This document shows positions 1 through 64,000 of a stretch of DNA of 64,000 nt, one piece after another (position 1 is the first letter of the stretch; each line of letters begins with the position of its first letter). This stretch comes from Cyanocohniella sp. LLY (lineage in GTDB: Bacteria; Cyanobacteriota; Cyanobacteriia; Cyanobacteriales; Nostocaceae): the NCBI GenBank assembly GCA_022241785.1, contig JAKOMP010000022.1, positions 1 through 64,000 of the forward strand, given 5' to 3'. The notes beneath the pieces are model-generated. The model was not told the origin of the DNA, searched no databases, and saw only the letters and a program-made list of their open reading frames with translations. Position numbers and translations under genes: made by a program.

Positions 1-520
1 GAAAACTAACAATTTTATAATATAAATTATAATTTTGGTATTTTTACATAATGCTTAATATCTCTTAAATACTTGCCAAATCTAAATCGTAGGCATTATT
101 GTCTTTAAATCATAGCCCTTATAATTCAGTTAATTTTCATAATCACCATAAAAGTAACCGAAGAACCAGTTTTTCTAGGAAAAATAAATAATTACTAAGT
201 TTTCAGTAATCTCTACGATATTCCAGGGATATATTAACAAAAAAAATCTGAGGTTATAGGATAGGAAATATTATGAAATATTTAGGATATAGCACAGAAA
301 TTCACAGAAATTGCATCTTCGCAAAGATGGTATAGCAAGTTATGTAAAAATTTATCTTGACATCTAAAAATCCCTGGCTATAGTTATTATAGTGTTTCTC
401 AAAATATACTAAATTTATCATCTGCATAGTTTCCTTTGAAATTAATTTTGCAGAGGTCATTTTTTATGTTAAATATACCTTTGTTCATTATTTATAAATA
501 TATGCTTGATTTAAGGTTAA
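1..520. other. AT-rich upstream region, no gene seen
   Basis: Very AT-rich intergenic DNA before the ABC importer operon. I see no open frame with coding character, no tRNA and no clear palindromic operator. I looked for an NtcA-type GTA-N8-TAC site and found none. The operon promoter should lie here but I cannot place it. Confidence 0.4.
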
Positions 521-526
521 TTGTTA

Positions 527-1348
527 ATGAAAATAAACAGAAACAACCACAATTTATCTAGACAAATTATTAAAGAAATATCCCAAAAAATAGGAAATTT
601 TATTCCATCTATTGCTGGGATTTTATTTTTATTAAGTATTTGGCATTTATTAAGTTTAAGTCCTAATACCTTATTACCTTCTCCCATCGAAGTTGTGATT
701 AACACTGGAGATTTAATTAAAAATCCATTTTTTAATCATGGAGGACATAATAAAGGTTTTTTTTGGTTAATTTTAGCTAGTTTAAAAAGAGTTGTTATAG
801 GCTATTTTTTCGCGGTAATTGTGGGTATTCCCATTGGTTTTATTATTAGTCTCAACAGCTTTTGTAGAAAAGCCATTGATCCGATTATCCAATTGCTGCG
901 CCCTGTAGCTCCATTAGCTTGGCTACCTATGGCGCAAGCAGTATTCCTGAAACCAAATCCTTCAGCTATTTTTGTAATTTTTATTACTGCTATTTGGCCA
1001 ATAATTCTCAATACTGCCTTGGGTGTACAGCTTGTACCAAAAGATTATATTAATGTCTCTAAAATATTAGGTTTATCAATATTTGAAAATTTCTGGCAAA
1101 TTTTATTACCTGCAACTCTGCCTTATATATTTACAGGGCTAAGAATCGCTATTGGTTTATCTTGGCTAGCTGTTGTAGCAGCCGAAATGCTACTTTCTGA
1201 TGATGGAATTGGCTTTTTTATTGTTGATGCTTACAACAATGCCAATATCCATGAAATTATCTTGGCGATTGTTTATCTCGGTGGAGTTGGTTTAGTTTTA
1301 GATAAAATTATGGCTTATATTTCTACCAAAGTAACTGCTCAAGAATAA
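527..1348 (+). CDS. ABC transporter permease, NrtB/SsuC family
   Basis: Inner-membrane permease of a nitrate/bicarbonate/cyanate/alkanesulfonate-type ABC importer (BPD_transp_1 fold). Several hydrophobic segments are visible, and the EAA-type cytoplasmic loop that docks on the ATPase is recognisable at about residues 180-200 (SKILGLSIFENFWQILLPA). The length of about 273 aa fits the family. A TTG at 521 is in frame, but the ATG at 527 is preferred. It heads an operon with an ATPase 54 bp downstream and a binding protein after that. The substrate cannot be assigned from the permease alone. Confidence 0.85.
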   Translation: MKINRNNHNLSRQIIKEISQKIGNFIPSIAGILFLLSIWHLLSLSPNTLLPSPIEVVINTGDLIKNPFFNHGGHNKGFFWLILASLKRVVIGYFFAVIVGIPIGFIISLNSFCRKAIDPIIQLLRPVAPLAWLPMAQAVFLKPNPSAIFVIFITAIWPIILNTALGVQLVPKDYINVSKILGLSIFENFWQILLPATLPYIFTGLRIAIGLSWLAVVAAEMLLSDDGIGFFIVDAYNNANIHEIILAIVYLGGVGLVLDKIMAYISTKVTAQE

Positions 1349-1402
1349 TTTTTGTTTAAATAATCCGCGGGAAACATACACGTCAAACATAAAGGAAATA
1401 TT

Positions 1403-2197
1403 GTGTCTAGTTTTGTAGAAATCAGGGGTATAGACAAAGAATTTACTCTCAAGAATGGAACGTATAATATTGTTCTCCAAGAAATTAATTTGGACATTAA
1501 ACAGGGAAAATTTGTTTCTCTTATTGGTCATTCTGGTTGTGGCAAATCTACCTTACTAAATATAGTTGCAGGTTTAGAAAAACCAACGAGAGGACGGGTA
1601 AAAGTTGATGGTCAATTAGTTAAAAAACCTACCCGCGATCGCATGGTGGTTTTTCAGAATTATTCTCTCTTACCTTGGCTGACTGCTTGGGAGAATGTGG
1701 CGTTATTTGTCAACAAAGCCATGCCTCATAAATCGAAATATGAACGCCAGGAAATTATTGCTTCTCATTTAGAAATGGTGGGCTTGCAAGACGCTGCATC
1801 GAAGAAACCAAGGCAACTTTCTGGAGGGATGAAACAGCGAGTTGCATTGGCAAGGGCTTTAGCAATTCAGCCCAAATTACTGCTATTAGATGAGCCATTT
1901 GGAGCATTAGATGCATTAACTCGTGGTTCTTTACAAGTAGAGTTGATGCGAATTTGTGAAGCACATCATATCACAACAATAATGGTGACTCATGATGTAG
2001 ATGAAGCGTTGTTACTTTCTGATCAGATTGTCATGTTGAAAAATGGCCCGGCTGCAACCATTGGTCAAATTTTAGATGTACCTTTTAAACACCCGCGTTC
2101 TCTAGAAATCAAGGATTGTTCGGAATATCATCTGCTACGCCATGAACTGATGCATATCTTGCAGAACCAAGAACAAGCTAAACGTGTGAAAATCTGA
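1403..2197 (+). CDS. ABC transporter ATP-binding protein, NrtD/SsuB family
   Basis: Energy-coupling ATPase of the importer. Walker A GHSGCGKST lies at residues 42-50, the Q-loop at Q85, the signature LSGGMKQ at about 139-145, and Walker B LLLLDEPFGALD at about 159-170, followed by an MVTHD H-loop. It starts at GTG preceded by AAAGGA with good spacing. It is a single-domain ATPase of 264 aa, so it resembles NrtD/SsuB rather than NrtC, which carries an extra solute-binding domain. The next gene begins 1 bp after the stop, which indicates translational coupling. Confidence 0.9.
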   Translation: MSSFVEIRGIDKEFTLKNGTYNIVLQEINLDIKQGKFVSLIGHSGCGKSTLLNIVAGLEKPTRGRVKVDGQLVKKPTRDRMVVFQNYSLLPWLTAWENVALFVNKAMPHKSKYERQEIIASHLEMVGLQDAASKKPRQLSGGMKQRVALARALAIQPKLLLLDEPFGALDALTRGSLQVELMRICEAHHITTIMVTHDVDEALLLSDQIVMLKNGPAATIGQILDVPFKHPRSLEIKDCSEYHLLRHELMHILQNQEQAKRVKI

Positions 2198-2198
2198 C

Positions 2199-3497
2199 AT
2201 GGCAAAATTTCACAGACGCAAATTCATTGCCACTGCTAGTGCAGCTGCTTTAACTCATAGCTGCACAAGTCGTTTGACTTATCATGTTATGACTAGTCAG
2301 TTGCATCACAGTATTTATGCGAGTCACGTCGATACACCTGAAGTCACCACCGCAACCTTAGGCTTTATTCCCGTAACGAGTTGTTGTCCTGTGATTATTG
2401 CCAAAGTGAAGGGATTTTTTGCTAAATATGGGATGCCTGATGTTCGCGTTGTCAAGCAGCCTTCCTGGGCGGTTATGCGTGACAAATTGATGTTAGGCGC
2501 TGCTAATGATGGTTTAGATGGTGGTCATTTGCTGTTTCCCATGACTTATCTCATGGCTACAGGAGAAATTAGCTATGGGCGAAAAATCCCCATGTACATC
2601 TTGGCAAGACTGAATGTAAATGGACAGGGGATATCTGTTGCTAATACCTATAAAGATTTAAATTTAAGTCTCGATAGTTCGCCTTTAAAATCGATTTATG
2701 CTCAAAAAACACTAGCCGGAGAAACTGTACGTTGTGCAGTTCCCTATCGTCGGGTGACAGGCGATTTTTTTATGCGCTGGTGGTTAGCTTACGGTGGTAT
2801 TGATCCTGACCGAGATACATCAGTAATTGTGGTTCCTCCACCTCAGATGGTTGCAAGTATGCGGAGTGGAAGTATGGAAGCTTTTTGTGTGGTTGATCCT
2901 TGGCATCATCGATTAATTAAACAAGGGCTGGGTTATTCAACTGTCACAAGTGGGGAATTGTGGAATAATCACCCGGAAAAAGCCTTGACAGTGCGGGCTG
3001 AATGGGTGGATAAGTACCCTAAGGCAGCAAAGGCACTTCTGGCGGCTGTGATGGAGGCGCAAATTTGGTGTGATCAGCTAGAAAATAAAGCAGAACTGTT
3101 TGAGATCATGTCACAACGGCAGTGGATAGGTGTAAAAAGTGATTTGATCCGCGATCGCTTGTTAGGCACAATAGATTACGGCAATGGACGTGTGGTAAAA
3201 AATAGCCCTCATGCCATCAAGTACTGGCGGGAAAATGCTTCCTACCCTTTCAAAAGTCACGACTTATGGTTTTTAATTGAAGATATGCGTTGGGGTAATC
3301 GTTCCCCTGATTTTGAAACAAAACCCTTAATTGATGCGGTTAACCGTGAAGATTTATGGCGAGAAGCGGCTAAATTCATTGGTCAAGAAGCCGCTATTCC
3401 AGCCAGTACATCTCGTGGTATAGAAAAATTTTTTAATGGGTTAGAATTTGACCCAGAAAATCCGCAAGCTTATTTGAATGCACCCAAGATGAGATGA
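2199..3497 (+). CDS. NrtA/CmpA-family substrate-binding lipoprotein
   Basis: Periplasmic solute-binding component. The N-terminus has a twin-arginine-like HRRKFIATASAAA segment followed by a possible lipobox cysteine (C22). The mature part follows the NrtA/CmpA pattern: TLGFIPVT near residue 54, the AK-x-KGFFAKYGM stretch, a W-AVMRD-K segment, GGHLLFPMTYLMATG, and a C-terminal W-R-x-NASYPFKSHDLWFL region. Known relatives bind nitrate, nitrite, bicarbonate or cyanate. The gene is last in the operon, whereas nrt and cmp operons usually start with the binding protein. No nitrate reductase, nitrite reductase or cyanase gene is nearby, so the ligand is open. Confidence 0.85.
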   Translation: MAKFHRRKFIATASAAALTHSCTSRLTYHVMTSQLHHSIYASHVDTPEVTTATLGFIPVTSCCPVIIAKVKGFFAKYGMPDVRVVKQPSWAVMRDKLMLGAANDGLDGGHLLFPMTYLMATGEISYGRKIPMYILARLNVNGQGISVANTYKDLNLSLDSSPLKSIYAQKTLAGETVRCAVPYRRVTGDFFMRWWLAYGGIDPDRDTSVIVVPPPQMVASMRSGSMEAFCVVDPWHHRLIKQGLGYSTVTSGELWNNHPEKALTVRAEWVDKYPKAAKALLAAVMEAQIWCDQLENKAELFEIMSQRQWIGVKSDLIRDRLLGTIDYGNGRVVKNSPHAIKYWRENASYPFKSHDLWFLIEDMRWGNRSPDFETKPLIDAVNREDLWREAAKFIGQEAAIPASTSRGIEKFFNGLEFDPENPQAYLNAPKMR

Positions 3498-3828
3498 ATG
3501 AGTTTTTAAAGGTTTGTAGTGAGGACTTTAGTTTTCCTCTCTTTGAGACACTAAACCATAAGCAAAGCTATACCAACAGGGCTTTCAAACAAGGGTTATC
3601 ACTGCAAGTTTGTGCATAACTCTAAATTTCCACCCCAGTCTGCCCTTGCAGGACTAAATTGTCAGGTCTCTCCTAAAAGATTTTTCAGTAGGGGTTGTAG
3701 TCCCGATACTTTATTTGCTATACTTGTTAAAGTCCATACAAAATAAAGCTTTTAAAAAAAGTAATTGCACCAATTTGTGTAAGATGTGTGTGTGGATTAA
3801 TATAGTAATTAAATATAGTTACTGTTTT
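3498..3828. other. Intergenic region with a 27-nt interspersed repeat
   Basis: No gene is seen. Positions 3506-3532 carry a 27-nt sequence whose exact reverse complement occurs at 23700-23726, so this is a dispersed repeat. The remainder is AT-rich and presumably holds the tRNA-Gly promoter. Confidence 0.5.
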
Positions 3829-3899
3829 GCGGGCGTAGTTTAGTGGTAAAACTATAGCCTTCCAAGCTATTAATGCGGGTTCGATTCCCGCCGCCCGCT
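3829..3899 (+). tRNA. tRNA-Gly (anticodon TCC)
   Basis: A 71-nt cloverleaf. The acceptor GCGGGCG pairs with CGCCCGC and is followed by discriminator T. The anticodon loop CTTCCAA sits on a TAGC/GCTA stem and gives anticodon TCC. The T-arm contains GGTTCGATTCC. A run of T follows directly and may act as a terminator. CCA is not encoded. Confidence 0.95.
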
Positions 3900-4104
3900 T
3901 TTTTGTTAAAACCCCTGTAAGGCTTACTTTTGAGAGATTTTTAGTTTTTCAACCAAGCTTAAATTAGTAAATGCTGGGTTGTATACCCCCATAACTATCC
4001 TAAAGTTTGCATATTATTTTAGGTTTCTTCAGCATTAGCAATTTGGTCAAGAATTGCGGTTAACTCTTGGGTTAAATATAAAATTGTAAATGTAGCCTGA
4101 CAGG

Positions 4105-4440
4105 ATGATATCTGTGACACTCAAAGAGTTAGAACAACAACTTCTTGCCCTTAGTCCTAGTGAAAAAGTGCAGGCTATACAGTTACTTGCTCAAAGTCTC
4201 GGTAGCAGCTGGCAAGGAATTGAGAAAACTCCGGGAATCTGCGGCGGAGAAGCTCGCATGGCGAAAACTCGTATTCCCGTGTGGGTACTTGTAGAAGCTC
4301 GTAATATTGGATACAGTGATGCTGACCTGTTGACAAGCTATCCTAGTATTACAGCAACGGACTTAGCCAATGCTTGGGTGTATGCAGAAGCTCATTCTGA
4401 TGAAATCGAATTGGCAATTAAGCGTAATGAGGTAGCCTAG
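4105..4440 (+). CDS. DUF433-domain antitoxin-like protein
   Basis: A 111-aa protein. Residues about 43-100 match the DUF433 pattern: TPGICGGEARMAKTRIPVWVLVE, then a predicted helix-turn-helix with SYPSITATDLANAWVYAEAH. The N-terminal 40 residues form an amphipathic helical extension (LKELEQQLLALSPSEKVQAIQ). DUF433 proteins are commonly found immediately upstream of DUF5615 PIN-like toxins, and that is the arrangement here, with a 3-bp gap. The inferred role is DNA-binding antitoxin and autoregulator. Confidence 0.8.
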   Translation: MISVTLKELEQQLLALSPSEKVQAIQLLAQSLGSSWQGIEKTPGICGGEARMAKTRIPVWVLVEARNIGYSDADLLTSYPSITATDLANAWVYAEAHSDEIELAIKRNEVA

Positions 4441-4443
4441 TCG

Positions 4444-4785
4444 ATGGCACGGTTTTACGCAGATGAGCAATTTCCATTTCCAGTTGTGGAATTATTACGT
4501 ACTTTGGGGCATGATATTTTGACGGTTCAAGAAGCAGGAAAGGCAGAACAAGGTATACCTGATGAAGAAGTGCTGGCATTTGCCATCAGTCTAGAACGGT
4601 CAGTTTTAACTATCAATAGATATGATTTCATCCGCTTACATCGTCATGATGATAATCACTTGGGCATTATTGTTTGTACTAATAATCGTAATTGGGAGCA
4701 GTTTGCAGCACGAATAAATGAGGCTGTAACAGCAGAAGAATCGTTGAAAGGAAAACTAATTCGTGTAGTTCGTCCAGCCACCTGA
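4444..4785 (+). CDS. DUF5615 PIN-like toxin
   Basis: A 113-aa PIN-like protein. The acidic residues near the N-terminus (YADEQFP, D7 and E8), the central E-x-GKAEQGIPDEEVL segment and the later LTINRYDFIRLHR motif fit DUF5615/Mut7-C-like nucleases. The usual aspartate in the LTxDxDF motif is asparagine here (LTINRYDF). It follows the DUF433 gene with a 3-bp gap, so the two are probably a co-expressed toxin-antitoxin pair. RNase activity is inferred from the family. Confidence 0.78.
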   Translation: MARFYADEQFPFPVVELLRTLGHDILTVQEAGKAEQGIPDEEVLAFAISLERSVLTINRYDFIRLHRHDDNHLGIIVCTNNRNWEQFAARINEAVTAEESLKGKLIRVVRPAT

Positions 4786-5041
4786 AAAAATTTTACTGGA
4801 AACACGTTGAGATAGTCAGTTTTACTTACATATTTACATCTACATTTTTATCATACGTTAACTCATAGTCTCTTACCAACCGCAGACAGCCCATGAGTCA
4901 ACCAAAAGTATGCTCTATTAACTAACATTGTTTGAGCAAGACAACGCTATTGGTTTTGGTTTTTATCTCGAACAGATGATTCCTCTTACACTTAGTTATG
5001 GTTTTAACATTCCACATTTCTAGGTGCAAGATCTGAAATAA

Positions 5042-5314
5042 CTAACCAAAGCAATAATGTTTTTTGACGTCGCTTGTAATCTCCCATGTACAAGACAGTC
5101 CAGCGGGAAAAGTTACTAAATCACCTTTACCCATTTTCACTGGTTGTCCACCATCAGGAGTAACAATGACATTACCGAGTAAAAAATAGCAGATTTCTTG
5201 AGTATCATACGTCCAGGGGAATTTGGAGACTTCTTTTTGCCAAATATCCCATTTCAAAACACCTAACTGGCTAAGACGTTCTTGACTGGGTTGATGCTCA
5301 ATTGTAATTTCCAT
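5042..5314 (-). CDS. Cupin-domain protein (Cupin_3/EutQ-like)
   Basis: A 90-aa single-cupin protein. A WTYDTQEICYFLLGNVIVTPDGG segment (cupin motif 1) and GDLVTFPAGLSCTWEI (motif 2) define the barrel. The ATG at 5314 is chosen because it gives the compact family length, with a GAGAAAA stretch upstream. An in-frame GTG at 5365 would overlap the upstream gene. The metal-binding histidines of classical cupins are mostly absent, as is usual for Cupin_3 members. No substrate can be assigned. It lies just downstream of, and may be co-transcribed with, the Mo-nitro_C gene. Confidence 0.75.
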   Translation of the reverse strand: MEITIEHQPSQERLSQLGVLKWDIWQKEVSKFPWTYDTQEICYFLLGNVIVTPDGGQPVKMGKGDLVTFPAGLSCTWEITSDVKKHYCFG

Positions 5315-5336
5315 GCCGTGTTTTCTCAGTTGATAT

Positions 5337-5702
5337 TTAGCAGTAGGATTGAATATCCTCTCCACACTGATCTACTAAATAACACAAAGCGCGAAAACGC
5401 AAGCCGACAAATTGATCGTAAAGTGGATTGAGCTTACACATGGGTGGAATGTGAGCTATTTTGCGACCAAATAGTATTACATCTCGCTCAAAGGGACACT
5501 GAGCCGGAATTAATTTAGCAATAAAGTGAGCGAACTTACGATTTGGAATTTCGATTTTGTCGAGCCTGTTTCGTAAGGGTTGCAAAAAATCAAATCTAGG
5601 TTTAACTAACTGGCTTTTACTGCCTATTGAATGGTTATTTCCTACTTCTAAAGTTTTCACAAAAGCAGGTAGAATAATATGCTGTTTATCTGTTTTGAGC
5701 AT
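5337..5702 (-). CDS. Mo-dependent nitrogenase C-terminal domain protein
   Basis: A protein of about 121 aa ending in the Mo-nitro_C pattern known in Nostocales: AHFIAKLIPAQCPFERDV, LFGRKIAHIPPMCKLNPL, then FVGLRFRALCYLVDQCGEDI. Four conserved cysteines are visible. Despite the family name these stand-alone proteins are not nitrogenase subunits, and their function is unknown to me. Starts are possible at TTG 5714 or ATG 5702; ATG is preferred. The cupin gene follows on the same strand 22 bp downstream. Confidence 0.75.
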   Translation of the reverse strand: MLKTDKQHIILPAFVKTLEVGNNHSIGSKSQLVKPRFDFLQPLRNRLDKIEIPNRKFAHFIAKLIPAQCPFERDVILFGRKIAHIPPMCKLNPLYDQFVGLRFRALCYLVDQCGEDIQSYC

Positions 5703-5714
5703 AGTTCTAAGCAA

Positions 5715-6848
5715 GGCTTACCTTGTATTGATCAACTTTCGCAAATCTTGAGTATTACCATGCAATCTATGTTGGGAATTTGTATTGTGCTTAGAAATGC
5801 AAAAAAGGCAAGCACCAAGTGAGTAATTTGCATAGAAATTGCTGGTAAATAGTCCGCTTATTTAATATTAAAACTCACTCAATACAAAATAATTGTCCCG
5901 TTAAATACAAAATAACAAAGAAAATATAAAAATAGTATTCCATTAACTTATTGATTGTTAGTATTCAAGATAGCGATCCCCTATGTTAGATGTAAATTGA
6001 TAGTCTTGAAACTACACAGTATAAGCAAGTGCATTTTTGCAGACAAAAATACAGCAGATTTCATATATAGATTGCTTTATAGCGATTTTCAAACTAATTG
6101 AAATCCTATTTTAGGGCATTGTGTATAAAATAAAAAGTTATATATGTTACATAATTTGACCTGAATATTATTTAATCAGTTACATCAGAGTGTTTGATAA
6201 GTTATAGCTAATTTAATTGTCCTAAAGACTGAATCCGAGTTTAAAGAGAGCATTATACTGTAAAAAGTGGATAAAATCAGTCTTTTTTACCAAAAACAGA
6301 TTTAAAGGTCAAAATTAAACTAAAAGACTTATTTCAGGATGTCTTTTTGTCCACTTTGCCTACAAGTGATGGGATATTGTTTTTTGATAATTTTCTGCGT
6401 TTTGCTGACCAAACTTAATATATAAAATTAGTTGATTATGAACAGTTGATCAGATGTAATCTCTCATAGGGAATAAATATCTAATTTGCATATCAGTTCA
6501 TTAACTACCATATAAAATAGGTCGTAATTGCCAGGAAATTGCAATTTACTGTAGTGGCGATCGCTTACTTAAATTGAGGCGACTAAATATGAACTATTTC
6601 CAGTTCATACCCTTAAATGCCAGAATATGATAAAACCAGTATTTTGTAGTATTGATCAAGGTTTAGATGTTTTGAATAATACCAACAGAAATCATACTCA
6701 TACTTCATTAGTATAATTTTGTTAATGTTGTTTTATTGTCTATAAAGTACTGTTGGCTAAATTTAAAAATTATGCAGTTTTTAATGCGATTTGACTCTTA
6801 GCATTTGTCATACAATAACTTCACCGATCAAAGAGAGTAAGGCAAATC
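5715..6848. other. Long AT-rich intergenic region (about 1.1 kb)
   Basis: No open frame with convincing codon use or homology is visible on either strand. One GCGATCGC site is present near 6558. No tRNA-like fold or long inverted repeat was recognised. It contains the promoter region of the downstream MFS gene and of the divergent Mo-nitro_C gene. An undetected small RNA is possible but I cannot support one. Confidence 0.4.
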
Positions 6849-8042
6849 ATGGTGAACTCTTTCAATACTCGTCCTGAAATCTTATGGCGACAAGTTTGGG
6901 GATTAGCTGCTTTATTGGCAGCAATTATCCTCACTTGGATGGCATACTGTTTTTATCAGCCGATAATTTTACAGGAACTAGATTTTGTTGAATTAGCGGG
7001 TTGGCTGGGAATCGTGCAGGGCTTACTTGTAGCAATTATTGAACCTTTGATTGGCAGACTTTCTGATCGCCTGCAACAGCGTTTAGGCAGCCGCTTACCC
7101 ATGATTAGTCTGGGGGTGGTGTTAGCAGGTTTGATTTTTGTCACTGTCTCGCTGTTAGTAGAAAGGAATTTACCTGTAGGTATACGTTGGATCTTCCCAG
7201 TGTTAATGACGGCTTGGGTAATGGCCACAATTATTTTTCGTGGCCCGGCGATCGCACTGTTAACCCAATTCGCACCGCTGACGGAATTACCACAAGCTAA
7301 TGCCATCCTAGTTTTTGTGTTGGGATTAGTGGGGGCCATTGGTGTGATGTGGGATACGTTACTCTACAGCATGGGGGCTTCGATTACTTTTCTGGTGGGA
7401 GCGATCGCCTTAATTTTGGGCGCATATATGTTGCGGTTATTCACTCCCCAGTCATCTTTTAATGTCTTGACTTTAAATCAAGATCCAGTAGCTAAAACTC
7501 CCACGGTGCTGTTAATTTTGATTTTTGTCATTGGTTTGGCTACAGGCTTTGAAGTTAATCTACTACTATCCATATTTCCCCAAGAATTACAAACTCAACT
7601 ACCGGGACTAAAAGTAGACTTTATTACTGCCGAAATACTTTTGGTGTCTGCGATCGCTTCTATTCCTGTGAGTGAATGGACGGCGGAACTGGGTGCAAAT
7701 AAGTCCATGTTACTGGGTGTAGGGACAATGACAGGGTTGATGGGGCTGACTTTGTTAAATGATCACAATATTATAGTTGTCGGATTGATACTGGCTTTTG
7801 GTGTCAGCTTAAGTATAGTTTTGATTAGTATCATTCCTTTAGTATTGAGTAAAATACATCCCCTCCAGGCAGGTTTAGGCACTGGACTATATTTTGGTGG
7901 TAGTGCGGGTGGTACTGCGATGGTTTCTTTGTTAATGAAGCAAATTGGTATATCCTCGGTAGGCGCATTTTTGTTAGCTGAAGTGGCTTTTTTAATAGTA
8001 TTTATATGTATTTTCTTGAGTAAGAAAATTTCATTTAATTAA
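6849..8042 (+). CDS. MFS transporter
   Basis: A 397-aa integral membrane protein with about 12 hydrophobic segments. The loop GRLSDRLQQRLGSRLPMI (residues about 65-82) matches the cytoplasmic signature between TM2 and TM3 of major facilitator transporters, most like the sugar/BCD-type branch. A second half begins near residue 215. The start is supported by AAGG upstream. It sits alone after a 1.1-kb gap, so neighbours do not suggest a substrate. Confidence 0.75.
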   Translation: MVNSFNTRPEILWRQVWGLAALLAAIILTWMAYCFYQPIILQELDFVELAGWLGIVQGLLVAIIEPLIGRLSDRLQQRLGSRLPMISLGVVLAGLIFVTVSLLVERNLPVGIRWIFPVLMTAWVMATIIFRGPAIALLTQFAPLTELPQANAILVFVLGLVGAIGVMWDTLLYSMGASITFLVGAIALILGAYMLRLFTPQSSFNVLTLNQDPVAKTPTVLLILIFVIGLATGFEVNLLLSIFPQELQTQLPGLKVDFITAEILLVSAIASIPVSEWTAELGANKSMLLGVGTMTGLMGLTLLNDHNIIVVGLILAFGVSLSIVLISIIPLVLSKIHPLQAGLGTGLYFGGSAGGTAMVSLLMKQIGISSVGAFLLAEVAFLIVFICIFLSKKISFN

Positions 8043-8231
8043 GCTGGCTCTACATACTATTACTTACGTATTTTTTCTGTCAGTTTATTACTTTTTTTAA
8101 ACAGACTATGAAAAATTTAGCCCTGAGCATTAGCTGTAGAAATTTTGCTGTAAAATTTTAAATTTTGCGATTGATTATGGGAAAGCTAACTTTAGTGAAA
8201 GTGTAATCTACTAATCCACTAAAGGTGATCT

Positions 8232-9911
8232 ATGAGTATCAAAATCCAGGCTACTGAAAATCCTATTTGTAAAGTTTTTAGCAATGATTTTATTTTTACT
8301 ATACCTTTATATCAACGTCCCTACGCCTGGACAACTGAGCAAACAGGAGAACTCTTGGAAGATTTAATTATTGCCTTAGGAGATGGAGACGATAAAATTG
8401 ATGAGATCAATCCATATTTTTTAGGAAGTATTGTACTTATCAAAGGAGATAAACCAGATGCTCAAGTTGTAGATGGTCAACAGCGTCTAACCACACTCAC
8501 TATATTTTTAGCAGCTTTACGGGCATTAGTGCCTAAAGAATTTACGCATAGATTAACCAAATATCTCTACCAAGAAGATGATTTTGATTCAGATAATAAT
8601 GTTTATCGTTTGACAATACGTGAGCGAGATGCACATTTTTTTCAGAAATATATTCAAGATGCAAATGGTATTGAAAAAATCAAAGAAGTTCATACTGCTA
8701 AACTATCTGATACTTGCAAAAATATTAAAGAAAATGCAGAATTTGTTGTAGATAATTTACGTAAATTTACTAAAATTCAGCTTATTCGCCTTACTCAGTA
8801 TATCCTAAATAGATGTTTTCTAGTAGTAGTGGGTACGCCAGATATTGATTCTGCGTATAGAATATTTTCTGTACTCAATAATCGAGGTATGGATTTATCT
8901 CATGCTGATATTTTAAAAGCCGAAATTATCGGTAAAATCCCAATGATTCAGCAAGAACAATATAGCCATAAATGGGAAGAAATAGAAGAAAAATTAGGAC
9001 GTGATATATTTAAAAGTCTATTTTCACACATCAGAATGATTTATGGTAAATGTAAACCACGTGAGAGTATACTCAAGGAATTTATTAAAGATGTTAAACC
9101 TACTAGTTTTCCCCAGCAATTTATTGATAAAACTTTGACTCCTCTCGCTGATGCTTTTTACGATATTCAGAATTATGCATATCAAAGTGATAAGTTAACA
9201 GTAGAAATAAACAAAATATTTAAATGGTTGAAATATATCGATAATTCTGATTGGATACCACCAGCTATTTTTTATTTATCACAAAATTATAATCAGCCGG
9301 AAATATTATTAAGATTTTTTGCGGATTTAGATCGTCTAGCTTCAGGGTTAATGATTCAACGCAGCAATATTAATGAACGAATAGAACGTTATAGCAAATT
9401 ACTACACGCCATTGAAAAAAAGGAAGATTTATATCAACAAAATTCACCACTGCAATTGCAACCTCAAGAGCAAACAAATATCATCAATATTCTCAACGAA
9501 GATATTTATTTAATTAGTAAAATACGACTTTATGTTTTACTACGTCTAGACTCTGCCTTGTCAGAAGGTAAAGCTGAATATCATTTTTCTAATATTACTG
9601 TTGAGCATGTATTACCACAAAATCCAGCGCCTCAAAGTGAGTGGATGCATTGTTTTCCCAGCAAAGAAGAACGGGAGAAATATGTCCAACGTATAGGTAA
9701 CTTAGTTTTACTATCTTCTCGGAAAAATAGTCAGGCAAAGAACTATGACTTTGAAATTAAAAAGCAGAAGTATTTCACTACCAAGGCAGGTATTTGTAAT
9801 TTTGCACTGACCACTCAAGTGTTAACAGAAAAGGAATGGACACCTGATGTAATAAAACGACGGCAGAAAACTCTGATTGAAAAGCTAAAACAAGTTTGGC
9901 GTCTAAAGTAA
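8232..9911 (+). CDS. GmrSD-type restriction protein (DUF262-DUF1524)
   Basis: A single 559-aa polypeptide joining both halves of a type IV restriction system. The N-terminal DUF262 has YQRPYAW (residues 27-33) and DGQQRLTTL (81-89), the DNA-sulfiredoxin-like nucleotide-binding part. The C-terminal DUF1524 has an HNH-like motif, EHVLPQ from residue 458 and RIGNLVLLSSRKNSQAKN around 487-504. Fused GmrSD enzymes cleave modified (glycosylated or methylated) phage DNA. The start follows AAGGTGAT. No methylase or other restriction subunit is adjacent, which fits a modification-dependent enzyme. Its AT-richness is similar to its flanks. Confidence 0.85.
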   Translation: MSIKIQATENPICKVFSNDFIFTIPLYQRPYAWTTEQTGELLEDLIIALGDGDDKIDEINPYFLGSIVLIKGDKPDAQVVDGQQRLTTLTIFLAALRALVPKEFTHRLTKYLYQEDDFDSDNNVYRLTIRERDAHFFQKYIQDANGIEKIKEVHTAKLSDTCKNIKENAEFVVDNLRKFTKIQLIRLTQYILNRCFLVVVGTPDIDSAYRIFSVLNNRGMDLSHADILKAEIIGKIPMIQQEQYSHKWEEIEEKLGRDIFKSLFSHIRMIYGKCKPRESILKEFIKDVKPTSFPQQFIDKTLTPLADAFYDIQNYAYQSDKLTVEINKIFKWLKYIDNSDWIPPAIFYLSQNYNQPEILLRFFADLDRLASGLMIQRSNINERIERYSKLLHAIEKKEDLYQQNSPLQLQPQEQTNIINILNEDIYLISKIRLYVLLRLDSALSEGKAEYHFSNITVEHVLPQNPAPQSEWMHCFPSKEEREKYVQRIGNLVLLSSRKNSQAKNYDFEIKKQKYFTTKAGICNFALTTQVLTEKEWTPDVIKRRQKTLIEKLKQVWRLK

Positions 9912-10110
9912 TAGTTTACACCTATGCGATCGCCTGGATGATTTTTACAAGCGATCGCCTGTCGCTTATCAAATTCCGGTAAAACTGTAGAAATACGGGA
10001 ATTTTCACAGATTTACATAAACTTTTCAAGAAGTTAGTTAATTAGCAACGGCTATGAGAATGATTTTTCGTTAAGCTATAAGCTCTACAATTGAAGTTTC
10101 TAAACACGTT

Positions 10111-10941
10111 ATGCATTCGTTGTTATCTGGGCCGTTGAGTATAGAGAAATTAACGGTTAAGATTGCGGGTTTGCCTGCATCATTACAAGGTAAGAAATTG
10201 GTGCAGATGTCGGACTTTCACTATGATGGTTTGCGACTGTCGGAAGCAATGTTAGCAAAGGCGATCGCAGCTAGCAACAAATTAAACCCAGATTTAGTTT
10301 TGTTGACTGGTGATTATGTGACCACAGACCCAAAACCGATTCACACCCTAGCGTTACGACTCAAACAGCTACAAAGTCAGGCTGGTATTTATGCGGTACT
10401 GGGTAATCATGATCTCTATTACAGACACTCAAAAAGCGAAATTACTAATGTCCTAAATAGCATCGGCATTCACGTCCTGTGGAATGAAATTGCTTATCCT
10501 TTAGGAAAAGAATTACCATTGGTAGGACTAGCAGATCGTTACTCACGAGAATATCATCCTGCATCAGTGATGAATCAACTCGATCCTGACACACCCAGAA
10601 TAGTTTTATCTCACAACCCTGATACTGCGGAGTTTTTACAAGCATGGCGGATAGATTTGCAATTATCTGGTCATACTCACGGGGGTCAAATTATCTTTCC
10701 CGGATTCGGGCCGATGCTACTTTGTCATAAAAAAATTATGCAAAATATTCCTACAAAAGTGCGCCGTCGCTTTCCTTGTCTGCGAAGAAAATCCCTTGTC
10801 ATCTCCCATTGGGAATGGGCCCAAGGTCTACATAAAGTAGGAAATAATCAATTATATGTCAATCGGGGTTTGGGAACTTATCTGCCTGGACGCTTATTTT
10901 GTCCACCCGAAGTTACACTAATTACCCTCCAAGGTGAATAA
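10111..10941 (+). CDS. Calcineurin-like metallophosphoesterase, copy 1
   Basis: A 276-aa metallophosphoesterase of the YaeI/YkuE type. The binuclear metal-site motifs are intact: SDFHYDG (D35, H37), LTGDY (67-68), GNHD (99-101), SHNPD and LSGHTHGG (186-192). YaeI-type relatives hydrolyse lipid A precursors or cyclic phosphodiesters and are often membrane anchored; no N-terminal membrane helix is visible here. The next gene is a clear paralogue 66 bp downstream. The physiological substrate is unknown. Confidence 0.88.
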   Translation: MHSLLSGPLSIEKLTVKIAGLPASLQGKKLVQMSDFHYDGLRLSEAMLAKAIAASNKLNPDLVLLTGDYVTTDPKPIHTLALRLKQLQSQAGIYAVLGNHDLYYRHSKSEITNVLNSIGIHVLWNEIAYPLGKELPLVGLADRYSREYHPASVMNQLDPDTPRIVLSHNPDTAEFLQAWRIDLQLSGHTHGGQIIFPGFGPMLLCHKKIMQNIPTKVRRRFPCLRRKSLVISHWEWAQGLHKVGNNQLYVNRGLGTYLPGRLFCPPEVTLITLQGE

Positions 10942-11028
10942 ATTAACCGGAAATTTTGGTTTTGACTCAAGATGTATTTTGATTTTTGGTAAGCTGTAAA
11001 CGCTGGTATGAGGAGTCTCTGTTGCACT

Positions 11029-11859
11029 ATGCATTGGTTGTTTACGGGACGTTTAAGTATAGATGAACTAACGGTTAAGATTGCGGATCTGCCACAATCT
11101 TTGCAAGGGACAAAACTAGTGCAATTGTCAGATTTCCACTACGATGGGTTGCGGCTATCGGAAGAATTATTAGCACAGGCGATCGCAGCTACTAATGAAG
11201 CAGAACCTGATTTAATTGTCTTAACCGGCGATTATGTCACTGATGATCCCACACCCATTCACCAACTAGCATTGCGACTTAAACATTTACAAAGTCGTTG
11301 TGGTATTTATGCCGTACTTGGCAACCATGATATACATTACAAACACTCACAAGCCGAAGTTACGTCGGCTTTAACTAGCATTGGCGTTCACGTCCTGTGG
11401 AATGAAATCGCCTATCCTCTAGGACAAGAGTTACCAATAGTAGGATTAGCTGATTATTGGTCACAGGAATTCAACCCCGCACCCGTGATGAACCAACTCT
11501 ATTCTGGTACACCCCGGATTGTTCTATCTCACAACCCAGATACTGCCAAGATATTGGAAAAATGGCGAGTAGATTTGCAACTATCTGGACATACCCACGG
11601 AGGTCATATTGTGATCCCAGGAATTGGCCCTGTAGTTCTTTATTATAAAAAGCTCCTCAAACAACTTCCTAAAAAACTGCGGCGTTGGGTACCCTTTTTA
11701 CTGGGAGATTGTTCTAAAGTAGTGCGCTATTGGGAGTGGGCAAAAGGTTTTCACCAAGTTTCTCATAATCAGTTATATGTGAATCGCGGTTTAGGAACTT
11801 ATCGTCCAGGGCGCTTATTTTGCCCCCCTGAAGTTACTGTAATTACTTTAATTAATTAA
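11029..11859 (+). CDS. Calcineurin-like metallophosphoesterase, copy 2
   Basis: A tandem paralogue of the preceding gene, closely similar along its length, with the same motifs in the same spacing (SDFHYDG, LTGDYV, GNHD, SHNPD, LSGHTHGG). The ATG at 11029 gives an N-terminus that aligns with copy 1 (M-H-x-L). An in-frame ATG at 11008 would add seven residues, and the AGGAG at 11011-11015 lies between the two, which favours 11029. Divergence is greatest in the region before the C-terminal conserved block. It is probably co-transcribed with copy 1. Confidence 0.87.
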   Translation: MHWLFTGRLSIDELTVKIADLPQSLQGTKLVQLSDFHYDGLRLSEELLAQAIAATNEAEPDLIVLTGDYVTDDPTPIHQLALRLKHLQSRCGIYAVLGNHDIHYKHSQAEVTSALTSIGVHVLWNEIAYPLGQELPIVGLADYWSQEFNPAPVMNQLYSGTPRIVLSHNPDTAKILEKWRVDLQLSGHTHGGHIVIPGIGPVVLYYKKLLKQLPKKLRRWVPFLLGDCSKVVRYWEWAKGFHQVSHNQLYVNRGLGTYRPGRLFCPPEVTVITLIN

Positions 11860-12724
11860 TAGTTATTAGTTATTTCGGTAAAATTTGCTTAAATACTAAC
11901 TATAAACCGCCACAAGTTACGATGGAAAAGTATCAGTAACTTAATGGCGGCTTATTAAACGTGCAATCGTTCGAGAAAATTGAGAAAACAGAGGAAAATG
12001 GCTCAACTAAGGTGGACAATATTCGCAATCTTTGGTGTCAAAATAAAGCATCCTTGATTCCAATAGACATGTATTTCTCGCTGTAAGTTCAAAAACCTCC
12101 AAATAATCAATAAACTCAAGGTGAAACAACTTCAGAGGATGCTATAAATTAATTATGATTGCGAGCATACTAGAGCGGGAGGTACAGGCTCTAATCTTTA
12201 GGTGTTGGGTTAAAGTTAAGTAACTTTTAACCTTTTCGTACCTTGTTCTTAATGTAGCATTCGTCTATTCAAGTGGAAAGTATGTTTACCAAACTTGAAT
12301 ACCGTTAATGTATTGCAACAATTCCAGAATTTTTCTTCATCATCAACCCACTTGATACTTACACAAAGAGTTGCTGAGTGTATCAAATGGGTCAGTGATC
12401 ACAAATTTTTATGGAGCAGAGCCTGCATCTGTAATGTTTGCGCCTGTTTCTGAAGTACCATTACCCCCTTGAGGTGAAGTAGTTAAAGTAGTGTCAACAG
12501 CTGAACCCCTAGTACAGTCATGTTAACTGTACTAGAGGCGGAGAGCAGCCTTGCACGATAACCAACAGGTGATAATCTGTTTTGCTTGATTTAGACGCCA
12601 ATGAGAACTTACGCTAAAGATTCACATGAAAATAAAGGCGTGATCAGAAAAGAAACGAGTAAAACTAATCGTGTTACTAGACAATATCGATATTGTTTGC
12701 TAAACGCTATCGACAACCAATTGT
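11860..12724. other. Intergenic region with perfect hairpins, no confident gene
   Basis: About 865 bp. A perfect 10-bp stem with a 7-nt loop lies at 12509-12535 (CTAGTACAGT / ACTGTACTAG), and a 16-bp palindrome ACAATATCGATATTGT lies at about 12681-12696 just downstream of the LuxR gene. A possible 41-codon frame starts at GTG 11961 and ends at 12086, but it has no recognised family. The minus strand at 12409-12520 has a short Ser/Thr/Gly-rich open frame without a start. Nothing here can be called a gene. Confidence 0.4.
12509..12535. repeat. Perfect inverted repeat (10-bp stem, 7-nt loop)
   Basis: CTAGTACAGT and ACTGTACTAG are exact complements flanking CATGTTA. No T-run follows on either strand, so it is not a classic intrinsic terminator. 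It could be an RNA structure or an operator for a dimeric protein. Confidence 0.6.
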
Positions 12725-12988
12725 CTAATCGATTTGGTTGGGTAGAAGACAGCAATTGACGTCATTCAAGCAGACTTTACCCCACTGCAAAGCCCAACGG
12801 ACAAGAGCTACTCGGTTTTCCGTTTGGGTTTTCGTGAGAATATTGCTGATATGGTTATCAACTGTTCGTTTACTAATTTCCAGTTTGACTGCAATCTCTT
12901 GGTTAGTTAAGCCAGTGGCCACTAAGTCGATAATTTGCAGTTCTCTGTCTGACAGACTAACAGGGGTCTGAGACTCGCCACCAGCCAT
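12725..12988 (-). CDS. Small LuxR-family HTH regulator (PedR-like)
   Basis: An 87-aa protein that is almost entirely a LuxR/GerE DNA-binding domain: LSDRELQIIDLVATGLTNQEIA, LEISKRTVDNHISNIL, then ENRVALVRWALQWG. There is no receiver or autoinducer-binding domain. Cyanobacteria have a conserved small LuxR regulator of this type, PedR, which responds to photosynthetic electron flow. The similarity is suggestive, but other small LuxR proteins exist. GGAGG precedes the ATG by about 12 nt. Confidence 0.8.
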   Translation of the reverse strand: MAGGESQTPVSLSDRELQIIDLVATGLTNQEIAVKLEISKRTVDNHISNILTKTQTENRVALVRWALQWGKVCLNDVNCCLLPNQID

Positions 12989-13331
12989 GACTTTTCTATC
13001 CTCCGTTGGTATATGTACTTAATCGCTCTTTTTAATTCTAGAAGATTCTTTTGTTGAGCGGGTTTCCAGTAATAACAGTAATGCGATTGACAATATTTTC
13101 TTTATATTTGCACTGCCATGCACAATACATACAAAATCTAGTCTTTTTTATTACTTTAAATTAAATAATTTACGTTTAATTACTATATATAAACTCAAGA
13201 TGTGTCTGACGATAGTAGCAAAAAGTGCCAGTTTTTTGTATCTAAGACTGGCGACAGATAAGTCAAGATTGTTGTAGATTTTATACTAGAATTACTAACT
13301 CAAAAGCGAAAATATCAGATTCTGAAATGAA
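12989..13331. other. Divergent intergenic region between luxR-type gene and fructokinase
   Basis: 343 bp of AT-rich DNA with two outward-facing genes, so both promoters must be here. I cannot identify a specific operator or a small gene. Confidence 0.4.
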
Positions 13332-14306
13332 ATGAGTAATCCCCGTGTTTTATGCCTTGGTGAAATTTTGTTCGATTGTTTAGCTGATCAATTGGGACTA
13401 AAGCTAGAAGAAGTGAAGTCCTGGACTCCCTATCCAGGGGGTGCGCCAGCTAACGTAGCCTGTGCTTTGGTAAAGTTGGGAACATCTTCAGGTTTTATCG
13501 GGGCCGTTGGTGAAGATGAACCAGGTAATACATTAGTCAAGCTATTAGAAGATGTTGGTGTAGATACGACAGGGGTGCAACGTCATCCTACAGCACCAAC
13601 AAGACAAGTTTATGTGGTGCGAGATCTAGCAGGCGATCGCAATTTTGCCGGATTTGGTGAGTATGACACCTCTGAATTTGCCGATACCCGTTTGCAAGCT
13701 CATAAATTACCCCCTTCACTATTTCAAGAGGCAGATTTTTTGGTTTTGGGTACTTTGGAATTAGCCTATCCAGAAAGCGAAAAAGCTATTTATCGCGCCT
13801 TAGAATTAGCAGAACAATACGACTTGAAGATTATTTTGGATGTCAACTGGCGTCCTGTGTTTTGGCAAGATGCCAATATTGCGCGGGAAAAAATCCAAGC
13901 CATCTTGAAGCGAGTTGATTTTCTCAAACTTTCCACAGAAGAAGCAAAATGGCTATTTGATACCACAGATCCTGGAGCTATTACTTACCGCATGGATTCT
14001 ATTGATGGGGTGCTGGTGACAGATGGGGAACATGGTTGTGCTTATTGTTTAGGTGAAAACGAAGGTAATTTACCTTCTTATCCCATAGAGGTTGTAGATA
14101 CTACTGGCGCTGGAGATAGCTTTTTAGCAGGATTTATCCATCAGCTAAGTCAACATGGGATTCAAGGCTTACAGGATGCAGAAATAGCCAAAACTGTTGT
14201 TGCTTACGCTAATGCTGTGGGGGCACTGACTACTATTAAACCAGGTGCGATCGCTTCTCAACCCACGGCTGCGGAAATGGATGCTTTTTTGGCTTCACAT
14301 CAATAG
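13332..14306 (+). CDS. PfkB-family carbohydrate kinase, probable fructokinase
   Basis: A 324-aa ribokinase/PfkB-fold sugar kinase. PfkB signature 1 is visible as GGAPANVACALVKLG at about residues 36-50, and signature 2 as DTTGAGDSFLAGF at about 256-268, containing the catalytic base and anion hole. The length and motifs fit fructokinase (fructose to fructose-6-phosphate). The convergent neighbour is a gluconokinase, and sfsA follows, so the segment has a sugar-metabolism flavour. A heptamer repeat begins 4 nt after the stop codon. Confidence 0.85.
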   Translation: MSNPRVLCLGEILFDCLADQLGLKLEEVKSWTPYPGGAPANVACALVKLGTSSGFIGAVGEDEPGNTLVKLLEDVGVDTTGVQRHPTAPTRQVYVVRDLAGDRNFAGFGEYDTSEFADTRLQAHKLPPSLFQEADFLVLGTLELAYPESEKAIYRALELAEQYDLKIILDVNWRPVFWQDANIAREKIQAILKRVDFLKLSTEEAKWLFDTTDPGAITYRMDSIDGVLVTDGEHGCAYCLGENEGNLPSYPIEVVDTTGAGDSFLAGFIHQLSQHGIQGLQDAEIAKTVVAYANAVGALTTIKPGAIASQPTAAEMDAFLASHQ

Positions 14307-14309
14307 GAA

Positions 14310-14340
14310 GGGAGTAGGGAGTAGGGAGTGGGGAGTGGGG
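14310..14340 (+). repeat. Tandem heptamer repeat (GGGAGTA/G)n
   Basis: Four consecutive heptamers (two GGGAGTA, two GGGAGTG) and a partial unit lie just after the fructokinase stop. This is the short tandemly repeated repetitive (STRR) class found in heterocystous cyanobacteria. The same unit recurs at 42161 and 59508. Confidence 0.85.
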
Positions 14341-14386
14341 AACTCGTGGCCCCATTGGAGATAAGGGGTAAAAGGGGTAATGGGGA

Positions 14387-14872
14387 TTAAACTTCTAGGG
14401 CTTTTCTAATGTTTTGTACGATTAACTGGGGTGGTTGAGAAACATCTACACATATAGCATCTTCAGGCTCCTCAAGGGTATCTAATTGGCTGTTGAGGAG
14501 TTTTTCTGACATGAAGTGATTTTGGCGCTTTAACAGTCGTTTTTGCAGGATGTCTAAACTACCTTGGAGATAGACTATCTGGATGCCTTCGCTATCTAGT
14601 AGCAGGTATTGGCGATAATTGGCTTTGAGGGCAGAACAGGCTAAAATTACATTTTGATTTTCTTTTAACCATAAGGCGATCGCAGTTTGCAAGTCTTTGA
14701 GCCAGGGTTTTCTGTCAGCATCATTGAGGGGGATACCCAGGCGCATTTTTTCGATGTTATCTACTGAGTGAAAATCGTCAGCGTCTTTAAATTCCCAGTT
14801 TAATGTATCGGCTAGTAGTTGCCCGACGGTGGTTTTTCCGGAACCGGAGACACCCATAATGAGAATTATCAT
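14387..14872 (-). CDS. gntK: Gluconokinase (GntK family)
   Basis: A 161-aa P-loop kinase converting gluconate to 6-phosphogluconate. The P-loop is GVSGSGKT at residues 7-14. The family motifs follow: FKDADDFHS, NIEKMRLGIPLNDADRKPWL, and ACSALKANYR. The ATG at 14872 places the P-loop at the usual distance from the N-terminus; an upstream ATG at 14896 would add eight residues from a low-complexity intergenic stretch. It lies 34 bp after sfsA on the same strand, so an operon is likely. Confidence 0.9.
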   Translation of the reverse strand: MIILIMGVSGSGKTTVGQLLADTLNWEFKDADDFHSVDNIEKMRLGIPLNDADRKPWLKDLQTAIALWLKENQNVILACSALKANYRQYLLLDSEGIQIVYLQGSLDILQKRLLKRQNHFMSEKLLNSQLDTLEEPEDAICVDVSQPPQLIVQNIRKALEV

Positions 14873-14906
14873 TGTTTTTAACGCAGAGGTACGCAAAAAG
14901 TGTAGA

Positions 14907-15632
14907 TTATATTTTGAGTTTTGCTAAACCTATGTAGCGTATGCCTTCTGGAGAGACGTGAAAACGGCATGGTAGGACTTCTAATCCCAGGGCGATCGCA
15001 CTTCTTAAAAGTTTACCATATACTGGATCTGTAATATCACCAGGAGCAAACTCAGTACAATCACCTCGGTTAATGAAGTACAACATGACAGCCCGTGTTT
15101 GGGGTAGAAGGGCTGTGAGTTCGCGTAGGTGTTTTTGCCCTCTGGTGGTTTCTGTGTCGGGAAATACTGCTAAGGTTCCTTGGGCCCAAGTTGTATTTTT
15201 GACTTCTAGATAAATTGGCGGTTGTTCTGTACTATCTGTGAGGTAAAAGTCCACGCGGCTTTTTTTATCTTGTCCATATACAACTTCGCTTTTAATTTGG
15301 CTATAGTCTCCTAATTCGGGGAAGAGGTATTTAGCTAAAGCTAGTTTGACTATTTTGTTAGGTAAAACTGTATTTATACCTACCCAGGTTGGTTCGTTGT
15401 CGTGTACCTGAATTAATTCTAGGGTGTAGGCTAATTTGCGCTGGAGATTATCACTTTTGGAAACCTGTACTGCACTCCCCAGAGTGGAAACGCCTGTCAT
15501 GGGGCCGGTATTAGGACAGTGTGCTGTGACTATTTCGCCAGAATCAAGTTGAATATCAGCAAAAAAGCGCTTGTAGCGCTTCAGAAGGATTCCCGAATAT
15601 AAGGGCGGGTAGCGGTAAAGCCAGTCAGTCAT
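14907..15632 (-). CDS. sfsA: SfsA family DNA/RNA nuclease-like protein
   Basis: A protein of about 241 aa with SfsA hallmarks: an N-terminal OB-like segment (LLKRYKRFFADIQLDSGE, AHCPNTGPM), then a PD-(D/E)XK-like core (SRVDFYL, YLEVKNTT, FPDTETTRGQKHLREL). Escherichia coli SfsA was described as a sugar fermentation stimulation protein, and the family is predicted to bind or cut nucleic acid. ATGs exist at 15638 and 15632; 15632 (MTDWLYRYPP) fits the family N-terminus. Confidence 0.92.
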   Translation of the reverse strand: MTDWLYRYPPLYSGILLKRYKRFFADIQLDSGEIVTAHCPNTGPMTGVSTLGSAVQVSKSDNLQRKLAYTLELIQVHDNEPTWVGINTVLPNKIVKLALAKYLFPELGDYSQIKSEVVYGQDKKSRVDFYLTDSTEQPPIYLEVKNTTWAQGTLAVFPDTETTRGQKHLRELTALLPQTRAVMLYFINRGDCTEFAPGDITDPVYGKLLRSAIALGLEVLPCRFHVSPEGIRYIGLAKLKI

Positions 15633-15852
15633 GATCAAGGTTGTTTACTGTGAGTAAATATACGTTGATTGTTCACCCATTTGCCCCCATCTGCAAATAT
15701 CTTTCTCCAGGCGACTAACTCACATATCACAATTTGTCAATTTCTGTAGTCAATTTGACGACAATTTAATAAAAAGTCGCATATACTCGGTGATATAAGC
15801 CTCTCATCCAGATACTTGGACGAGAATTGAAATTTGGAAGTAGGTAAATCCT

Positions 15853-16524
15853 ATGCAACAAGTATGGGAATCAACGGAATTAGAATATGCCTTTTTGTTT
15901 ACTCTACGAAAGGTCAATTCTTTAAATCCAGAAAATTTCAAGTCTTTTTTTCATAATCTACCTGTTGATCCTTACATCAAAGGTAATTATCGTTTGCGAA
16001 GATTATCTCGATTTATAGCTTCAGGAGATAAGTTAATTAAACTACCTCATGGCTACTTATTTCAAGGTAAAGATTACAATCCCTTACTAGGTGATATTAA
16101 ACGAGAGTTTTCTGAATTAGATGATGCACTTATAGAACTTGAGAGTTTTAAACATCTGGTTTTAGCCTTTAGTGATTCTTGCAAACTACATCCTGAAGCT
16201 GAAATTGGAGTTCATCAAATTAGAACTATCTGTTCTCCTCAGAATTTAGGTAATCCTGCACCTGAAGGTATCCATCAAGATGGTACTGATTTTATTGGCA
16301 TTTTCTCGGTGAATCGTGAAAATATTCAAGGCGGAGAAACTCACTTATATACTACTAAAAAAGAAAAGCCTGTATTTAGTAAGATTTTACATCCAGGAGA
16401 ACTTTTATTAGTTAATGACCATGAATTTTTTCACTTTACTACTCCCATAAAACCACAAGTAGAGGGACAGGGAACTAGAGATGTTTTTGTGCTGACTTCT
16501 CCTAGTTTACTGATTGACTATTAA
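15853..16524 (+). CDS. 2OG-Fe(II) dioxygenase family protein (PF10014-like)
   Basis: A 223-aa protein resembling the bacterial 2OG-Fe dioxygenases that hydroxylate free aliphatic amino acids (L-isoleucine 4-hydroxylase type). The facial triad can be read as H-Q-D (GIHQDGTDF, about residues 140-148) with a distal histidine in FFHFTTPI (about 199-205). The 2-oxoglutarate-binding arginine is in GTRDVFVLTSPS. It has a monocistronic layout and faces the DUF711 gene tail to tail with 1 bp between stops. The substrate is unknown. Confidence 0.78.
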   Translation: MQQVWESTELEYAFLFTLRKVNSLNPENFKSFFHNLPVDPYIKGNYRLRRLSRFIASGDKLIKLPHGYLFQGKDYNPLLGDIKREFSELDDALIELESFKHLVLAFSDSCKLHPEAEIGVHQIRTICSPQNLGNPAPEGIHQDGTDFIGIFSVNRENIQGGETHLYTTKKEKPVFSKILHPGELLLVNDHEFFHFTTPIKPQVEGQGTRDVFVLTSPSLLIDY

Positions 16525-16525
16525 G

Positions 16526-17674
16526 TTAATCTACAGCAAAAATTTGACAATCTACAAGATATGGGGAATTGAATGTAGTCATTTCCCCAGCTTTTTTATT
16601 AGGAATGGGAAATAATCTTGCTGATAAGGGTTTATTGAGTTTAATAGCTAAAGTTGCTAAATCTATCAATATGTCAGCAATTTTGTCAATTGTAATATCA
16701 CCAGGAATGGGAACTGTATCTAGTCCACAGCCACATACTGCTGAATATAATAATAAGTTAGTCAGATTATAGGTTTTTTCATTTGCTCTGGTGGCTAACC
16801 CAACATCCTCGCATACTGGAAGCATCAAACCAGAGTAGCCGCAAGTTTTTACAGACACGTTTTTTAATACACGCGTTAACATTCCCGAAATAGCTAAGGT
16901 TCCTGGATGTCCAAATTTACCGTTCATTAATTGTTCATAAGCAAAGGCGATACTATTTTCTTTATCTAAAGATGGTGCGAGAGATGTATCAATGCCAAGA
17001 TAATTGATTGCAAATTTTGAGGATATTTCTGCGGCAATATTGGCAATTTTTTCTAGTTCAACTCCTAATATTGATTGTAGTTTTTGTTCGGCATCCTGGA
17101 TGTTATCGGTTTGGGTAAATGCTTGAGTTACTAATTCGCCCAATTCTAACCCGATGGCAAAGGATGTTTCACCGCAATGGGATGAAGTGGGAAAAAAGGG
17201 AATATCTGGTTGGCAATTTGCCCATGCACAATAACGAAAGTTACCATAGCCATTTTCGCTTTCTTGGGCAATGCGTTTGATAGTTTTGGCTGATTCCCAT
17301 GCATTTTCCCAGTTAATGCCTGTTTGTTGGTCACCAATTTGACTGGAACAATAAATAATTGATGTATGTTTGTTAATATCGGGAATTAAAGCGATGGTTT
17401 CAGGTTGGTTAGCATGACCGATATTGAAAAAGTTGATATCTAGATTTTGGCAGATTTGTTCTAAATTTTGAATTTCTTGGATAATTTCAGTTTTTGAGAA
17501 GTCTGATAGATATTCTTGCCAAGAGCTAGTAGTGATTCTGGTAGTTTGAACTGCGTATCCTTGTTGTTCAAAGATTATTTTTGCTTGCTGGTTAAATTCA
17601 TGGGCTTGTTTAATTTTATCTGTGGCTTTAGGGGATGAAAGTGATATTCCTGTGGTTATGGTTCTAATTTTCAT
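16526..17674 (-). CDS. DUF711 (UPF0210) family protein
   Basis: A 382-aa protein beginning MKIRTITTGISLSS, a typical DUF711 opening. Further marks are FFPTSSHCGETSFAIGLELG, the SLAPS segment, and GYSGLMLPVCEDVGLA. The family is an alpha/beta fold related to pyruvate formate-lyase-like proteins and has no settled function. The TTG at 17698 is in frame, but the ATG at 17674 is preferred. It may be single, since its upstream flank carries a MITE-like repeat. Confidence 0.85.
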   Translation of the reverse strand: MKIRTITTGISLSSPKATDKIKQAHEFNQQAKIIFEQQGYAVQTTRITTSSWQEYLSDFSKTEIIQEIQNLEQICQNLDINFFNIGHANQPETIALIPDINKHTSIIYCSSQIGDQQTGINWENAWESAKTIKRIAQESENGYGNFRYCAWANCQPDIPFFPTSSHCGETSFAIGLELGELVTQAFTQTDNIQDAEQKLQSILGVELEKIANIAAEISSKFAINYLGIDTSLAPSLDKENSIAFAYEQLMNGKFGHPGTLAISGMLTRVLKNVSVKTCGYSGLMLPVCEDVGLATRANEKTYNLTNLLLYSAVCGCGLDTVPIPGDITIDKIADILIDLATLAIKLNKPLSARLFPIPNKKAGEMTTFNSPYLVDCQIFAVD

Positions 17675-18060
17675 TTTTATTAAACCGCCTTCTCGCAAAG
17701 CATACCCTTGAAGGCTTTAGTCGCCAAGGACGCAGAGAAATCAAAAAAATTGAAGTTGAGGCATTATAACAAAAGTAAATTATATAGGACTTACGCACTC
17801 GCTACGAAAATCAAGGCTTTGAGATTGCTTCCCTACGGTCGCAATGACGAAAATACGTGTTTGGTTACGTAAGTCCTGTTATATTTGCACATTGGGTATG
17901 CCCTCTTCTGTAATATTGGATACTACTATTAAAACATGTTAAAAAATCTTACTTGCAGCTAATTTAATATAAATAGCTGAAAGGTAATTTGCATCTTTAA
18001 ATTAATGCGATCGCTTTCATGAAAAACAGTCATCAAATCTCAGCGTATCACTTCCAATAA
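17675..18060. other. Intergenic region holding a MITE-like element
   Basis: 386 bp between the DUF711 gene and the peptide cluster. It contains CGCCAAGGACGCAGAG-type low-complexity repeat sequence near 17730 and the element at 17786-17877. No gene is seen. Confidence 0.5.
17786..17877. mobile_element. MITE-like element, copy 1
   Basis: A 92-bp non-coding element bounded by the inverted repeats AGGACTTACG and CGTAAGTCCT. The flanks carry a 6-bp direct repeat TTATAT (17780-17785 and 17879-17884, with one extra G on the right side), which looks like a target-site duplication. The same termini bound a second element at 22181-22271. It encodes no transposase. Confidence 0.7.
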
Positions 18061-18306
18061 CTAAAGATAAAACCAGTTGTAAATAGACCTTGAATAATCT
18101 ATTGTGTAAATTTTGTTATCGTGGAAGTTGAGCGAATAAGCACCAGTGTAGTAGACATGCTCAATACTGTTTATGCCATCACTGACATTGATTAAATTAA
18201 CAGACATATAACCGCCTAGTACAGTATCACATTCGGATAAATTCAAATTATGCAAAAATATCCCTACATCAGTAGGATGGAAGTAAGAAATTACAATTTT
18301 AGCCAT
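18061..18306 (-). CDS. Double-glycine leader peptide A
   Basis: An 81-aa precursor-like peptide. Residues 1-32 form a leader that ends in LGG (L30, G31, G32) after an acidic helix-like stretch with S24, E25 and V29, matching the pattern of bacteriocin leaders cut by C39 peptidases. The predicted core is 49 aa with N-V-S-D-G-I-N near its start and DNKIYTIDYSRSIYN near its end. Leader and C-terminal core resemble peptide D, while the start of the core resembles peptide B. It lies 56 bp downstream of B on the same strand. No function is known for the core. Confidence 0.75.
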   Translation of the reverse strand: MAKIVISYFHPTDVGIFLHNLNLSECDTVLGGYMSVNLINVSDGINSIEHVYYTGAYSLNFHDNKIYTIDYSRSIYNWFYL

Positions 18307-18362
18307 TATTCCAGTTCCCCAATTAAAAATTAAAATTTGCTTGTATTCCCCCTCACAAATGT

Positions 18363-18626
18363 TTAAGTTCCGTTAGTCCACCGAAAAACCTGTGGCGCTC
18401 CTATAGGTAAGACATATACCATATTAATAGTTAGCCTTGAAAGATCAATCGTAAAAAGCTTGTTGCTATCCATAGAAAACAGGCTAATCCTATTTGAAAC
18501 GTTATTTATACCATCTTGAACGTTAGCCAAATTAACACCAGCAATACCTCCTAATAAAATAGTAGATTCTTCAAAAGAGACGTGGATACACAGTTCGTTA
18601 TTTTCGAGATCAATGATTTGCAGCAT
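18363..18626 (-). CDS. Double-glycine leader peptide B
   Basis: An 87-aa peptide whose first 27 residues (MLQIIDLENNELCIHVSFEE and on to LLGG) are nearly the same as the leader of peptide C. The predicted 60-aa core begins IAGVNLANVQDGINNV, which aligns with the core start of A, and continues with DSNKLFTIDLSR, a variant of the DNKI-T-DYSR motif. A C-terminal tail of about 20 residues is unique to this copy. It probably heads a transcript that includes A. Its upstream region is duplicated from that of C, with a repeat inserted. Confidence 0.72.
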   Translation of the reverse strand: MLQIIDLENNELCIHVSFEESTILLGGIAGVNLANVQDGINNVSNRISLFSMDSNKLFTIDLSRLTINMVYVLPIGAPQVFRWTNGT

Positions 18627-18960
18627 AGTGTGTAATTAAAAGTATTAGGGTCAAAAGTGAAGGGGCATTTTTCATAGCGAAAAGATACGCACATCATATC
18701 CAGTCACAGATACAGCTTTTTGCAGATAAATGAAGTACAGACTTACATATTGTAAACCTTGTAGAGTAGGCATACTTCTCTACGAGACGCTACGCGGTAA
18801 GCGCAGCTATGCCCTTCAGGGCTTTACGACAAGTGTTACGGTGAGCTTGCCGAACTGCTCAGTACAAGTCTTACCTGCTATTATGTACCTCATCGACACC
18901 AAATATGCTGTAATATCAAAGCCAATATCCAAGTAAATTGTTTGAGGAAACTGTTGATTT
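18627..18960. other. Upstream region of peptide B with inserted REP-like repeat
   Basis: Positions 18669-18712 match the upstream region of peptide C (19208-19252), including a TTTTTCATAGCGAAAA block and CCAGTCACAGAT. A second matching block, ATATCCAAGTAA, lies near 18925 here and 19264 there. Between the two blocks this copy has about 210 extra bases that include the 43-nt repeat at 18786-18828. No gene is called here. Confidence 0.55.
18786..18828 (+). repeat. REP-like 43-nt interspersed repeat, copy 1
   Basis: A 43-nt sequence (GACGCTACGCGGTAAGCGCA and on to GGGCTTTACG) whose exact reverse complement is at 57026-57068. A shorter variant lies inside the response-regulator gene at about 30297-30322. 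Units of this palindromic kind are common in Nostoc genomes. Confidence 0.8.
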
Positions 18961-19170
18961 TCAAGCAATTGGGTTCCGAAACTCTGACCCAAGAGAGCTA
19001 ACTGCAAACGCGAGTAACCCAGCAAAAAGTCCGGCGGTTAGAGCAGCTGCTCCGAAAGCATAGGATGCGACTTGACCGTTACTAATTTGACCACCACTAA
19101 CAGTAGTAGATTCTTTGGGAGATACTTGGGTGAACAGTTCGTTATTTTCGAGATCAATAATTTGCAGCAT
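18961..19170 (-). CDS. Double-glycine leader peptide C, hydrophobic Gly/Ala-rich core
   Basis: A 69-aa peptide. The ATG at 19170 is chosen because it matches the start of peptide B; an in-frame ATG at 19233 would add 21 residues. The leader of 27 residues ends VSGG. The predicted 42-aa core is unlike A, B and D: QISNGQVASYAFGAAALTAG followed by an alanine/leucine-rich hydrophobic stretch and a polar tail. This resembles the membrane-active cores of class II bacteriocins. The leader (NNELF-x-x-VS) also resembles cyanobacterial CTB-type bacteriocin leaders. Confidence 0.75.
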   Translation of the reverse strand: MLQIIDLENNELFTQVSPKESTTVSGGQISNGQVASYAFGAAALTAGLFAGLLAFAVSSLGSEFRNPIA

Positions 19171-19726
19171 ATAATTAACAGCATCCGTTAAAGAATAAAG
19201 TGACACTTTTTCATAGCGAAAAAGGATGCACATGGTTTCCAGTCACAGATCACATCAAGGTAAATATCCAAGTAAGTTATTTGCTGATCATCAAACTTCC
19301 TTGTTTATTTTTGTTATGAACTTAATAGTGAATCGTTCCTATTCTCTTTAACGAATACTCGATACAAAATATTCCAAAAAAATATATTTATGCCAAATTA
19401 AGCCAGAGCAGTTAATCTATAATTTGTCGTCACTTAACTCTCAAAAGCCTCAATATGTAAAGTTTATATAAAAATATTACTCCTCCCCTGGGTGCAGAAT
19501 TTGACTGACTTAAGACGTTATGGAAGACTCTACTATAAAACTTTGGTAAATTCTAAATACTCCACTAAGTAGAGTCAGGTCAATTGACACAGCAGTAGTG
19601 TGTGAAACGCTTACTTTTTAAATTTAGGAAAAACAAACCCGGATTTATTGTTTGTAATAAATCCGGGTCATTATCAAAAACTTGATAAAGAATTTTTTGC
19701 GCCACAGTTACAACAATTATCAAAAA
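19171..19726. other. Intergenic region between peptides C and D
   Basis: 556 bp. The part next to C (19208-19284) is the upstream block shared with peptide B. A strong hairpin at 19637-19668 marks the end of the peptide D transcript. The rest is AT-rich without a gene. Confidence 0.5.
19637..19668 (-). terminator. Intrinsic terminator after peptide D
   Basis: A perfect 13-bp stem, ACCCGGATTTATT and AATAAATCCGGGT, with a 6-nt loop. Read on the minus strand it is followed by TTGTTTTTCC, a U-rich tail. It lies about 60 nt after the stop of peptide D. Confidence 0.8.
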
Positions 19727-19990
19727 CTAATAAATGACGGTATTGTAGATTGACCTTGAATAATCTACTGTATGAATTTTATTATCATGGTAGCTGGTCG
19801 AATGGTTAACAGCTTCATACGTATTATCTCCTCCTGAAGGATTGATTGTTATGCTGTCAGTAACATTCATTATATGAAAACTATAAGGATAACCACCTCC
19901 CAATATATTTTCAGCTTGCTCTGGAGTTAAAATGTGGATAACTGTTTTTACGGAATTAGGATGTAAGGCAGAAATTACAATTTTAGTCAT
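19727..19990 (-). CDS. Double-glycine leader peptide D
   Basis: An 87-aa precursor-like peptide with the clearest canonical leader of the four: HILTPEQAENILGG ending at G31-G32, the classic L-x-x-E-x-L/I-x-x-I-x-G-G bacteriocin pattern. The predicted 55-aa core contains HIMNVTDSIT near its start and YHDNKIHTVDYSRSIYN near its end, shared with peptide A. GAGGAG sits 8-10 nt before the ATG, the strongest ribosome site in the cluster. It has its own terminator. The function is unknown; a secreted, possibly processed peptide is inferred. Confidence 0.8.
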   Translation of the reverse strand: MTKIVISALHPNSVKTVIHILTPEQAENILGGGYPYSFHIMNVTDSITINPSGGDNTYEAVNHSTSYHDNKIHTVDYSRSIYNTVIY

Positions 19991-20501
19991 GATGTTAGCT
20001 CCTCAAAGTAAGTAAAATTGATTTTTACTTGATTGTATTAATGAACTGTTTCCCCTGACTATTATATGTAAAAGGCTATGTATTAAACATAAACAATGAA
20101 ATATTAATAGGACAAAAATTCTTTTTTTTGTCTTAGCTTTTAGTATTAATGGCAGTAATTTTTGGATCAAATATACTAGAAAAAAACAGGTATAAAATTT
20201 TATAAATTAATTTTTTGTTGAAATATCATGAACTAAATACCTTAAATATTGTCTTATAAATATTTTTTAGACATTGAATAATTTTTATTAAGTCGTTGAC
20301 AATTTAACTGTAACCAAATTCATAAAATATTTCATCCTAATCAATAGTAGTTTTTATCATTTTTTTATGTCTCTTTTCAAACAATAAAAGTAATAACATA
20401 TGTATTATTGTCTATTTTGAAAGATTATCATCTTGTTGTTTTGCCATAAAATTTATTTTAGTAAGATTAACTTTTTTACTATTAACTTGACTTAATAGAG
20501 T
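19991..20501. other. Divergent region between peptide D and the sigma factor
   Basis: 511 bp of very AT-rich DNA with outward-facing genes on both sides, so it should contain both promoters. No operator or small gene was identified. Confidence 0.4.
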
Positions 20502-21149
20502 ATGCTATTACAACAGGAATCATTGTCTTATTATCAAGAAATACTGGTCAGATTAGACTATCGCCAGAGATTAGAAAAGATTGCCCGCAAATATACTAAC
20601 GGAACAGGTTTATATTGGGAAGATGCTTTTCAAATTGCCCATTTAAAAGTCTTAATGGCTTTTCAAGCAGGAAAATTTAAGCAAGGAAGTATAGAACAGT
20701 TTTATTACTGGGCTGTTACTGTAGCTAGATGTGTAATTATTGATTCTGTTCGTAAAGAAAGCCTGCGTAAATACCAGAGTTTAGATGATAAAATCCCAGG
20801 TACAGATATTTTTTTATTAGACACAATTCCTGATGAGTTTAATACATCGGAGGCAATAGAGCGTGCAGATTTAATTCTCAAAGCATTAGAGTCTATTTAT
20901 GAACTTGAAAAATACTATCCACACCGGAATTATCTTAAATTATGGCAAGGAAAAGTTGATGGTAAAACACAAACTCAACTTGCCACCGAATTAAGAATTA
21001 GTCAGGGTGAAGTCTCTAAGCGATGGCAAGAACTATTAGGGCGTATTGCTGAGTTATTAGGACTATTAGAAATTAAAGATATGAAGGATAACCTGAAAAA
21101 AGCTCGACAACATAATAGAGGAAATAATCGCTCAATACAGCAGTGGTAA
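20502..21149 (+). CDS. Sigma-70 family RNA polymerase sigma factor
   Basis: A 215-aa sigma factor of the small, ECF-like type. Region 2 is readable at about residues 35-90 (WEDAFQIAHLKVLMAFQAGKF, then FYYWAVTVARCVIIDSVRKE). Region 4 is an HTH at about 150-190 (DGKTQTQLATELRISQGEVS). The C-terminal 25 residues are basic and asparagine/glutamine-rich. It is not a primary or group 2 sigma factor, since regions 1.2 and 3 are lacking. It is divergent from the double-glycine peptide cluster and followed 134 bp later by an unknown gene that may be its partner. Confidence 0.82.
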   Translation: MLLQQESLSYYQEILVRLDYRQRLEKIARKYTNGTGLYWEDAFQIAHLKVLMAFQAGKFKQGSIEQFYYWAVTVARCVIIDSVRKESLRKYQSLDDKIPGTDIFLLDTIPDEFNTSEAIERADLILKALESIYELEKYYPHRNYLKLWQGKVDGKTQTQLATELRISQGEVSKRWQELLGRIAELLGLLEIKDMKDNLKKARQHNRGNNRSIQQW

Positions 21150-21283
21150 TCCAATACAAAATATTGTTTGACAGCCTGATATCAAAATGAAAATAAATCA
21201 GCATATTTACAATTGTTCAATCGTTAAAGAATATATGGGTAAATATTTTTTCATCAATTGTTATTGAATCGAAATAAAACTAT

Positions 21284-21988
21284 ATGTATGTAAATTCAGA
21301 TAAATTCATTTTTTTAAATCAGCAGAGTTGTAGTATCTCAATACCACAACCTGGAGAAATTTGGCAAGTGAATTACTTAGTACAAAGTCCTCTAACTTTT
21401 GTTAGACAAGAACAACATACTTTATATTCTTCTTTAGCACTAAGTTTTTTGACTGGTAACTTACCACCGCGCTATGTAATGATTGTTAAAGAACCTGAAT
21501 TATCTGAAAAATTAGAGGAGCAGTGGTTGATTATTTATGTAATGTTGCTATCGGGAGAAACAAATTTTATTAATAATATGGATTTACTGATTCCTGCCAA
21601 TATATCAGGCTTAGAGCAAGATTTATTGGCAGAGACTTGGCATATTATTCCGGCGTTGGTTTGTAACTTAATACAGCCAGTTGGTAAACGACTGTCCCGC
21701 CAAATTTATGACTATCTACTGACAGTCAGAGATTATCATCATGGGTTGATTGATCAACTACCAGCAACAATAGAAACCCAGTCATTAGGGTTCACATCTG
21801 AGAGCTTATACTCTACAAATAATTCAAAAATTCAAGATTTTCATGAAGCAGAAAAAGCCTGGAGTGATGTATTGACAGTGCCAGTAGCAGCTTACTATAC
21901 TTACTTGAAAAGTATAAATTTTACCAATGTCATATTAGATGAAGCATTGCAATTAGAACAAGACTTACAATCTGACATTGGTGATTAA
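21284..21988 (+). CDS. Unknown protein downstream of sigma factor
   Basis: A 234-aa protein of no family that I recognise. The N-terminal third is beta-rich (QQSCSISIPQPGEIWQVNY, a short GEIW-type strand motif). The middle is acidic and leucine-rich, and the C-terminus is helical and acidic (LDEALQLEQDLQSD). There is no signal peptide and no membrane segment. Its position after the sigma factor on the same strand suggests a regulatory partner, for example an anti-sigma or adaptor protein, but that is inference from position only. Confidence 0.65.
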   Translation: MYVNSDKFIFLNQQSCSISIPQPGEIWQVNYLVQSPLTFVRQEQHTLYSSLALSFLTGNLPPRYVMIVKEPELSEKLEEQWLIIYVMLLSGETNFINNMDLLIPANISGLEQDLLAETWHIIPALVCNLIQPVGKRLSRQIYDYLLTVRDYHHGLIDQLPATIETQSLGFTSESLYSTNNSKIQDFHEAEKAWSDVLTVPVAAYYTYLKSINFTNVILDEALQLEQDLQSDIGD

Positions 21989-22339
21989 AAATTCAACTCT
22001 ACTGGTAGCTTATTATGTATATAAAATGAAATTTAATATTTCTGGTATTGAGATAAAATATTGATTATTTCCGGCAATTTGGGCTGAAAAGTCTAAGCGC
22101 AGCATCTTTGTTAGGAGAAGGCTTTACACATGTTGCAAAATAAAAGCTGGGATGCACCCGATACCAATTCTATATAAATCAGGACTTACGCCAAAATTGC
22201 TAAAAAGCTTGATTTGTTGAACCGCCAAGACGCCAAGGACGCCAAGAATTCGTACAAGGTGCGTAAGTCCTATAAATCTTTAATATGTAATAAGTAGTAT
22301 ATAAAATTGGCTACTCGGCTAGAGTTCGGGGAATTAATT
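21989..22339. other. Intergenic region with second MITE-like element
   Basis: 351 bp without a gene. It contains the element at 22181-22271 and, before it, a segment with CTGGGATGCACCC. A TTG at 22307 is in frame with the downstream TPR gene but is not the preferred start. Confidence 0.5.
22181..22271. mobile_element. MITE-like element, copy 2
   Basis: A 91-bp element with termini AGGACTTACGC and GCGTAAGTCCT, flanked by a perfect 7-bp direct repeat ATAAATC (22174-22180 and 22272-22278). The interior has three tandem ACGCCAAG-like units (about 22223-22246). The interior differs from copy 1, so only the ends are conserved. It encodes no protein and would need a transposase in trans. Confidence 0.75.
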
Positions 22340-23608
22340 ATGAGTGATGAATTTTATCATCGGGGATTGGCTAAGGCTAAGGAAAAAGACTATGCCGGCG
22401 CTATTGAGGATTTTAACCGTTGTTTACAACTGACTCCTTATTTTCCTGAGGCTTTTTTACACCGGGGTTTGGCTTATTATGACTCAGGTGCAATTCATCA
22501 AGCTGTTACAGATTATACTGAAGCTTTGAGATTAAATCCCCAAAGTACAGAAGCGTATTATTGTCGGGGGTTGGCTAGGGTGGCGCTAAAAAATTTACCA
22601 GGGGCGTTAGATGATGTAGATAATGCAATTCGCCTGAATTACCATTATGCTGCTGCTCATAGTCTGCGGGGGATAGTACGACGTAAACAAGGATTTATTC
22701 AAGATGCGATCGCTAGTTTTAAAAAGGCGGCAGAATTATATTTAGAACAACAGGATACGGAAAATTGTCGTCTGTGTTTGGAAAAAATTAAACAGCTACA
22801 ACCGCTACCAAAACCTGGAGCGCAAACAGTGAATACTACTAGTGCGCCGATATTATCTACAAACGCATATTTTACACAGTTATTAGAAAAAGCCGAAAAG
22901 GGAGATACACGAGAGGCGATCGCAGATTTAAACTGGTTATTACAAGCTGATCCCCAAGATGCCCAAGCTTACTGCTGTCGGGGAGTGGTACGCTGCAAAA
23001 TGGGAAAATATCGAGAAGCGATCGCGGATTTTAATCAAGCTATATTATTAAATTTTCCCGATGCTGTAGTCTATCGCAACCGAGGTAAAGCCCGTTCTCT
23101 TTTGGGAGATCATCAAGGGGCGATGGCTGATTTTAATCAAGCACTGAAAATTCAACCCCAGGATGCTTTAGTATACGTTGCTAGAGGTAATGCCTATCGC
23201 ACATCTGGCAATTATTTAGATGCCATTCAAGATTACAGTCAAGCATTGCAAATTCATCCAGATTATGCTCAAGCTTACTACAATCGTGGCATTGCTTATG
23301 CGTGGTTGGAAGAAATGCAAAACGCTATCATAGACTATCAGCAAGCGGCGAGTATTTTCTGTGAACAAGAAGACTGGGAAAATTACAACCAAGTATTAGA
23401 AAGCTTGCAAAAAATCCAGACATTTAGCCCTGAGTCAAAACAGCAAACCTATAAGTTGCTGCGTCAGCGACTTTTACGGATGGTAGGAGGATATTGGGAA
23501 ATTGCCCAACGATTAATTGACCAAAAACAAGAATATCATCCGGGGATGACAGATGAGTGGTATTTGCAAAAAGTCATCGATGATTTAGAACGCGATCGCG
23601 GCCGATAA
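22340..23608 (+). CDS. Tetratricopeptide-repeat protein
   Basis: A protein of about 422 aa composed of two TPR blocks. Three repeats lie in the first 110 residues (for example YAGAIEDFNRCLQLTPYFPEAFLHRGLAYY), and four or so at about 190-330 (GDTREAIADLNWLLQADPQ and on). A linker rich in Pro and Thr separates them. The C-terminus (YWEIAQRLIDQKQEYHPGMTDEWYLQKVIDDLERDR) is helical. TPR proteins are protein-interaction scaffolds; no partner is indicated. The ATG at 22340 follows GGGG. Confidence 0.85.
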   Translation: MSDEFYHRGLAKAKEKDYAGAIEDFNRCLQLTPYFPEAFLHRGLAYYDSGAIHQAVTDYTEALRLNPQSTEAYYCRGLARVALKNLPGALDDVDNAIRLNYHYAAAHSLRGIVRRKQGFIQDAIASFKKAAELYLEQQDTENCRLCLEKIKQLQPLPKPGAQTVNTTSAPILSTNAYFTQLLEKAEKGDTREAIADLNWLLQADPQDAQAYCCRGVVRCKMGKYREAIADFNQAILLNFPDAVVYRNRGKARSLLGDHQGAMADFNQALKIQPQDALVYVARGNAYRTSGNYLDAIQDYSQALQIHPDYAQAYYNRGIAYAWLEEMQNAIIDYQQAASIFCEQEDWENYNQVLESLQKIQTFSPESKQQTYKLLRQRLLRMVGGYWEIAQRLIDQKQEYHPGMTDEWYLQKVIDDLERDRGR

Positions 23609-23699
23609 GTAAGTCGGCGAGAAAAACTCAAACTATGTTAAGCAATGTAAAATAATTAAAATTCATTTCGTAGTCAGCGGCTCTAGCCCTGATTTGAGG

Positions 23700-23726
23700 A
23701 CTAAAGTCCTCACTACAAACCTTTAA
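23700..23726 (-). repeat. 27-nt interspersed repeat, second copy
   Basis: The exact reverse complement of 3506-3532. Here it overlaps a 16-bp palindrome GAGGACTAAAGTCCTC (23696-23711). It lies between the TPR gene and ald. Confidence 0.65.
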
Positions 23727-23808
23727 TTATTTACGCCGTCCTACTTAAAATAAAGTATTTCAAAGTAAGCGCTTTAGCTGTAAAACGCTTACTACAGATT
23801 TTTGTTGA

Positions 23809-24900
23809 TTAACTAACCAAATCAGGAAATACCTCTTGCACAGCTGGATGTACCAAGCGATGATTCTGCACATTCAAGCCTTTAGCTAATGCGGGGTTAA
23901 TATCCAGTGCCTTGATTCCTAAATTTGCCAACTGCACAACATAAGGTAAAGTACTGTTATTAAGTGCTTGGGTAGCTGTCCAAGGAACTGCACCGGGCAT
24001 ATTCGGCACACCATAATGCACCACACCCTCTTCGATGTATACAGGATTAGTGTGGGATGTCACGTGTAAAGTTTCCACACAACCGCCCTGATCAACTGCA
24101 ACATCCACAATTACTGAACCAGGATGCATTTGTTTGACCAATTCACGGGATACTAGTATGGGCGCTCTCCGTCCTGGGACTAAAACAGCACCAATGAGTA
24201 AATCGGCTTCTTTGATGGCAGCTTCGATATGGGCAGAGTTGCTGTAAAGCAGTTCCACTCTAGAGCCAAATAAGGTTTCTAAATAGGATAAACGCTCGAC
24301 ATTCACATCTAAAATTTGCACCATCGCACCCATGCCTACGGCAATTTTAGCTGCTTCTGTACCCACAACACCGCCGCCTAAAATTACGACTTTGCCTGCT
24401 TTGACACCAGGGACACCGCCTAACAGCACGCCTCTACCACCTTGCTGACGTTCTAAAAATCTCGCTCCAAATTGTACTGCTAGCCGACCAGCAATAATAC
24501 TCATGGGAGTCAACAAGGGTAGTTTGTTAGCACCAGGTTGTTCTACAGTTTCGTAGGCGATCGCACAAGTGCCACAATCAATCAAATGCTCGGTTAAATT
24601 GCGATCGGCGGCTAAATGCAGATAAGTAAATAATATTTGCCCTTTTTGTAAAAATTTATACTCATTAATTAAGGGTTCTTTGACTTTAACAACTAACTCC
24701 CGATGCCAAACAGCTTCTGGTGTAGTAACAATTTCTGCCCCAGCTTCTTTGTAGTCTTCATCTGTAAATCCCGCACCACTACCTGCTTGGGTCTGCACAA
24801 ATATCACATGACCATTCTCTCGCAGCACCCGCACGCTAGAAGGACTCAACCCTACCCGAAACTCTTGATCCTTAGTCTCCCGAGGAACGCCGATTTCCAT
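23809..24900 (-). CDS. ald: Alanine dehydrogenase
   Basis: A 363-aa NAD-dependent alanine dehydrogenase interconverting L-alanine with pyruvate and ammonia. The N-terminus [20 protein letters not shown] is diagnostic and contains the catalytic-domain arginine. A Rossmann segment [22 protein letters not shown] lies at about 168-190, and [19 protein letters not shown] is the conserved substrate/NAD segment. The ATG at 24900 gives the normal length; an in-frame upstream start at 24957 would add 19 unlikely residues. In heterocystous cyanobacteria this enzyme is linked to nitrogen metabolism. Confidence 0.95.
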
Positions 24901-25245
24901 GTATCGCCTCTGATGATTTTTTTGTTCAACTTTAGCCTGCCAGTCTTCAGCTTGCACTTCCGTATTAGGGATAGCTAACTACCAAGCCATCTGTATTAAC
25001 TCCATTGTTGAAGTTGTAAACTCTTACCCTTGACTATTCCCCTAGTCTTTCTACAATATATAAAGAATAATTACAAAATGTTAAAAAGTGTGGGGATAGC
25101 TTTCTTAGGGAAAGCGCCTGTCAGATATCCTGGCATTCCCGCACTAGCATCAACCTAAAAGTTACCGAAGTTATGAGTAAAGACACTCTCCAATCATAAC
25201 TTTTCACTAATCAAGTCCTGTTTGCCGAGTAAAGGTTTTGAGAAA
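24901..25245. other. Divergent intergenic region between ald and the Hlip gene
   Basis: 345 bp containing two divergent promoters. A TTACAAAATGTTAAAAA stretch near 25070 loosely resembles a high-light regulatory element, but only one half matches, so it is not annotated as a site. Confidence 0.4.
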
Positions 25246-25416
25246 ATGACACAAACACAACCAACGATTACGCCTAAATTAGAAGAGCCTAAGTTTGGCT
25301 TTAATGAATATGCTGAACGCTTGAATGGTCGAGCTGCCATGATTGGTTTTTTATTAACGGTGGTAATTGAGTACTTCACCGATCAAGGTGTGTTATCATG
25401 GCTCGGTCTAAAATAG
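25246..25416 (+). CDS. hli: High-light-inducible protein (Hlip/SCP)
   Basis: A 56-aa one-helix CAB/ELIP/HLIP protein. The chlorophyll-binding signature ERLNGRAAMIGFLL lies at about residues 24-37, followed by the rest of the membrane helix. Hlips bind chlorophyll and carotenoid and protect photosystem II assembly intermediates in the thylakoid. The ATG at 25246 is chosen; a TTG at 25222 is in frame. A hairpin follows the gene at 25471. Confidence 0.92.
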   Translation: MTQTQPTITPKLEEPKFGFNEYAERLNGRAAMIGFLLTVVIEYFTDQGVLSWLGLK

Positions 25417-25470
25417 CCATGCTAGAAAGCATCAGGCTGGACATTGTAAGCTATTAATTAGAAGTGTTTG

Positions 25471-25498
25471 AACCAGCTGGAACAACTAGCTGGTTTTA
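25471..25498 (+). terminator. Probable intrinsic terminator after Hlip gene
   Basis: An 8-bp stem AACCAGCT / AGCTGGTT with a 9-nt loop, followed by TTAA. It is 55 nt after the Hlip stop codon. The U-tract is short. Confidence 0.5.
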
Positions 25499-25696
25499 AC
25501 CGTATCCATACCTAATAGCAAAACAGTGCTACTGTTAACTTAAACTTGCACATCATACCTGCAAGCAGGTTAAATACAACTGCCCCTACTGAAAAAATCG
25601 CATATTTTTTAGCTGGTGATCATCAGCAGGGTAGTTAATGTGTAAGGTATTCTCGATCAAGTTAAACATCAGGTAATCTGGACAAACCAATCTGTG

Positions 25697-25990
25697 ATGA
25701 ATGCTGTATTACCTCGTTTTTTGAAGTCAGCTTATAGAAAAGACCCCATAATCAGCGTGTTAATGACGATGGGTGTGGTAGATGCGCTGATTGGGGGACT
25801 CGATGATAGTTGGACATTATTTGCCTTTGGCTTGAGCATAGCTGGAATCAGCCTGGGCTTTAAGTTGTGGCGTATCCAACAACGGCAACCCCTGCCAGAT
25901 GAGCCTGTAGTCCAACATTACTTGCCTTCTCAATCATCTAGTCCGACGCTGCCCATGCTGTCGATTTCTAAGAAAAAACCACCGCGATAA
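25697..25990 (+). CDS. Small membrane protein of unknown function
   Basis: A 97-aa protein with two hydrophobic segments (IISVLMTMGVVDALIGGL at about 19-36 and LFAFGLSIAGISLGFKLW at about 42-59) and a proline/serine-rich basic tail. ATG 25697 and GTG 25694 are adjacent possible starts. I do not recognise the family. It lies downstream of the Hlip gene but is separated by a hairpin and 280 bp, so it is probably independently expressed. Confidence 0.65.
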   Translation: MNAVLPRFLKSAYRKDPIISVLMTMGVVDALIGGLDDSWTLFAFGLSIAGISLGFKLWRIQQRQPLPDEPVVQHYLPSQSSSPTLPMLSISKKKPPR

Positions 25991-26061
25991 ATCCGGCCAA
26001 GTGCCGTTAAGGTAGCAGGTCAATTTAATTGGTGTAACTATTCGATAAGAGAGGAAAGCTA

Positions 26062-27144
26062 GTGAGGAGTGAGGGTAAAAGCAGGAGCAATTCTATAAGG
26101 CGGCACCCGTCTGTTATTTTGGCATTGATGGCAGCGATCGCCATACCGATAACTATCTGGCAAGGATTTTCCATTTATGCGGCTGATGCTGCGGTGGAAA
26201 TCATCCCCAACTCCCCACTGAGAAACACAATTGCCAATCCACAACTGCTTCACACCTTTCCCGGACACAGAGGTAGCGTCAAATCTCTAGCCTTTAGTCC
26301 TGATAGTCAAATTCTTGTCAGTGGTGGTGGTGATAACGAAGGCGTAATTCGATTGTGGAATCCCGCCACAGGCAAAAGGGTGGCGAATATTAACAAAGCG
26401 CACAAAACTAGTATTGAGTCTTTGGTAATTTCGCCCGATGGCCAAACCCTAGTTAGCTGTAGCACCGACAACACCATTAATTTGTGGAATCTCAGAAATA
26501 ATAAATTTAGTCGCTCTTTTGTCGGACATAGCAGCCATGTGATGTCTTTAGCCGTATCTCCAGATAGTCGCGTTCTTGTCAGTGGTGCTTTAGACGGAAT
26601 ACGTATGTGGGATTTGCTACAACAGCGCCCACTAGCTACTTTAGTCCGGTTTAATAATTCCATTCATACACTCTCCATGAGTCCGGATGGTCAGACTTTG
26701 GCTAGTGGTGACAGCAAAGGTGCAATTAAGTTATGGAATTTGGCAACTGGTGAATTAATCCGTGAATTTACTGGACATTCTCAGACAGTTACAGATATAT
26801 CTTTTACACCAGATGGGGACAGCTTAGTTAGTGCCAGCCGCGATCGCACAATTAAAATTTGGCCTTTGAACTCTGATGCACCAGTCCGCACCCTAACAGC
26901 ACACAATAATTGGGTAAATGCCATCGCCATCAACCCCGATGGACAAACTTTAGCAAGTGCGGGTAGAGATGGCATTAAAATGTGGAATTTATCTACAGGT
27001 GAGTTATTAAATACACTGCGGGGACATGCCGACTGGGTAAGTACCGTCGTCTTTAGTCCTGATGGGCAAATTCTCGCCAGTGGTGGATTTGATGGCAGAG
27101 TAAATATCTGGGGATTACAGCCAAACATGATCACAGAGCAATAA
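26062..27144 (+). CDS. WD40 repeat protein with N-terminal membrane anchor
   Basis: A 360-aa protein starting at GTG. A basic N-terminus is followed by one hydrophobic helix (HPSVILALMAAIAIPITIW, about residues 14-32), a signal anchor or signal peptide. From about residue 65 there are seven WD40 repeats with the H-x(~25)-SPDG-x-L-x-S-x-x-D-x-x-I-x-L-W pattern, enough for a complete propeller. The propeller probably lies in the periplasm or lumen. No catalytic domain is present; a scaffold role is inferred. Confidence 0.85.
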   Translation: MRSEGKSRSNSIRRHPSVILALMAAIAIPITIWQGFSIYAADAAVEIIPNSPLRNTIANPQLLHTFPGHRGSVKSLAFSPDSQILVSGGGDNEGVIRLWNPATGKRVANINKAHKTSIESLVISPDGQTLVSCSTDNTINLWNLRNNKFSRSFVGHSSHVMSLAVSPDSRVLVSGALDGIRMWDLLQQRPLATLVRFNNSIHTLSMSPDGQTLASGDSKGAIKLWNLATGELIREFTGHSQTVTDISFTPDGDSLVSASRDRTIKIWPLNSDAPVRTLTAHNNWVNAIAINPDGQTLASAGRDGIKMWNLSTGELLNTLRGHADWVSTVVFSPDGQILASGGFDGRVNIWGLQPNMITEQ

Positions 27145-27326
27145 AGAGATGATTTCACGATGAACGCGTTGCTCCCGCAGAGCTGTTGGGGGTGAGGTTC
27201 TATATCTTATTAAATACGTATTCCTAAATAAATATTGACCCCAAACCTCTGTCCTCAGGCAGATCCTGATTATATGGTAACTCCAGTTGAATAGAAGAAA
27301 CCGTGTACGTATACGGGTGAATCTTC

Positions 27327-30026
27327 ATGAAACGCGATATCACTGGTAAGTTTGTTAGCAATTGGGACTCAGAAACAAAACAACGCGTTAGTGTATCTCT
27401 TACCAGTACAGCGTGGCGATTGCTGGATGAGGAAGCTCAAAAACGCGGAATTTCTCGCTCAGAAGTAATTGAACAAATTGCTCGTAGTCTGGGAAATGAT
27501 ACTGACGGTAGTGATGGAAATACGGAGTCACAACAACGCATCGTAGAGCAGCAACAGGCGATCGCTACCTTAGAGCGTCAACGACAAGAATTAACTGCCA
27601 TACTGGATAATGCTCCAGATATTATTAGCCGTCTTGATATTCACTTTCGCCATCTTTATGTCAGCCGTTCTATAGAACTAGCCACAGGTATTCCCGCAGA
27701 GCAATTTATTGGTAAGACCAACGCTGAATTAGGAATGCCAGAAGAAATTTATAGTGGTTGGTATAAAAATTTGCAGCAGGTTTTCGCCACAGGTCAGGAA
27801 AAAACTTTTGAATTTAGTTTTCCAACTCCCACAGGCTTACGCTGGTATCAGTCGCGCATCGTTCCGGAATTTGCTAGTGATGGTTCTGTGAAAACCATAA
27901 TTAATATCGCCCGTGATGTTACCGATTATAAACAGATGGAGCAGGCATTACGCAACAGTGAAGAGCGCCTGCAACTTGCCCTTAAAGTCGGACGTATAGG
28001 AACATGGGACTGGGATTTACAAACTAAGAAAATAGTCTGGTCGGCAGGTCACTTTAACGTCTTAGGTCTGCAACCGTATGAATGCGAACCTAGCTATCAA
28101 GTTTGGGCAAGTCGGGTGCATCCCGATGATTTAGTGGAAACGAAGGCCAAACTTCAGCAAGCCAAACGCGAACAGAAAGAATATCATCACAAATATCGTC
28201 TGCTTTGGTTAGATGGCTCTATTCGCTGGGTAGAAGTGAGAGGGCAATTTAGTTACGATTCTCAAGGAAATCCTCTACATTCCATCGGCGCTGTGGTTGA
28301 CATCACTGAACATCAGCAAGCCGGAGAGGAACGGGAACAACTGCTAGAACGCGAACAAATTGCCCGGACTCAAGCAGAAACAGCACAACGCCAACTGGCA
28401 ACTATTTTTGAAACATCCCCTGTGGGAATTGGTTTATTAAATGCCCAGCAGCAATTTGTGGCTATTAATAAAGCGTTAGCGGAAATTAACGGACTTACCC
28501 GCGAACAACACTTAGGGCATTCCATTGGGGAAATTTTTAGTCAATATGATGCCAATTTAGTCGAAATATTTGACGACATTTACACCACAGGGCAGCCTTT
28601 TGTTTCACCTAACTTTGCTGTCAAAACTCCTGGACGTAGCGATCGCCAACCCGGATACTACAATGTTTACTACTTGCCAACAAAGAACTTAAATAATCAG
28701 GTAGAAGAGGTTTTAGTTTATGTCGTCGATGTAACTGAGCAAGTCCGATTAGAGCGCGGTCAACACTTTCTTTCCGAAGCCAGCGCAGTTTTAGCATCTT
28801 CCCTCGATTATCAAATAACCCTAGAACGAGTAGCACATCTAGCAGTACCGGAGTTAGCTGATTGGTGTACAGTGCATATAGTGGCAGAAGATGGTTCCAT
28901 TGAGCAGATTGCTGTAGCTCATATCGACCTGGCTAAACTACAATGGGCGCAACAAATCAGAGAGAAATATCCTCTAAACCCAGATGAGCCTCGCGGTGCG
29001 GCCTTTACGTTACGAACAGGGCAGTCTGATATCTTACCAGAAATTCCCGATGAATTGCTTGTCCAAGCAGCCCGTGATCCCGAACATTTAGAAATTTTGC
29101 GGCAAGTTGGTTTCAAATCGGTCATGACCGTGCCATTACGCACCCAATCACGAATTTTTGGGGTGATTTCTTTTATCTCAGCCGAGTCTGGGCAACGATA
29201 TAGCCAGATGAACTTGCAACTAGCAGAAGAACTAGCTTTCCGTGCTTCCTTAGCCATTGATAATGCTCAGTTGTATCGGGTAGCTCAACTGGCTCGTACC
29301 AAAGCCGAAGCCGCTAACCGAGTTAAAGATGAGTTTCTAGCTGTACTATCCCATGAGTTGCGATCGCCCCTCAATCCCATCTTAGGTTGGACAAAAATGC
29401 TTCGCACTAAGCGTTTAAATGCCACCAAAGCGGAGCAAGCCCTAGAAACCATTGAACGTAACGCCAAACTGCAAGCGCAACTAATTGAAGATTTATTGGA
29501 TGTCTCCCGCATTCTCCAAGGCAAAATGTCTTTAAACGTTGCACCGGTGAATCTGATTTCCACAATTGAAGCAGCCCAAGAAACAGTAAGACTCGCAGCA
29601 GAAGCTAAAAGCATTGACATCCAGACCATGATCAACCCAGTTTCCGGAAACGTCTTAGGTGATCAAAACCGCTTACAACAGGTTATGTGGAATCTCTTGT
29701 CTAATGCTGTGAAGTTCACGCCATCTGGAGGGCGAGTTGAGGTGCAATTACAGCAAGTTGGGACGTATGCTCAAATTCAAGTCAAAGATACAGGTAAAGG
29801 CATCAGTCCGGAGTTTTTACCTTATGTATTTGAATACTTTCGCCAGGAAGATGGTACAACTACTAGAAAATTTGGCGGCTTGGGATTGGGGTTGGCGATC
29901 GTGCGCCATTTTACAGAATTACATGGTGGAACTGTTGAAGCAAGGAGTCTAGGTCAAAATTTGGGGACAACATTTACTGTCCAGCTACCGTTAAACCTAG
30001 TTGAGCCAGAGCATCGGCTGTTGTGA
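27327..30026 (+). CDS. Hybrid-type sensor histidine kinase with RHH N-terminus, PAS x3 and GAF
   Basis: An 899-aa soluble sensor kinase. The order is: an N-terminal ribbon-helix-helix-like segment (RVSVSLTSTAWRLLDEEAQK, about 20-50); a glutamine-rich coiled coil (about 65-90); three PAS/PAC units (about 88-205, 210-335 and 350-480); a GAF domain (about 485-650); HisKA with phospho-acceptor H676 in LAVLSHELRSPLNPILG; and a HATPase with N-box LLSNAVKFTPSGG, DTGKGIS and a GLGLGLAIV G-box. No membrane helix is visible, so the stimulus is cytoplasmic. Its stop overlaps the start of a receiver gene (GTGA), so they are an operonic pair. Confidence 0.9.
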   Translation: MKRDITGKFVSNWDSETKQRVSVSLTSTAWRLLDEEAQKRGISRSEVIEQIARSLGNDTDGSDGNTESQQRIVEQQQAIATLERQRQELTAILDNAPDIISRLDIHFRHLYVSRSIELATGIPAEQFIGKTNAELGMPEEIYSGWYKNLQQVFATGQEKTFEFSFPTPTGLRWYQSRIVPEFASDGSVKTIINIARDVTDYKQMEQALRNSEERLQLALKVGRIGTWDWDLQTKKIVWSAGHFNVLGLQPYECEPSYQVWASRVHPDDLVETKAKLQQAKREQKEYHHKYRLLWLDGSIRWVEVRGQFSYDSQGNPLHSIGAVVDITEHQQAGEEREQLLEREQIARTQAETAQRQLATIFETSPVGIGLLNAQQQFVAINKALAEINGLTREQHLGHSIGEIFSQYDANLVEIFDDIYTTGQPFVSPNFAVKTPGRSDRQPGYYNVYYLPTKNLNNQVEEVLVYVVDVTEQVRLERGQHFLSEASAVLASSLDYQITLERVAHLAVPELADWCTVHIVAEDGSIEQIAVAHIDLAKLQWAQQIREKYPLNPDEPRGAAFTLRTGQSDILPEIPDELLVQAARDPEHLEILRQVGFKSVMTVPLRTQSRIFGVISFISAESGQRYSQMNLQLAEELAFRASLAIDNAQLYRVAQLARTKAEAANRVKDEFLAVLSHELRSPLNPILGWTKMLRTKRLNATKAEQALETIERNAKLQAQLIEDLLDVSRILQGKMSLNVAPVNLISTIEAAQETVRLAAEAKSIDIQTMINPVSGNVLGDQNRLQQVMWNLLSNAVKFTPSGGRVEVQLQQVGTYAQIQVKDTGKGISPEFLPYVFEYFRQEDGTTTRKFGGLGLGLAIVRHFTELHGGTVEARSLGQNLGTTFTVQLPLNLVEPEHRLL

Positions 30027-30458
30027 GCCATGTAGAAGAAACTGAGACAGATTTGGCAGGTGTGCAGATATTGGTTGTGGATGATGATGCGGATATGCGA
30101 GAGTTAGCAGAATTTATTCTCACCCAATCAGGCGCTCAATTAACCACAGCCGCTTCAGCTGCCCAAGCATTGGTAATATTGAATCAGTCTCTTCCTACCT
30201 TGATTATTGTGTGACATCGGGATGCCAGAAATGGATGGCTATTCCTTAATTCGCCACATTAGAAAATTATCGTCCCCAGAGGGAGGAAATATCCCTGCGG
30301 TAAGCGAAGCTATGCCGAAGGCCATCGCACTTACTGCTTATGCCGGAGAAATCAACCAACAGCAAGCCTTAGCCGCTGGATTTCAAATACATTTACCTAA
30401 GCCTGTAGCTCCAGAAGAGTTAGTGCAGGCGGTTTTTACATTAATTCGTAATTCGTAA
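30023..30458 (+). pseudogene. Response-regulator receiver gene, frameshifted and with repeat insertion
   Basis: A CheY-like receiver in two frames. The first part (30023-30214) has the acidic pocket ILVVDDDADMREL and runs to LPTLIIV. The second part resumes one base out of frame at about 30213 with DIGMPEMDGYSLIRHIRKL, a conserved T in IALTAYAG, and the conserved K in HLPKPV. One extra base in ATTGTGTGACATC explains the break. Eight extra codons (VSEAMPKA, 30300-30323) interrupt the expected IPA-IALTAYAG and match the REP-like repeat seen at 18786. Either the gene is dead or the frameshift is a sequencing error. Confidence 0.82.
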
Positions 30459-30512
30459 AGTCATTGGCCCCTAGTATCAGTGACCAATGACTAAGATAGC
30501 CAACGGCTGTAA

Positions 30513-31052
30513 TTAATTCTTCTGATTATTTTGCAGCATCTGTTGTACCTGCTGTTGTAAAGCTGGGTTTCGTTGAATAGCAGCTACTATCTGATCGAAT
30601 CGCGCTGGTTCTATGCCCTCAGCCCGAACTACTTGCTCTTGTTCAGAAAAGGTTTCCCGTTGAATTGACTCGATTTGAGTGACTACTTGCTTAAAGGACT
30701 GCTGCTCCTCTGGAGTCACTGGTGTAGACGGTTGAGCCTCTGGTGACTGCTGTGCTTGAGCAAGCTCTTGAAATCGCTCTACGCTGAGAGGAGATTTTTC
30801 AATCACTTGTGCAAATTTCTGTTGAGCTGTTTGACCAATTTCCTGCAATTTCGGAATCACGTTGGCAAGTTGTTGTAGTTCTTCTGGACTAACAGCTTGT
30901 TCAGGAGATTGTTGAGTTTGAGGTGCTGGTGCTGCTGGCGCTGGCGTACCTTGAGGTTGAGGTTGTGCTTCTTGTGCTTGTGCTAGAGCCGAAAGATTGC
31001 CTGCGAGCAAAAAAATTAAAACAGAGCTACCTTTCAAAAGTTGCTTTAACAT
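30513..31052 (-). CDS. Secreted DUF4168 protein
   Basis: A 179-aa protein. A signal peptide is clear (KQLLKGSSVLIFLLAGNLSALAQA), followed by a Pro/Gln/Ala-rich linker and a helical DUF4168 domain (LQQLANVIPKLQEIGQTAQQ and on; QIVAAIQRNPALQQQVQQ). The ATG at 31052 is fixed by a strong GGAGG site 8-9 nt upstream; the longer frame to 31142 is not needed. DUF4168 proteins are exported and of unknown function. It is monocistronic and convergent with the receiver gene. Confidence 0.85.
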   Translation of the reverse strand: MLKQLLKGSSVLIFLLAGNLSALAQAQEAQPQPQGTPAPAAPAPQTQQSPEQAVSPEELQQLANVIPKLQEIGQTAQQKFAQVIEKSPLSVERFQELAQAQQSPEAQPSTPVTPEEQQSFKQVVTQIESIQRETFSEQEQVVRAEGIEPARFDQIVAAIQRNPALQQQVQQMLQNNQKN

Positions 31053-31429
31053 AATTATTTCCTCCGTGAATATTACTCGTTCTGCATTAACAAGGAAAAT
31101 GTTTTTCAAGAAATCAAGCTTATTGAATTTTTCCTCGAACATGCATCAAACAATGAATGTGATAGCAAATACTTCCCTTTACCGTTTTATTAGGAGCCTG
31201 AAAACATCATCTACATTGGTTCCCGCATAGCTTAATACATCTTTACCCATTTTTGCAAGGTTTAAATAGAACCTTCTTTGTTGTTGATGGAAATAAATAA
31301 TTCCGGCTCTGCGTCAGCTTTTAAAAAGATAATCCAGCGATAGCAAAATATTTATCACCTATAAGATAGGTATAAAAATCTATCTTTTGAGATCAGACGT
31401 GTAACACTAATGGCTGATTTATAAGCCAT

Positions 31430-31452
31430 AAAAAAACCCCCGTTGGGGGGCT
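31430..31452 (-). terminator. Intrinsic terminator of the cox operon
   Basis: On the minus strand GCCCCCC-AAC-GGGGG is followed by seven T. This is a textbook rho-independent terminator 43 nt after coxC. Confidence 0.9.
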
Positions 31453-31494
31453 TATTTAGTTATTCGCGTGGAGTGAACAACTAATAATAAATAC

Positions 31495-32115
31495 TTAAAG
31501 TAAATACAGTAATCCGAACAAAATAATCCAAATCACGTCCACAAAGTGCCAGTAGATTTCCGCAGCTTCAATGCCAAAGTGCTTTTCGTTACTGTAGTGA
31601 CCCGGAACGCGCGATCGCCACAACACCGATGCGATCGCTAAAACGCCAATGGTAACGTGTAGTCCGTGAAACCCAGTTAAAACATAAAATGCACTGGCAA
31701 ACAAATTGGTAGTCAAACCAAATTCCAAATGGGCGTATTCATAAACCTGACCAAATAAGAAAATAGCACCCATCAAGGCTGTAATAGCCAACCAAATACG
31801 CATACCCTTGACATCATTCTTTTTGATGGCGGTATCAGCATTATGCATCACAAAACTGCTAGCAATCAGATTGACAGTATTAACACCGGGTAGCAAAAGT
31901 TCTAATTCTGGTGTACCTTCTGGGGGCCACACAGGTAAGGTAGAACGGAAAGCTAAATAAGCTCCGAACATCCCCAAAAAAATCATTCCTTCAGCAATCA
32001 GAAACACCACTAACCCAAACAGGCGATGATCTGGATGTGCTTCATGATGAGCATCTGTTGTTGCGGGATGATGATTTAGTTCAGTTTTCGCTGGGTCAAT
32101 TATTTGACTTTGCAT
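31495..32115 (-). CDS. coxC: Cytochrome c oxidase subunit III
   Basis: A 206-aa subunit III of the aa3 terminal oxidase in the short five-helix bacterial form. Conserved pieces are GLVVFLIAEGMIFLGMFGAY, the W-P-P-E-G turn, YVLTGFHGLHVTIG and EAAEIYWHFVDVIWIILF, containing the lipid-binding and E-x-x-W-H-F-V-D residues. It is last in the coxBAC operon, 201 bp after coxA; that gap carries heptamer repeats. The start ATG at 32115 is clear. Confidence 0.95.
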   Translation of the reverse strand: MQSQIIDPAKTELNHHPATTDAHHEAHPDHRLFGLVVFLIAEGMIFLGMFGAYLAFRSTLPVWPPEGTPELELLLPGVNTVNLIASSFVMHNADTAIKKNDVKGMRIWLAITALMGAIFLFGQVYEYAHLEFGLTTNLFASAFYVLTGFHGLHVTIGVLAIASVLWRSRVPGHYSNEKHFGIEAAEIYWHFVDVIWIILFGLLYLL

Positions 32116-32133
32116 GAATCTTTAAAATGTAAT

Positions 32134-32171
32134 GGGGACTGGGGACTGGGGATTGGGGATTAGGGATTAGG
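32134..32171 (+). repeat. Tandem heptamer repeat (GGGACTG/GGGATTA)n
   Basis: Five heptamers in a row (GGGACTG twice, GGGATTG once, GGGATTA twice) lie between coxA and coxC. It is a variant of the GGGAGTG array found elsewhere in the window. It is followed by palindromic CCCTTCGGGAAGCTACGC-type repeats up to about 32300. Confidence 0.8.
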
Positions 32172-32316
32172 CAATAGGTAAGATTTTGGTTAGAGCCAGA
32201 AGTCTTTCCCCCCTGCTCCCGTACCCTTCGGGAAGCTACGCTAACGGCTGACGCTCACGGCGAAGCCTGCTCCCCCGGTTACTGAGCGCAGTCGAAGTAT
32301 GCTCCCCTGCTTCTTC

Positions 32317-34008
32317 TCAGACACCAGACTCAATAGTCGGGTACGGTTCATCAGGTTTAGTGCGTAATACCGCTTCAGTATCAACTTCTTTGTGACTTAC
32401 GCCATAGTCGTAAGGCCCTGTAGTTAATACTGGCAGTTTTTCAAAATTCTCTATGGCTGGTGGGGAAGTAGTCATCCACTCTAGGGTGAGTGCCCGCCAA
32501 GGATTGTTGGGGGCTTTTGGCCCATACAACCAACTCCAAACCGCGTTGATGATAAAGGGTAATGTAGAAATCGCCAGAATATAAGACCCGTAGGTGCAGA
32601 TTTCATTTAATGAGGTGAATTTGGGATCATATTGAGCAATCCGGCGGTTCATCCCCATCATTCCCAGCTTGTGCATGGGTAAGAAGGTCATATTCAGACC
32701 GACAATTGTTAAAACAGCGTGAACTTTACCCCAAAATTCATTCATCATCCGTCCCGTCATTTTCGGGAACCAGTGGTAAATAGCGGCAAAAATTCCTAAG
32801 ACGCTACCACCAAATAAAACGTAGTGTAAGTGCGCCACTACGAAGTAAGTATCATGAACGTGAATATCAAAAGGAACTGCGGCTAACATTACACCACTGA
32901 TCCCGCCAATGACGAAGGTTCCCAAGAAACCCATCGCAAATATCATGGGAGAATTTAGGCTAATTTTGCCACCCCAAATAGTTGCTAACCAACCAAAAAT
33001 TTTAATTCCCGTGGGTACAGCAATGATCATGGTGGTGATCATAAAGAACATCCGCAACCAACCAGGGATACCACTAGTAAACATGTGATGCGCCCAGACA
33101 ATTAGCCCTAAGAAACTAATGGCTAAAGATGAATAGGCGATCGCCTTATAGCCAAATATCGGTTTACGGGCATGAACGGGCAGAATCTCCGAAATTGCCC
33201 CAAAAAACGGCAAAATCATAATATAAACGGCTGGGTGGGAGTAAAACCAGAACATATGCTGGTAAACTACCGGGTCGCCCCCGCCAGTGGGATTAAAAAA
33301 TGTTGTTCCTGCCAATAAATCAAAGGCAAGGAGAATCAGCGCCCCTGCTAGTACTGGTGTAGATATGAGTACAAGCGCCGAAGTGGCCAACATCGACCAA
33401 CAAAACAAGGGCATTTGATGCACTCCCATACTGGGGACACGCATCTTCAACAGGGTAACGATAAAGTTAATCGATCCCAAAATCGAAGATGTACCCAATA
33501 GCAGCACACTCATAATCCAAATGGCTTCACCCACTTGACCTGTAACCAAGCTCAAGGGTGGGTAAGATGTCCAACCAGCATCGGGCGCATCACCCACCGC
33601 TAAACTAGCGATTAGTAATACACCCGCAGGAGGAATCATCCAAAAAGCTACAGCGTTGAGGCGGGGAAAAGCCATATCTCTCGCCCCAATCATCAGGGGA
33701 ATCAGATAGTTAGCAAATCCTGCCCCTGCTGGCACAATCCACAAAAAAATCATGATTGTGGCGTGCAGTGTAAAGAGGCTGTTGTAAACTTCTGGAGTGA
33801 CAAAATCTACTTCTGGGGTACGTAGTTCCGTCCGCACCAAATCAGCCATCACACCGCCAATGCAGTAAAAAACAAACGAAGTGACTAGATATTGAATCCC
33901 AATCACCTTATGGTCGGTACTGAAACCAAAGAAGTCTCGCCAATGTCTTGCCTCTGGTTCTTCATGAACCGGGATATTGGCAGTTTCTTGCAACTGAGTT
34001 TGTGTCAT
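32317..34008 (-). CDS. coxA: Cytochrome c oxidase subunit I
   Basis: The 563-aa catalytic subunit of the aa3-type oxidase, 12 membrane helices. Heme and copper ligands are in place: FTLHATIMIFLW (H82, low-spin heme a), FWFYSHPAVYIMILP (CuB His cross-linked to Tyr), and HDTYFVVAHLHYVLFGG (remaining His ligands). The proton-entry helix has YSHPAVY instead of a glutamate, which is the A2-type variant. It oxidises cytochrome c or plastocyanin and reduces oxygen in thylakoid or plasma membranes. It is 43 bp after coxB. Confidence 0.97.
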   Translation of the reverse strand: MTQTQLQETANIPVHEEPEARHWRDFFGFSTDHKVIGIQYLVTSFVFYCIGGVMADLVRTELRTPEVDFVTPEVYNSLFTLHATIMIFLWIVPAGAGFANYLIPLMIGARDMAFPRLNAVAFWMIPPAGVLLIASLAVGDAPDAGWTSYPPLSLVTGQVGEAIWIMSVLLLGTSSILGSINFIVTLLKMRVPSMGVHQMPLFCWSMLATSALVLISTPVLAGALILLAFDLLAGTTFFNPTGGGDPVVYQHMFWFYSHPAVYIMILPFFGAISEILPVHARKPIFGYKAIAYSSLAISFLGLIVWAHHMFTSGIPGWLRMFFMITTMIIAVPTGIKIFGWLATIWGGKISLNSPMIFAMGFLGTFVIGGISGVMLAAVPFDIHVHDTYFVVAHLHYVLFGGSVLGIFAAIYHWFPKMTGRMMNEFWGKVHAVLTIVGLNMTFLPMHKLGMMGMNRRIAQYDPKFTSLNEICTYGSYILAISTLPFIINAVWSWLYGPKAPNNPWRALTLEWMTTSPPAIENFEKLPVLTTGPYDYGVSHKEVDTEAVLRTKPDEPYPTIESGV

Positions 34009-34051
34009 AGAAATTAATTATCAGTTAGCAACCTGCTCACTGAGTCGCTGA

Positions 34052-35149
34052 CTAGTGGTGATGAGCAGTGTGAACATGATTTAGCATTTCTGGCTGTATT
34101 CCCATGTCCTTGGTGTAAGGAGCGAGAAATTCATCTGGGGATAGATCCGCAGGGTTAACGGCCACGGCTTGATTTAGGGTTTCGTTGCTGGCAACTAATT
34201 GCTCTTGCATCCAAGCTTCATAAGCTTCTTGGGTTGCTTCTACTACTACTTGAGTTTTCATGGCACCGTGGTAAGGTCCACAAAGTTCAGCGCAAATTAA
34301 GTCGTAAGTACCAGCTATTCTGGGTGTAAAACGAATCTCGCTTTGTCTACCAGGAATAGCATCCTGTTTCAAGCGAAACTCTGGTACCCAAAAAGCGTGG
34401 ATCACGTCGTTGGCTGTCATATTGATTTGGACTTCCCGACCAACGGGAACGTGTAGTTCACCTGTAGTAATGCCTGTATCAGGATAGGTAAACAGCCATG
34501 CATATTGTAGACCAGTGACGTTGACCCGTAATTCTGGTGGTAGACCTGCTTTTTCGGGACTACCCCCAATGGTGGGAGCAACACTACCTACGCCGGGAGC
34601 ATCTCGTTTTTGGGGAATTTGGTCAGCATTACGCACTGCGGCTGTGGCTGGGTCTTGCATAGCCTCATCAGATTTTTCTTGATTGAGGTTTGGCCCTGTG
34701 CTGGGAGGCGTATCACTCAAAGTGGCAGCAATGGCAGCCCCTGGCATTGTCATCGATTCTTGAGTAATTGGGGCTTCATGCACAGCATGGGGATCAAAGC
34801 CACCGATGTCGTTGTATACCTCAAAGCTATAAACAGAAATACCGATAACGATAATTGCGGGGATCGCTGTCCAGAGTATTTCTAAAGGCACATTACCTTC
34901 AATTGCTGGCCCGTCGTCATTGTCATCTGCCCGTCGCCGATATTTAATTGCAGAGTAAATTAAAATACCTTCGACAAGTAGAAATATACCTGTGGAAACG
35001 ATCATCATTGTGTTAAACAGACCATCCACTAACAGGGCTTCATCTGTGGCGGCTGTGGGTAACAGACCGTGATTTTGACCGTACCAAAAGCTGAAAAGCG
35101 TTAGTACGATGCCAATTAGTAGTGTCCAGACGGAACTTGGAATCTTCAC
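34052..35149 (-). CDS. coxB: Cytochrome c oxidase subunit II
   Basis: A 365-aa subunit II with two N-terminal membrane helices and a periplasmic/lumenal cupredoxin domain. The CuA site is complete: the histidine in NDVIHAFWVPEF and C-x-E-x-C-x-x-x-H-x-x-M in CAELCGPYHGAM. A proline- and acidic-rich insertion at about residues 135-200 separates the helices from the cupredoxin core. The C-terminus ends in a histidine cluster. It starts at GTG. It is the first gene of coxBAC, divergent from ctaA. Confidence 0.96.
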   Translation of the reverse strand: MKIPSSVWTLLIGIVLTLFSFWYGQNHGLLPTAATDEALLVDGLFNTMMIVSTGIFLLVEGILIYSAIKYRRRADDNDDGPAIEGNVPLEILWTAIPAIIVIGISVYSFEVYNDIGGFDPHAVHEAPITQESMTMPGAAIAATLSDTPPSTGPNLNQEKSDEAMQDPATAAVRNADQIPQKRDAPGVGSVAPTIGGSPEKAGLPPELRVNVTGLQYAWLFTYPDTGITTGELHVPVGREVQINMTANDVIHAFWVPEFRLKQDAIPGRQSEIRFTPRIAGTYDLICAELCGPYHGAMKTQVVVEATQEAYEAWMQEQLVASNETLNQAVAVNPADLSPDEFLAPYTKDMGIQPEMLNHVHTAHHH

Positions 35150-35562
35150 GGTTTACTTAAATGAATTTACTACGTTATCTCTATGCTACTCACTTACTAA
35201 GGTAGTGCAGGTGATGAAAGATAAAGTCTCATGGTCTGAAATTTTTATTAATTTTTGCCGCTAATTTACTAATTTTGAGTACAAGAGGTTTATTCGATAC
35301 TGCCAATAGCAGATATAAATCAGTAAAAATCAGGGGGAAAATTTAATAAAGAATTTAGATTAGCAAAATTAATGGTTATTGATCAATTGCTGACAACTTA
35401 AAAAATACCTAAAGCTCAAGCTAAAAGTAGCTAGAGTGATCCAAAGTATAAGTGCAAGCCAATCTTTTCAACTCTGGTTCATACGCTAGGGTGTATATAA
35501 GTCGGTAGAAAATTGCAAATTTTAAGAGAAGCTCAACCCAGAGCGGGCGGAAGGTACTGTTC
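35150..35562. other. Divergent control region between coxB and ctaA
   Basis: 413 bp holding the promoters of the coxBAC operon and of the heme A synthase gene. It is AT-rich. I could not assign an operator. No small gene is seen. Confidence 0.5.
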
Positions 35563-36549
35563 ATGATGAACGAATTTGTCCTAGAACAACAAAATGAAGC
35601 GGCAACTGAGCAGCGACAGCCTAAGGAAGTGATTCGTCGCTTGGTGTGGAAAATGTGCATAGCCACCTTGATTTTGATGGCCATAGGCAGTGCCACCCGC
35701 GTGATGAATGCTGGACTTGCTTGCCCAGACTGGCCATTATGCTATGGGGAACTGGTGCCGGCAAAACAAATGAATCTCCAAGTGTTTTTGGAATGGTTCC
35801 ACAGACTAGATGCAGGGTTGATTGGGTTAAGCGCCATCGCCCTCGCTGGTTTATCCTGGTGGCATCGTCGTTTTCTACCTAATTGGCTCCCTTGGGCATC
35901 GACATTTGCCCTGTTTTTAATTGTCTTCCAAGGTATTTTGGGAGGACTGACTGTGACTGAATTGTTGCGGTTTGATATTGTGACTGCTCATTTGGGAACA
36001 GCGTTGTTGTTTTTCACCACCTTACTGATTGTTGGTATAACCCTAACTCCCTATCAAGGAACGGGAACCGTGGGTAAGTTACCTTGGGTGGGTTTAACTG
36101 CTGCTATATTGGTTTACCTACAAAGTTTACTAGGTGCCTTAGTCGGTTCTCGTTGGGCATTACACCAATGTTTTGGCGATTCTCAGCTTTGCAGTGTGAT
36201 GTATAGCCATATCTTTGGCTTGGTACCACCAACCGTGGCTACCTTGGCAGTGGTATTTATCTCCTGGCGCACACCAGCACTACACCCAGCTTTACGCAGG
36301 CTAGCAAATATGTCTGGTATGTTGTTGCTGTTACAAATTTTGTTGGGAGTTGCTACTTTCCAATTACATCTCCAAGCCGAGCCTCTGACAGTTGCTCACC
36401 AAGCTATAGGAGCTACTCTGCTGGGTACGTTAGTGGCTTTTACAGTGCTAGCACTACGGGACTGTAGCTCGGCCCGGGAAATCAACGCTTATCCTGTGGG
36501 TTTAACAGCAACTGTGACGAGTACACAAGCAAATGGAACGAATTTGTAA
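35563..36549 (+). CDS. ctaA: Heme A synthase (COX15/CtaA)
   Basis: A 328-aa eight-helix membrane enzyme that oxidises heme O to heme A for the aa3 oxidase. Conserved features are GSATRVMNAGLACPDWPLCYG, EWFHRLDAGLIG (heme-ligating His), a second histidine in DIVTAHLGTAL, and the later LHQ and VAHQAIGATLLG histidines. Paired cysteines lie in both halves. GGAAGG precedes the ATG. It is divergent from coxBAC, which needs its product. Confidence 0.95.
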   Translation: MMNEFVLEQQNEAATEQRQPKEVIRRLVWKMCIATLILMAIGSATRVMNAGLACPDWPLCYGELVPAKQMNLQVFLEWFHRLDAGLIGLSAIALAGLSWWHRRFLPNWLPWASTFALFLIVFQGILGGLTVTELLRFDIVTAHLGTALLFFTTLLIVGITLTPYQGTGTVGKLPWVGLTAAILVYLQSLLGALVGSRWALHQCFGDSQLCSVMYSHIFGLVPPTVATLAVVFISWRTPALHPALRRLANMSGMLLLLQILLGVATFQLHLQAEPLTVAHQAIGATLLGTLVAFTVLALRDCSSAREINAYPVGLTATVTSTQANGTNL

Positions 36550-36924
36550 GTTAACTCAGCTAGCTGCATTTCTCCATTGCTGTAATCACCATGATTACTT
36601 ATAACTAATGGCAATTAGCCGTTAGCCATTTAGTGATGAAAGTAACTCAATATCACATCTAGCAACAATCCCTAGCAACTAGAAGTGGTGGAACCCGACA
36701 AACCAAAATTGCCTGCGCCCCTAAAAAAGTCTCGACTTTCTGAGTCAGTCTGAGCTGGGAAAATGGGGGAGTAGGGGGAGATCAGAGAGTAAAATCTTTC
36801 TCATCTTCCCTATCCTCCTCATCTTCCTCATCTTCCCTGAGCCTCAGTAACTATACTTTAATGTCAACTCAGTATCAGCCGGGGCTGCATAGAAGTTGTT
36901 GAAAAATAAGGAACTAGAGTCAAC
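36550..36924. other. Intergenic region between ctaA and ctaB
   Basis: 375 bp. It includes degenerate GGGGGAGTA heptamers near 36765 and a pyrimidine-rich stretch of CATCTTCC units at about 36800-36840. No gene is seen. Confidence 0.5.
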
Positions 36925-37878
36925 ATGATTGAGACTAATGTCTCTCGCCACCACCAAACATTTCTCCAAGTTATCCACAGCTACTATCAGCTAACAAAGC
37001 CCCGGATTATTCCGTTGCTGTTGATTACCACGGCTGGCAGTATGTGGATTGCTGCTCAGGGACAAGTAGACCCATTGTTATTGCTAGTAACTCTCACTGG
37101 TGGCACTTTGGCTGCTGCTAGCGCCCAAACCATTAACTGTATCTATGACCGGGATATTGATTATGATATGGAGCGGACGCGCCATCGTCCTCTACCTTCC
37201 GGTAAGGTACAGCCACGAGATGCACTAATTTTTGCGATCGCCTTAGCTGTAATGTCTTTTACATTACTGACAGTATTCGCAAATTTACTGGCTGCGTGTC
37301 TAGCATTTTCTGGCATCATCTTTTATATCTTGGTCTACACCCACTGGCTGAAACGCCACAGCACCCAAAACATTGTTATTGGTGGGGCAGCTGGAGCAAT
37401 TCCTGCTTTAGTGGGTTGGGCTGCGGTGACAGATACTTTAAGCTGGGCAGCATGGTTAATTTTTGCCATTGTCTTTTTGTGGACACCGCCTCATTTCTGG
37501 GCGCTAGCGCTGATGATTCGGGATGACTACGCCAAAGTGGGCATACCTATGCTGCCTGTGGTTGCAGGTGATACGGCAACAGTAAGGCAAATTTGGTACT
37601 ACACACTGGTGACAGTCGGTGCGACTCTGTTACTGGTTTATCCTTTACACGCCAGTGGATTTGTCTATGCGGTGATCGCAGTCAGTTTGGGTGGATTATT
37701 TATCCATAAGTCTTGGCGCTTGTTGCAAAACCCAGAAGATCGCACTGTAGCCAGAGAATTATTTCTGTATTCCATTTCTTACATGATGCTGTTGTGCCTG
37801 GGTATGGTAATTGATAGCCTCCCCATTACCCATAGTCTGATTAGTGCGGTAATCAGCCAGCTGCATTTTATTAGCTAA
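36925..37878 (+). CDS. ctaB: Protoheme IX farnesyltransferase (heme O synthase)
   Basis: A 317-aa UbiA-family prenyltransferase that adds farnesyl to protoheme to make heme O. Two Asp-rich motifs are visible: [20 protein letters not shown] (N-x-x-x-D-x-x-x-D) and the second around [16 protein letters not shown]. The C-terminus has helices typical of the family. It follows ctaA and precedes it in the pathway to heme A, so cox structural and cofactor genes are clustered. Confidence 0.96.
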
Positions 37879-38016
37879 ATGGATCATCTGGCGATCGCGT
37901 TGGTTTAATAGCGCGATCGCACTTAACATAAAAAGTTTTAAGAAAATATAGGTTGGTAGTAAATGCTTTAGCGTGCATTCAAAGGGTTCCAAGCACTAGA
38001 GCCTCTGATTACAAAA

Positions 38017-38874
38017 TTAATATTCAGACAACAACCACAGAATTAATCCAGTTCCCAAAACACAAATAATTCCCGCCGCCCCAGCTAGGGGTTTTTTATT
38101 TTTGCCCGTGAACCACTCCGACGTTTTACCAGTATAAGTAATTAGTTCTGCGGTATCTACAGTAGCGATCGCCCAGATCAATGCTGCATGTAGTCCCCAC
38201 GCTATACCCAAACTACCGCCATCGGCAATCCTGGCTAACACCAGCATGATTCCCATTAGCCATAGTCCAGGGATTTGGGGTATGGTTTCGCGCTGTTCCC
38301 AAACCAGGTGCAGTAGAGCAAAAATTAAGCTAGAAAGTGCTGCGGCTGCCCAAAGAGGATAGTCACGCTCTAATTCAGTTAACAAAAAACCACGAAAAAC
38401 TAACTCTTCTATGCCGCCAACTAATAACGCTATTAATAAAATGCTTGGCAAGATGGATGGTATTAACTTGATATTAGACTTTTCTAAATGGCACCAGCCC
38501 AGCCAGAATTGGCAGGTAAACATCATAGCTAGACTCATTACTCCCAACCCAAAACCCAGTACTAAGGAACCCAGCATTGAAAGATTCCCTGCAAAGCCGT
38601 AATCTGAGAAAGATTGATCCGTTAGCCAAATAACTCCCCAGAGAACTAGGGGAGCTAAAAAGTAAAGTGACACTAATAAGGGTAATTTCTGCTCTGACTG
38701 TAAAGGTTTACCGGGTCGCCAATGAAGTGCTATCGCTATTATTATTGCTATTGGTAACCAGCATCCTATCCAGCTCACAAAAAATGCCGCCACTACAACT
38801 AATCCTGATGCATCTGTCATCAATGCTCGTAGGGAGTTGATTGATGGTTCCAAGTAATTTATCAAAATAGACAT
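38017..38874 (-). CDS. CPBP family intramembrane glutamic protease
   Basis: A 285-aa protein with about eight membrane helices. The CPBP/Abi motifs are present: EELVFRGFLL (EE-x-x-x-R), then FALLHLVWE (F-x-x-x-H), then a later GLHAALIW segment with the third histidine. The family includes CAAX-prenyl proteases, bacteriocin-immunity proteins and regulators. Its position between ctaB and the calA-type gene is the arrangement that I recall from Anabaena, so it is probably a resident gene with no cluster-specific role. Confidence 0.88.
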   Translation of the reverse strand: MSILINYLEPSINSLRALMTDASGLVVVAAFFVSWIGCWLPIAIIIAIALHWRPGKPLQSEQKLPLLVSLYFLAPLVLWGVIWLTDQSFSDYGFAGNLSMLGSLVLGFGLGVMSLAMMFTCQFWLGWCHLEKSNIKLIPSILPSILLIALLVGGIEELVFRGFLLTELERDYPLWAAAALSSLIFALLHLVWEQRETIPQIPGLWLMGIMLVLARIADGGSLGIAWGLHAALIWAIATVDTAELITYTGKTSEWFTGKNKKPLAGAAGIICVLGTGLILWLLSEY

Positions 38875-39189
38875 AAAAAAACACGATAGACTTCTTGCTT
38901 ATTATTCAAGACTCTACTAGAGTCTGTAATTTTTGCAAGCGGTCTAATCGCATTTATACGTAACACAATTCTTTAATAGAATTGCTAATTTACATCAGAG
39001 CCAGAATAAGTTTTGTAGAAAAATCTCAAATATGGAATGCAATAGGCAGACGATTCAGACCACCAAATCATAGATCTAGTGGTGTCTTGAAATCATCTAT
39101 TCGCCTATCAGTTGCACAGAACTGATGCTCAATTCTCGCGGCTGAATCCTAAATTATTTCTTGTTAACTTATTCCGACGCGCAGTAAAT
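38875..39189. other. Intergenic region downstream of calA
   Basis: 315 bp between two minus-strand genes. AT-rich, without a gene or an evident terminator with a U-run. Confidence 0.4.
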
Positions 39190-39627
39190 TTACTCTTCGT
39201 CTTCCAAATCTTCGTCTGATTCGTCAATGTCTACATCATCTGGGGTTAATTTTTTATCAGTTTCACCGAGTTGAATCAAGTGAATGTGCTTATATCCCAG
39301 TCTGATTTCAAACTCATCTCCAGGTTTTAAGTTCATGGCCTTGGTGTAGGTAGCACCAATCACAATTTGACCATTTTGATGAACGCTAACTCTATATGTC
39401 GGTTCACGACCACGGCCATCTTTTGGTGCTTCTGGACTGAGAGGAATGCCTCTAGCCGATAGCAAAGCATCATAAAAATCTGTGAGGTTGACGCGAACCT
39501 GATTATTTTTAGTAACAGTGTAATAGCCGCATTGCTTGGCTCTTTCTCGACGTGGTAAATTAGAAAGTTCTTTTACCTTAGCAAGCAGTGCTTTTCCAGT
39601 TAATGGTGCGGTTGCAGTTTCAGTCAT
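39190..39627 (-). CDS. calA: Cyanobacterial AbrB-family regulator (CalA/cyAbrB1)
   Basis: A 145-aa transcription regulator. The N-terminal part (LTGKALLAKVKELSNLPRRE) is the cyanobacteria-specific domain. The C-terminal part (YRVSVHQNGQIVIGATYTKA, then LKPGDEFEI) is the AbrB-type DNA-binding barrel. The protein ends in an acidic tail (DDVDIDESDEDLEDEE). In Anabaena the homologue CalA represses or modulates hox, sodB and other genes. The location next to the CPBP protease and cox/cta genes supports this one of the two cyAbrB paralogues, from recalled synteny. The ATG at 39627 is preferred over a TTG at 39636. Confidence 0.85.
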   Translation of the reverse strand: MTETATAPLTGKALLAKVKELSNLPRRERAKQCGYYTVTKNNQVRVNLTDFYDALLSARGIPLSPEAPKDGRGREPTYRVSVHQNGQIVIGATYTKAMNLKPGDEFEIRLGYKHIHLIQLGETDKKLTPDDVDIDESDEDLEDEE

Positions 39628-40373
39628 TATGCTCAAGTTTTCCTTACTCTCTCCAAACTGATAAACAATGTTGTCTCATGGCAGTATTTGATTTTTTATC
39701 ATCTGCACAGAGATACTCACACCCCTAGGGTGAGAAGTAAATTCCTACTGATAGGATGGGCGAAAAATGCCTATATTATGGTTAGCCACAACATATTAAA
39801 CGTCATGGTTGTCATAGGCATTAATTTCGGTGATTTTACGGCACTTTTAACGATTATTCGCCATCAGAAATAATTTTTTTTTCTTTTGGCGCTACTGTAG
39901 CAGGGTGAATTATAGCCACTTTTACAACTTGTTAGAGTTCTACTACAAATAAGTCGTAGACCCAATAAATTGTGGGCTTTCTACTTCCAGTGCTTGTCTT
40001 TATTGCCCTTGAGTTGTAAGGCTTTCCTTACTCTCCCTCCTAAGCTTAGGACAGCTTAGTATTTGCACAGGGTCTGACGGATATCCACCTTTTATCCTGC
40101 CTGTAGAGACATGAAATTTATTGTCTCTACATTACGAATCAACAAAGCAGCATTAGCCGCGCTTATACGGCTATTGATACTGGATTTGTTACTTCGTAAT
40201 TTTATATTAAATACTAGCATGGACTAATAATAGCAAAATTATTGTTTAGTTTTAAAATTAACTTGCGAGTAAAGTTTTATCTAAATCTCTGGACTTAGGG
40301 AGGCAAAAAGCGCTGAGGATTTTCCTTTTGCTTTATTACCATAGAGAATATTGCCGCATGACTTTTATAAAAA
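39628..40373. other. Intergenic region upstream of calA
   Basis: About 746 bp. A weak 61-codon plus-strand frame at 39688-39873 lacks coding character. The sequence GTAGAGACATGAAATTTATTGTCTCTAC near 40103-40130 forms an imperfect hairpin that may be a dispersed repeat. It contains the calA promoter; no gene is called. Confidence 0.4.
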
Positions 40374-40661
40374 TTAATCTAAAATTAGACGAGCAGTTTT
40401 GACAATTGAGTTAAATCCCAGATTTTCGTGATTGAACACAGACAAAAAGTAGCAAGGATTGACTTCGCGGCTGATTGTCAACAGACAAAAAGCGGTAAGG
40501 TATTTTAAACGTCTGTCTTGGGGAAGAATAAATTTATCCACATCTTGCAAATACTTTATTGCCATGACCAGATATTTATCATCTATATAGTAATGCGGTT
40601 TGATTCCTAAATTTATTTGCGTGTTAGGGATGAAAAAGGATAGATGTGTACTGAGTCTCAT
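40374..40661 (-). CDS. Hypothetical protein (doubtful)
   Basis: A 95-aa open frame with normal-looking composition (YLQDVDKFILPQDRRLKYLT, then ISREVNPCYFLSVFNHENLG). No family is recognised, and no strong ribosome site precedes the ATG at 40661 or the internal ATG at 40565. It could be a small real gene, a remnant of a longer one, or chance. There is no operon context. Confidence 0.35.
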   Translation of the reverse strand: MRLSTHLSFFIPNTQINLGIKPHYYIDDKYLVMAIKYLQDVDKFILPQDRRLKYLTAFCLLTISREVNPCYFLSVFNHENLGFNSIVKTARLILD

Positions 40662-41162
40662 AAACCCAAAGTACAGGCTACGCTAAGAAAAATCAAATAG
40701 GAGTCCTACCAGAACCAAAAATCTGCTTTTATGACTATATGAGGGATTTTCCTAGCAATAGCACTAAATGCTAATGACATCAAGATTTATTGAGAAGCAT
40801 TGGTGTAGTTAGTTAGTTTAGATATATTCACTAAGCAGGAGATCAACCTTAGTTGTTTTCTTGTGATCCACTTACTTGTCCTTGCTACCTCTAAACAGGT
40901 AAATTGAACACGCAGCCACAATTACCTTTTTTGGCGTTGGGGTTTGAATATTCAGACTAATCTCTGCTACTGGGCTTCTTCAAAACAAATTTTAATGGTT
41001 ATCCTTAAACTAGAATCGGTTGCTCTTTTATCATCAGCCTATTAATACCTGGTTCTGAATTAAGGGCAACAACAGTATATTTAGTACAATTTTTGCAATC
41101 ATCAGCCTTAACTCAAGGTTTCTTAGGCTGGTGATGCAATTTTAAGTCTTTGGTTGGTGGTA
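40662..41162. other. Intergenic region upstream of sdhB
   Basis: 501 bp of AT-rich sequence preceding the sdhB-type gene. No gene or RNA was recognised. Confidence 0.4.
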
Positions 41163-42182
41163 ATGGAAATTCTATTTAAGATCATTCGGCAGCAACAAAA
41201 TTCCGCTCCTGTTGTAAAAACTTATCTGTTAGATGCAGAACCTGGCAATACAATCTTGGACTGCCTCAATCAAATTAAGTGGGAACAAGATGGAACGCTG
41301 GCATTTCGCAAAAATTGTCGAAATACCATTTGTGGTAGCTGTGCTATGCGAATCAATGGGCGCTCGGCTTTAGCTTGTAAAGAAAATGTTGGCAGTGAAC
41401 TTGCCAGATTGGCACAAATATCTGCTACGGCAAATCAGTCCAAGACTATTTCGGAAATTACAGTAGCTCCTCTAGGTAATATGCCTGTGATTAAAGATTT
41501 AGTCGTAGATATGAGTAGTTTTTGGGATAATTTAGAAGCCGTAGCTCCTTATGTGAGTACGGCAGCACGACAAGTCCCAGAAAGAGAGTTTTTACAAACA
41601 CCATTAGAGCGATCGCGCCTCGATCAGACTGGCAATTGTATCATGTGTGGTGCTTGCTACTCTGAATGCAATGCCCGTGAAGTTAATTCCGATTTTGTCG
41701 GGCCTCACGCCTTAGCCAAGGCTTATCGCATGGTCGCCGACTCTCGTGATAGTGAAACTGAAAATCGCTTAGAAAATTACAACGAAGGTACGAAAGGAGT
41801 GTGGGGTTGTACCCGTTGTTTTTACTGTGATTCAGTTTGTCCAATGGAAGTAGCACCATTAGAGCAAATCACTAAAATTAAACAAGAAATTCTCGACCGT
41901 AAACAAGCCAACGATAGTCGCTCAATTCGCCACCGCAAAGTATTAATAGAGTTAGTCAAAGAAGGTGGTTGGATTGATGAACGTAAATTTGGCATCCAAG
42001 TAGTGGGTAACTACTTTCGAGACTTGCAAGGATTACTCAGTCTTGCACCCCTGGGCTTGCGGATGATAGCCCGGGGTAAATTCCCATTATCCTTTGAATC
42101 GTCCCCAGGAACTCAACAAGTGCGATCGCTCATTGAATCTGTGCAGGCTGAGGAGATTGAGGGAGTAGGAAGTGGGGAGTAG
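41163..42182 (+). CDS. sdhB: Succinate dehydrogenase/fumarate reductase iron-sulfur subunit
   Basis: A 339-aa iron-sulfur protein of the SdhB family. The [2Fe-2S] cluster cysteines are in FRKNCRNTICGSCAMRING-x-x-x-LAC. The [4Fe-4S] and [3Fe-4S] cysteines are in CIMCGACYSECNA and GCTRCFYCDSVCPMEV. It carries electrons from succinate oxidation into the quinone pool of the respiratory chain. The protein is longer than typical SdhB (about 240 aa), as in other cyanobacteria. The last residues (EGVGSGE) and the stop codon are encoded by a heptamer repeat array. The ATG at 41163 is chosen over TTG 41154. Confidence 0.92.
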   Translation: MEILFKIIRQQQNSAPVVKTYLLDAEPGNTILDCLNQIKWEQDGTLAFRKNCRNTICGSCAMRINGRSALACKENVGSELARLAQISATANQSKTISEITVAPLGNMPVIKDLVVDMSSFWDNLEAVAPYVSTAARQVPEREFLQTPLERSRLDQTGNCIMCGACYSECNAREVNSDFVGPHALAKAYRMVADSRDSETENRLENYNEGTKGVWGCTRCFYCDSVCPMEVAPLEQITKIKQEILDRKQANDSRSIRHRKVLIELVKEGGWIDERKFGIQVVGNYFRDLQGLLSLAPLGLRMIARGKFPLSFESSPGTQQVRSLIESVQAEEIEGVGSGE

Positions 42183-42195
42183 GGAGTAGGGAGTA
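42161..42195 (+). repeat. Heptamer repeat overlapping the 3' end of sdhB
   Basis: Five heptamers: GGGAGTA, GGAAGTG, then GGGAGTA three times. The sdhB stop codon TAG at 42180-42182 lies within the array. The same unit as at 14310 and 59508. Confidence 0.85.
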
Positions 42196-42246
42196 GCGAA
42201 GAAATTTCCCCCCTGCCTCCTGCCCCCTGCCCCCTGCCTCTTTCCC

Positions 42247-42774
42247 CTAACGCGGATCTTGGGGAATATTCAATGGTTGCCCAGAACCCTCATAAACTAA
42301 AACATCCCATTGCCCATTGTTACTATACTCAAAAGCAATCCTGCTACCATCAGCGTTAATAGTAGGGTGGCGAACTTCCGCTTGCAGGTTACCGGTTAAA
42401 TTTCTGGATTGGCGTGTTTCTCGGTCATAGAGAAAAATAGTTGAACGGCCTTGACGACTAGCGGTAAAAACAACATAACGACCGTTTTCAGCCACACTAG
42501 GATGAGAGGCGATGGTATCTAAAGAATTTAAACCTGGTAAATCAACCAAAGTCCGTGTCAGCGTATCAAACATATAAACATCTTGGCTGCCTCGGCGATC
42601 GCTCGTAAATACAATATACCTCCCAGAAATTTGGGGATTGAGTTCTGAAGCCAGACTGTTAAGACCGCGACCACCAGGATCAAAAGGATAATTAATTAGG
42701 CGGGGATAGCCAACACAGCCACCTAAAAAACTCACATTAGCAAACACAAGTATAAAAATAGTTCTATTAGTCAT
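42247..42774 (-). CDS. TolB-like beta-propeller lipoprotein
   Basis: A 175-aa exported protein. The N-terminus is a lipoprotein signal with lipobox FLGGC (C20). Three PD40/TolB-type blades follow, recognisable by SELNPQISGRYIVFTSDRRG, SHPSVAENGRYVVFTASRQG and RHPTINADGSRIAFEYSNNG. It is much shorter than TolB and has only the repeat part. It may bind a partner in the periplasm; the role is unknown. Confidence 0.82.
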   Translation of the reverse strand: MTNRTIFILVFANVSFLGGCVGYPRLINYPFDPGGRGLNSLASELNPQISGRYIVFTSDRRGSQDVYMFDTLTRTLVDLPGLNSLDTIASHPSVAENGRYVVFTASRQGRSTIFLYDRETRQSRNLTGNLQAEVRHPTINADGSRIAFEYSNNGQWDVLVYEGSGQPLNIPQDPR

Positions 42775-42909
42775 TAGTCATTAGCCCTTCGGCTACGCTC
42801 AGGGTAAATCAATGGTCATTAGTCAATGTCAAGAGGCTAACAACTAATAATTAATCACAAATAATACATACTTTTCTCGCCATCTCCCTCATTTCTCCCA
42901 TATTCCTGA

Positions 42910-44352
42910 TCACTCCGCCTCCAAGCGTCGCACCTGAATTTGATGCAGGCGTGGGCCGACGGCTGATGTTATGGTAAATTCGAGATTTTCATAGTGAAAT
43001 ATTTCACCTTTGGTGGGGATTTTCTGTAGTTGGTACAGCACAAAACCTCCTAAGGTCTGATATTCCTTGGTTAAAGGCAAATTGAGATGCAAAACTTCAT
43101 TGAGGTCTTCTAGGTTAATTTGGGCTTGCACCAAAAAATTTTGCTTATCTAACATCTCAATCAGCAAGTCATCACTGCTATCAGGTTCGCCAGCATTGCC
43201 GATAATTTCTGCAATCACATCCTGGATGGTTACCAATCCCACAGTGCCACCAAATTCGTTAACTACTATCACCATTGCGGGTTTCTCTTGCTGCATCATT
43301 GGTAAGAGTTCACTCAAAGGCGTGTGTTCTGGCACAAACCGGGCAGGACGCATCCAAGGTTGGATATGTGCTTCTGGAGTCAGTTTTCCCATGGCCAATG
43401 GTTGTGCCAAGTCTCGAAAATACACTATACCGCGAATATCGTCTAAAGATTCGCCAATGATGGGATAACGTGAGTGACCAGCAGTAATCATTTCCTGAAG
43501 TAAGGTCTGGAAAGTGGCATCTTTGGACAAAGCTACAATGCCTGTACGGGAAATCATCACATCTTGGGCCATCACATCCCCAAACTCAAACACATTGTTG
43601 AGCAATTCTCGCTCTGAAAGTTGTAAACCAGTAGATTCCCGTTCCGTAGAAATAATTAGTTGCAATTCTTCAGGAGTCACAGGCGATCGCCAACTTTGTC
43701 CAGTGTATTCGATGCCAAAAAGCCGCAACAGAAAACTGGTTGATTGGTTGAGAACCCAGATGAAGGGGCTGAAAAAGCGCATGATTGCTTTTACCGAGGG
43801 CCCCAAAAATCTTGCCAGATCCTCTGAGTAAAGCATCGCTACTGATTTAGGACATAGTTCACCTAAAACAATTTGTAGATAGGTAATCAAGAAAAAGGCG
43901 ATGGGTATTGATAGGGAATGAGCGATTAAATTACTCATCCCCGTAGGTAAAGGCCAAGATTTTAGCCATAGCTCCACCAGTACGGCAATGGAACTTTCGC
44001 CAATCCATCCCAGGGCCAAACTAGAAAGGGTAATACCCAACTGAGTTGTAGATAATAGTCTTTCGATACTACGTTGTAGTCCTTCAACAGCGATCGCCGG
44101 AATATCACCCGCTTGCACCAGCTGATGGATGCGCGATCGCCTGACATTCACCATGGAAAACTCTGCCGTCACAAAAAAAGCATTGATCGCAATCAGCAAC
44201 AGCACTGATAACAATCGCAGCCCCACATCCGTCCAAATTAAATTAGAAAAACCACTCACAGCCAAAGTTCGTGTAAAACTCACGCTCCTATTTTGGGCAT
44301 GGAAAAAAGGCAGGGGTGTAGGTGAGCCAGCCCGGTCTTGTTGTCCCAACAA
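42910..44352 (-). CDS. Hemolysin-family CNNM/CorC-type transporter
   Basis: A protein of up to 480 aa. The order is: DUF21/CNNM membrane domain with four hydrophobic helices (LLSVLLLIAINAFFVTAEFS, then TQLGITLSSLALGWIGES, and more) in the first 200 residues; two CBS domains (about 235-360: MISRTGIVALSKDATF, PAMVIVVNEFGGTVGLVTIQD); and a CorC_HlyC C-terminal domain (about 375-460). Such proteins transport or regulate Mg/Co ions at the plasma membrane; the hemolysin label is historical. The start is uncertain, because the first 25 residues are poorly conserved-looking and a GTG near residue 24 is possible. Confidence 0.85.
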   Translation of the reverse strand: MLGQQDRAGSPTPLPFFHAQNRSVSFTRTLAVSGFSNLIWTDVGLRLLSVLLLIAINAFFVTAEFSMVNVRRSRIHQLVQAGDIPAIAVEGLQRSIERLLSTTQLGITLSSLALGWIGESSIAVLVELWLKSWPLPTGMSNLIAHSLSIPIAFFLITYLQIVLGELCPKSVAMLYSEDLARFLGPSVKAIMRFFSPFIWVLNQSTSFLLRLFGIEYTGQSWRSPVTPEELQLIISTERESTGLQLSERELLNNVFEFGDVMAQDVMISRTGIVALSKDATFQTLLQEMITAGHSRYPIIGESLDDIRGIVYFRDLAQPLAMGKLTPEAHIQPWMRPARFVPEHTPLSELLPMMQQEKPAMVIVVNEFGGTVGLVTIQDVIAEIIGNAGEPDSSDDLLIEMLDKQNFLVQAQINLEDLNEVLHLNLPLTKEYQTLGGFVLYQLQKIPTKGEIFHYENLEFTITSAVGPRLHQIQVRRLEAE

Positions 44353-44447
44353 AGAGGGACTGGCGAACCCGAAGGGGAGTGGGGTTTAGAAGAAACCTCT
44401 AGAAAAGAAGCAGGCGTTTCTTCCTCATCTTCCCATCCCCAAACTAT

Positions 44448-45149
44448 CTACCTTTCTACAGGAACATCCAACACCTCTAGCTTCAGTTTTTGAGCGGGAT
44501 AATCTGTCAAAGACAGGGATATCTTATTCACGTCATCCAGTAAAGCTGTGGGAATGATCACTGTGCCAGAAACTACTGGCCCATTTGCAGGTAATTCAGC
44601 CGGTAAACCCTCTGTACTGGCACTCAAGGTTCGTCCTTTTTCGTCGCTAACATCCAAAAAACTATACAAGAAACGCACAGAATCAGCACCTTGATTCTGC
44701 ATATTCACTCTCATGAGTAAATCACCACCAGAGTAACGAACAGATTGCACTGCAAAAGTTACGCCCTCACTTTCAGCAGTCACAGGAAAACCAGGTGAGA
44801 GTTTTTCTGGCACTACGACTGGAGGTTGTTCTTGGGGCTTTTGCCTACTGCTATTAGTTTCTTCATCATCTTCCTCTAGCCTCTCTGATTTAGCAGCCTT
44901 GGTTTTGCCTTCAATCCGAGCCTTAACAATTTTTAATATTTCGTCTTCTTTCAATAATGCCACCCCTAACTGTTGAGAGCCATTTGTCCGACTGCTAGGA
45001 AATTTGCTGGTAGGGCGACCATCTGGTGTGGTTACACCTTTGAGTGCTGCACTCCCCATCTCGAAACCCAACAACGCACTCACAGAGCCTGCTCCCAGCA
45101 TCAGGACTAACAAAATTAAAGTCAGAAGTACAGTGGAATTTATTTTCAT
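44448..45149 (-). CDS. Membrane-anchored protein of unknown function
   Basis: A 233-aa protein with an N-terminal hydrophobic anchor (LLTLILLVLMLGAGSVSALLG), a charged Lys/Glu-rich linker (about 65-115) and a beta-rich C-terminal domain (GVTFAVQSVRYSGGDLLMRV, FLYSFLDVSDEKGR). The C-terminal part resembles a DUF4352-like immunoglobulin fold, but I am not sure. It probably faces the periplasm. Same strand as the CNNM gene, 95 bp upstream of it, so co-transcription is possible. Confidence 0.7.
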   Translation of the reverse strand: MKINSTVLLTLILLVLMLGAGSVSALLGFEMGSAALKGVTTPDGRPTSKFPSSRTNGSQQLGVALLKEDEILKIVKARIEGKTKAAKSERLEEDDEETNSSRQKPQEQPPVVVPEKLSPGFPVTAESEGVTFAVQSVRYSGGDLLMRVNMQNQGADSVRFLYSFLDVSDEKGRTLSASTEGLPAELPANGPVVSGTVIIPTALLDDVNKISLSLTDYPAQKLKLEVLDVPVER

Positions 45150-45353
45150 CGCTGATTAAGCTATTGCAAAAAAATGCTGGTCTATTTTAAGCGTATTGAA
45201 TATTAAAAGCATTGAGGCTTTGTACCTCAATCTTTAAAAGAACTTAATTAATACTAGTCTGCACCATTTCCCAAAAAACATGTTGTATAAAATCTCATAA
45301 AATTTATTTGAGTCTACACAAGACTGTAAATTTACGCTATAGTTTATATTCGA

Positions 45354-45426
45354 CCAGGGTTGGCCGAGCGGTTGAGGCAGCGAACTCATAATTCGCCCAA
45401 GGCAGGTTCAACTCCTGCACCCTGGA
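45354..45426 (+). tRNA. tRNA with CAT anticodon, probable tRNA-Ile2
   Basis: A 73-nt cloverleaf. The acceptor CCAGGGT pairs with ACCCTGG and is followed by discriminator A. The anticodon stem GCGAA/TTCGC carries loop CTCATAA, so the anticodon is CAT. The T-arm is GCAGGTTCAACTCCTGC. The C1-G72 pair rules out an initiator tRNA with the usual mismatch. The D-arm and anticodon arm resemble plastid trnI-CAU, so a lysidine-modified isoleucine tRNA reading AUA is more likely than elongator Met. Confidence 0.85.
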
Positions 45427-45539
45427 TTATTTGAGTGCTGAAAGCTGAGGACAAAATACTTGTCCTGATTAATCCGTGGACAAATCTTGACTTCCGCCTT
45501 TTGGTACTAGTCCCTGTTCCCCAACGCCCAGCCACTTTT

Positions 45540-45974
45540 TCATCGTTGTGACATATTTTCAAATCTGAACTCAGTCCCAACTCTTAGTTGATTGGCATTC
45601 AAGCGGGGAGACATCAGTAAAGATGTACCGTAAGGATTTGGTAAATCTGGAGTGCGAAGATAAGGGTCATTGCCTACCTGCTGTTGCAAGACATCACGAT
45701 AAAGAGTGTTAACCAACTCAGCATCGCGGGCAATTTCATTTTCTGGAAAGGAATTACGGAAACCAGAACCAGAACCTAGTATTGAGTCTAGTTGACGCTT
45801 GGGCGTAGTATTTTCATAGAAGTTGCGATCGTGTCGAAAAAAAGCTCGCTCAAAGACATCATTTGTGGTTTCATAATTGGGTGTTTCTGTTTGAGCAACT
45901 ACAACAGAAGGAAAAGCTACACTAGCAGCTAGCAAAACTAATAAACCACCAAAGGCTGGAAATTTTATACCCAT
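45540..45974 (-). CDS. Secreted protein of unknown function
   Basis: A 144-aa protein with a clear signal peptide (FGGLLVLLAASVAFPSVVVAQ, cut after AQ at about residue 28). The mature part is polar with RHDRNFYENTTPKRQLDSI and PYLRTPDLPNPYGTS segments. No family is recognised. GAGGAG precedes the ATG by about 10 nt. It is divergent from pyrE, and its end lies 113 bp from the tRNA. Confidence 0.75.
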   Translation of the reverse strand: MGIKFPAFGGLLVLLAASVAFPSVVVAQTETPNYETTNDVFERAFFRHDRNFYENTTPKRQLDSILGSGSGFRNSFPENEIARDAELVNTLYRDVLQQQVGNDPYLRTPDLPNPYGTSLLMSPRLNANQLRVGTEFRFENMSQR

Positions 45975-46075
45975 CTTCTGTACTCCTCAGTTTTTAGGCA
46001 AATCTTCATTTATGCTTAAATTCAGAACTCTCATAAGTTCAACCTTTGGTGTAACACAAGTTTGCATGTTTTGTA

Positions 46076-46696
46076 ATGACGTATACTACTGAAACCTTTA
46101 CCCAATCAGATATTTGTGCAGCTACTACTGATTTAGAAACCCTGCGCCACAAGCTACTAAACTTATTTTGTCAACTCGCTTATCAAGAAGGTGATTTTGT
46201 TCTCTCTTCTGGTCAAAGTAGTTCTTACTACATCAATGGTAAGCAGGTAACTCTTCATCCCCAAGGAGCTTTAGCTATTGGGCGCATTATTTTATCCCTG
46301 TTACCTAGAGATACCCAAGCTGTTGCTGGTTTAACATTGGGTGCTGATCCTATTGTGTCAGCAGTGAGTGTAGTTTCTGCGTATGAAAATCGCCCCATAC
46401 CAGCGCTAATTATTCGTAAAGAAGCCAAGGGACATGGAACCAAGGCTTATATTGAAGGGCCAAATTTGCCGACAGGTGCAAAAGTCATTGTTTTGGAAGA
46501 TGTCGTTACTACCGGACAATCTGCCATGAAAGCCGTTGAGCGTCTTCGAGATGCTGGCTATACAGTTGATACAGTAATTTCACTAGTAGACCGACTACAA
46601 GGTGGCTCTGAATTTTATCAGTCAGTAGGGTTAAACTTTCAGGCGGTGTTCACAATTAAGGATATTCAGGAACGGTATCGAGAATTAGGTAATTAA
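46076..46696 (+). CDS. pyrE: Orotate phosphoribosyltransferase
   Basis: A 206-aa type I phosphoribosyltransferase making OMP from orotate and PRPP in pyrimidine synthesis. The PRPP loop is VIVLEDVVTTGQSAMKA at about residues 137-153. Other marks are FVLSSGQSSSYYINGKQ, GLTLGADPI and IRKEAKGHGT (the catalytic loop lysines). It is monocistronic. Confidence 0.95.
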   Translation: MTYTTETFTQSDICAATTDLETLRHKLLNLFCQLAYQEGDFVLSSGQSSSYYINGKQVTLHPQGALAIGRIILSLLPRDTQAVAGLTLGADPIVSAVSVVSAYENRPIPALIIRKEAKGHGTKAYIEGPNLPTGAKVIVLEDVVTTGQSAMKAVERLRDAGYTVDTVISLVDRLQGGSEFYQSVGLNFQAVFTIKDIQERYRELGN

Positions 46697-46871
46697 TTTT
46701 ATCTCAAAGCGATCGCCATACTCTGTACGAGCGATCGCACTTTGTTGGTACTTTCATGATAGGCGATCGCCGGAGGCGGGGCTTTGCCCATCGCGCATTT
46801 TTCTCAAATATGAATTAAGCAATAAAATCTGTGTACTCATGAAGATTTAAGTGGATATGTTAATTCAAATC

Positions 46872-47039
46872 TTAATTAAATTGTTGTTTAACCTGCTCAT
46901 AAATTTCAAGAGTGATTAGAGATATACTATTGTCTTGAGCATAGGCTTCAATCTTTTTGCGGGCAAAAGGACGGACAAAAAAAGGGATTTCTTTAAGTTT
47001 AGTTTCAGCTTCAGCAGTCCATTTAATTGTTTCACTCAT
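46872..47039 (-). CDS. PCP_red-domain mini-protein
   Basis: A 55-aa minus-strand gene. The sequence IKWTAEAETKLKEIPFFVRP, then FARKKIEAYAQ and ISLITLEIYEQVK, matches the PCP_red domain, which forms the C-terminus of the ChlB/BchB subunit of light-independent protochlorophyllide reductase. Here the domain stands alone, with its own ATG and TAA. Stand-alone versions occur in cyanobacteria; their role is unknown and may involve binding a tetrapyrrole or a partner protein. It lies just downstream of thiC on the same strand. Confidence 0.82.
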   Translation of the reverse strand: MSETIKWTAEAETKLKEIPFFVRPFARKKIEAYAQDNSISLITLEIYEQVKQQFN

Positions 47040-47106
47040 TGATTTTCAGGTCTTAATTTCGATATTCAAACATTGTTTGGATGGATGCACAGTTACTCTC
47101 GAAATT

Positions 47107-47141
47107 AATATCGTTACCAGGTTAACCCCAGTAACGATATT
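47107..47141 (-). terminator. Hairpin after thiC
   Basis: An 11-bp perfect stem AATATCGTTAC / GTAACGATATT with a 13-nt loop, starting 23 nt after the thiC stop. The downstream U-tract is weak, so it may stabilise mRNA rather than terminate fully before the PCP_red gene. Confidence 0.55.
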
Positions 47142-47163
47142 TAACGCAAGAGAACTATCTTAC

Positions 47164-48537
47164 TTAACCTTGTGCTACAGGTTCCTTCGCCAAGAACTTC
47201 TCAAGTTCAGTCAACGCATCAGCATCAACTTTGGTTTGCATGGGGCAGAATTTAGGCCCACACATAGAACAAAATTCAGCAGTTTTATAAATATCTGCTG
47301 GCAGAGTTTCGTCGTGATATTCCTTAGCTCTTTCTGGGTCTAAAGATAATTCAAACTGACGGTTCCAATCAAAGTTATAACGGGCCGCTGAGAGTTCATC
47401 ATCTCTATCTCTGGCCCCTGGGCGATGTCTAGCAATATCCGCTGCGTGAGCCGCTATTTTATAAGCAATCAAACCATTGCGGACATCTTCAGCATCGGGT
47501 AAGCCTAAATGTTCTTTAGGTGTCACATAACACAGCATTGCTGTACCGTACCACCCAGCCATTGCAGCCCCAATTGCCGAGGTAATGTGGTCATAACCAG
47601 GAGCAATATCTGTTACCAATGGCCCCAATACATAGAAAGGTGCTTCAGAACACTCTTCCATTTGCTTACGGACATTGAACTCAATTTGATCCATTGGTAC
47701 GTGTCCAGGCCCTTCTACCATTACTTGGATGTCATCTTCCCAAGCTCTGCGGGTTAGCTGTCCGAGGGTTTTGAGTTCTGCTAATTGTGCAGCATCTGAG
47801 GCATCATGAGTACAGCCAGGACGCAGGGAATCACCCAAACTGAAGGAAACATCGTATCTTTTGAAAATCTCAATAATGTCTTTGAAATGGGTATACAAGG
47901 GATTTTGTTTGTGGTGATGCAGCATCCACCGCGCCAGAATCCCACCACCACGGGAAACAATACCTGTGATGCGGTCTCTTACCAAGGGTAAATGTTCAAT
48001 TAAAATCCCGGCGTGGATGGTTTGATAATCTACACCTTGTTGGGCGTGTTTTTCTATAATGTGAAGAAAGTCATCTGCGGTGAGATTTTCAATTGTGCCG
48101 TGGACACTTTCTAAAGCTTGGTAAACTGGTACAGTCCCAATGGGAACAGGTGAAGCATTAATAATAGCGGTACGAATTTCATCTAAGTTACCGCCACCTG
48201 TGGACAAGTCCATTACGGTATCAGCACCGTACTTCACAGCTAGGTTTAATTTATCTACTTCTTCTTGCAGATTAGAAGAATTGGGAGAAGCCCCGATATT
48301 AGCATTAACTTTACATCTGGACGCGATGCCGATCGCCATCGGTTCTAGATTAGTGTGATTAATGTTTGCAGGAATAATCATCCGTCCCCGCGCCACTTCA
48401 TCACGAATGAGATCAGCAGGAAGATTTTCCCGCTTGGCGACATAGTGCATTTCTTCAGTAATAACACCCTGACGCGCGTAGTGCATTTGAGTAACATTAC
48501 TCTGTCCACGACGCTTGGCAACCCATTCTGTCCGCAT
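47164..48537 (-). CDS. thiC: Phosphomethylpyrimidine synthase (ThiC)
   Basis: A 457-aa radical SAM enzyme converting 5-aminoimidazole ribotide into hydroxymethylpyrimidine phosphate for thiamine. The iron-sulfur motif CSMCGPKFC is near the C-terminus (about residues 427-435). Other marks are DLSTGGNLDE-like [24 protein letters not shown] and [14 protein letters not shown]. It is the short bacterial form without the long N-terminal extension. A TPP riboswitch precedes it, so it is repressed by thiamine pyrophosphate. Confidence 0.97.
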
Positions 48538-48555
48538 ATTAAATTCCTCGATAAA

Positions 48556-48636
48556 CAGCTTCCCTCCGCTGGTATTAGCCAGACTCAGGTGTTAAGGGTC
48601 TGATCTCAGCCTGTATTTTCAGGCACCCCTAGCATG
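48556..48636 (-). promoter_or_regulatory. TPP riboswitch (THI element) upstream of thiC
   Basis: On the minus strand the order is GGGGTGCC, a P3-type hairpin, GGCTGAGAT, ACCCTT, ACACCTGA, then CTGGCTAATACCAGCGGAGGGAAG. These are the conserved THI-box pieces that bind the pyrimidine and pyrophosphate of TPP. It ends about 20 nt before the thiC start, so control of translation initiation is likely. Confidence 0.95.
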
Positions 48637-48786
48637 AATGTAAATTGTACCACCTTGGTTATGAATGCGGAGAAGGTGTTTACAATTTATGAAGTGAGCC
48701 ACTCTACGCACTTCTAGTTCGTGGATTCAGGCAAAGATTATGCCAAAAGCAATGCTTGAAGCAATAGCAGCATTTACCGCATCTTC

Positions 48787-49089
48787 ATGAAGTTTGAAAT
48801 TTTTACGCCTCTCGGATTTACGGTTAGAACATCCGAAGAGTATTGGCAACGCTTGATCATCAAGCATCCTGATAGTGAGGAGTTAGAGGAACTAGTTCGA
48901 TTAGCTCTAGCCACGCCGGACGAAGTTCGACGCAGTACTCGAGATGCAGAAGTATTATTGTTTTATCGGGTACGAGGAGAAGAACGTTGGGTTGTTGCGG
49001 TTGCACGGCGCTTAAATGGAAATGGATTTCTCATCACAGCTTACCAAACTGATGCGATTAAGGAGGGAGAAACAGTATGGCTCAAATAA
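48787..49089 (+). CDS. BECR-fold/DUF4258-like toxin candidate
   Basis: A 100-aa protein. The pattern LIIKHPDSEELEELVRLALATPDEVRRS, then VLLFYRVRGEERWVVAVAR and GFLITAYQTDAIKEGETVW, fits small RelE-like (BECR) nucleases found as toxins. The conserved H in KHPD, R in YRVRGE and the T-AYQTD end correspond to family hallmarks. It overlaps the next gene by 13 nt. No clear ribosome site; a 16-codon frame (ATG at about 48739) ends in TGA overlapping its ATG, so coupled translation is possible. Confidence 0.7.
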   Translation: MKFEIFTPLGFTVRTSEEYWQRLIIKHPDSEELEELVRLALATPDEVRRSTRDAEVLLFYRVRGEERWVVAVARRLNGNGFLITAYQTDAIKEGETVWLK

Positions 49090-49313
49090 AGGTGTTTTAC
49101 GAGCCGGAGACAGAACTATTAAGCATATTTTGGCAAATTCCCAGAAAAAATCAAATTACTACTGAGATGGGAGATGGTGTGATCTTGATAAAAGATGGGG
49201 CAAGTGGTGAGCCAATTGGGTTAGAGGTTTTGTCCTACCGCCCTGGGGACGACCGTTTTGATACTGTGAGTGTTGAGTTAGGGCAAATAAGTTCGATGCA
49301 ACCAGCCAGCTAA
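49077..49313 (+). CDS. DUF2283 protein, probable antitoxin
   Basis: A 78-aa DUF2283 protein: IKVFYEPETELLSIFWQ, then DGVILIKDGASGEPIGLEVLS. DUF2283 genes commonly follow BECR/DUF4258-type toxins and are taken to be antitoxins. The 13-nt overlap with the upstream gene implies translational coupling. GGAGG (at about 49063) precedes the ATG. Confidence 0.75.
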   Translation: MAQIKVFYEPETELLSIFWQIPRKNQITTEMGDGVILIKDGASGEPIGLEVLSYRPGDDRFDTVSVELGQISSMQPAS

Positions 49314-49504
49314 TAACCCGATTGGAGAGGATTGACACAGAATCTTGGTTGGAAAATCATCGAGACAACCGAATACAATAGCGTGCGAGTGGCTGTCATG
49401 GTAAGGCAACTGGTTGGGTGATAGACCGAGCAGAAACACACCAACAACAGCAGAAAACCTTGAACTCTCACCGATATACTCCTTATATTTGGTTTTTCCT
49501 GTCA

Positions 49505-50122
49505 ATGCGTAAGTCCTATAAGTATATTATTTTTTATAAACCCTATGGAGTCCTTAGCCAATTTACACAGGAAAGTCCCAAACATATCACCTTGAAAGAA
49601 TATATCCAAGTTCCTGATGTTTATCCTGTAGGGCGTTTGGACTGGGATAGCGAAGGTTTATTACTATTAACGAATGATGGACAGTTACAGCATCGTCTCG
49701 CTCATCCTCGGTTTGGACATCAACGTACTTACTGGGTGCAGGTAGAGCGCATTCCTGATGTAGATGCTATAAACAAGTTACAAACAGGTGTGGATATTCA
49801 AGATTACCGCACTCAACCAGCCCAAGTTAGGCTGTTGTTAGAAGCACCGCATTTACCAGAACGCCATCCGCCAATTAGATTTCGCAAAAATGTCCCAACA
49901 GCTTGGTTGGAAATGACGTTGACTGAGGGAAAAAACCGCCAAGTGCGACGAATGACGGCGGCTGTGGGGTTTCCGACATTGCGACTAGTCAGGGTGAGTA
50001 TCGCCAGTCTCAATTTAGATGGTCTACAGCTAGGCCAGTGGCGCGACCTCACGTCACCTGAGGTGCAACTTTTGCATAATTTGTCTAAAAACTACAGAAG
50101 AGTTTCTAAGACGAAGGGATAA
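49505..50122 (+). CDS. Pseudouridine synthase, RsuA/RluE family
   Basis: A 205-aa pseudouridine synthase. The catalytic motif VGRLDWDSEGLLLLTNDG (residues about 42-59) carries the conserved Asp; GKNRQVRRMTAAVGFPTLRLVR is the second family motif. There is no N-terminal S4 domain, as in RluE (23S U2457). The ATG at 49505 fits the family start (YKYIIFYKPYGVLSQF). The bases around this start, TGCGTAAGTCCTATAA, equal the right end plus flank of the MITE at 22181-22271. Confidence 0.9.
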   Translation: MRKSYKYIIFYKPYGVLSQFTQESPKHITLKEYIQVPDVYPVGRLDWDSEGLLLLTNDGQLQHRLAHPRFGHQRTYWVQVERIPDVDAINKLQTGVDIQDYRTQPAQVRLLLEAPHLPERHPPIRFRKNVPTAWLEMTLTEGKNRQVRRMTAAVGFPTLRLVRVSIASLNLDGLQLGQWRDLTSPEVQLLHNLSKNYRRVSKTKG

Positions 50123-50375
50123 AAAGACTTATTAGCTAGTTACGTGTGTAATAAGTTACATACCGGGATGATGAAAATATATTTCCCCACTTGTTATTCC
50201 CCACTCTATATTTACAAGCTCAATGAATTGGATGTAAAGCTATGTAATTCGGAGCTATGAAGATTATTTGATTTTTATTTCCTAAATTTAGCCTAAAAAT
50301 GTTTAAAAAGACTACAATGTTCTTTTTTTATGACTGCCTAGTTAACATCAGTCCTTGGGTACAAGTTTAAGTTTT

Positions 50376-51809
50376 ATGAGCCTGAATCAGCGATTGCGCG
50401 GAGCGCAGCGCCAGAGGCGATCGCTCTGGCATCAAACTCACCAACCAAAAGATATATCGCCGACAACGCCTGTGTACTTGGAACTGGCGCCGGAACGAGT
50501 CTCCGATTTAGAACTTGGTACAGCAGAAACGCTGCGTCGTACCCAAGAGGAACTTCAGTGGTATCGCCAGCTTTATGAGCAAACTCCTGCTGTATATTTC
50601 AGTTTGGATGCAACTGGCATCATTTTGTCTGTAAACCAGTTTGGTGCAACTTGTCTGGGTTATACCCCAGAACAATTAACTCATAAGTCTGTATTTGACT
50701 TGTTTGAGGAGTCAGACCAACAACAGCTATCTAACGTCTTTATGAGGACATTAACAGCTGCGCCTCACAGGCAAACTGCTAGTTGGGAATTTCGTTTAAA
50801 TTGTCCTGCTAGTAAAGTTGTTTGGGTAAAAGTGATTATGCGGTTGTTACCCAGTGGAGATAAAAACTTTGTTTCGCCGATAAATCAAGGGTTAGTGGCT
50901 ATAAATGAGCGAATTTCTACAGCACAGCCGCCTCAAAAAAATTCGTTAATTCTGATGGTGTGTGAAGATATTACTGCTTATAAGCAAGCAGAAGTAAAGG
51001 CACAAGAATTAACAGCATTAGCCGTCCAACAAATTCAAGCCGTGGTGCAGACTCATTTAGAAGAAATGGCAGGGCTTAATCATCTCAAAGAAGAATTTCT
51101 TAACACCGTTTCTCACGAACTACTCACGCCATTGGCTAACATGAAAATGGCGATTCAAATGCTGGGAATTACCTTGCATAGAGAGCAAAATTTTCTGTCG
51201 GGAATGGCCAAGCCTCAAGCAGAACGCTCAAAAGCATCTCGCTATTTTGAAATTTTAGATAACGAGTGTGAACGAGAAATCAACTTAATTAATAATTTTC
51301 TAGATTTGCAACGCTTGGATACCAACGCCAAGCCTTGGGTATTAGAAACAATTCAGGTGAAACAATGGCTGTGGCGTGTTGTAGAGTTATTTAAATCGCG
51401 CAATCATCATGCTTGTAGGCAAAACTTGCACCTTAACATAGCTCCTAACTTACCCCCATTAGCGTGCGATCCATTTAGTCTAGAACGTATCTTTGTAGAA
51501 CTACTGACTAATGCTTGTAAATTTAGTCCACCAGATGCCGAAATTACTGTTTCTGCCAAATTGATACCTGATAATATCCAATTCCAAGTGATAAATTCCG
51601 GTGTAGAAATTCCTCACTCTGAACTACCACGGATTTTTGACAAATTTTACCGTATTCCTAGCAATGAGCCGTGGAAGCAGGGTGGTACAGGGTTAGGATT
51701 GGCACTAGTGCAAAAACTGATTAAGCACTTAGGAGGAACAATAGAGGTGGAAAGTGGGTCGAACCTTACCTGTTTTACTATTCAATTAGGTCTGAAGAAT
51801 CAGGGATAA
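50376..51809 (+). CDS. PAS-domain sensor histidine kinase
   Basis: A 477-aa soluble kinase. A PAS domain spans about residues 60-200 (LYEQTPAVYFSLDATGIILS, VFDLFEESDQQQL) with a serine/glutamine insertion before its last strand. A coiled coil is followed by HisKA with H247 in LNTVSHELLTPLANM. The HATPase domain has LLTNACKFSPP, FDKFYRIP and GGTGLGLALVQKL. There is no membrane segment and no receiver. The sensed signal and partner regulator are unknown. The ATG at 50376 is preferred over an in-frame start at 50355. Confidence 0.88.
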   Translation: MSLNQRLRGAQRQRRSLWHQTHQPKDISPTTPVYLELAPERVSDLELGTAETLRRTQEELQWYRQLYEQTPAVYFSLDATGIILSVNQFGATCLGYTPEQLTHKSVFDLFEESDQQQLSNVFMRTLTAAPHRQTASWEFRLNCPASKVVWVKVIMRLLPSGDKNFVSPINQGLVAINERISTAQPPQKNSLILMVCEDITAYKQAEVKAQELTALAVQQIQAVVQTHLEEMAGLNHLKEEFLNTVSHELLTPLANMKMAIQMLGITLHREQNFLSGMAKPQAERSKASRYFEILDNECEREINLINNFLDLQRLDTNAKPWVLETIQVKQWLWRVVELFKSRNHHACRQNLHLNIAPNLPPLACDPFSLERIFVELLTNACKFSPPDAEITVSAKLIPDNIQFQVINSGVEIPHSELPRIFDKFYRIPSNEPWKQGGTGLGLALVQKLIKHLGGTIEVESGSNLTCFTIQLGLKNQG

Positions 51810-52076
51810 GGGAAACGAGGAAGAAGAATTATAGAACAGCCCAAAGTCTTGCCCTATGACTGTTCTGTGTCCTATTTTCTAACCGAATATGAAGAATGGG
51901 CTACCAATATATGAAATATTTAGCTAAGATGCGTCACAATTAATACGGCCACCAAGATTCACTGGTAAAACCACAATTTTTTGTACGTCTAATATAGGCA
52001 AAAGCAGGCAATTGTGGCACTTTGGATATTTTAGTGGCTAGAAGCACCTTGGAACGGGAATTAAGGAACTTCCACT

Positions 52077-54188
52077 ATGCTGATTTGCCCTCAGTGTACA
52101 TTTGAAAACCCTCACACTAACAAATTTTGCCAAAACTGTGGTGCGTCCTTGACCCACAAGGTATGTCCTGAATGCAGTGCCGAAGTACCTGTAAATGCAC
52201 AACTTTGTCAAAACTGTGGTGCAGAATGCGGAACAGTTTGGCAAGCAATTCTTATGGGGAGTGAAATTGGGGAACGTGAGGAATCCCTTGGGGAGCAGGT
52301 ACAACTCGAACTAGTAAATCAAAGTGAGCTTGGGGATTTTTCCCATAAGCAACCGATACTAGTCGAAGATGTGCCGGAGGTATCGCCTGGAGGAGAAACT
52401 AGTGAAGAAACAGAAGATACGACTGTCGGACAAGTCGGACAAGATGATCAAGAAATTTCACCTTCTTCCTCTATTGACCTATCACAACTCACAACAGGCT
52501 CATTTTTAGATCCAGAGCAGCGTTATCAGTTATTAGAACCGCTATCTGCCCCAGAGAGCAACTTTGCCCCCAATGAAGTATGCGTGAGAGTGTTAGATTG
52601 CCAACCGTATCAAATATCACCTGTTGAGGCAGTAATTGCCCATCAGCAACAGGGGTTGGTAATGCCGTCAGTGGAGGCTAATGGAATTTCTCACCTTGCT
52701 AAAGCTTATATTGCCTTACAATCCCCAGGTGATTCAGCAATACCACCAATTCACGATGCTTGGCAGCAAAATAATACACAGATTCTCCTAATTGAAGATC
52801 GCTCGAATTGGCAATATTTAATCGAATTGTGGCAGGAAGATTCAACAAGTTCGTTACAAATTTTACATTGGTTTTACCAGATGACTCAACTCTGGTCTGT
52901 TTTGGAACCAGTAAATTGTTGTCAAAGTTTGTTGAATTTATCGAATCTCCGGTTGGATGAAGACCAGACTCTAGCGCTACAACGTTTGTATGTGGAACCA
53001 CTGAATGGTCAATCTGCGATCGCATCATCGACAGATGAAGACATGGAAACACTGGCGATTCCGGCGCAACCGTTAACTATCCAAGCTTTGGGGCAAGTGT
53101 GGCAAGCACTATTTCGACAGTCGCAACGCACTCAATTTGGTGCTGTGGTGCAAATTTTAGAAGATTTGGAACTCAATAAAATTCAGACAGTTGAGCAGTT
53201 GCGATCGCGTTTAGAAGAAATTGCTGCTGAACTAGAAACACCCATAACCGCAGCTGTTGCCCCAATTAAAGAAAAAGGCACTATTGCACCCACCATTTTG
53301 CAACTAGAAGAGCCAGAAGATTTTGCTACTAGATCTGATGACTTACCAACATTTGTGCTGTCCATGCAACTAAGCAGTTTAGAAGATGCAGGACGCACTG
53401 ATGTAGGGCGTCAACGTAATCATAATGAAGACTGCTTTGGTATTAATACCAAAATCGACAAGATAGAATTACCCAAAAGCCGAGTTTTACACGCCTGTGG
53501 TTTGTATATTCTTTGCGATGGGATGGGTGGCCATGCGGGTGGTGAAATAGCCAGTGAGTTGGCAGTGAAGACTCTACGCCAATATTTTGATGAATGCTGG
53601 ATTACTAATCAAATCCCCACAGAAGATAACATCCGTGAGGCAGTGTATTTAGCTAATCAGGCAATTTATGAAATCAATCAACAAGAAGCCCGTTCTGGTA
53701 TCAAGCGCATGGGTACTACCTTAGTCATGCTCTTAATTCACGATACTCAAGCTGCCGTTGCTCATGTGGGAGATAGTCGTCTTTACCGCTTGACACGCAA
53801 GCGGGGACTAGAACAAATTACCGTAGATCATGAAGTAGGTCAAAGAGAAATTTCTAGAGGTGTAGAAGCAAACATAGCTTACGCTCGTCCTGATGCTTAT
53901 CAACTAACTCAAGCTTTGGGGCCGCGTGATCAAAAATCTATCAATCCTGATATCCAGTTTTTCGAGATTACTGAAGATAGCCTCTTCATTCTGGTGTCAG
54001 ATGGTTTATCAGATAATGATTTACTAGAAATTTATGGGCAAACTCATCTTATACCCTTTCTGAGTTCTGGCACTCACTTAGAACAGGGCGTTACAGAACT
54101 AATTGATTTAGCTAATCAACATAATGGGCATGACAATATTACTGCTATACTTATTCGGGCAAAAGTGCGCCCAAATATGCAAAGTTGA
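52077..54188 (+). CDS. PP2C-family protein phosphatase with twin zinc ribbons
   Basis: A 703-aa protein. Two zinc ribbons open it: C4/C7/C18/C21 and C30/C33/C44/C47. An acidic, low-complexity linker (about 60-150) leads to a region of about 150-430 that looks like a degenerate kinase-like domain (LLEPLSAPESNFAPNEVCVR, LTIQALGQVWQALF). The C-terminal 250 residues are a PP2C phosphatase: DVGRQRNHNEDCFG, LYILCDGMGGHAGGEIAS, GTTLVMLL, AHVGDSRLYRL, LVSDGLSDN and GHDNITAIL. AAGGAA precedes the ATG. A Ser/Thr kinase gene follows, suggesting an antagonistic pair. Confidence 0.88.
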   Translation: MLICPQCTFENPHTNKFCQNCGASLTHKVCPECSAEVPVNAQLCQNCGAECGTVWQAILMGSEIGEREESLGEQVQLELVNQSELGDFSHKQPILVEDVPEVSPGGETSEETEDTTVGQVGQDDQEISPSSSIDLSQLTTGSFLDPEQRYQLLEPLSAPESNFAPNEVCVRVLDCQPYQISPVEAVIAHQQQGLVMPSVEANGISHLAKAYIALQSPGDSAIPPIHDAWQQNNTQILLIEDRSNWQYLIELWQEDSTSSLQILHWFYQMTQLWSVLEPVNCCQSLLNLSNLRLDEDQTLALQRLYVEPLNGQSAIASSTDEDMETLAIPAQPLTIQALGQVWQALFRQSQRTQFGAVVQILEDLELNKIQTVEQLRSRLEEIAAELETPITAAVAPIKEKGTIAPTILQLEEPEDFATRSDDLPTFVLSMQLSSLEDAGRTDVGRQRNHNEDCFGINTKIDKIELPKSRVLHACGLYILCDGMGGHAGGEIASELAVKTLRQYFDECWITNQIPTEDNIREAVYLANQAIYEINQQEARSGIKRMGTTLVMLLIHDTQAAVAHVGDSRLYRLTRKRGLEQITVDHEVGQREISRGVEANIAYARPDAYQLTQALGPRDQKSINPDIQFFEITEDSLFILVSDGLSDNDLLEIYGQTHLIPFLSSGTHLEQGVTELIDLANQHNGHDNITAILIRAKVRPNMQS

Positions 54189-54297
54189 GGAATGGGGGAT
54201 TGGGGATTAGGTACTAGTGAAATTTTTATTTAACCTCTAGCCTCTTACTTCTAGCCTCTGACTTCTAATTTCTTTTTTAGCTTATGCAGGTTGTATT

Positions 54298-55575
54298 GTG
54301 GTTATTCTGACTTTGTTGGAACCGCAACAAAAAACGCCACTCAAACAGTGGTGCTTTGAGGACTCTTCCGTGATTCGCATTGGACGGGCCTCAGATAATG
54401 ATGTTGTTTTATCTGATAGTTTGGTTTCGCGGTATCATCTAGAGCTAAGAAAAGTAACTTCTGCCAAAAATGTTGGCTCTTGGCAGGTAATTAGTCAAGG
54501 CACAAATGGCACTTTTTTGAATGGCGTGCTGGTAATTCAAAGTTCATTGCCAGATAATTCTTTACTGCAACTGGCACAGGGCGGGCCATTATTACAATTT
54601 CAAGTTCAAAAGATACCAGATACTTGGATGCGATCGCCAGAGAATGGCGAAGTCAATGAAAATAATCCTGCACAAGTGTCTTCGGCTAGCAGTTCTGCAA
54701 GTTTATCTTACACTTGCAAGCATGAAGGCAACTCGCCGAGTAATCTATTTTGTATTCACTGTGGTCAACCTTTGTCGGTTCAACACCAAATTCGTCAATA
54801 TCAGGTGTTGCGAACTCTAGGACAGGGAGGTATGGGAACTACTTATCTTGCTTGGGATGCAGTAGGTTCAATCACCGGCAAACCTCAATTGTTGGTGTTA
54901 AAGCAAATGAATGCTGATATGGCTAAAATTGCCAAAGCCCAAGAATTATTTGAACGGGAAGCATATGCTCTCAAATCTCTCAACCATTCTGGTATTCCCC
55001 AGTATTATGACTTTTTTGTAGTTGGTGGTAAAAAATACTTGGCTATGGAATTGATTCATGGGCAAGATTTGGAAAAAAGAGTTTATGCCACTGGCCCAGT
55101 CACACCCCGCCAAGCGATCGCTTGGATGATTCAAACTTGCAATATCCTAGACTATCTCCATAGCCAAGAGCCACCACTAATACACCGTGATATTAAACCC
55201 GCTAACTTGATGGTACGGAATGCTGATAATCATATAGTTGTGCTGGATTTTGGCGCTGTTAAGGAGATTGGTACAACACCAGGCACTCGCATTGGTGCAG
55301 AGGGTTACTGCGCCCCGGAACAAGAACGGGGACAACCTCTGACTCAATCCGATTTGTATGCCATTGGGCCAACGTTAATTTTCCTCCTCACAGGCGAAAA
55401 TCCTTTCAAATTTTATCGTCACCGAGGACTAAATTCTCGATTTGATTTGACCAATATGCCTACAATTACTCCCCAGTTAAGAGAGATTATCGAACGCGTT
55501 ACGGAGCAATTGCCACGCGATCGCTATCAAAGCGCCAAGGAACTGGCTGTAGCATTGGCCAATTGTCAAGGATAG
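54298..55575 (+). CDS. FHA-domain Ser/Thr protein kinase with zinc ribbon
   Basis: A 425-aa protein starting at GTG. An FHA domain (RIGRASDNDVVLSDSLVSRY, residues 27-46; GTNGTFLNG, 68-76) comes first, then a small Cys cluster (C140, C152, C155; YTCKHEG and FCIHCGQ), then a Hanks-type kinase from about residue 168 with GQGGMGTTY (glycine loop), VLK202, HRDIKPAN (296-303) and DFG (317-319). It is unusual in having FHA before the kinase. It lies 109 bp after the PP2C gene with the same strand and a similar zinc-ribbon module, so the two probably act on shared targets. Confidence 0.9.
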   Translation: MVILTLLEPQQKTPLKQWCFEDSSVIRIGRASDNDVVLSDSLVSRYHLELRKVTSAKNVGSWQVISQGTNGTFLNGVLVIQSSLPDNSLLQLAQGGPLLQFQVQKIPDTWMRSPENGEVNENNPAQVSSASSSASLSYTCKHEGNSPSNLFCIHCGQPLSVQHQIRQYQVLRTLGQGGMGTTYLAWDAVGSITGKPQLLVLKQMNADMAKIAKAQELFEREAYALKSLNHSGIPQYYDFFVVGGKKYLAMELIHGQDLEKRVYATGPVTPRQAIAWMIQTCNILDYLHSQEPPLIHRDIKPANLMVRNADNHIVVLDFGAVKEIGTTPGTRIGAEGYCAPEQERGQPLTQSDLYAIGPTLIFLLTGENPFKFYRHRGLNSRFDLTNMPTITPQLREIIERVTEQLPRDRYQSAKELAVALANCQG

Positions 55576-55640
55576 AAAGGGGGAATTAATGAGTAGGGAG
55601 GGTGATTATAGAAAAAGACTTACTCCCTATACTCTTTTGC

Positions 55641-55859
55641 CTACTCTTCGTCCCAAGCTTCTACTGCTAAAAATTCGCCAATTGGGTCTTGCATACTAAA
55701 CCCAAAATCTAGCAGTTCCTGTTTCCAGTGCTGCCATTCATTACCATAGAGCAATGCAATTTTCCAAATGCTATCAGTTGGCTTGATAATATTGGATTCT
55801 ACTAGTGATTGCACGTTACGTTGCAATTTCACCATTGGGTGAATCACTTGCTGAGTCAT
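55641..55859 (-). CDS. DUF4327 family protein
   Basis: A 72-aa cyanobacteria-specific protein: MTQQVIHPMVKLQRNVQSLV, WKIALLYGNEWQHWKQEL, FGFSMQDPIGEFLAVEAWDE. I recognise the family DUF4327, which is highly conserved and has no known function. It is convergent with the kinase gene, 65 bp apart. Confidence 0.88.
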   Translation of the reverse strand: MTQQVIHPMVKLQRNVQSLVESNIIKPTDSIWKIALLYGNEWQHWKQELLDFGFSMQDPIGEFLAVEAWDEE

Positions 55860-56462
55860 AGCCTCAATTCAATTCAGATTTTGTTTGGTAAATGCTTAAT
55901 CAAAACTGCTTTCCGTTTGGCAATTTTCTTCGATGCGTAGAGTATTGTGATTGGCAAAGCTAGTCTTAACATTCTAACTATAGCATAACAAACTCTACTA
56001 ATTTGTGAGAAAATTCGGTTTGGTACGGTAATTACCACCACAAAACGAAAATCCCTCCAAGCATCTATAGTTGATGCTAAACGAAAAAGTTAGTCGTCCG
56101 GAAAATTACATAGAAATCACGAGTGGGGACAACTTGTAAAATTTTATTGGTTTGATAGTCACCAGAATCTGTGCAGTTGTTAAAAAACCATAGAACCTGG
56201 GATTTTTTAAAGGTTTTTGCACAACGGTCAAAAAAATTCACGGCGCATATTTAAACGTTATTTAGAATATCGCAAACATCGAGGGTTGAGCAAATTTCTT
56301 GCAAATCTTTATACAGATTTAATACTCTGCGAGAAGTTAATTCTCTACCTCTACTATGCATAACTTCTCTCTACAGCCATATAAGGGCTTTATGGGAAGG
56401 GGAAGGATGTGCAACATGAACTGAGAATCTGCTTCCACAGCATCAACTTGACGATAAGAATT
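55860..56462. other. Intergenic region, no gene seen
   Basis: About 600 bp between DUF4327 and dtd, both on the minus strand. I see no coding frame. Positions 56170-56225 are A/G-rich (TAGAACCTGGGATTTTTTAAAGG). A structured RNA cannot be ruled out. Confidence 0.4.
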
Positions 56463-56915
56463 TCAAATCGCGTCCTTTTCCAGTAATAAAGTAACTGGGC
56501 CATCATTCTCGATAGCAACTTGCATCATGGCACCAAATTGGCCGGTAGCGACCTGTAAACCACTGCTTCGTAACTTGTTCACAAAGCGTTCATACAAATC
56601 TGCGGCTACTTGGGGATTAGCTGATTGGTCAAAAGAGGGACGACGGCCTTTGCGACAATCGCCATAAAGAGTAAATTGACTAACTACCAGTAACTCGCCG
56701 CCAATTTCTTGCACTGATTTTTGCCACCTGTCACCGCCTCCTTGGTCTGGGAACAGTCGCAAATCTAAACATTTACGTACCATCCAGTCAATTTCAGTAA
56801 CAGTATCAGTATTGGCAATCCCAACGAGCAAATTTAGCCCCCGTCCAATTTTGCCAACAATTGCACCGTTAACGGTGACTTGAGATGATTTGACTCGCTG
56901 GATAATAACGCGCAT
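56463..56915 (-). CDS. dtd: D-aminoacyl-tRNA deacylase
   Basis: A 150-aa DTD enzyme that hydrolyses D-amino acids (and Gly on tRNA-Ala) from mischarged tRNA. The two signatures are [17 protein letters not shown] (residues about 79-95) and the Gly-cis-Pro-type motif [10 protein letters not shown] (about 137-146). The start [13 protein letters not shown] is typical. Confidence 0.95.
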
Positions 56916-57025
56916 TTTTCTTTATCTACTAGCGTGACAAGCCTAAAATGGTGTTATGGATATAACTCTTGTAGTGCAGGCAGCGTATGGCTACGCCACG
57001 CAAGCTATCGACTGAGCGCTCACGC

Positions 57026-57068
57026 CGTAAAGCCCTGAAGGGCATAGCTGCGCTTACCGCGTAGCGTC
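57026..57068 (-). repeat. REP-like 43-nt interspersed repeat, copy 2
   Basis: The exact reverse complement of 18786-18828. It is flanked by further palindromic pieces (GAGCGCTCACGCCG and CCCGCAGGGAAGTCTTGCC) from about 57000 to 57100. It lies in the 302-bp gap (56916-57217) between dtd and the COG0523 gene, which holds no gene. Confidence 0.85.
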
Positions 57069-57217
57069 CCGCAGGGAAGTCTTGCCTGAACCTGACGGCG
57101 AGACGCCATCCTACAAGATAAATTTAATTAATGCAGAATTTTAGGCGTGTCAGTCCACTAAGCTATTGATTGACTTTTAACCAGTGGGTGTCACTACTAT
57201 GCACTGAGTGCTTATAG

Positions 57218-58309
57218 CTATTTACCAAAGCCTTGGCCTTTGCTAGTAGAAGGAAGACAAATACAGTTTTCTAGCTGCGTGAGAAGAGTTTCACGATCCA
57301 AATTTTGACCGATTAGCACTAATTGGTTTTTGGGTTCGCCTTTCCACTCTTCATCATCTAGGGTGAAGCGTTTACCGCAAAGGTGGAAAATATGACGCTT
57401 GGGACTTTCATCAAACCAGATTATACCCTTGGCTCGGAAAATAGTTGAGGGTAATTGATTATCTAAGAAATATTGGAATTTTCTGATAGCCAAAGGCTTA
57501 TCACTTTGAAAAGAGATAGATGTAAAACCGTCATTTTCTAAATGGTGAGAATGATCATGGTGGTGATGATCATGATCGTGATGGTCATGTTCACATTGGG
57601 AATGATCGTGATCATGGTGTTCATGGTCATGATCATGTTTATGTTCACTCTCAAAATACTTGTCAGATTCAAACAAACCGACACTGAGAATTAAAGGAAG
57701 TGGTACTTGCGATCGCTTGGTGCGGATAATTCGCGCACCTTCTTTGACTTCATTAATTTTGCTTTCTAATTCATCAAGTGCAGATGGCTCAACTAAGTCT
57801 GTTTTGTTGAGAATAATTACATCCCCGTAGGCAATTTGACTATATGCCGCCTGGGAGTTAAATAAATCCAAACTATAGTTAGCTGCATCTACTACGGTAA
57901 TTATTGAATCTAGACGAGTTAAGTCTCGCAATTCTGTCCCTAGAAATGTCAACGCAACTGGTAAAGGGTCTGCAAGTCCAGTTGTTTCTACCACTAAATA
58001 ATCTAGATTTTCTTGGCGTTCTAAAACCTTATAAACGGCATCTACTAAATCATTATTAATCGTGCAGCAAATACAACCGTTGTTTAACTCCACCATATTT
58101 TCGTCTGTGGAGACAATTAACTCGTTATCAATGCCAATTTCGCCAAATTCATTGACTAAAACTGCTGTTTTTAATCCTTGTTGATTGCTGAGAATATGAT
58201 TCAATAAAGTTGTCTTGCCACTACCAAGAAAACCAGTAATAATCGTGACTGGCATTCCTTGTTTGGGTGCATCCATCGCTGAGGATTCGGAAGAAACTAC
58301 TGATTGCAT
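57218..58309 (-). CDS. COG0523 (CobW/ZNG1) GTPase metallochaperone
   Basis: A 363-aa G3E GTPase. The P-loop is GFLGSGKT at about 26-33, followed by the metal-binding GCICC motif (C79, C81, C82) and ETTGLADP. The G4-type motif is ILNKTDLV. A His/Asp-rich stretch at about 222-256 (HDHDHEHHDHDHSQCEHDHH and on) is a metal reservoir typical of zinc-linked members. The CobW_C domain follows. It probably delivers Zn (or Co) to a client enzyme. No Zur-type operator was recognised upstream. It is divergent from cysS. Confidence 0.9.
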   Translation of the reverse strand: MQSVVSSESSAMDAPKQGMPVTIITGFLGSGKTTLLNHILSNQQGLKTAVLVNEFGEIGIDNELIVSTDENMVELNNGCICCTINNDLVDAVYKVLERQENLDYLVVETTGLADPLPVALTFLGTELRDLTRLDSIITVVDAANYSLDLFNSQAAYSQIAYGDVIILNKTDLVEPSALDELESKINEVKEGARIIRTKRSQVPLPLILSVGLFESDKYFESEHKHDHDHEHHDHDHSQCEHDHHDHDHHHHDHSHHLENDGFTSISFQSDKPLAIRKFQYFLDNQLPSTIFRAKGIIWFDESPKRHIFHLCGKRFTLDDEEWKGEPKNQLVLIGQNLDRETLLTQLENCICLPSTSKGQGFGK

Positions 58310-58511
58310 GGCGCTGGTATCAAAAAAATAGCAAATATGATGAATGTAGCGCAGAGAGTCCAGACAAGACTAGCACCAATGTACATAATTCGTAATGACT
58401 CTGGGAATATAATAGTTTATTTCCACCTTGTCGTACTAGCATAGGGATGCTGGACTTTTTTCAGCTGCTTTCTTCTATTATTGCGTATCTCTATTTCATA
58501 ATTACTCTGTT

Positions 58512-59942
58512 ATGACCCTGACTGTTTACAATACTCTCACCCGTCGTCAAGAACCATTTGCCACAGTAGAACCAGGCAAGGTGAAAATGTACTGTTGCGG
58601 CATGACGGTGTACGATTACTGTCATTTGGGTCATGCCAGAGCTTGTATTGTTTGGGATGTAGTCAGGCGATATCTCCAGTTTATCGGCTATGAGGTGCGC
58701 TACATCCAGAATTTTACCGATATTGATGACAAAATCCTCAAGCGATCGCGCGAAGAACATTCGTCAATGGAAGCGGTGGCTGAACGCTATATCCAAGCTT
58801 ATTTTGAGGATATGGCGCGGCTGGGAGTTAAAGAAGCCGATGAGTATCCCCGTGCTACCCACACCATGAATGGCATTCAGCGGTTAATTCATGAGTTGGA
58901 AAATAAAGGCTTTGCTTACCCATCTAACGGTGATGTTTATTACGCTGTCCGCAAATTCGATGAATATGGCAAGCTATCTGGACGCAAGTTAGATGATATG
59001 CAAGCAGGTGCTAGCGACCGCGTGCAGGTAAACGATCTAGAATATCAAAAGAAAAAAGACCCCTTTGATTTTGCCTTGTGGAAGGCGGCGAAACCAGGAG
59101 AACCAGCGTGGAAATCACCTTGGGGTGCAGGTCGTCCGGGATGGCATATTGAATGCTCGGCAATGGTACGCGATCGCCTGGGTGAGACAATAGATATTCA
59201 TGCCGGTGGTGCTGATTTAATTTTCCCCCACCATGAAAACGAAATTGCCCAATCAGAAGCAGTCACAGGTAAACCCCTAGCTACTTACTGGCTGCATAAC
59301 GGCATGGTAAAGGTTGACGGGGAAAAAATGTCCAAATCTTTGGGCAACTTTACCACCATTCGGGATTTACTCAATCGAGGCGTTGAACCGATGGCTGTGA
59401 GGTTATTTGTCCTCATGGCCCAATATCGTAAACCCATTGATTTTACTGACGAAGCCATCGCCGCAGCTACCAACGGCTGGCATACCCTCAAAGAGGGTTT
59501 ATTGTTTGGGAGTAGGGAGTGGGGAGTGGGGAGTGGGGAGTGTTTAACTACTTATGTTGAGCGTTTCCAAGAGGCGGTGAATGATGACTTTAATTTTCCT
59601 GGGGGGTTAGCTGTGCTATTTGAGTTAGCTAAGGAACTGCGCCGTGAAGGTAATATTATTGTCCATCAAGGGAAAACTGACACGCCAATAGAGGAGTTAC
59701 AAAAACAGTGGCGAACACTTGTAACTTTGGCAGATGTTTTGGGTTTAGAAGCTAAACCAGAAGCAGTAACTTCTACTGTTGAAGGTTTAAGTGATACCGA
59801 AATTGAAGATTTGATTCAACAACGCCAAACAGCCCGGAAAGCCAAGGATTTTGCCGCAAGCGATCGCATCCGGGATCAATTACAAGCACAGGGAATTACA
59901 TTAATTGACAGTCGTGATGGTACTCGTTGGCATCGTAATTAA
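58512..59942 (+). CDS. cysS: Cysteinyl-tRNA synthetase
   Basis: A 476-aa class I synthetase. The HIGH-type motif is YCHLGHARA (about residues 36-44), the zinc cysteine C28 lies in YCCGMTVYD, the motif WHIECSAM holds another zinc ligand, and [14 protein letters not shown] contains KMSKS (about 272-276). The DALR domain follows. Between catalytic core and DALR domain, residues about 333-345 ([12 protein letters not shown]) are encoded by five tandem heptamers; the frame is kept. Confidence 0.96.
59508..59542 (+). repeat. Heptamer repeat inside cysS
   Basis: Five perfect tandem heptamers (GGGAGTA once, then GGGAGTG four times), 35 nt, within the coding frame of cysS. The unit is identical to those at 14310-14340 and 42161-42195. 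Confidence 0.9.
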
Positions 59943-60240
59943 TAGCAGTGGCTCAGGTGGGTTTTTACTTATTGGTTAGGGAAAAAATAGACCCTAGGGC
60001 GTGTTTTTTCACCTTAGCCTCTAATCTCGGAAATAGTTGTACTTTTATAAAGTATAATTAAGAAAAAGATAAAAAATCCTGGGTAGTAAGGTAGGCTCAA
60101 ACTGCCGAAAATACTCTCCAGAAACATTTTAAGTTTAATAGTTTTTGATAAAACTACTAATATCCTCGACTAGCAACTAGTTTGTGAGTTGAGGAACAAA
60201 CAACAGTGTAGATTTCTCAGTTGAAGAGGCAAATAAAGGC

Positions 60241-61965
60241 GTGGGTCAGTATCAACCTGCTCAGCTAAGGCGCTACAATCCAGACGCGATCGCTCGTCAT
60301 TACCGTTATCGTCCCTGGTTAGCTTGGGGACGAATGCTAAAAATAATTTGGTATTTCGCCGGATTTATTTTGAGTCTCAAGTGGGACGAATGGCAAGACC
60401 AAATCGAGCTGAACAAGGGTAAACGTGCCATCCAGTTACGAGAATTGCTTACCAGACTTGGCCCGACTTTTATTAAAGTTGGTCAAGCCCTATCCACTCG
60501 GCCGGACTTGGTACGCAAAGATTTCTTAGAAGAACTCATTAAGCTGCAAGACCAACTACCAGCTTTTGATAATGCACTGGCTTATCAAATTATCGAAAAA
60601 GAGTTAGACCGGCCCATTACCGAAGTTTATAGTGAGTTGTCACCAAGTCCAGTGGCCGCAGCTAGCTTGGGTCAAGTTTACCGTGGTCGTTTACTCAGTG
60701 GCGAAGAAGTTGCAGTCAAGGTGCAACGCCCCCACTTACGTCCAGTAATTACACTCGATTTGTATTTGATGCGTTGGGTGGCCGGTTGGCTAGCCCCCTT
60801 TCTACCCTTGAATCTCGGTCACGACTTGACTTTAATTGTGGACGAGTTTGGCATCAAGTTATTTGAGGAAATCGATTACATCAATGAAGGCCGCAATGCG
60901 GAAAAATTTGCGACTAATTTTCGCGACGACCCCCAAGTCAAAGTTCCAGTTATTTACTGGGGTTACACCAATACTCGTGTTTTAACTCTGGAATGGATTA
61001 ATGGCTTCAAGCTGACAGATAACAAAAGTATCGCAGCAGCAGGTTTAGATCCAGAAGTGATTATCCAAATTGCTGTGAATTCCGGTTTACAACAGTTATT
61101 GGAACATGGTTTCTTCCATGCTGACCCCCATCCAGGAAATTTGTTTGCCATGCCTGATGGCCGAATGGCATACATTGATTTTGGCATGATGGATCAGTTG
61201 GAGGAAAACACCAAAGAAAGTTTGGTTGATGCGCTAGTACATTTGGTTAACAAAGACTACACTGATTTAGCCTCGGATTTTGTCAAATTAGGTTTTCTGA
61301 CTCCAGATACTAATATTTGTCCCATTGTGCCGGCGTTAGAATCAGTGCTAGGAAATGCCATTGGTAAAAATGTCGGGGAATTTAACTTCAGAACCGTCAC
61401 CGAGGAGTTTTCGGAACTGATGTATGAATATCCTTTCCGAGTTCCCGCCAATTTTGCCTTAATTATTCGCTCTTTGGTAACTCAAGAAGGAATAGCCCTA
61501 AGTCTCAACCCTAATTTCAAAATTATAGAAGTGGGTTATCCCTACATAGCACGAAGATTGCTAACTGGGGAATCAACAGAATTACGGCGACGATTACTAA
61601 ACGTGTTGTTTAAAGATGGTAAATTCCAGTGGCAGCGTTTAGAGAATTTAATTGAGATTGCCCGTACTGATAGCAACTTTGATGTTTTACCCACAGCCCG
61701 AATGGGACTACAATTTTTGCTGTCTGATGAAGGTAAATTTCTCCGGCGACAGTTGGTATTAGCACTCACCGAAGATGACCGTCTGCATACCGAAGAAGTC
61801 CAGCGTCTTTGGGATTTAGTTAAAGATGACATCAAACCGACTCGTTTATTTGACGTAGCTATCGGGATGTTGGCAGACTTATCTAGAGAAAGTGTAGCTG
61901 CTATTATTCCCAATTCTTCTTTCTTCTCTGCTTTTGGCGATGTTCAGCCCCACAGTAACAAGTAA
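60241..61965 (+). CDS. ABC1/UbiB-family atypical kinase
   Basis: A 574-aa protein starting at GTG. The family K-x-G-Q motif is FIKVGQALSTRPDLV (about 77-91), followed by an alanine-rich nucleotide loop AAASLGQVYRGRLLSGEEVAVKVQRP and the catalytic HADPHPGN motif with DFGMMDQL (about 296-320). The C-terminus carries a hydrophobic pair or amphipathic segment. Cyanobacterial and plastid members (ABC1K) regulate prenylquinone and lipid metabolism in thylakoids. About 300 bp separate it from cysS. Confidence 0.9.
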   Translation: MGQYQPAQLRRYNPDAIARHYRYRPWLAWGRMLKIIWYFAGFILSLKWDEWQDQIELNKGKRAIQLRELLTRLGPTFIKVGQALSTRPDLVRKDFLEELIKLQDQLPAFDNALAYQIIEKELDRPITEVYSELSPSPVAAASLGQVYRGRLLSGEEVAVKVQRPHLRPVITLDLYLMRWVAGWLAPFLPLNLGHDLTLIVDEFGIKLFEEIDYINEGRNAEKFATNFRDDPQVKVPVIYWGYTNTRVLTLEWINGFKLTDNKSIAAAGLDPEVIIQIAVNSGLQQLLEHGFFHADPHPGNLFAMPDGRMAYIDFGMMDQLEENTKESLVDALVHLVNKDYTDLASDFVKLGFLTPDTNICPIVPALESVLGNAIGKNVGEFNFRTVTEEFSELMYEYPFRVPANFALIIRSLVTQEGIALSLNPNFKIIEVGYPYIARRLLTGESTELRRRLLNVLFKDGKFQWQRLENLIEIARTDSNFDVLPTARMGLQFLLSDEGKFLRRQLVLALTEDDRLHTEEVQRLWDLVKDDIKPTRLFDVAIGMLADLSRESVAAIIPNSSFFSAFGDVQPHSNK

Positions 61966-62040
61966 AAACATCATTTTTCTGGATGTATTACTTGTATCGG
62001 TGACTTTTTATGGAGTTCTCAAGATAAATCCGGAGTTTTC

Positions 62041-62409
62041 ATGTACTATTTTCCTGCCGAACCGCCTTATTTATTGATACTTATTGGTTTTTTAATGGCA
62101 TTAACTTCTGGGTTGGCCTTATCTGGCACCCTAAAAGTAATAGTGCAGCAATGGTCAACAGATAGTGCCGAAAATTCTCCACCTCCTTCTTTACTCAGAC
62201 AATTGCTTGTCCCATTTTTAGGAATAACTGCTGGTGTTTGTCTGTTTCTTTCCTCAGGGTTAGAAATATTTGGCTTTCCCTCTGTATTAGCTTTAGGAGT
62301 TGGCTTACCACTTAGTCTTTTGACTTGCTTACTTGTGTGGTTACAACTAGGCAGTATGTTAAGTTTCGCCCAACGCCAAGGAATGCGATCGCTAGATTTA
62401 GATTCTTAA
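62041..62409 (+). CDS. Small membrane protein of unknown function
   Basis: A 122-aa protein with three hydrophobic helices (YLLILIGFLMALTSGLALSG at about 10-29, LLVPFLGITAGVCLFLSSGL at about 54-73, and LALGVGLPLSLLTCLLVWLQ at about 81-100). A proline/serine-rich loop lies between the first two. It follows the ABC1 kinase on the same strand by 75 bp and may be co-transcribed. I do not recognise a family. Confidence 0.7.
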   Translation: MYYFPAEPPYLLILIGFLMALTSGLALSGTLKVIVQQWSTDSAENSPPPSLLRQLLVPFLGITAGVCLFLSSGLEIFGFPSVLALGVGLPLSLLTCLLVWLQLGSMLSFAQRQGMRSLDLDS

Positions 62410-62587
62410 CCCCAACGTCGCAAAAGACACAATTTTTAGGCTCAGTCAGTAGTTCTGACTGCAATTCTGCCAAGACTCCTTTAAGAAGTTGTAAAAATAA
62501 ATTTAATTACTTTGAATTGTTGCATGTTAGGCGATCGCTAGCCATGACCTGAGAGTGATATCTTTACACTTTCTTCGTAATTGTTGA

Positions 62588-63187
62588 CTAAGCAGATCGC
62601 CTGGTTGCCTGTTTTTGATGATTTTGTTGTAATTGATACATATGATTAAACAAATGCCAGCAATATTCCTCTGGTAGTCCACAGGTAACAGCACCGCGCA
62701 ATACAACATTAAAGTACCAATCGTTGGGTGCCATTTCTTCTATGAGCTTATTAACAACTACGTAAGTGCGCGCATTTGTATATACCTTATGGTGACAGTG
62801 AATCTCTACTGTTTCATGACGATACAAACTTTGGGATACACCTTCGCGGATGTCTAAGTATTCACTTAAGCGCCAGGGTAAGTGATAAAGTACACCTTTA
62901 ACGCTGGCTTGGGCATCTTTCACCACATCCAAAACGCCGCATTTGCGAGTCTGAGAATAAGAATAAAACCCCAGTCGATAACCCTTTAAAATTCCCGGGC
63001 CAATGATGTAAGGATGGGTATTTTCACCAAGCGATCGCTTTAAATCCACTGGACACATACAAGAGCCATAAGCAAAATAATGAAACATCGGCTCTTTTTG
63101 TCGCTGTTGTTGCAGTTTTAACTCTGATTTGGCAGGATTATGAGATTGCACCCAACTGTGGTGTGAGTATCGACTTTGGTTACTCAT
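62588..63187 (-). CDS. Gamma-glutamylcyclotransferase-like protein
   Basis: A 199-aa protein with the GGCT fold. The substrate-binding YFAYGSCM motif lies at about residues 36-43, and KGVLYHLPWRLSEYLDIREG holds the position of the catalytic glutamate. An N-terminal extension of about 33 residues, rich in Gln/Ser/His, precedes the fold; an internal ATG (MFHYFAYGS) could be the real start. The C-terminus is Gln/His-rich. Substrate is unproven. Confidence 0.8.
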   Translation of the reverse strand: MSNQSRYSHHSWVQSHNPAKSELKLQQQRQKEPMFHYFAYGSCMCPVDLKRSLGENTHPYIIGPGILKGYRLGFYSYSQTRKCGVLDVVKDAQASVKGVLYHLPWRLSEYLDIREGVSQSLYRHETVEIHCHHKVYTNARTYVVVNKLIEEMAPNDWYFNVVLRGAVTCGLPEEYCWHLFNHMYQLQQNHQKQATRRSA

Positions 63188-63312
63188 CTATCCTTGGAAG
63201 TAATTATATATTCGTATAACGAAAATATTAGCATCAAAAGCTAAAACATACAACATTATTCCGATAGATGAAGTGTAGTTTAAATTGCTTCACCTATTCC
63301 TATTAGTAAATT

Positions 63313-64000
63313 CTATTGATTGTTACTGATTTTGCTAGCCTGTTCATTGAGTCTAATGGCAGAACCTGTTTGATTGGTGTGATAAACCAAAGTAGAGTCC
63401 ATAGCATTAACAACCACTCGCCAACCAGCTACTATATTGCGGGTACAACCTTCACCAGGATTAGCCAATTCCAAACAGCCACCACTCCAATTGCGCTGTT
63501 GAGCTTGAGTAATAGTTAACCGAGAAACTGGCTGTTGCACACGGTTTGAGGCTGCTTGCAAAACAGCATTTTTCACATTTTGAGGTAATTGGATATTTGT
63601 GACTTGGTTAGCCTTTTCATTGAGCTTAACTACAGAACCCGTTTCATTGGTGTGATAAATTAAGTTTTGGTCAGCAGCACCGACAATTACGCGCCAACCT
63701 GGAACCAACGCAGCAAGACATAATTCATTGATATTTCCCAATTCCAAACAGCCATCTCTCCAAGTCTGTTGTTGAGCTTGCATAATGCTGAGGCGGGAAA
63801 TTGGTTGTTGCAAATGTCTAGAGGCTGCTTGCAACACTGCATTTCTGATATTTTGGGGCAGTTGTTGTCCAGTAATTTCACTAGCCTGTTCATTTAGCCT
63901 AATGGCAGAACCCGTTTGATTAGTGTGATAAATTAAGGTTTGATCAACAGCGCCGACAATTACGCGCCAACCTGGAACCAAAGCTTGGGTACAAAATTCA
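63313..64000 (-). CDS. Repeat protein of unknown function, C-terminal part
   Basis: The C-terminal 229 codons of a minus-strand gene that continues beyond the right edge. It has near-tandem units of about 100 residues: GWRVIVGAVDQTLIYHTNQT, GSAIRLNEQAS, LPQNIRNAVLQAASRHLQQP, then W-x-x-GCLELGN and GEGCTRNIVAGWRVVV. At least two complete units and parts of others are present. Each unit carries paired cysteines, consistent with an exported protein. The start and any signal peptide are outside the window. Confidence 0.75.
   Translation of the reverse strand, partial: EFCTQALVPGWRVIVGAVDQTLIYHTNQTGSAIRLNEQASEITGQQLPQNIRNAVLQAASRHLQQPISRLSIMQAQQQTWRDGCLELGNINELCLAALVPGWRVIVGAADQNLIYHTNETGSVVKLNEKANQVTNIQLPQNVKNAVLQAASNRVQQPVSRLTITQAQQRNWSGGCLELANPGEGCTRNIVAGWRVVVNAMDSTLVYHTNQTGSAIRLNEQASKISNNQ

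Follow-up and report, generated by a model that had tools for sequence, protein, structure and literature searches.

What are the four small genes (A–D) that lie close together on the minus strand of this 64,000-nucleotide stretch (hereafter the window), and by what route might their products leave the cell? The initial annotation read them as precursors with double-glycine (GG) leaders and a conserved core. Cyanobacterial GG peptides have so far been catalogued by leader and exporter: the survey of Wang 2011 describes a search for precursors within 20 kb of transporters and terms their cores barely conserved (PMC3140520). Some members of the family described below may stand in Table S3 of that survey, under ‘Other’.

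A four-gene array of double-glycine-leader peptides

An ORF check confirmed the four minus-strand reading frames first proposed, of 87, 69, 87 and 81 aa for A, C, B and D, as well as their leaders ending in GG (Table 1). With leader lengths of 32, 27, 27 and 32 residues, all four resemble double-glycine PCAT cargo, in which a leader of about 15–35 residues ends in GG, GA or GS. Directly 5′ of A we noted by eye the sequence GAGGAG. A probably has its own transcript, since a terminator-like hairpin follows it, although the consensus scan gave two such sites against a shuffle mean of 1.3. D starts 56 bp past B and is probably co-transcribed with it. B and C share a duplicated DNA segment in their 5′ parts (68 nt, 85% identical), and a 61-nt stretch of the A and D cores is 82% identical DNA. 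The conserved elements upstream of B and C were judged by eye from aligned upstream regions of 25 MLQIID-type genes, and an Rfam scan over the array returned a single, sub-threshold match.

Table 1. Coordinates of the peptide genes, associated elements and adjoining genes in the window.
Feature	Position	Strand	Description
gene A	19727..19990	-	87 aa, Y-type; 32-aa leader ending GG; core GYPYSF...HDNKIHTVDYSRSIYNTVIY
terminator-like hairpin 3′ of A	19636..19669	-	14 pairs + T tract; consensus scan
conserved 5′ element of C	19171..19283 (bounds approximate)	-	upstream alignment by eye; repeats D3, D4
gene C	18961..19170	-	69 aa; 27-aa MLQIID-type leader ending GG; core hydrophobic, Ala/Gly-rich
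conserved 5′ element of B	18627..18712 (bounds approximate)	-	upstream alignment by eye; repeat comparison
gene B	18363..18626	-	87 aa, L-type; 27-aa MLQIID leader ending GG; NKLFTIDLSR; C-terminal part hydrophobic
gene D	18061..18306	-	81 aa, Y-type; 32-aa leader ending GG; HDNKIYTIDYSRSIYNWFYL in core
divergent sigma-70-type sigma factor	20502..21149	+	adjoins array in 9/41 loci including window
protein without Pfam match	21284..21988	+	3′ of sigma factor, same 9/41 loci

A common core of two types

A, B and D have a common, Cys-free core that comes in two types, a polar and aromatic Y type (A and D) and an L type with a hydrophobic C-terminus (B). The stretch DYSRSIYN is identical in A and D, exactly as first reported, and N-V-x-D recurs in A, B and D as NVTD, NVQD and NVSD. 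The second shared motif required amendment: B has Ser before N-K (DSNKLFTIDLSR), and the motif is better given as [D/S]-N-K-x-x-T-x-D-x-S-R. A second amendment concerns C, which has the leader of B without the core motif and falls outside the Y/L family; by eye, its hydrophobic core contains GLFAG. Across 42 hand-picked aligned relatives (A numbering), M1 and D76 are the same throughout, and at least 90% have each of G31, N70, T74, S78 and R79.

Cys is absent from all 76 long-leader Y/L cores and from the cores of B and C. By composition the 76 cores have 12% Asn, 10.5% Ser, 10% Ile, 9% Tyr and 8.9% Thr, so that the initial claim of a core without Cys/Ser/Thr-rich features holds for Cys but not for Ser and Thr, which are not scarce. 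This set excludes three of 79 Y/L peptides, for which our rule found no leader end, and L032 and L033, which duplicate L054 and L070. The type labels (Y, L, T, N and C) are patterns of our own, under which several clear relatives fell into ‘other’. Some relatives that share the leader do contain Cys, with YCQ... following the GG in L040, L044, L046, L049 and L053.

The proposed precursor family with a conserved core was borne out. A GG-like leader end is kept in nearly all homologues examined; the core is covered by no model in Pfam or NCBIfam and belongs to no described domain family. Both libraries contain the NHLP and Nif11 leader models, which matched none of A–D and none of the 42 members. 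Comparison with solved structures gave nine matches, the best at chance level (E 0.3). AlphaFold predictions for A and six relatives (seven sequences) yielded no fold (mean pLDDT 42), and hydrophobic-moment tests of A–D gave no strand or helix pattern above shuffles; an assembly of the cores is therefore without structural support.

Distribution of the family and purifying selection

Of 217 host-family genomes, 61 contain relatives of A at E ≤ 0.1 (50 at ≤ 1e-3). An order-level sample gave matches in 41 of 388 genomes, 38 within the family and three outside it, the latter weak (E 1e-4 to 9e-4) and covering the profile only in part. In a phylum-level sample, which overlaps that of the order, all 25 genomes with matches (of 386) belonged to the host family. 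In both samples at most 14 candidates were scored per genome, and several within-family matches were to the leader only. By these searches the core family is confined to one cyanobacterial family, bar the three weak partial matches. Viral contigs gave 15 pattern matches with no relative among them, a plasmid protein search with A and B found no relatives, and a pattern scan of genome contigs reduced 138 matches to two relatives.

Comparison with relatives gave dN/dS values of 0.34–0.46 for A (nine relatives), 0.37–0.61 for B (eight), 0.23–0.48 for C (seven) and 0.19–0.39 for D (nine). With an overall range of 0.19–0.61, A–D look like real genes and, by this measure, are under purifying selection. 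For A, 44 of 45 pairs showed stronger conservation in the core than in the leader, and for D 36 of 45 (the pairs are not independent). In B the difference was slight (23 of 36), and in C it was reversed, with the core ahead in only 9 of 28 pairs. That the core in part outconserves the leader suggests a fixed partner or a fixed structure. Stop codons break some relatives elsewhere, which suggests that loss of the peptides is tolerated. These stops, the short length of the ORFs among larger genes and an empty slot at the organism's own exporter locus (see below) would fit chance ORFs or decaying relics that are not translated or not exported, but the dN/dS values and the conservation of leader and core over many genera make this very improbable.

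Y and L genes usually occur together

We compared 41 loci from 35 genomes, comprising the window and 40 stretches taken from the matches in the search for relatives of A, with six genomes supplying two each. In 34 of the 41 there was exactly one L gene, together with one or more Y genes in 32 and with a Y variant in 2. All loci were picked by a Y-type query, which favours those with a Y gene and so biases this count; the other seven loci had no L gene. The L–Y gap was below 1 kb in 27 loci and 3.4–3.6 kb in 7 of the 34. Complementary peptides encoded together, as in these 34 loci, are what two-peptide systems would have.

This arrangement brings up the main rival to the reading we prefer: a two-peptide (class II-like) bacteriocin, in which the Y and L cores, possibly joined by C, would cause a pore or another lesion in competing cyanobacteria. 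GG leaders, a single L gene per paired locus, tandem copies, patchy occurrence (61 of 217 genomes) and the hydrophobic, Ala/Gly-rich core of C with its GLFAG all fit such a toxin, and there are weak matches to the CTB family bacteriocin (NF038167; 3 of 42 members, best E 0.0013, none in A–D), Bacteriocin_IIc (1 of 42, E 0.026), Mersacidin (1 of 42, E 0.048) and the BlpC pheromone (1 of 42, E 0.028). Immunity could be provided by devB and devC, which lie 3′ of L-type genes in 10 of the 41 loci, nine of them with a devA-like ATPase (the name DevB comes from TIGR02971 in one representative), but devBC is missing in 31 loci including the window. Nor does any immunity-like small ORF recur among 1676 ORFs of 30–99 aa clustered around the 41 loci, a search beyond whose reach larger, rarer or very divergent genes fall. 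Apart from the peptides themselves, only two ORF sets occurred in at least four loci (five each), both covering the region 5′ of MLQIID genes. The A and D cores also outconserve their leaders, against the scant core conservation described for cyanobacterial precursors by Wang 2011 (PMC3140520). On balance we regard a bacteriocin as unlikely, though a serious contender.

A HetC-related exporter as candidate partner

The initial annotation had found neither a peptide exporter nor a maturase in the window, and this stands: none of 118 ORFs of at least 60 aa corresponded to the exporter-locus proteins with which they were compared, and Pfam detected no C39, HlyD or LanC domain in the 46 non-peptide window proteins, the scan showing only a binding-protein-type ABC importer at 521–3497. 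Because the window has no exporter of its own, the export pump for A–D is likely to be encoded elsewhere in the genome, as had been proposed. Six C39 matches in the organism's own genome exceeded the cut-off, and one of these is the orthologue of an exporter that, in relatives, adjoins Y/L genes.

In 14 genomes, Y or L genes adjoin an HTH-PCAT-HlyD operon. Both types lie next to HlyD-PCAT-HTH in 11 of the 41 loci (11 genomes, 5 genera), and among 40 further HTH-PCAT loci three have an L-type gene in that position. These 40 were hand-picked from HTH-gene matches, partly for leader matches nearby, and neither they nor the 41 form a random set. The PCAT of this operon is related to HetC and has cNMP-binding, C39, membrane and ATPase domains. 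The orthologous operon of the organism lies on another contig (C149), with HTH, HlyD, PpiC and a PCAT of 1015 aa whose C39 domain scores 144 bits and which is 69.8–80.1% identical to the 11 Y/L-locus PCATs (BLAST pieces of 752–1040 aa). An adjoining HetC-like protein is 38–45% identical to the same 11. It may be HetC itself, judging by the HetP-family gene beside it. In this genome no Y/L-type ORF lies in the slot that HlyD and PpiC enclose. The genetic link to a C39 exporter is thus found in cis in relatives and in the organism itself only in trans.

The HTH gene (E ≤ 1e-20) occurred in all 61 genomes with A relatives and in 135 of 156 without (Fisher p 6e-4, uncorrected for kinship; one genome without it was assigned by elimination), but since 196 of the 217 family genomes carry it, this co-occurrence alone says little. 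At E < 1e-3, a profile built from the 76 Y/L leaders picked out 22 of the 40 further loci's 1764 small ORFs and none of 1764 reversed decoys; 3 of the 22 are Y/L genes and 14 are the gene adjoining APH.

APH and HopA1 form a class V lanthipeptide-like dehydratase, and their presence in many relatives' exporter loci makes modification of the core conceivable. Lanthipeptide membership of the Y/L peptides was itself rejected, as they have no Cys for lanthionine rings, and no lanthipeptide synthetase adjoins the precursors in the window, whose 46 non-peptide proteins include no LanC-type domain. The peptides could instead be Cys-free RiPPs whose NKxxTxDxSR Thr and Ser are dehydrated before export by APH/HopA1 from elsewhere in the genome. 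Their leaders are related to those of GG peptides adjoining APH/HopA1; of the 11 Y/L-exporter loci, five contain the pair, and of the 40 further loci at least 30 contain HopA1; the organism's own genome has two pairs on other contigs; and T74 and S78 are nearly invariant. As HopA1 occurs in 214 of 217 genomes, however, it does not track the Y/L genes, an APH/HopA1 homologue is absent from the window, and none of the 76 cores has Cys for lanthionine, so that we judge this improbable.

The kinship with HetC also suggests a cell–cell signal of heterocyst-forming filaments. The family is limited to one cyanobacterial family in our samples, bar the three partial matches, the organism's own exporter operon adjoins a HetC-like PCAT and a HetP-family gene, and HetC is described as a PCAT with no known substrate (PMC10986499). 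That no more than 61 of the 217 genomes have it argues against a part in the shared heterocyst programme, and we give the signal only a slim chance.

Discussion

We lean, from sequence comparisons, towards A–D being exported paired peptides, Y with L, that perhaps serve as surface or matrix components. The PCAT-HlyD system encoded on the other contig would cut the window peptides after GG and export cores of 42–60 residues; outside the cell, and with less certainty, the Y and L cores might form a two-component surface or matrix assembly, similar to that of EbfG, rather than a toxin. In a more elaborate version, which we consider rather unlikely, one heterocyst-forming family would have a two-component secreted system whose cores, polar Y matched with hydrophobic L, leave through the HetC-related PCAT. 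APH/HopA1 might dehydrate these cores in trans at the nearly invariant Thr and Ser, and Y and L would then act jointly on adjacent cells or on the surface of the filament; in some lineages the cargo would have relocated from the exporter locus to a sigma-factor-linked array.

EbfG1–4 and PteB of Synechococcus elongatus PCC 7942 are described as a system of biofilm matrix GG peptides, the mature EbfG1–4 being without relatives in other cyanobacteria according to the 2016 paper (PMC4997328, PMC9981879). Like A–D, the EbfG proteins as described are a group of small GG-leader proteins without known domains in a cyanobacterial host; they are encoded in one operon and secreted with the aid of a C39 ABC transporter. 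The likeness is one of description. The exporter locus resembles the Group II ‘bacteriocin’ clusters as outlined in PMC3140520, with a long PCAT bearing an N-terminal nucleotide-binding (cNMP-type) domain, HlyD, SurA/rotamase and HetP-like neighbours, and small GG precursors nearby. Unlike those clusters, the Y/L core is conserved and of two types, and the window array and the exporter are on separate contigs. HetC of Nostoc PCC 7120 shares the domain order of the candidate exporter (cNMP, C39, membrane, ATPase) but is reported with no adaptor gene nearby (PMC10986499), whereas the candidate has HlyD adjacent and, in relatives, peptide genes as well. Cyanobacterial ‘type B’ class V lanthipeptide loci are described as combining APH and HopA1 with small GG peptides (PMC9486802), and the relatives' exporter loci, with APH, HopA1 and GG peptides with related leaders, are similar by description; in contrast, Y/L cores lack Cys and no APH/HopA1 pair adjoins the window array.

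The Y/L family offers a handle on the function of these exporters in heterocyst-forming filaments. Its peptides are a concrete, testable cargo family for HetC-related exporters (PMC10986499 gives the substrate of HetC itself as unknown), and this cargo family neighbours a class V lanthipeptide-like kinase/lyase pair present in nearly every genome of the host family.

Four GG-leader genes and a partly common core

The initial annotation described four minus-strand open reading frames (ORFs) for GG-leader peptides, and their coordinates, sizes and leader lengths all agree with the sequence (table). The core motif proposed for them holds in A, B and D, which carry NVxD and [D/S]NKxxTxDxSR, with DYSRSIYN common to A and D, but C is without this core. 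Leader DNA of C and B is 85% identical over 68 nt, while the core of C is Ala/Gly-rich and hydrophobic, unlike that of B. B and D, separated by 56 bp, are probably on one transcript, and a terminator-like hairpin lies 3' of A. By eye, a conserved 5' element of ~100-130 nt, either a promoter or an untranslated region, precedes most of 25 MLQIID-type genes in nine loci; Rfam gave no above-threshold match to it. The sigma factor and 234-aa protein divergent to the array, found in 9 of 41 loci, could possibly regulate it; the 234-aa protein had no Pfam match.

Features of the window and of the host's other contigs
Feature	Location	Strand	Description
Importer	521-3497		binding-protein-dependent ABC importer: permease, ATPase, NMT1-like binding protein
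Endonuclease	8232-9911		GmrSD-type restriction endonuclease
Dispersed repeat	17777-17886; L084:2420-2510		bounded by CGTAAGTCCT; beside array, and in exporter-locus stretch L084 (match by eye)
Gene D	18061-18306	minus	81 aa; 32-residue leader ending GG
Gene B	18363-18626	minus	87 aa; 27-residue leader ending GG
5' element	18627-18712; 19171-19283		upstream of MLQIID-type genes
Gene C	18961-19170	minus	69 aa; 27-residue leader ending GG
Gene A	19727-19990	minus	87 aa; 32-residue leader ending GG
Sigma factor, 234-aa protein	20502-21988		divergent to array
APH/HopA1 pair	contig C7, L103:9167-11545		own genome
APH/HopA1 pair	contig C91, L104:7201-9583		own genome

Distribution and conservation

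Relatives of A occur in 61 of 217 host-family genomes at E ≤ 0.1 (50 of these at E ≤ 1e-3) and in 24 of the family's 56 genera, with stop codons interrupting a few copies. Among the carriers, Cylindrospermum sp. FACHB-282 (NCBI: Nostocaceae) and Cuspidothrix issatschenkoi CHARLIE-1 (NCBI: Aphanizomenonaceae) span two NCBI families, so the host family as searched, which we take to be Nostocaceae in the GTDB sense, is wide. A profile built from 42 members chosen by hand (A2) matched 41/388 sampled genomes of the order and 25/386 of the phylum at E ≤ 0.001. Several within-family matches were to the leader alone, and the three outside the family (E 1e-4 to 9e-4) covered part of the profile. Iterating a profile search across the retrieved loci gathered 147 ORFs, some having only the leader in common. 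The core was rightly called undescribed, in that Pfam and NCBIfam hold no describing model for A, B or D; the 42 members gave weak, scattered matches, including 'CTB family bacteriocin' (3/42, best E 0.0013) and Bacteriocin_IIc (1/42). Our literature search found no description of this core family; Table S3 of Wang 2011 may list some members.

All four genes are under purifying selection, with dN/dS against relatives of 0.34-0.46 for A and 0.19-0.39 for D (nine comparisons each), 0.37-0.61 for B (eight) and 0.23-0.48 for C (seven). When every pair within a group was compared, the core was more conserved than the leader in 44/45 pairs for A, 36/45 for D and 23/36 for B; in C it was ahead in only 9/28, the leader being the more conserved part. 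Cyanobacterial GG precursors in general are described as having very little core conservation (Wang 2011, PMC3140520).

Two core types occur together

The family has a polar, aromatic Y type (HDNKIxTxDYSRSxYN; mean GRAVY -0.50, n = 54), as in A and D, and an L type, to which B belongs, with hydrophobic residues after DNKLFTxDFSR (mean GRAVY +0.28, and +1.35 over the final ten residues; n = 22). None of the 76 cores contains Cys. We compared the window and 40 stretches around relatives of A, from 35 genomes, chosen as matches to a Y-type query. Exactly one L gene was present in 34 of these 41 loci and none in seven; its partners were one to three Y genes in 32 loci and two copies of a Y variant in the other two. 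In 27 of the 34 the nearest L and Y genes are <1 kb apart; in the remaining seven the distance is 3.4-3.6 kb. The L gene was followed by devB and devC in ten loci (L035, L037, L038, L040, L041, L042, L044, L046, L049 and L053), all except L041 also having a devA-like ATPase; TIGR02971 confirmed DevB identity for one protein. The window and L047 are without devB-devC, though they have flanking synteny in common. Related GG peptides with another core (YCQxxExYPxxYIxNxT near the start, DNSRKIY near the end) and Cys directly after the leader are encoded on the other strand from the array in L040, L044, L046, L049 and L053.

An orthologous exporter on another contig

An HlyD-PCAT-HTH operon, comprising adaptor, C39-peptidase ABC exporter and HTH gene, adjoins Y and L genes in 11/41 loci (11 genomes, five genera), accompanied by PpiC rotamase in six and APH-HopA1 in five. 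The PCAT of L050 has cNMP-binding, C39, ABC membrane and ATPase domains. The window itself yielded no C39, HlyD, PpiC, APH or HopA1 homologue, its only visible ABC transporter being the importer. Export had been predicted to be encoded elsewhere, and a search of the host's genome returned six C39 matches over cut-off, one of them an orthologous PCAT on contig C149 (gene order HTH-PCAT-HlyD-PpiC) with 69.8-80.1% identity to the 11 Y/L-linked PCATs. Upstream of this operon lie a HetP-family gene (NF037966, 119.9 bits) and a HetC-like PCAT whose identity to those 11 is 38-45%. The HlyD-PpiC slot held no ORF >48 aa and no leader match; the L084 copy of the dispersed repeat sits within this empty peptide slot. 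The HTH gene was found in 61/61 genomes with relatives of A versus 135/156 without, uncorrected for kinship.

Forty further, hand-picked HTH-PCAT loci had HlyD in at least 38 and HopA1 in at least 30, and three (G003, G075, G002) carried an L-type gene between PpiC and HlyD. A profile of the 76 Y/L leaders matched 22 of their 1764 small ORFs at E < 1e-3, compared with 0/1764 reversed decoys; three were Y/L genes and 19 other GG peptides, 14 of the latter encoded by the gene adjoining APH. The Y/L peptides and these GG peptides thus belong to one leader family, and would by extension use one exporter. APH and HopA1 resemble, respectively, the kinase and lyase of class V lanthipeptide synthesis; in the making of cacaoidin, proteins of these two kinds (CaoK and CaoY) dehydrate Ser/Thr, and the same work mentions 'type B' precursors from cyanobacteria (PMC9486802). 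HopA1 occurs in 214/217 family genomes and is therefore no predictor of Y/L genes. On C7, the stretch upstream of the APH/HopA1 pair encodes several 'MANITLSEL..GSELFQDSESFLNE..GG' peptides.

Proposed export and role

The C149 PCAT probably cleaves the window peptides after GG and exports their cores. What these cores do outside is the least certain step. The chief alternative reading is a two-peptide bacteriocin; against it, no small immunity-like ORF (30-99 aa) recurs in four or more of the 41 loci. This absence favours a surface or matrix role, as do the cores' conservation, lack of Cys and high Asn/Ser/Thr/Tyr/Ile content; AlphaFold models (mean pLDDT 42) gave this role no structural support, and hydrophobic moments were uninformative. 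GG-leader cargo of PCATs is already known as a kind; what seems new is the conserved two-type core, the separation from the exporter in the host's own genome, and the place in a HetC-related, HopA1-bearing locus. Our model draws on EbfG1-4, GG peptides reported as required for biofilm formation; in a reporter system, three of them form amyloid (PMC4997328, PMC9981879). By this analogy, and tentatively, the Y and L cores might serve outside the cell as paired surface or matrix components.
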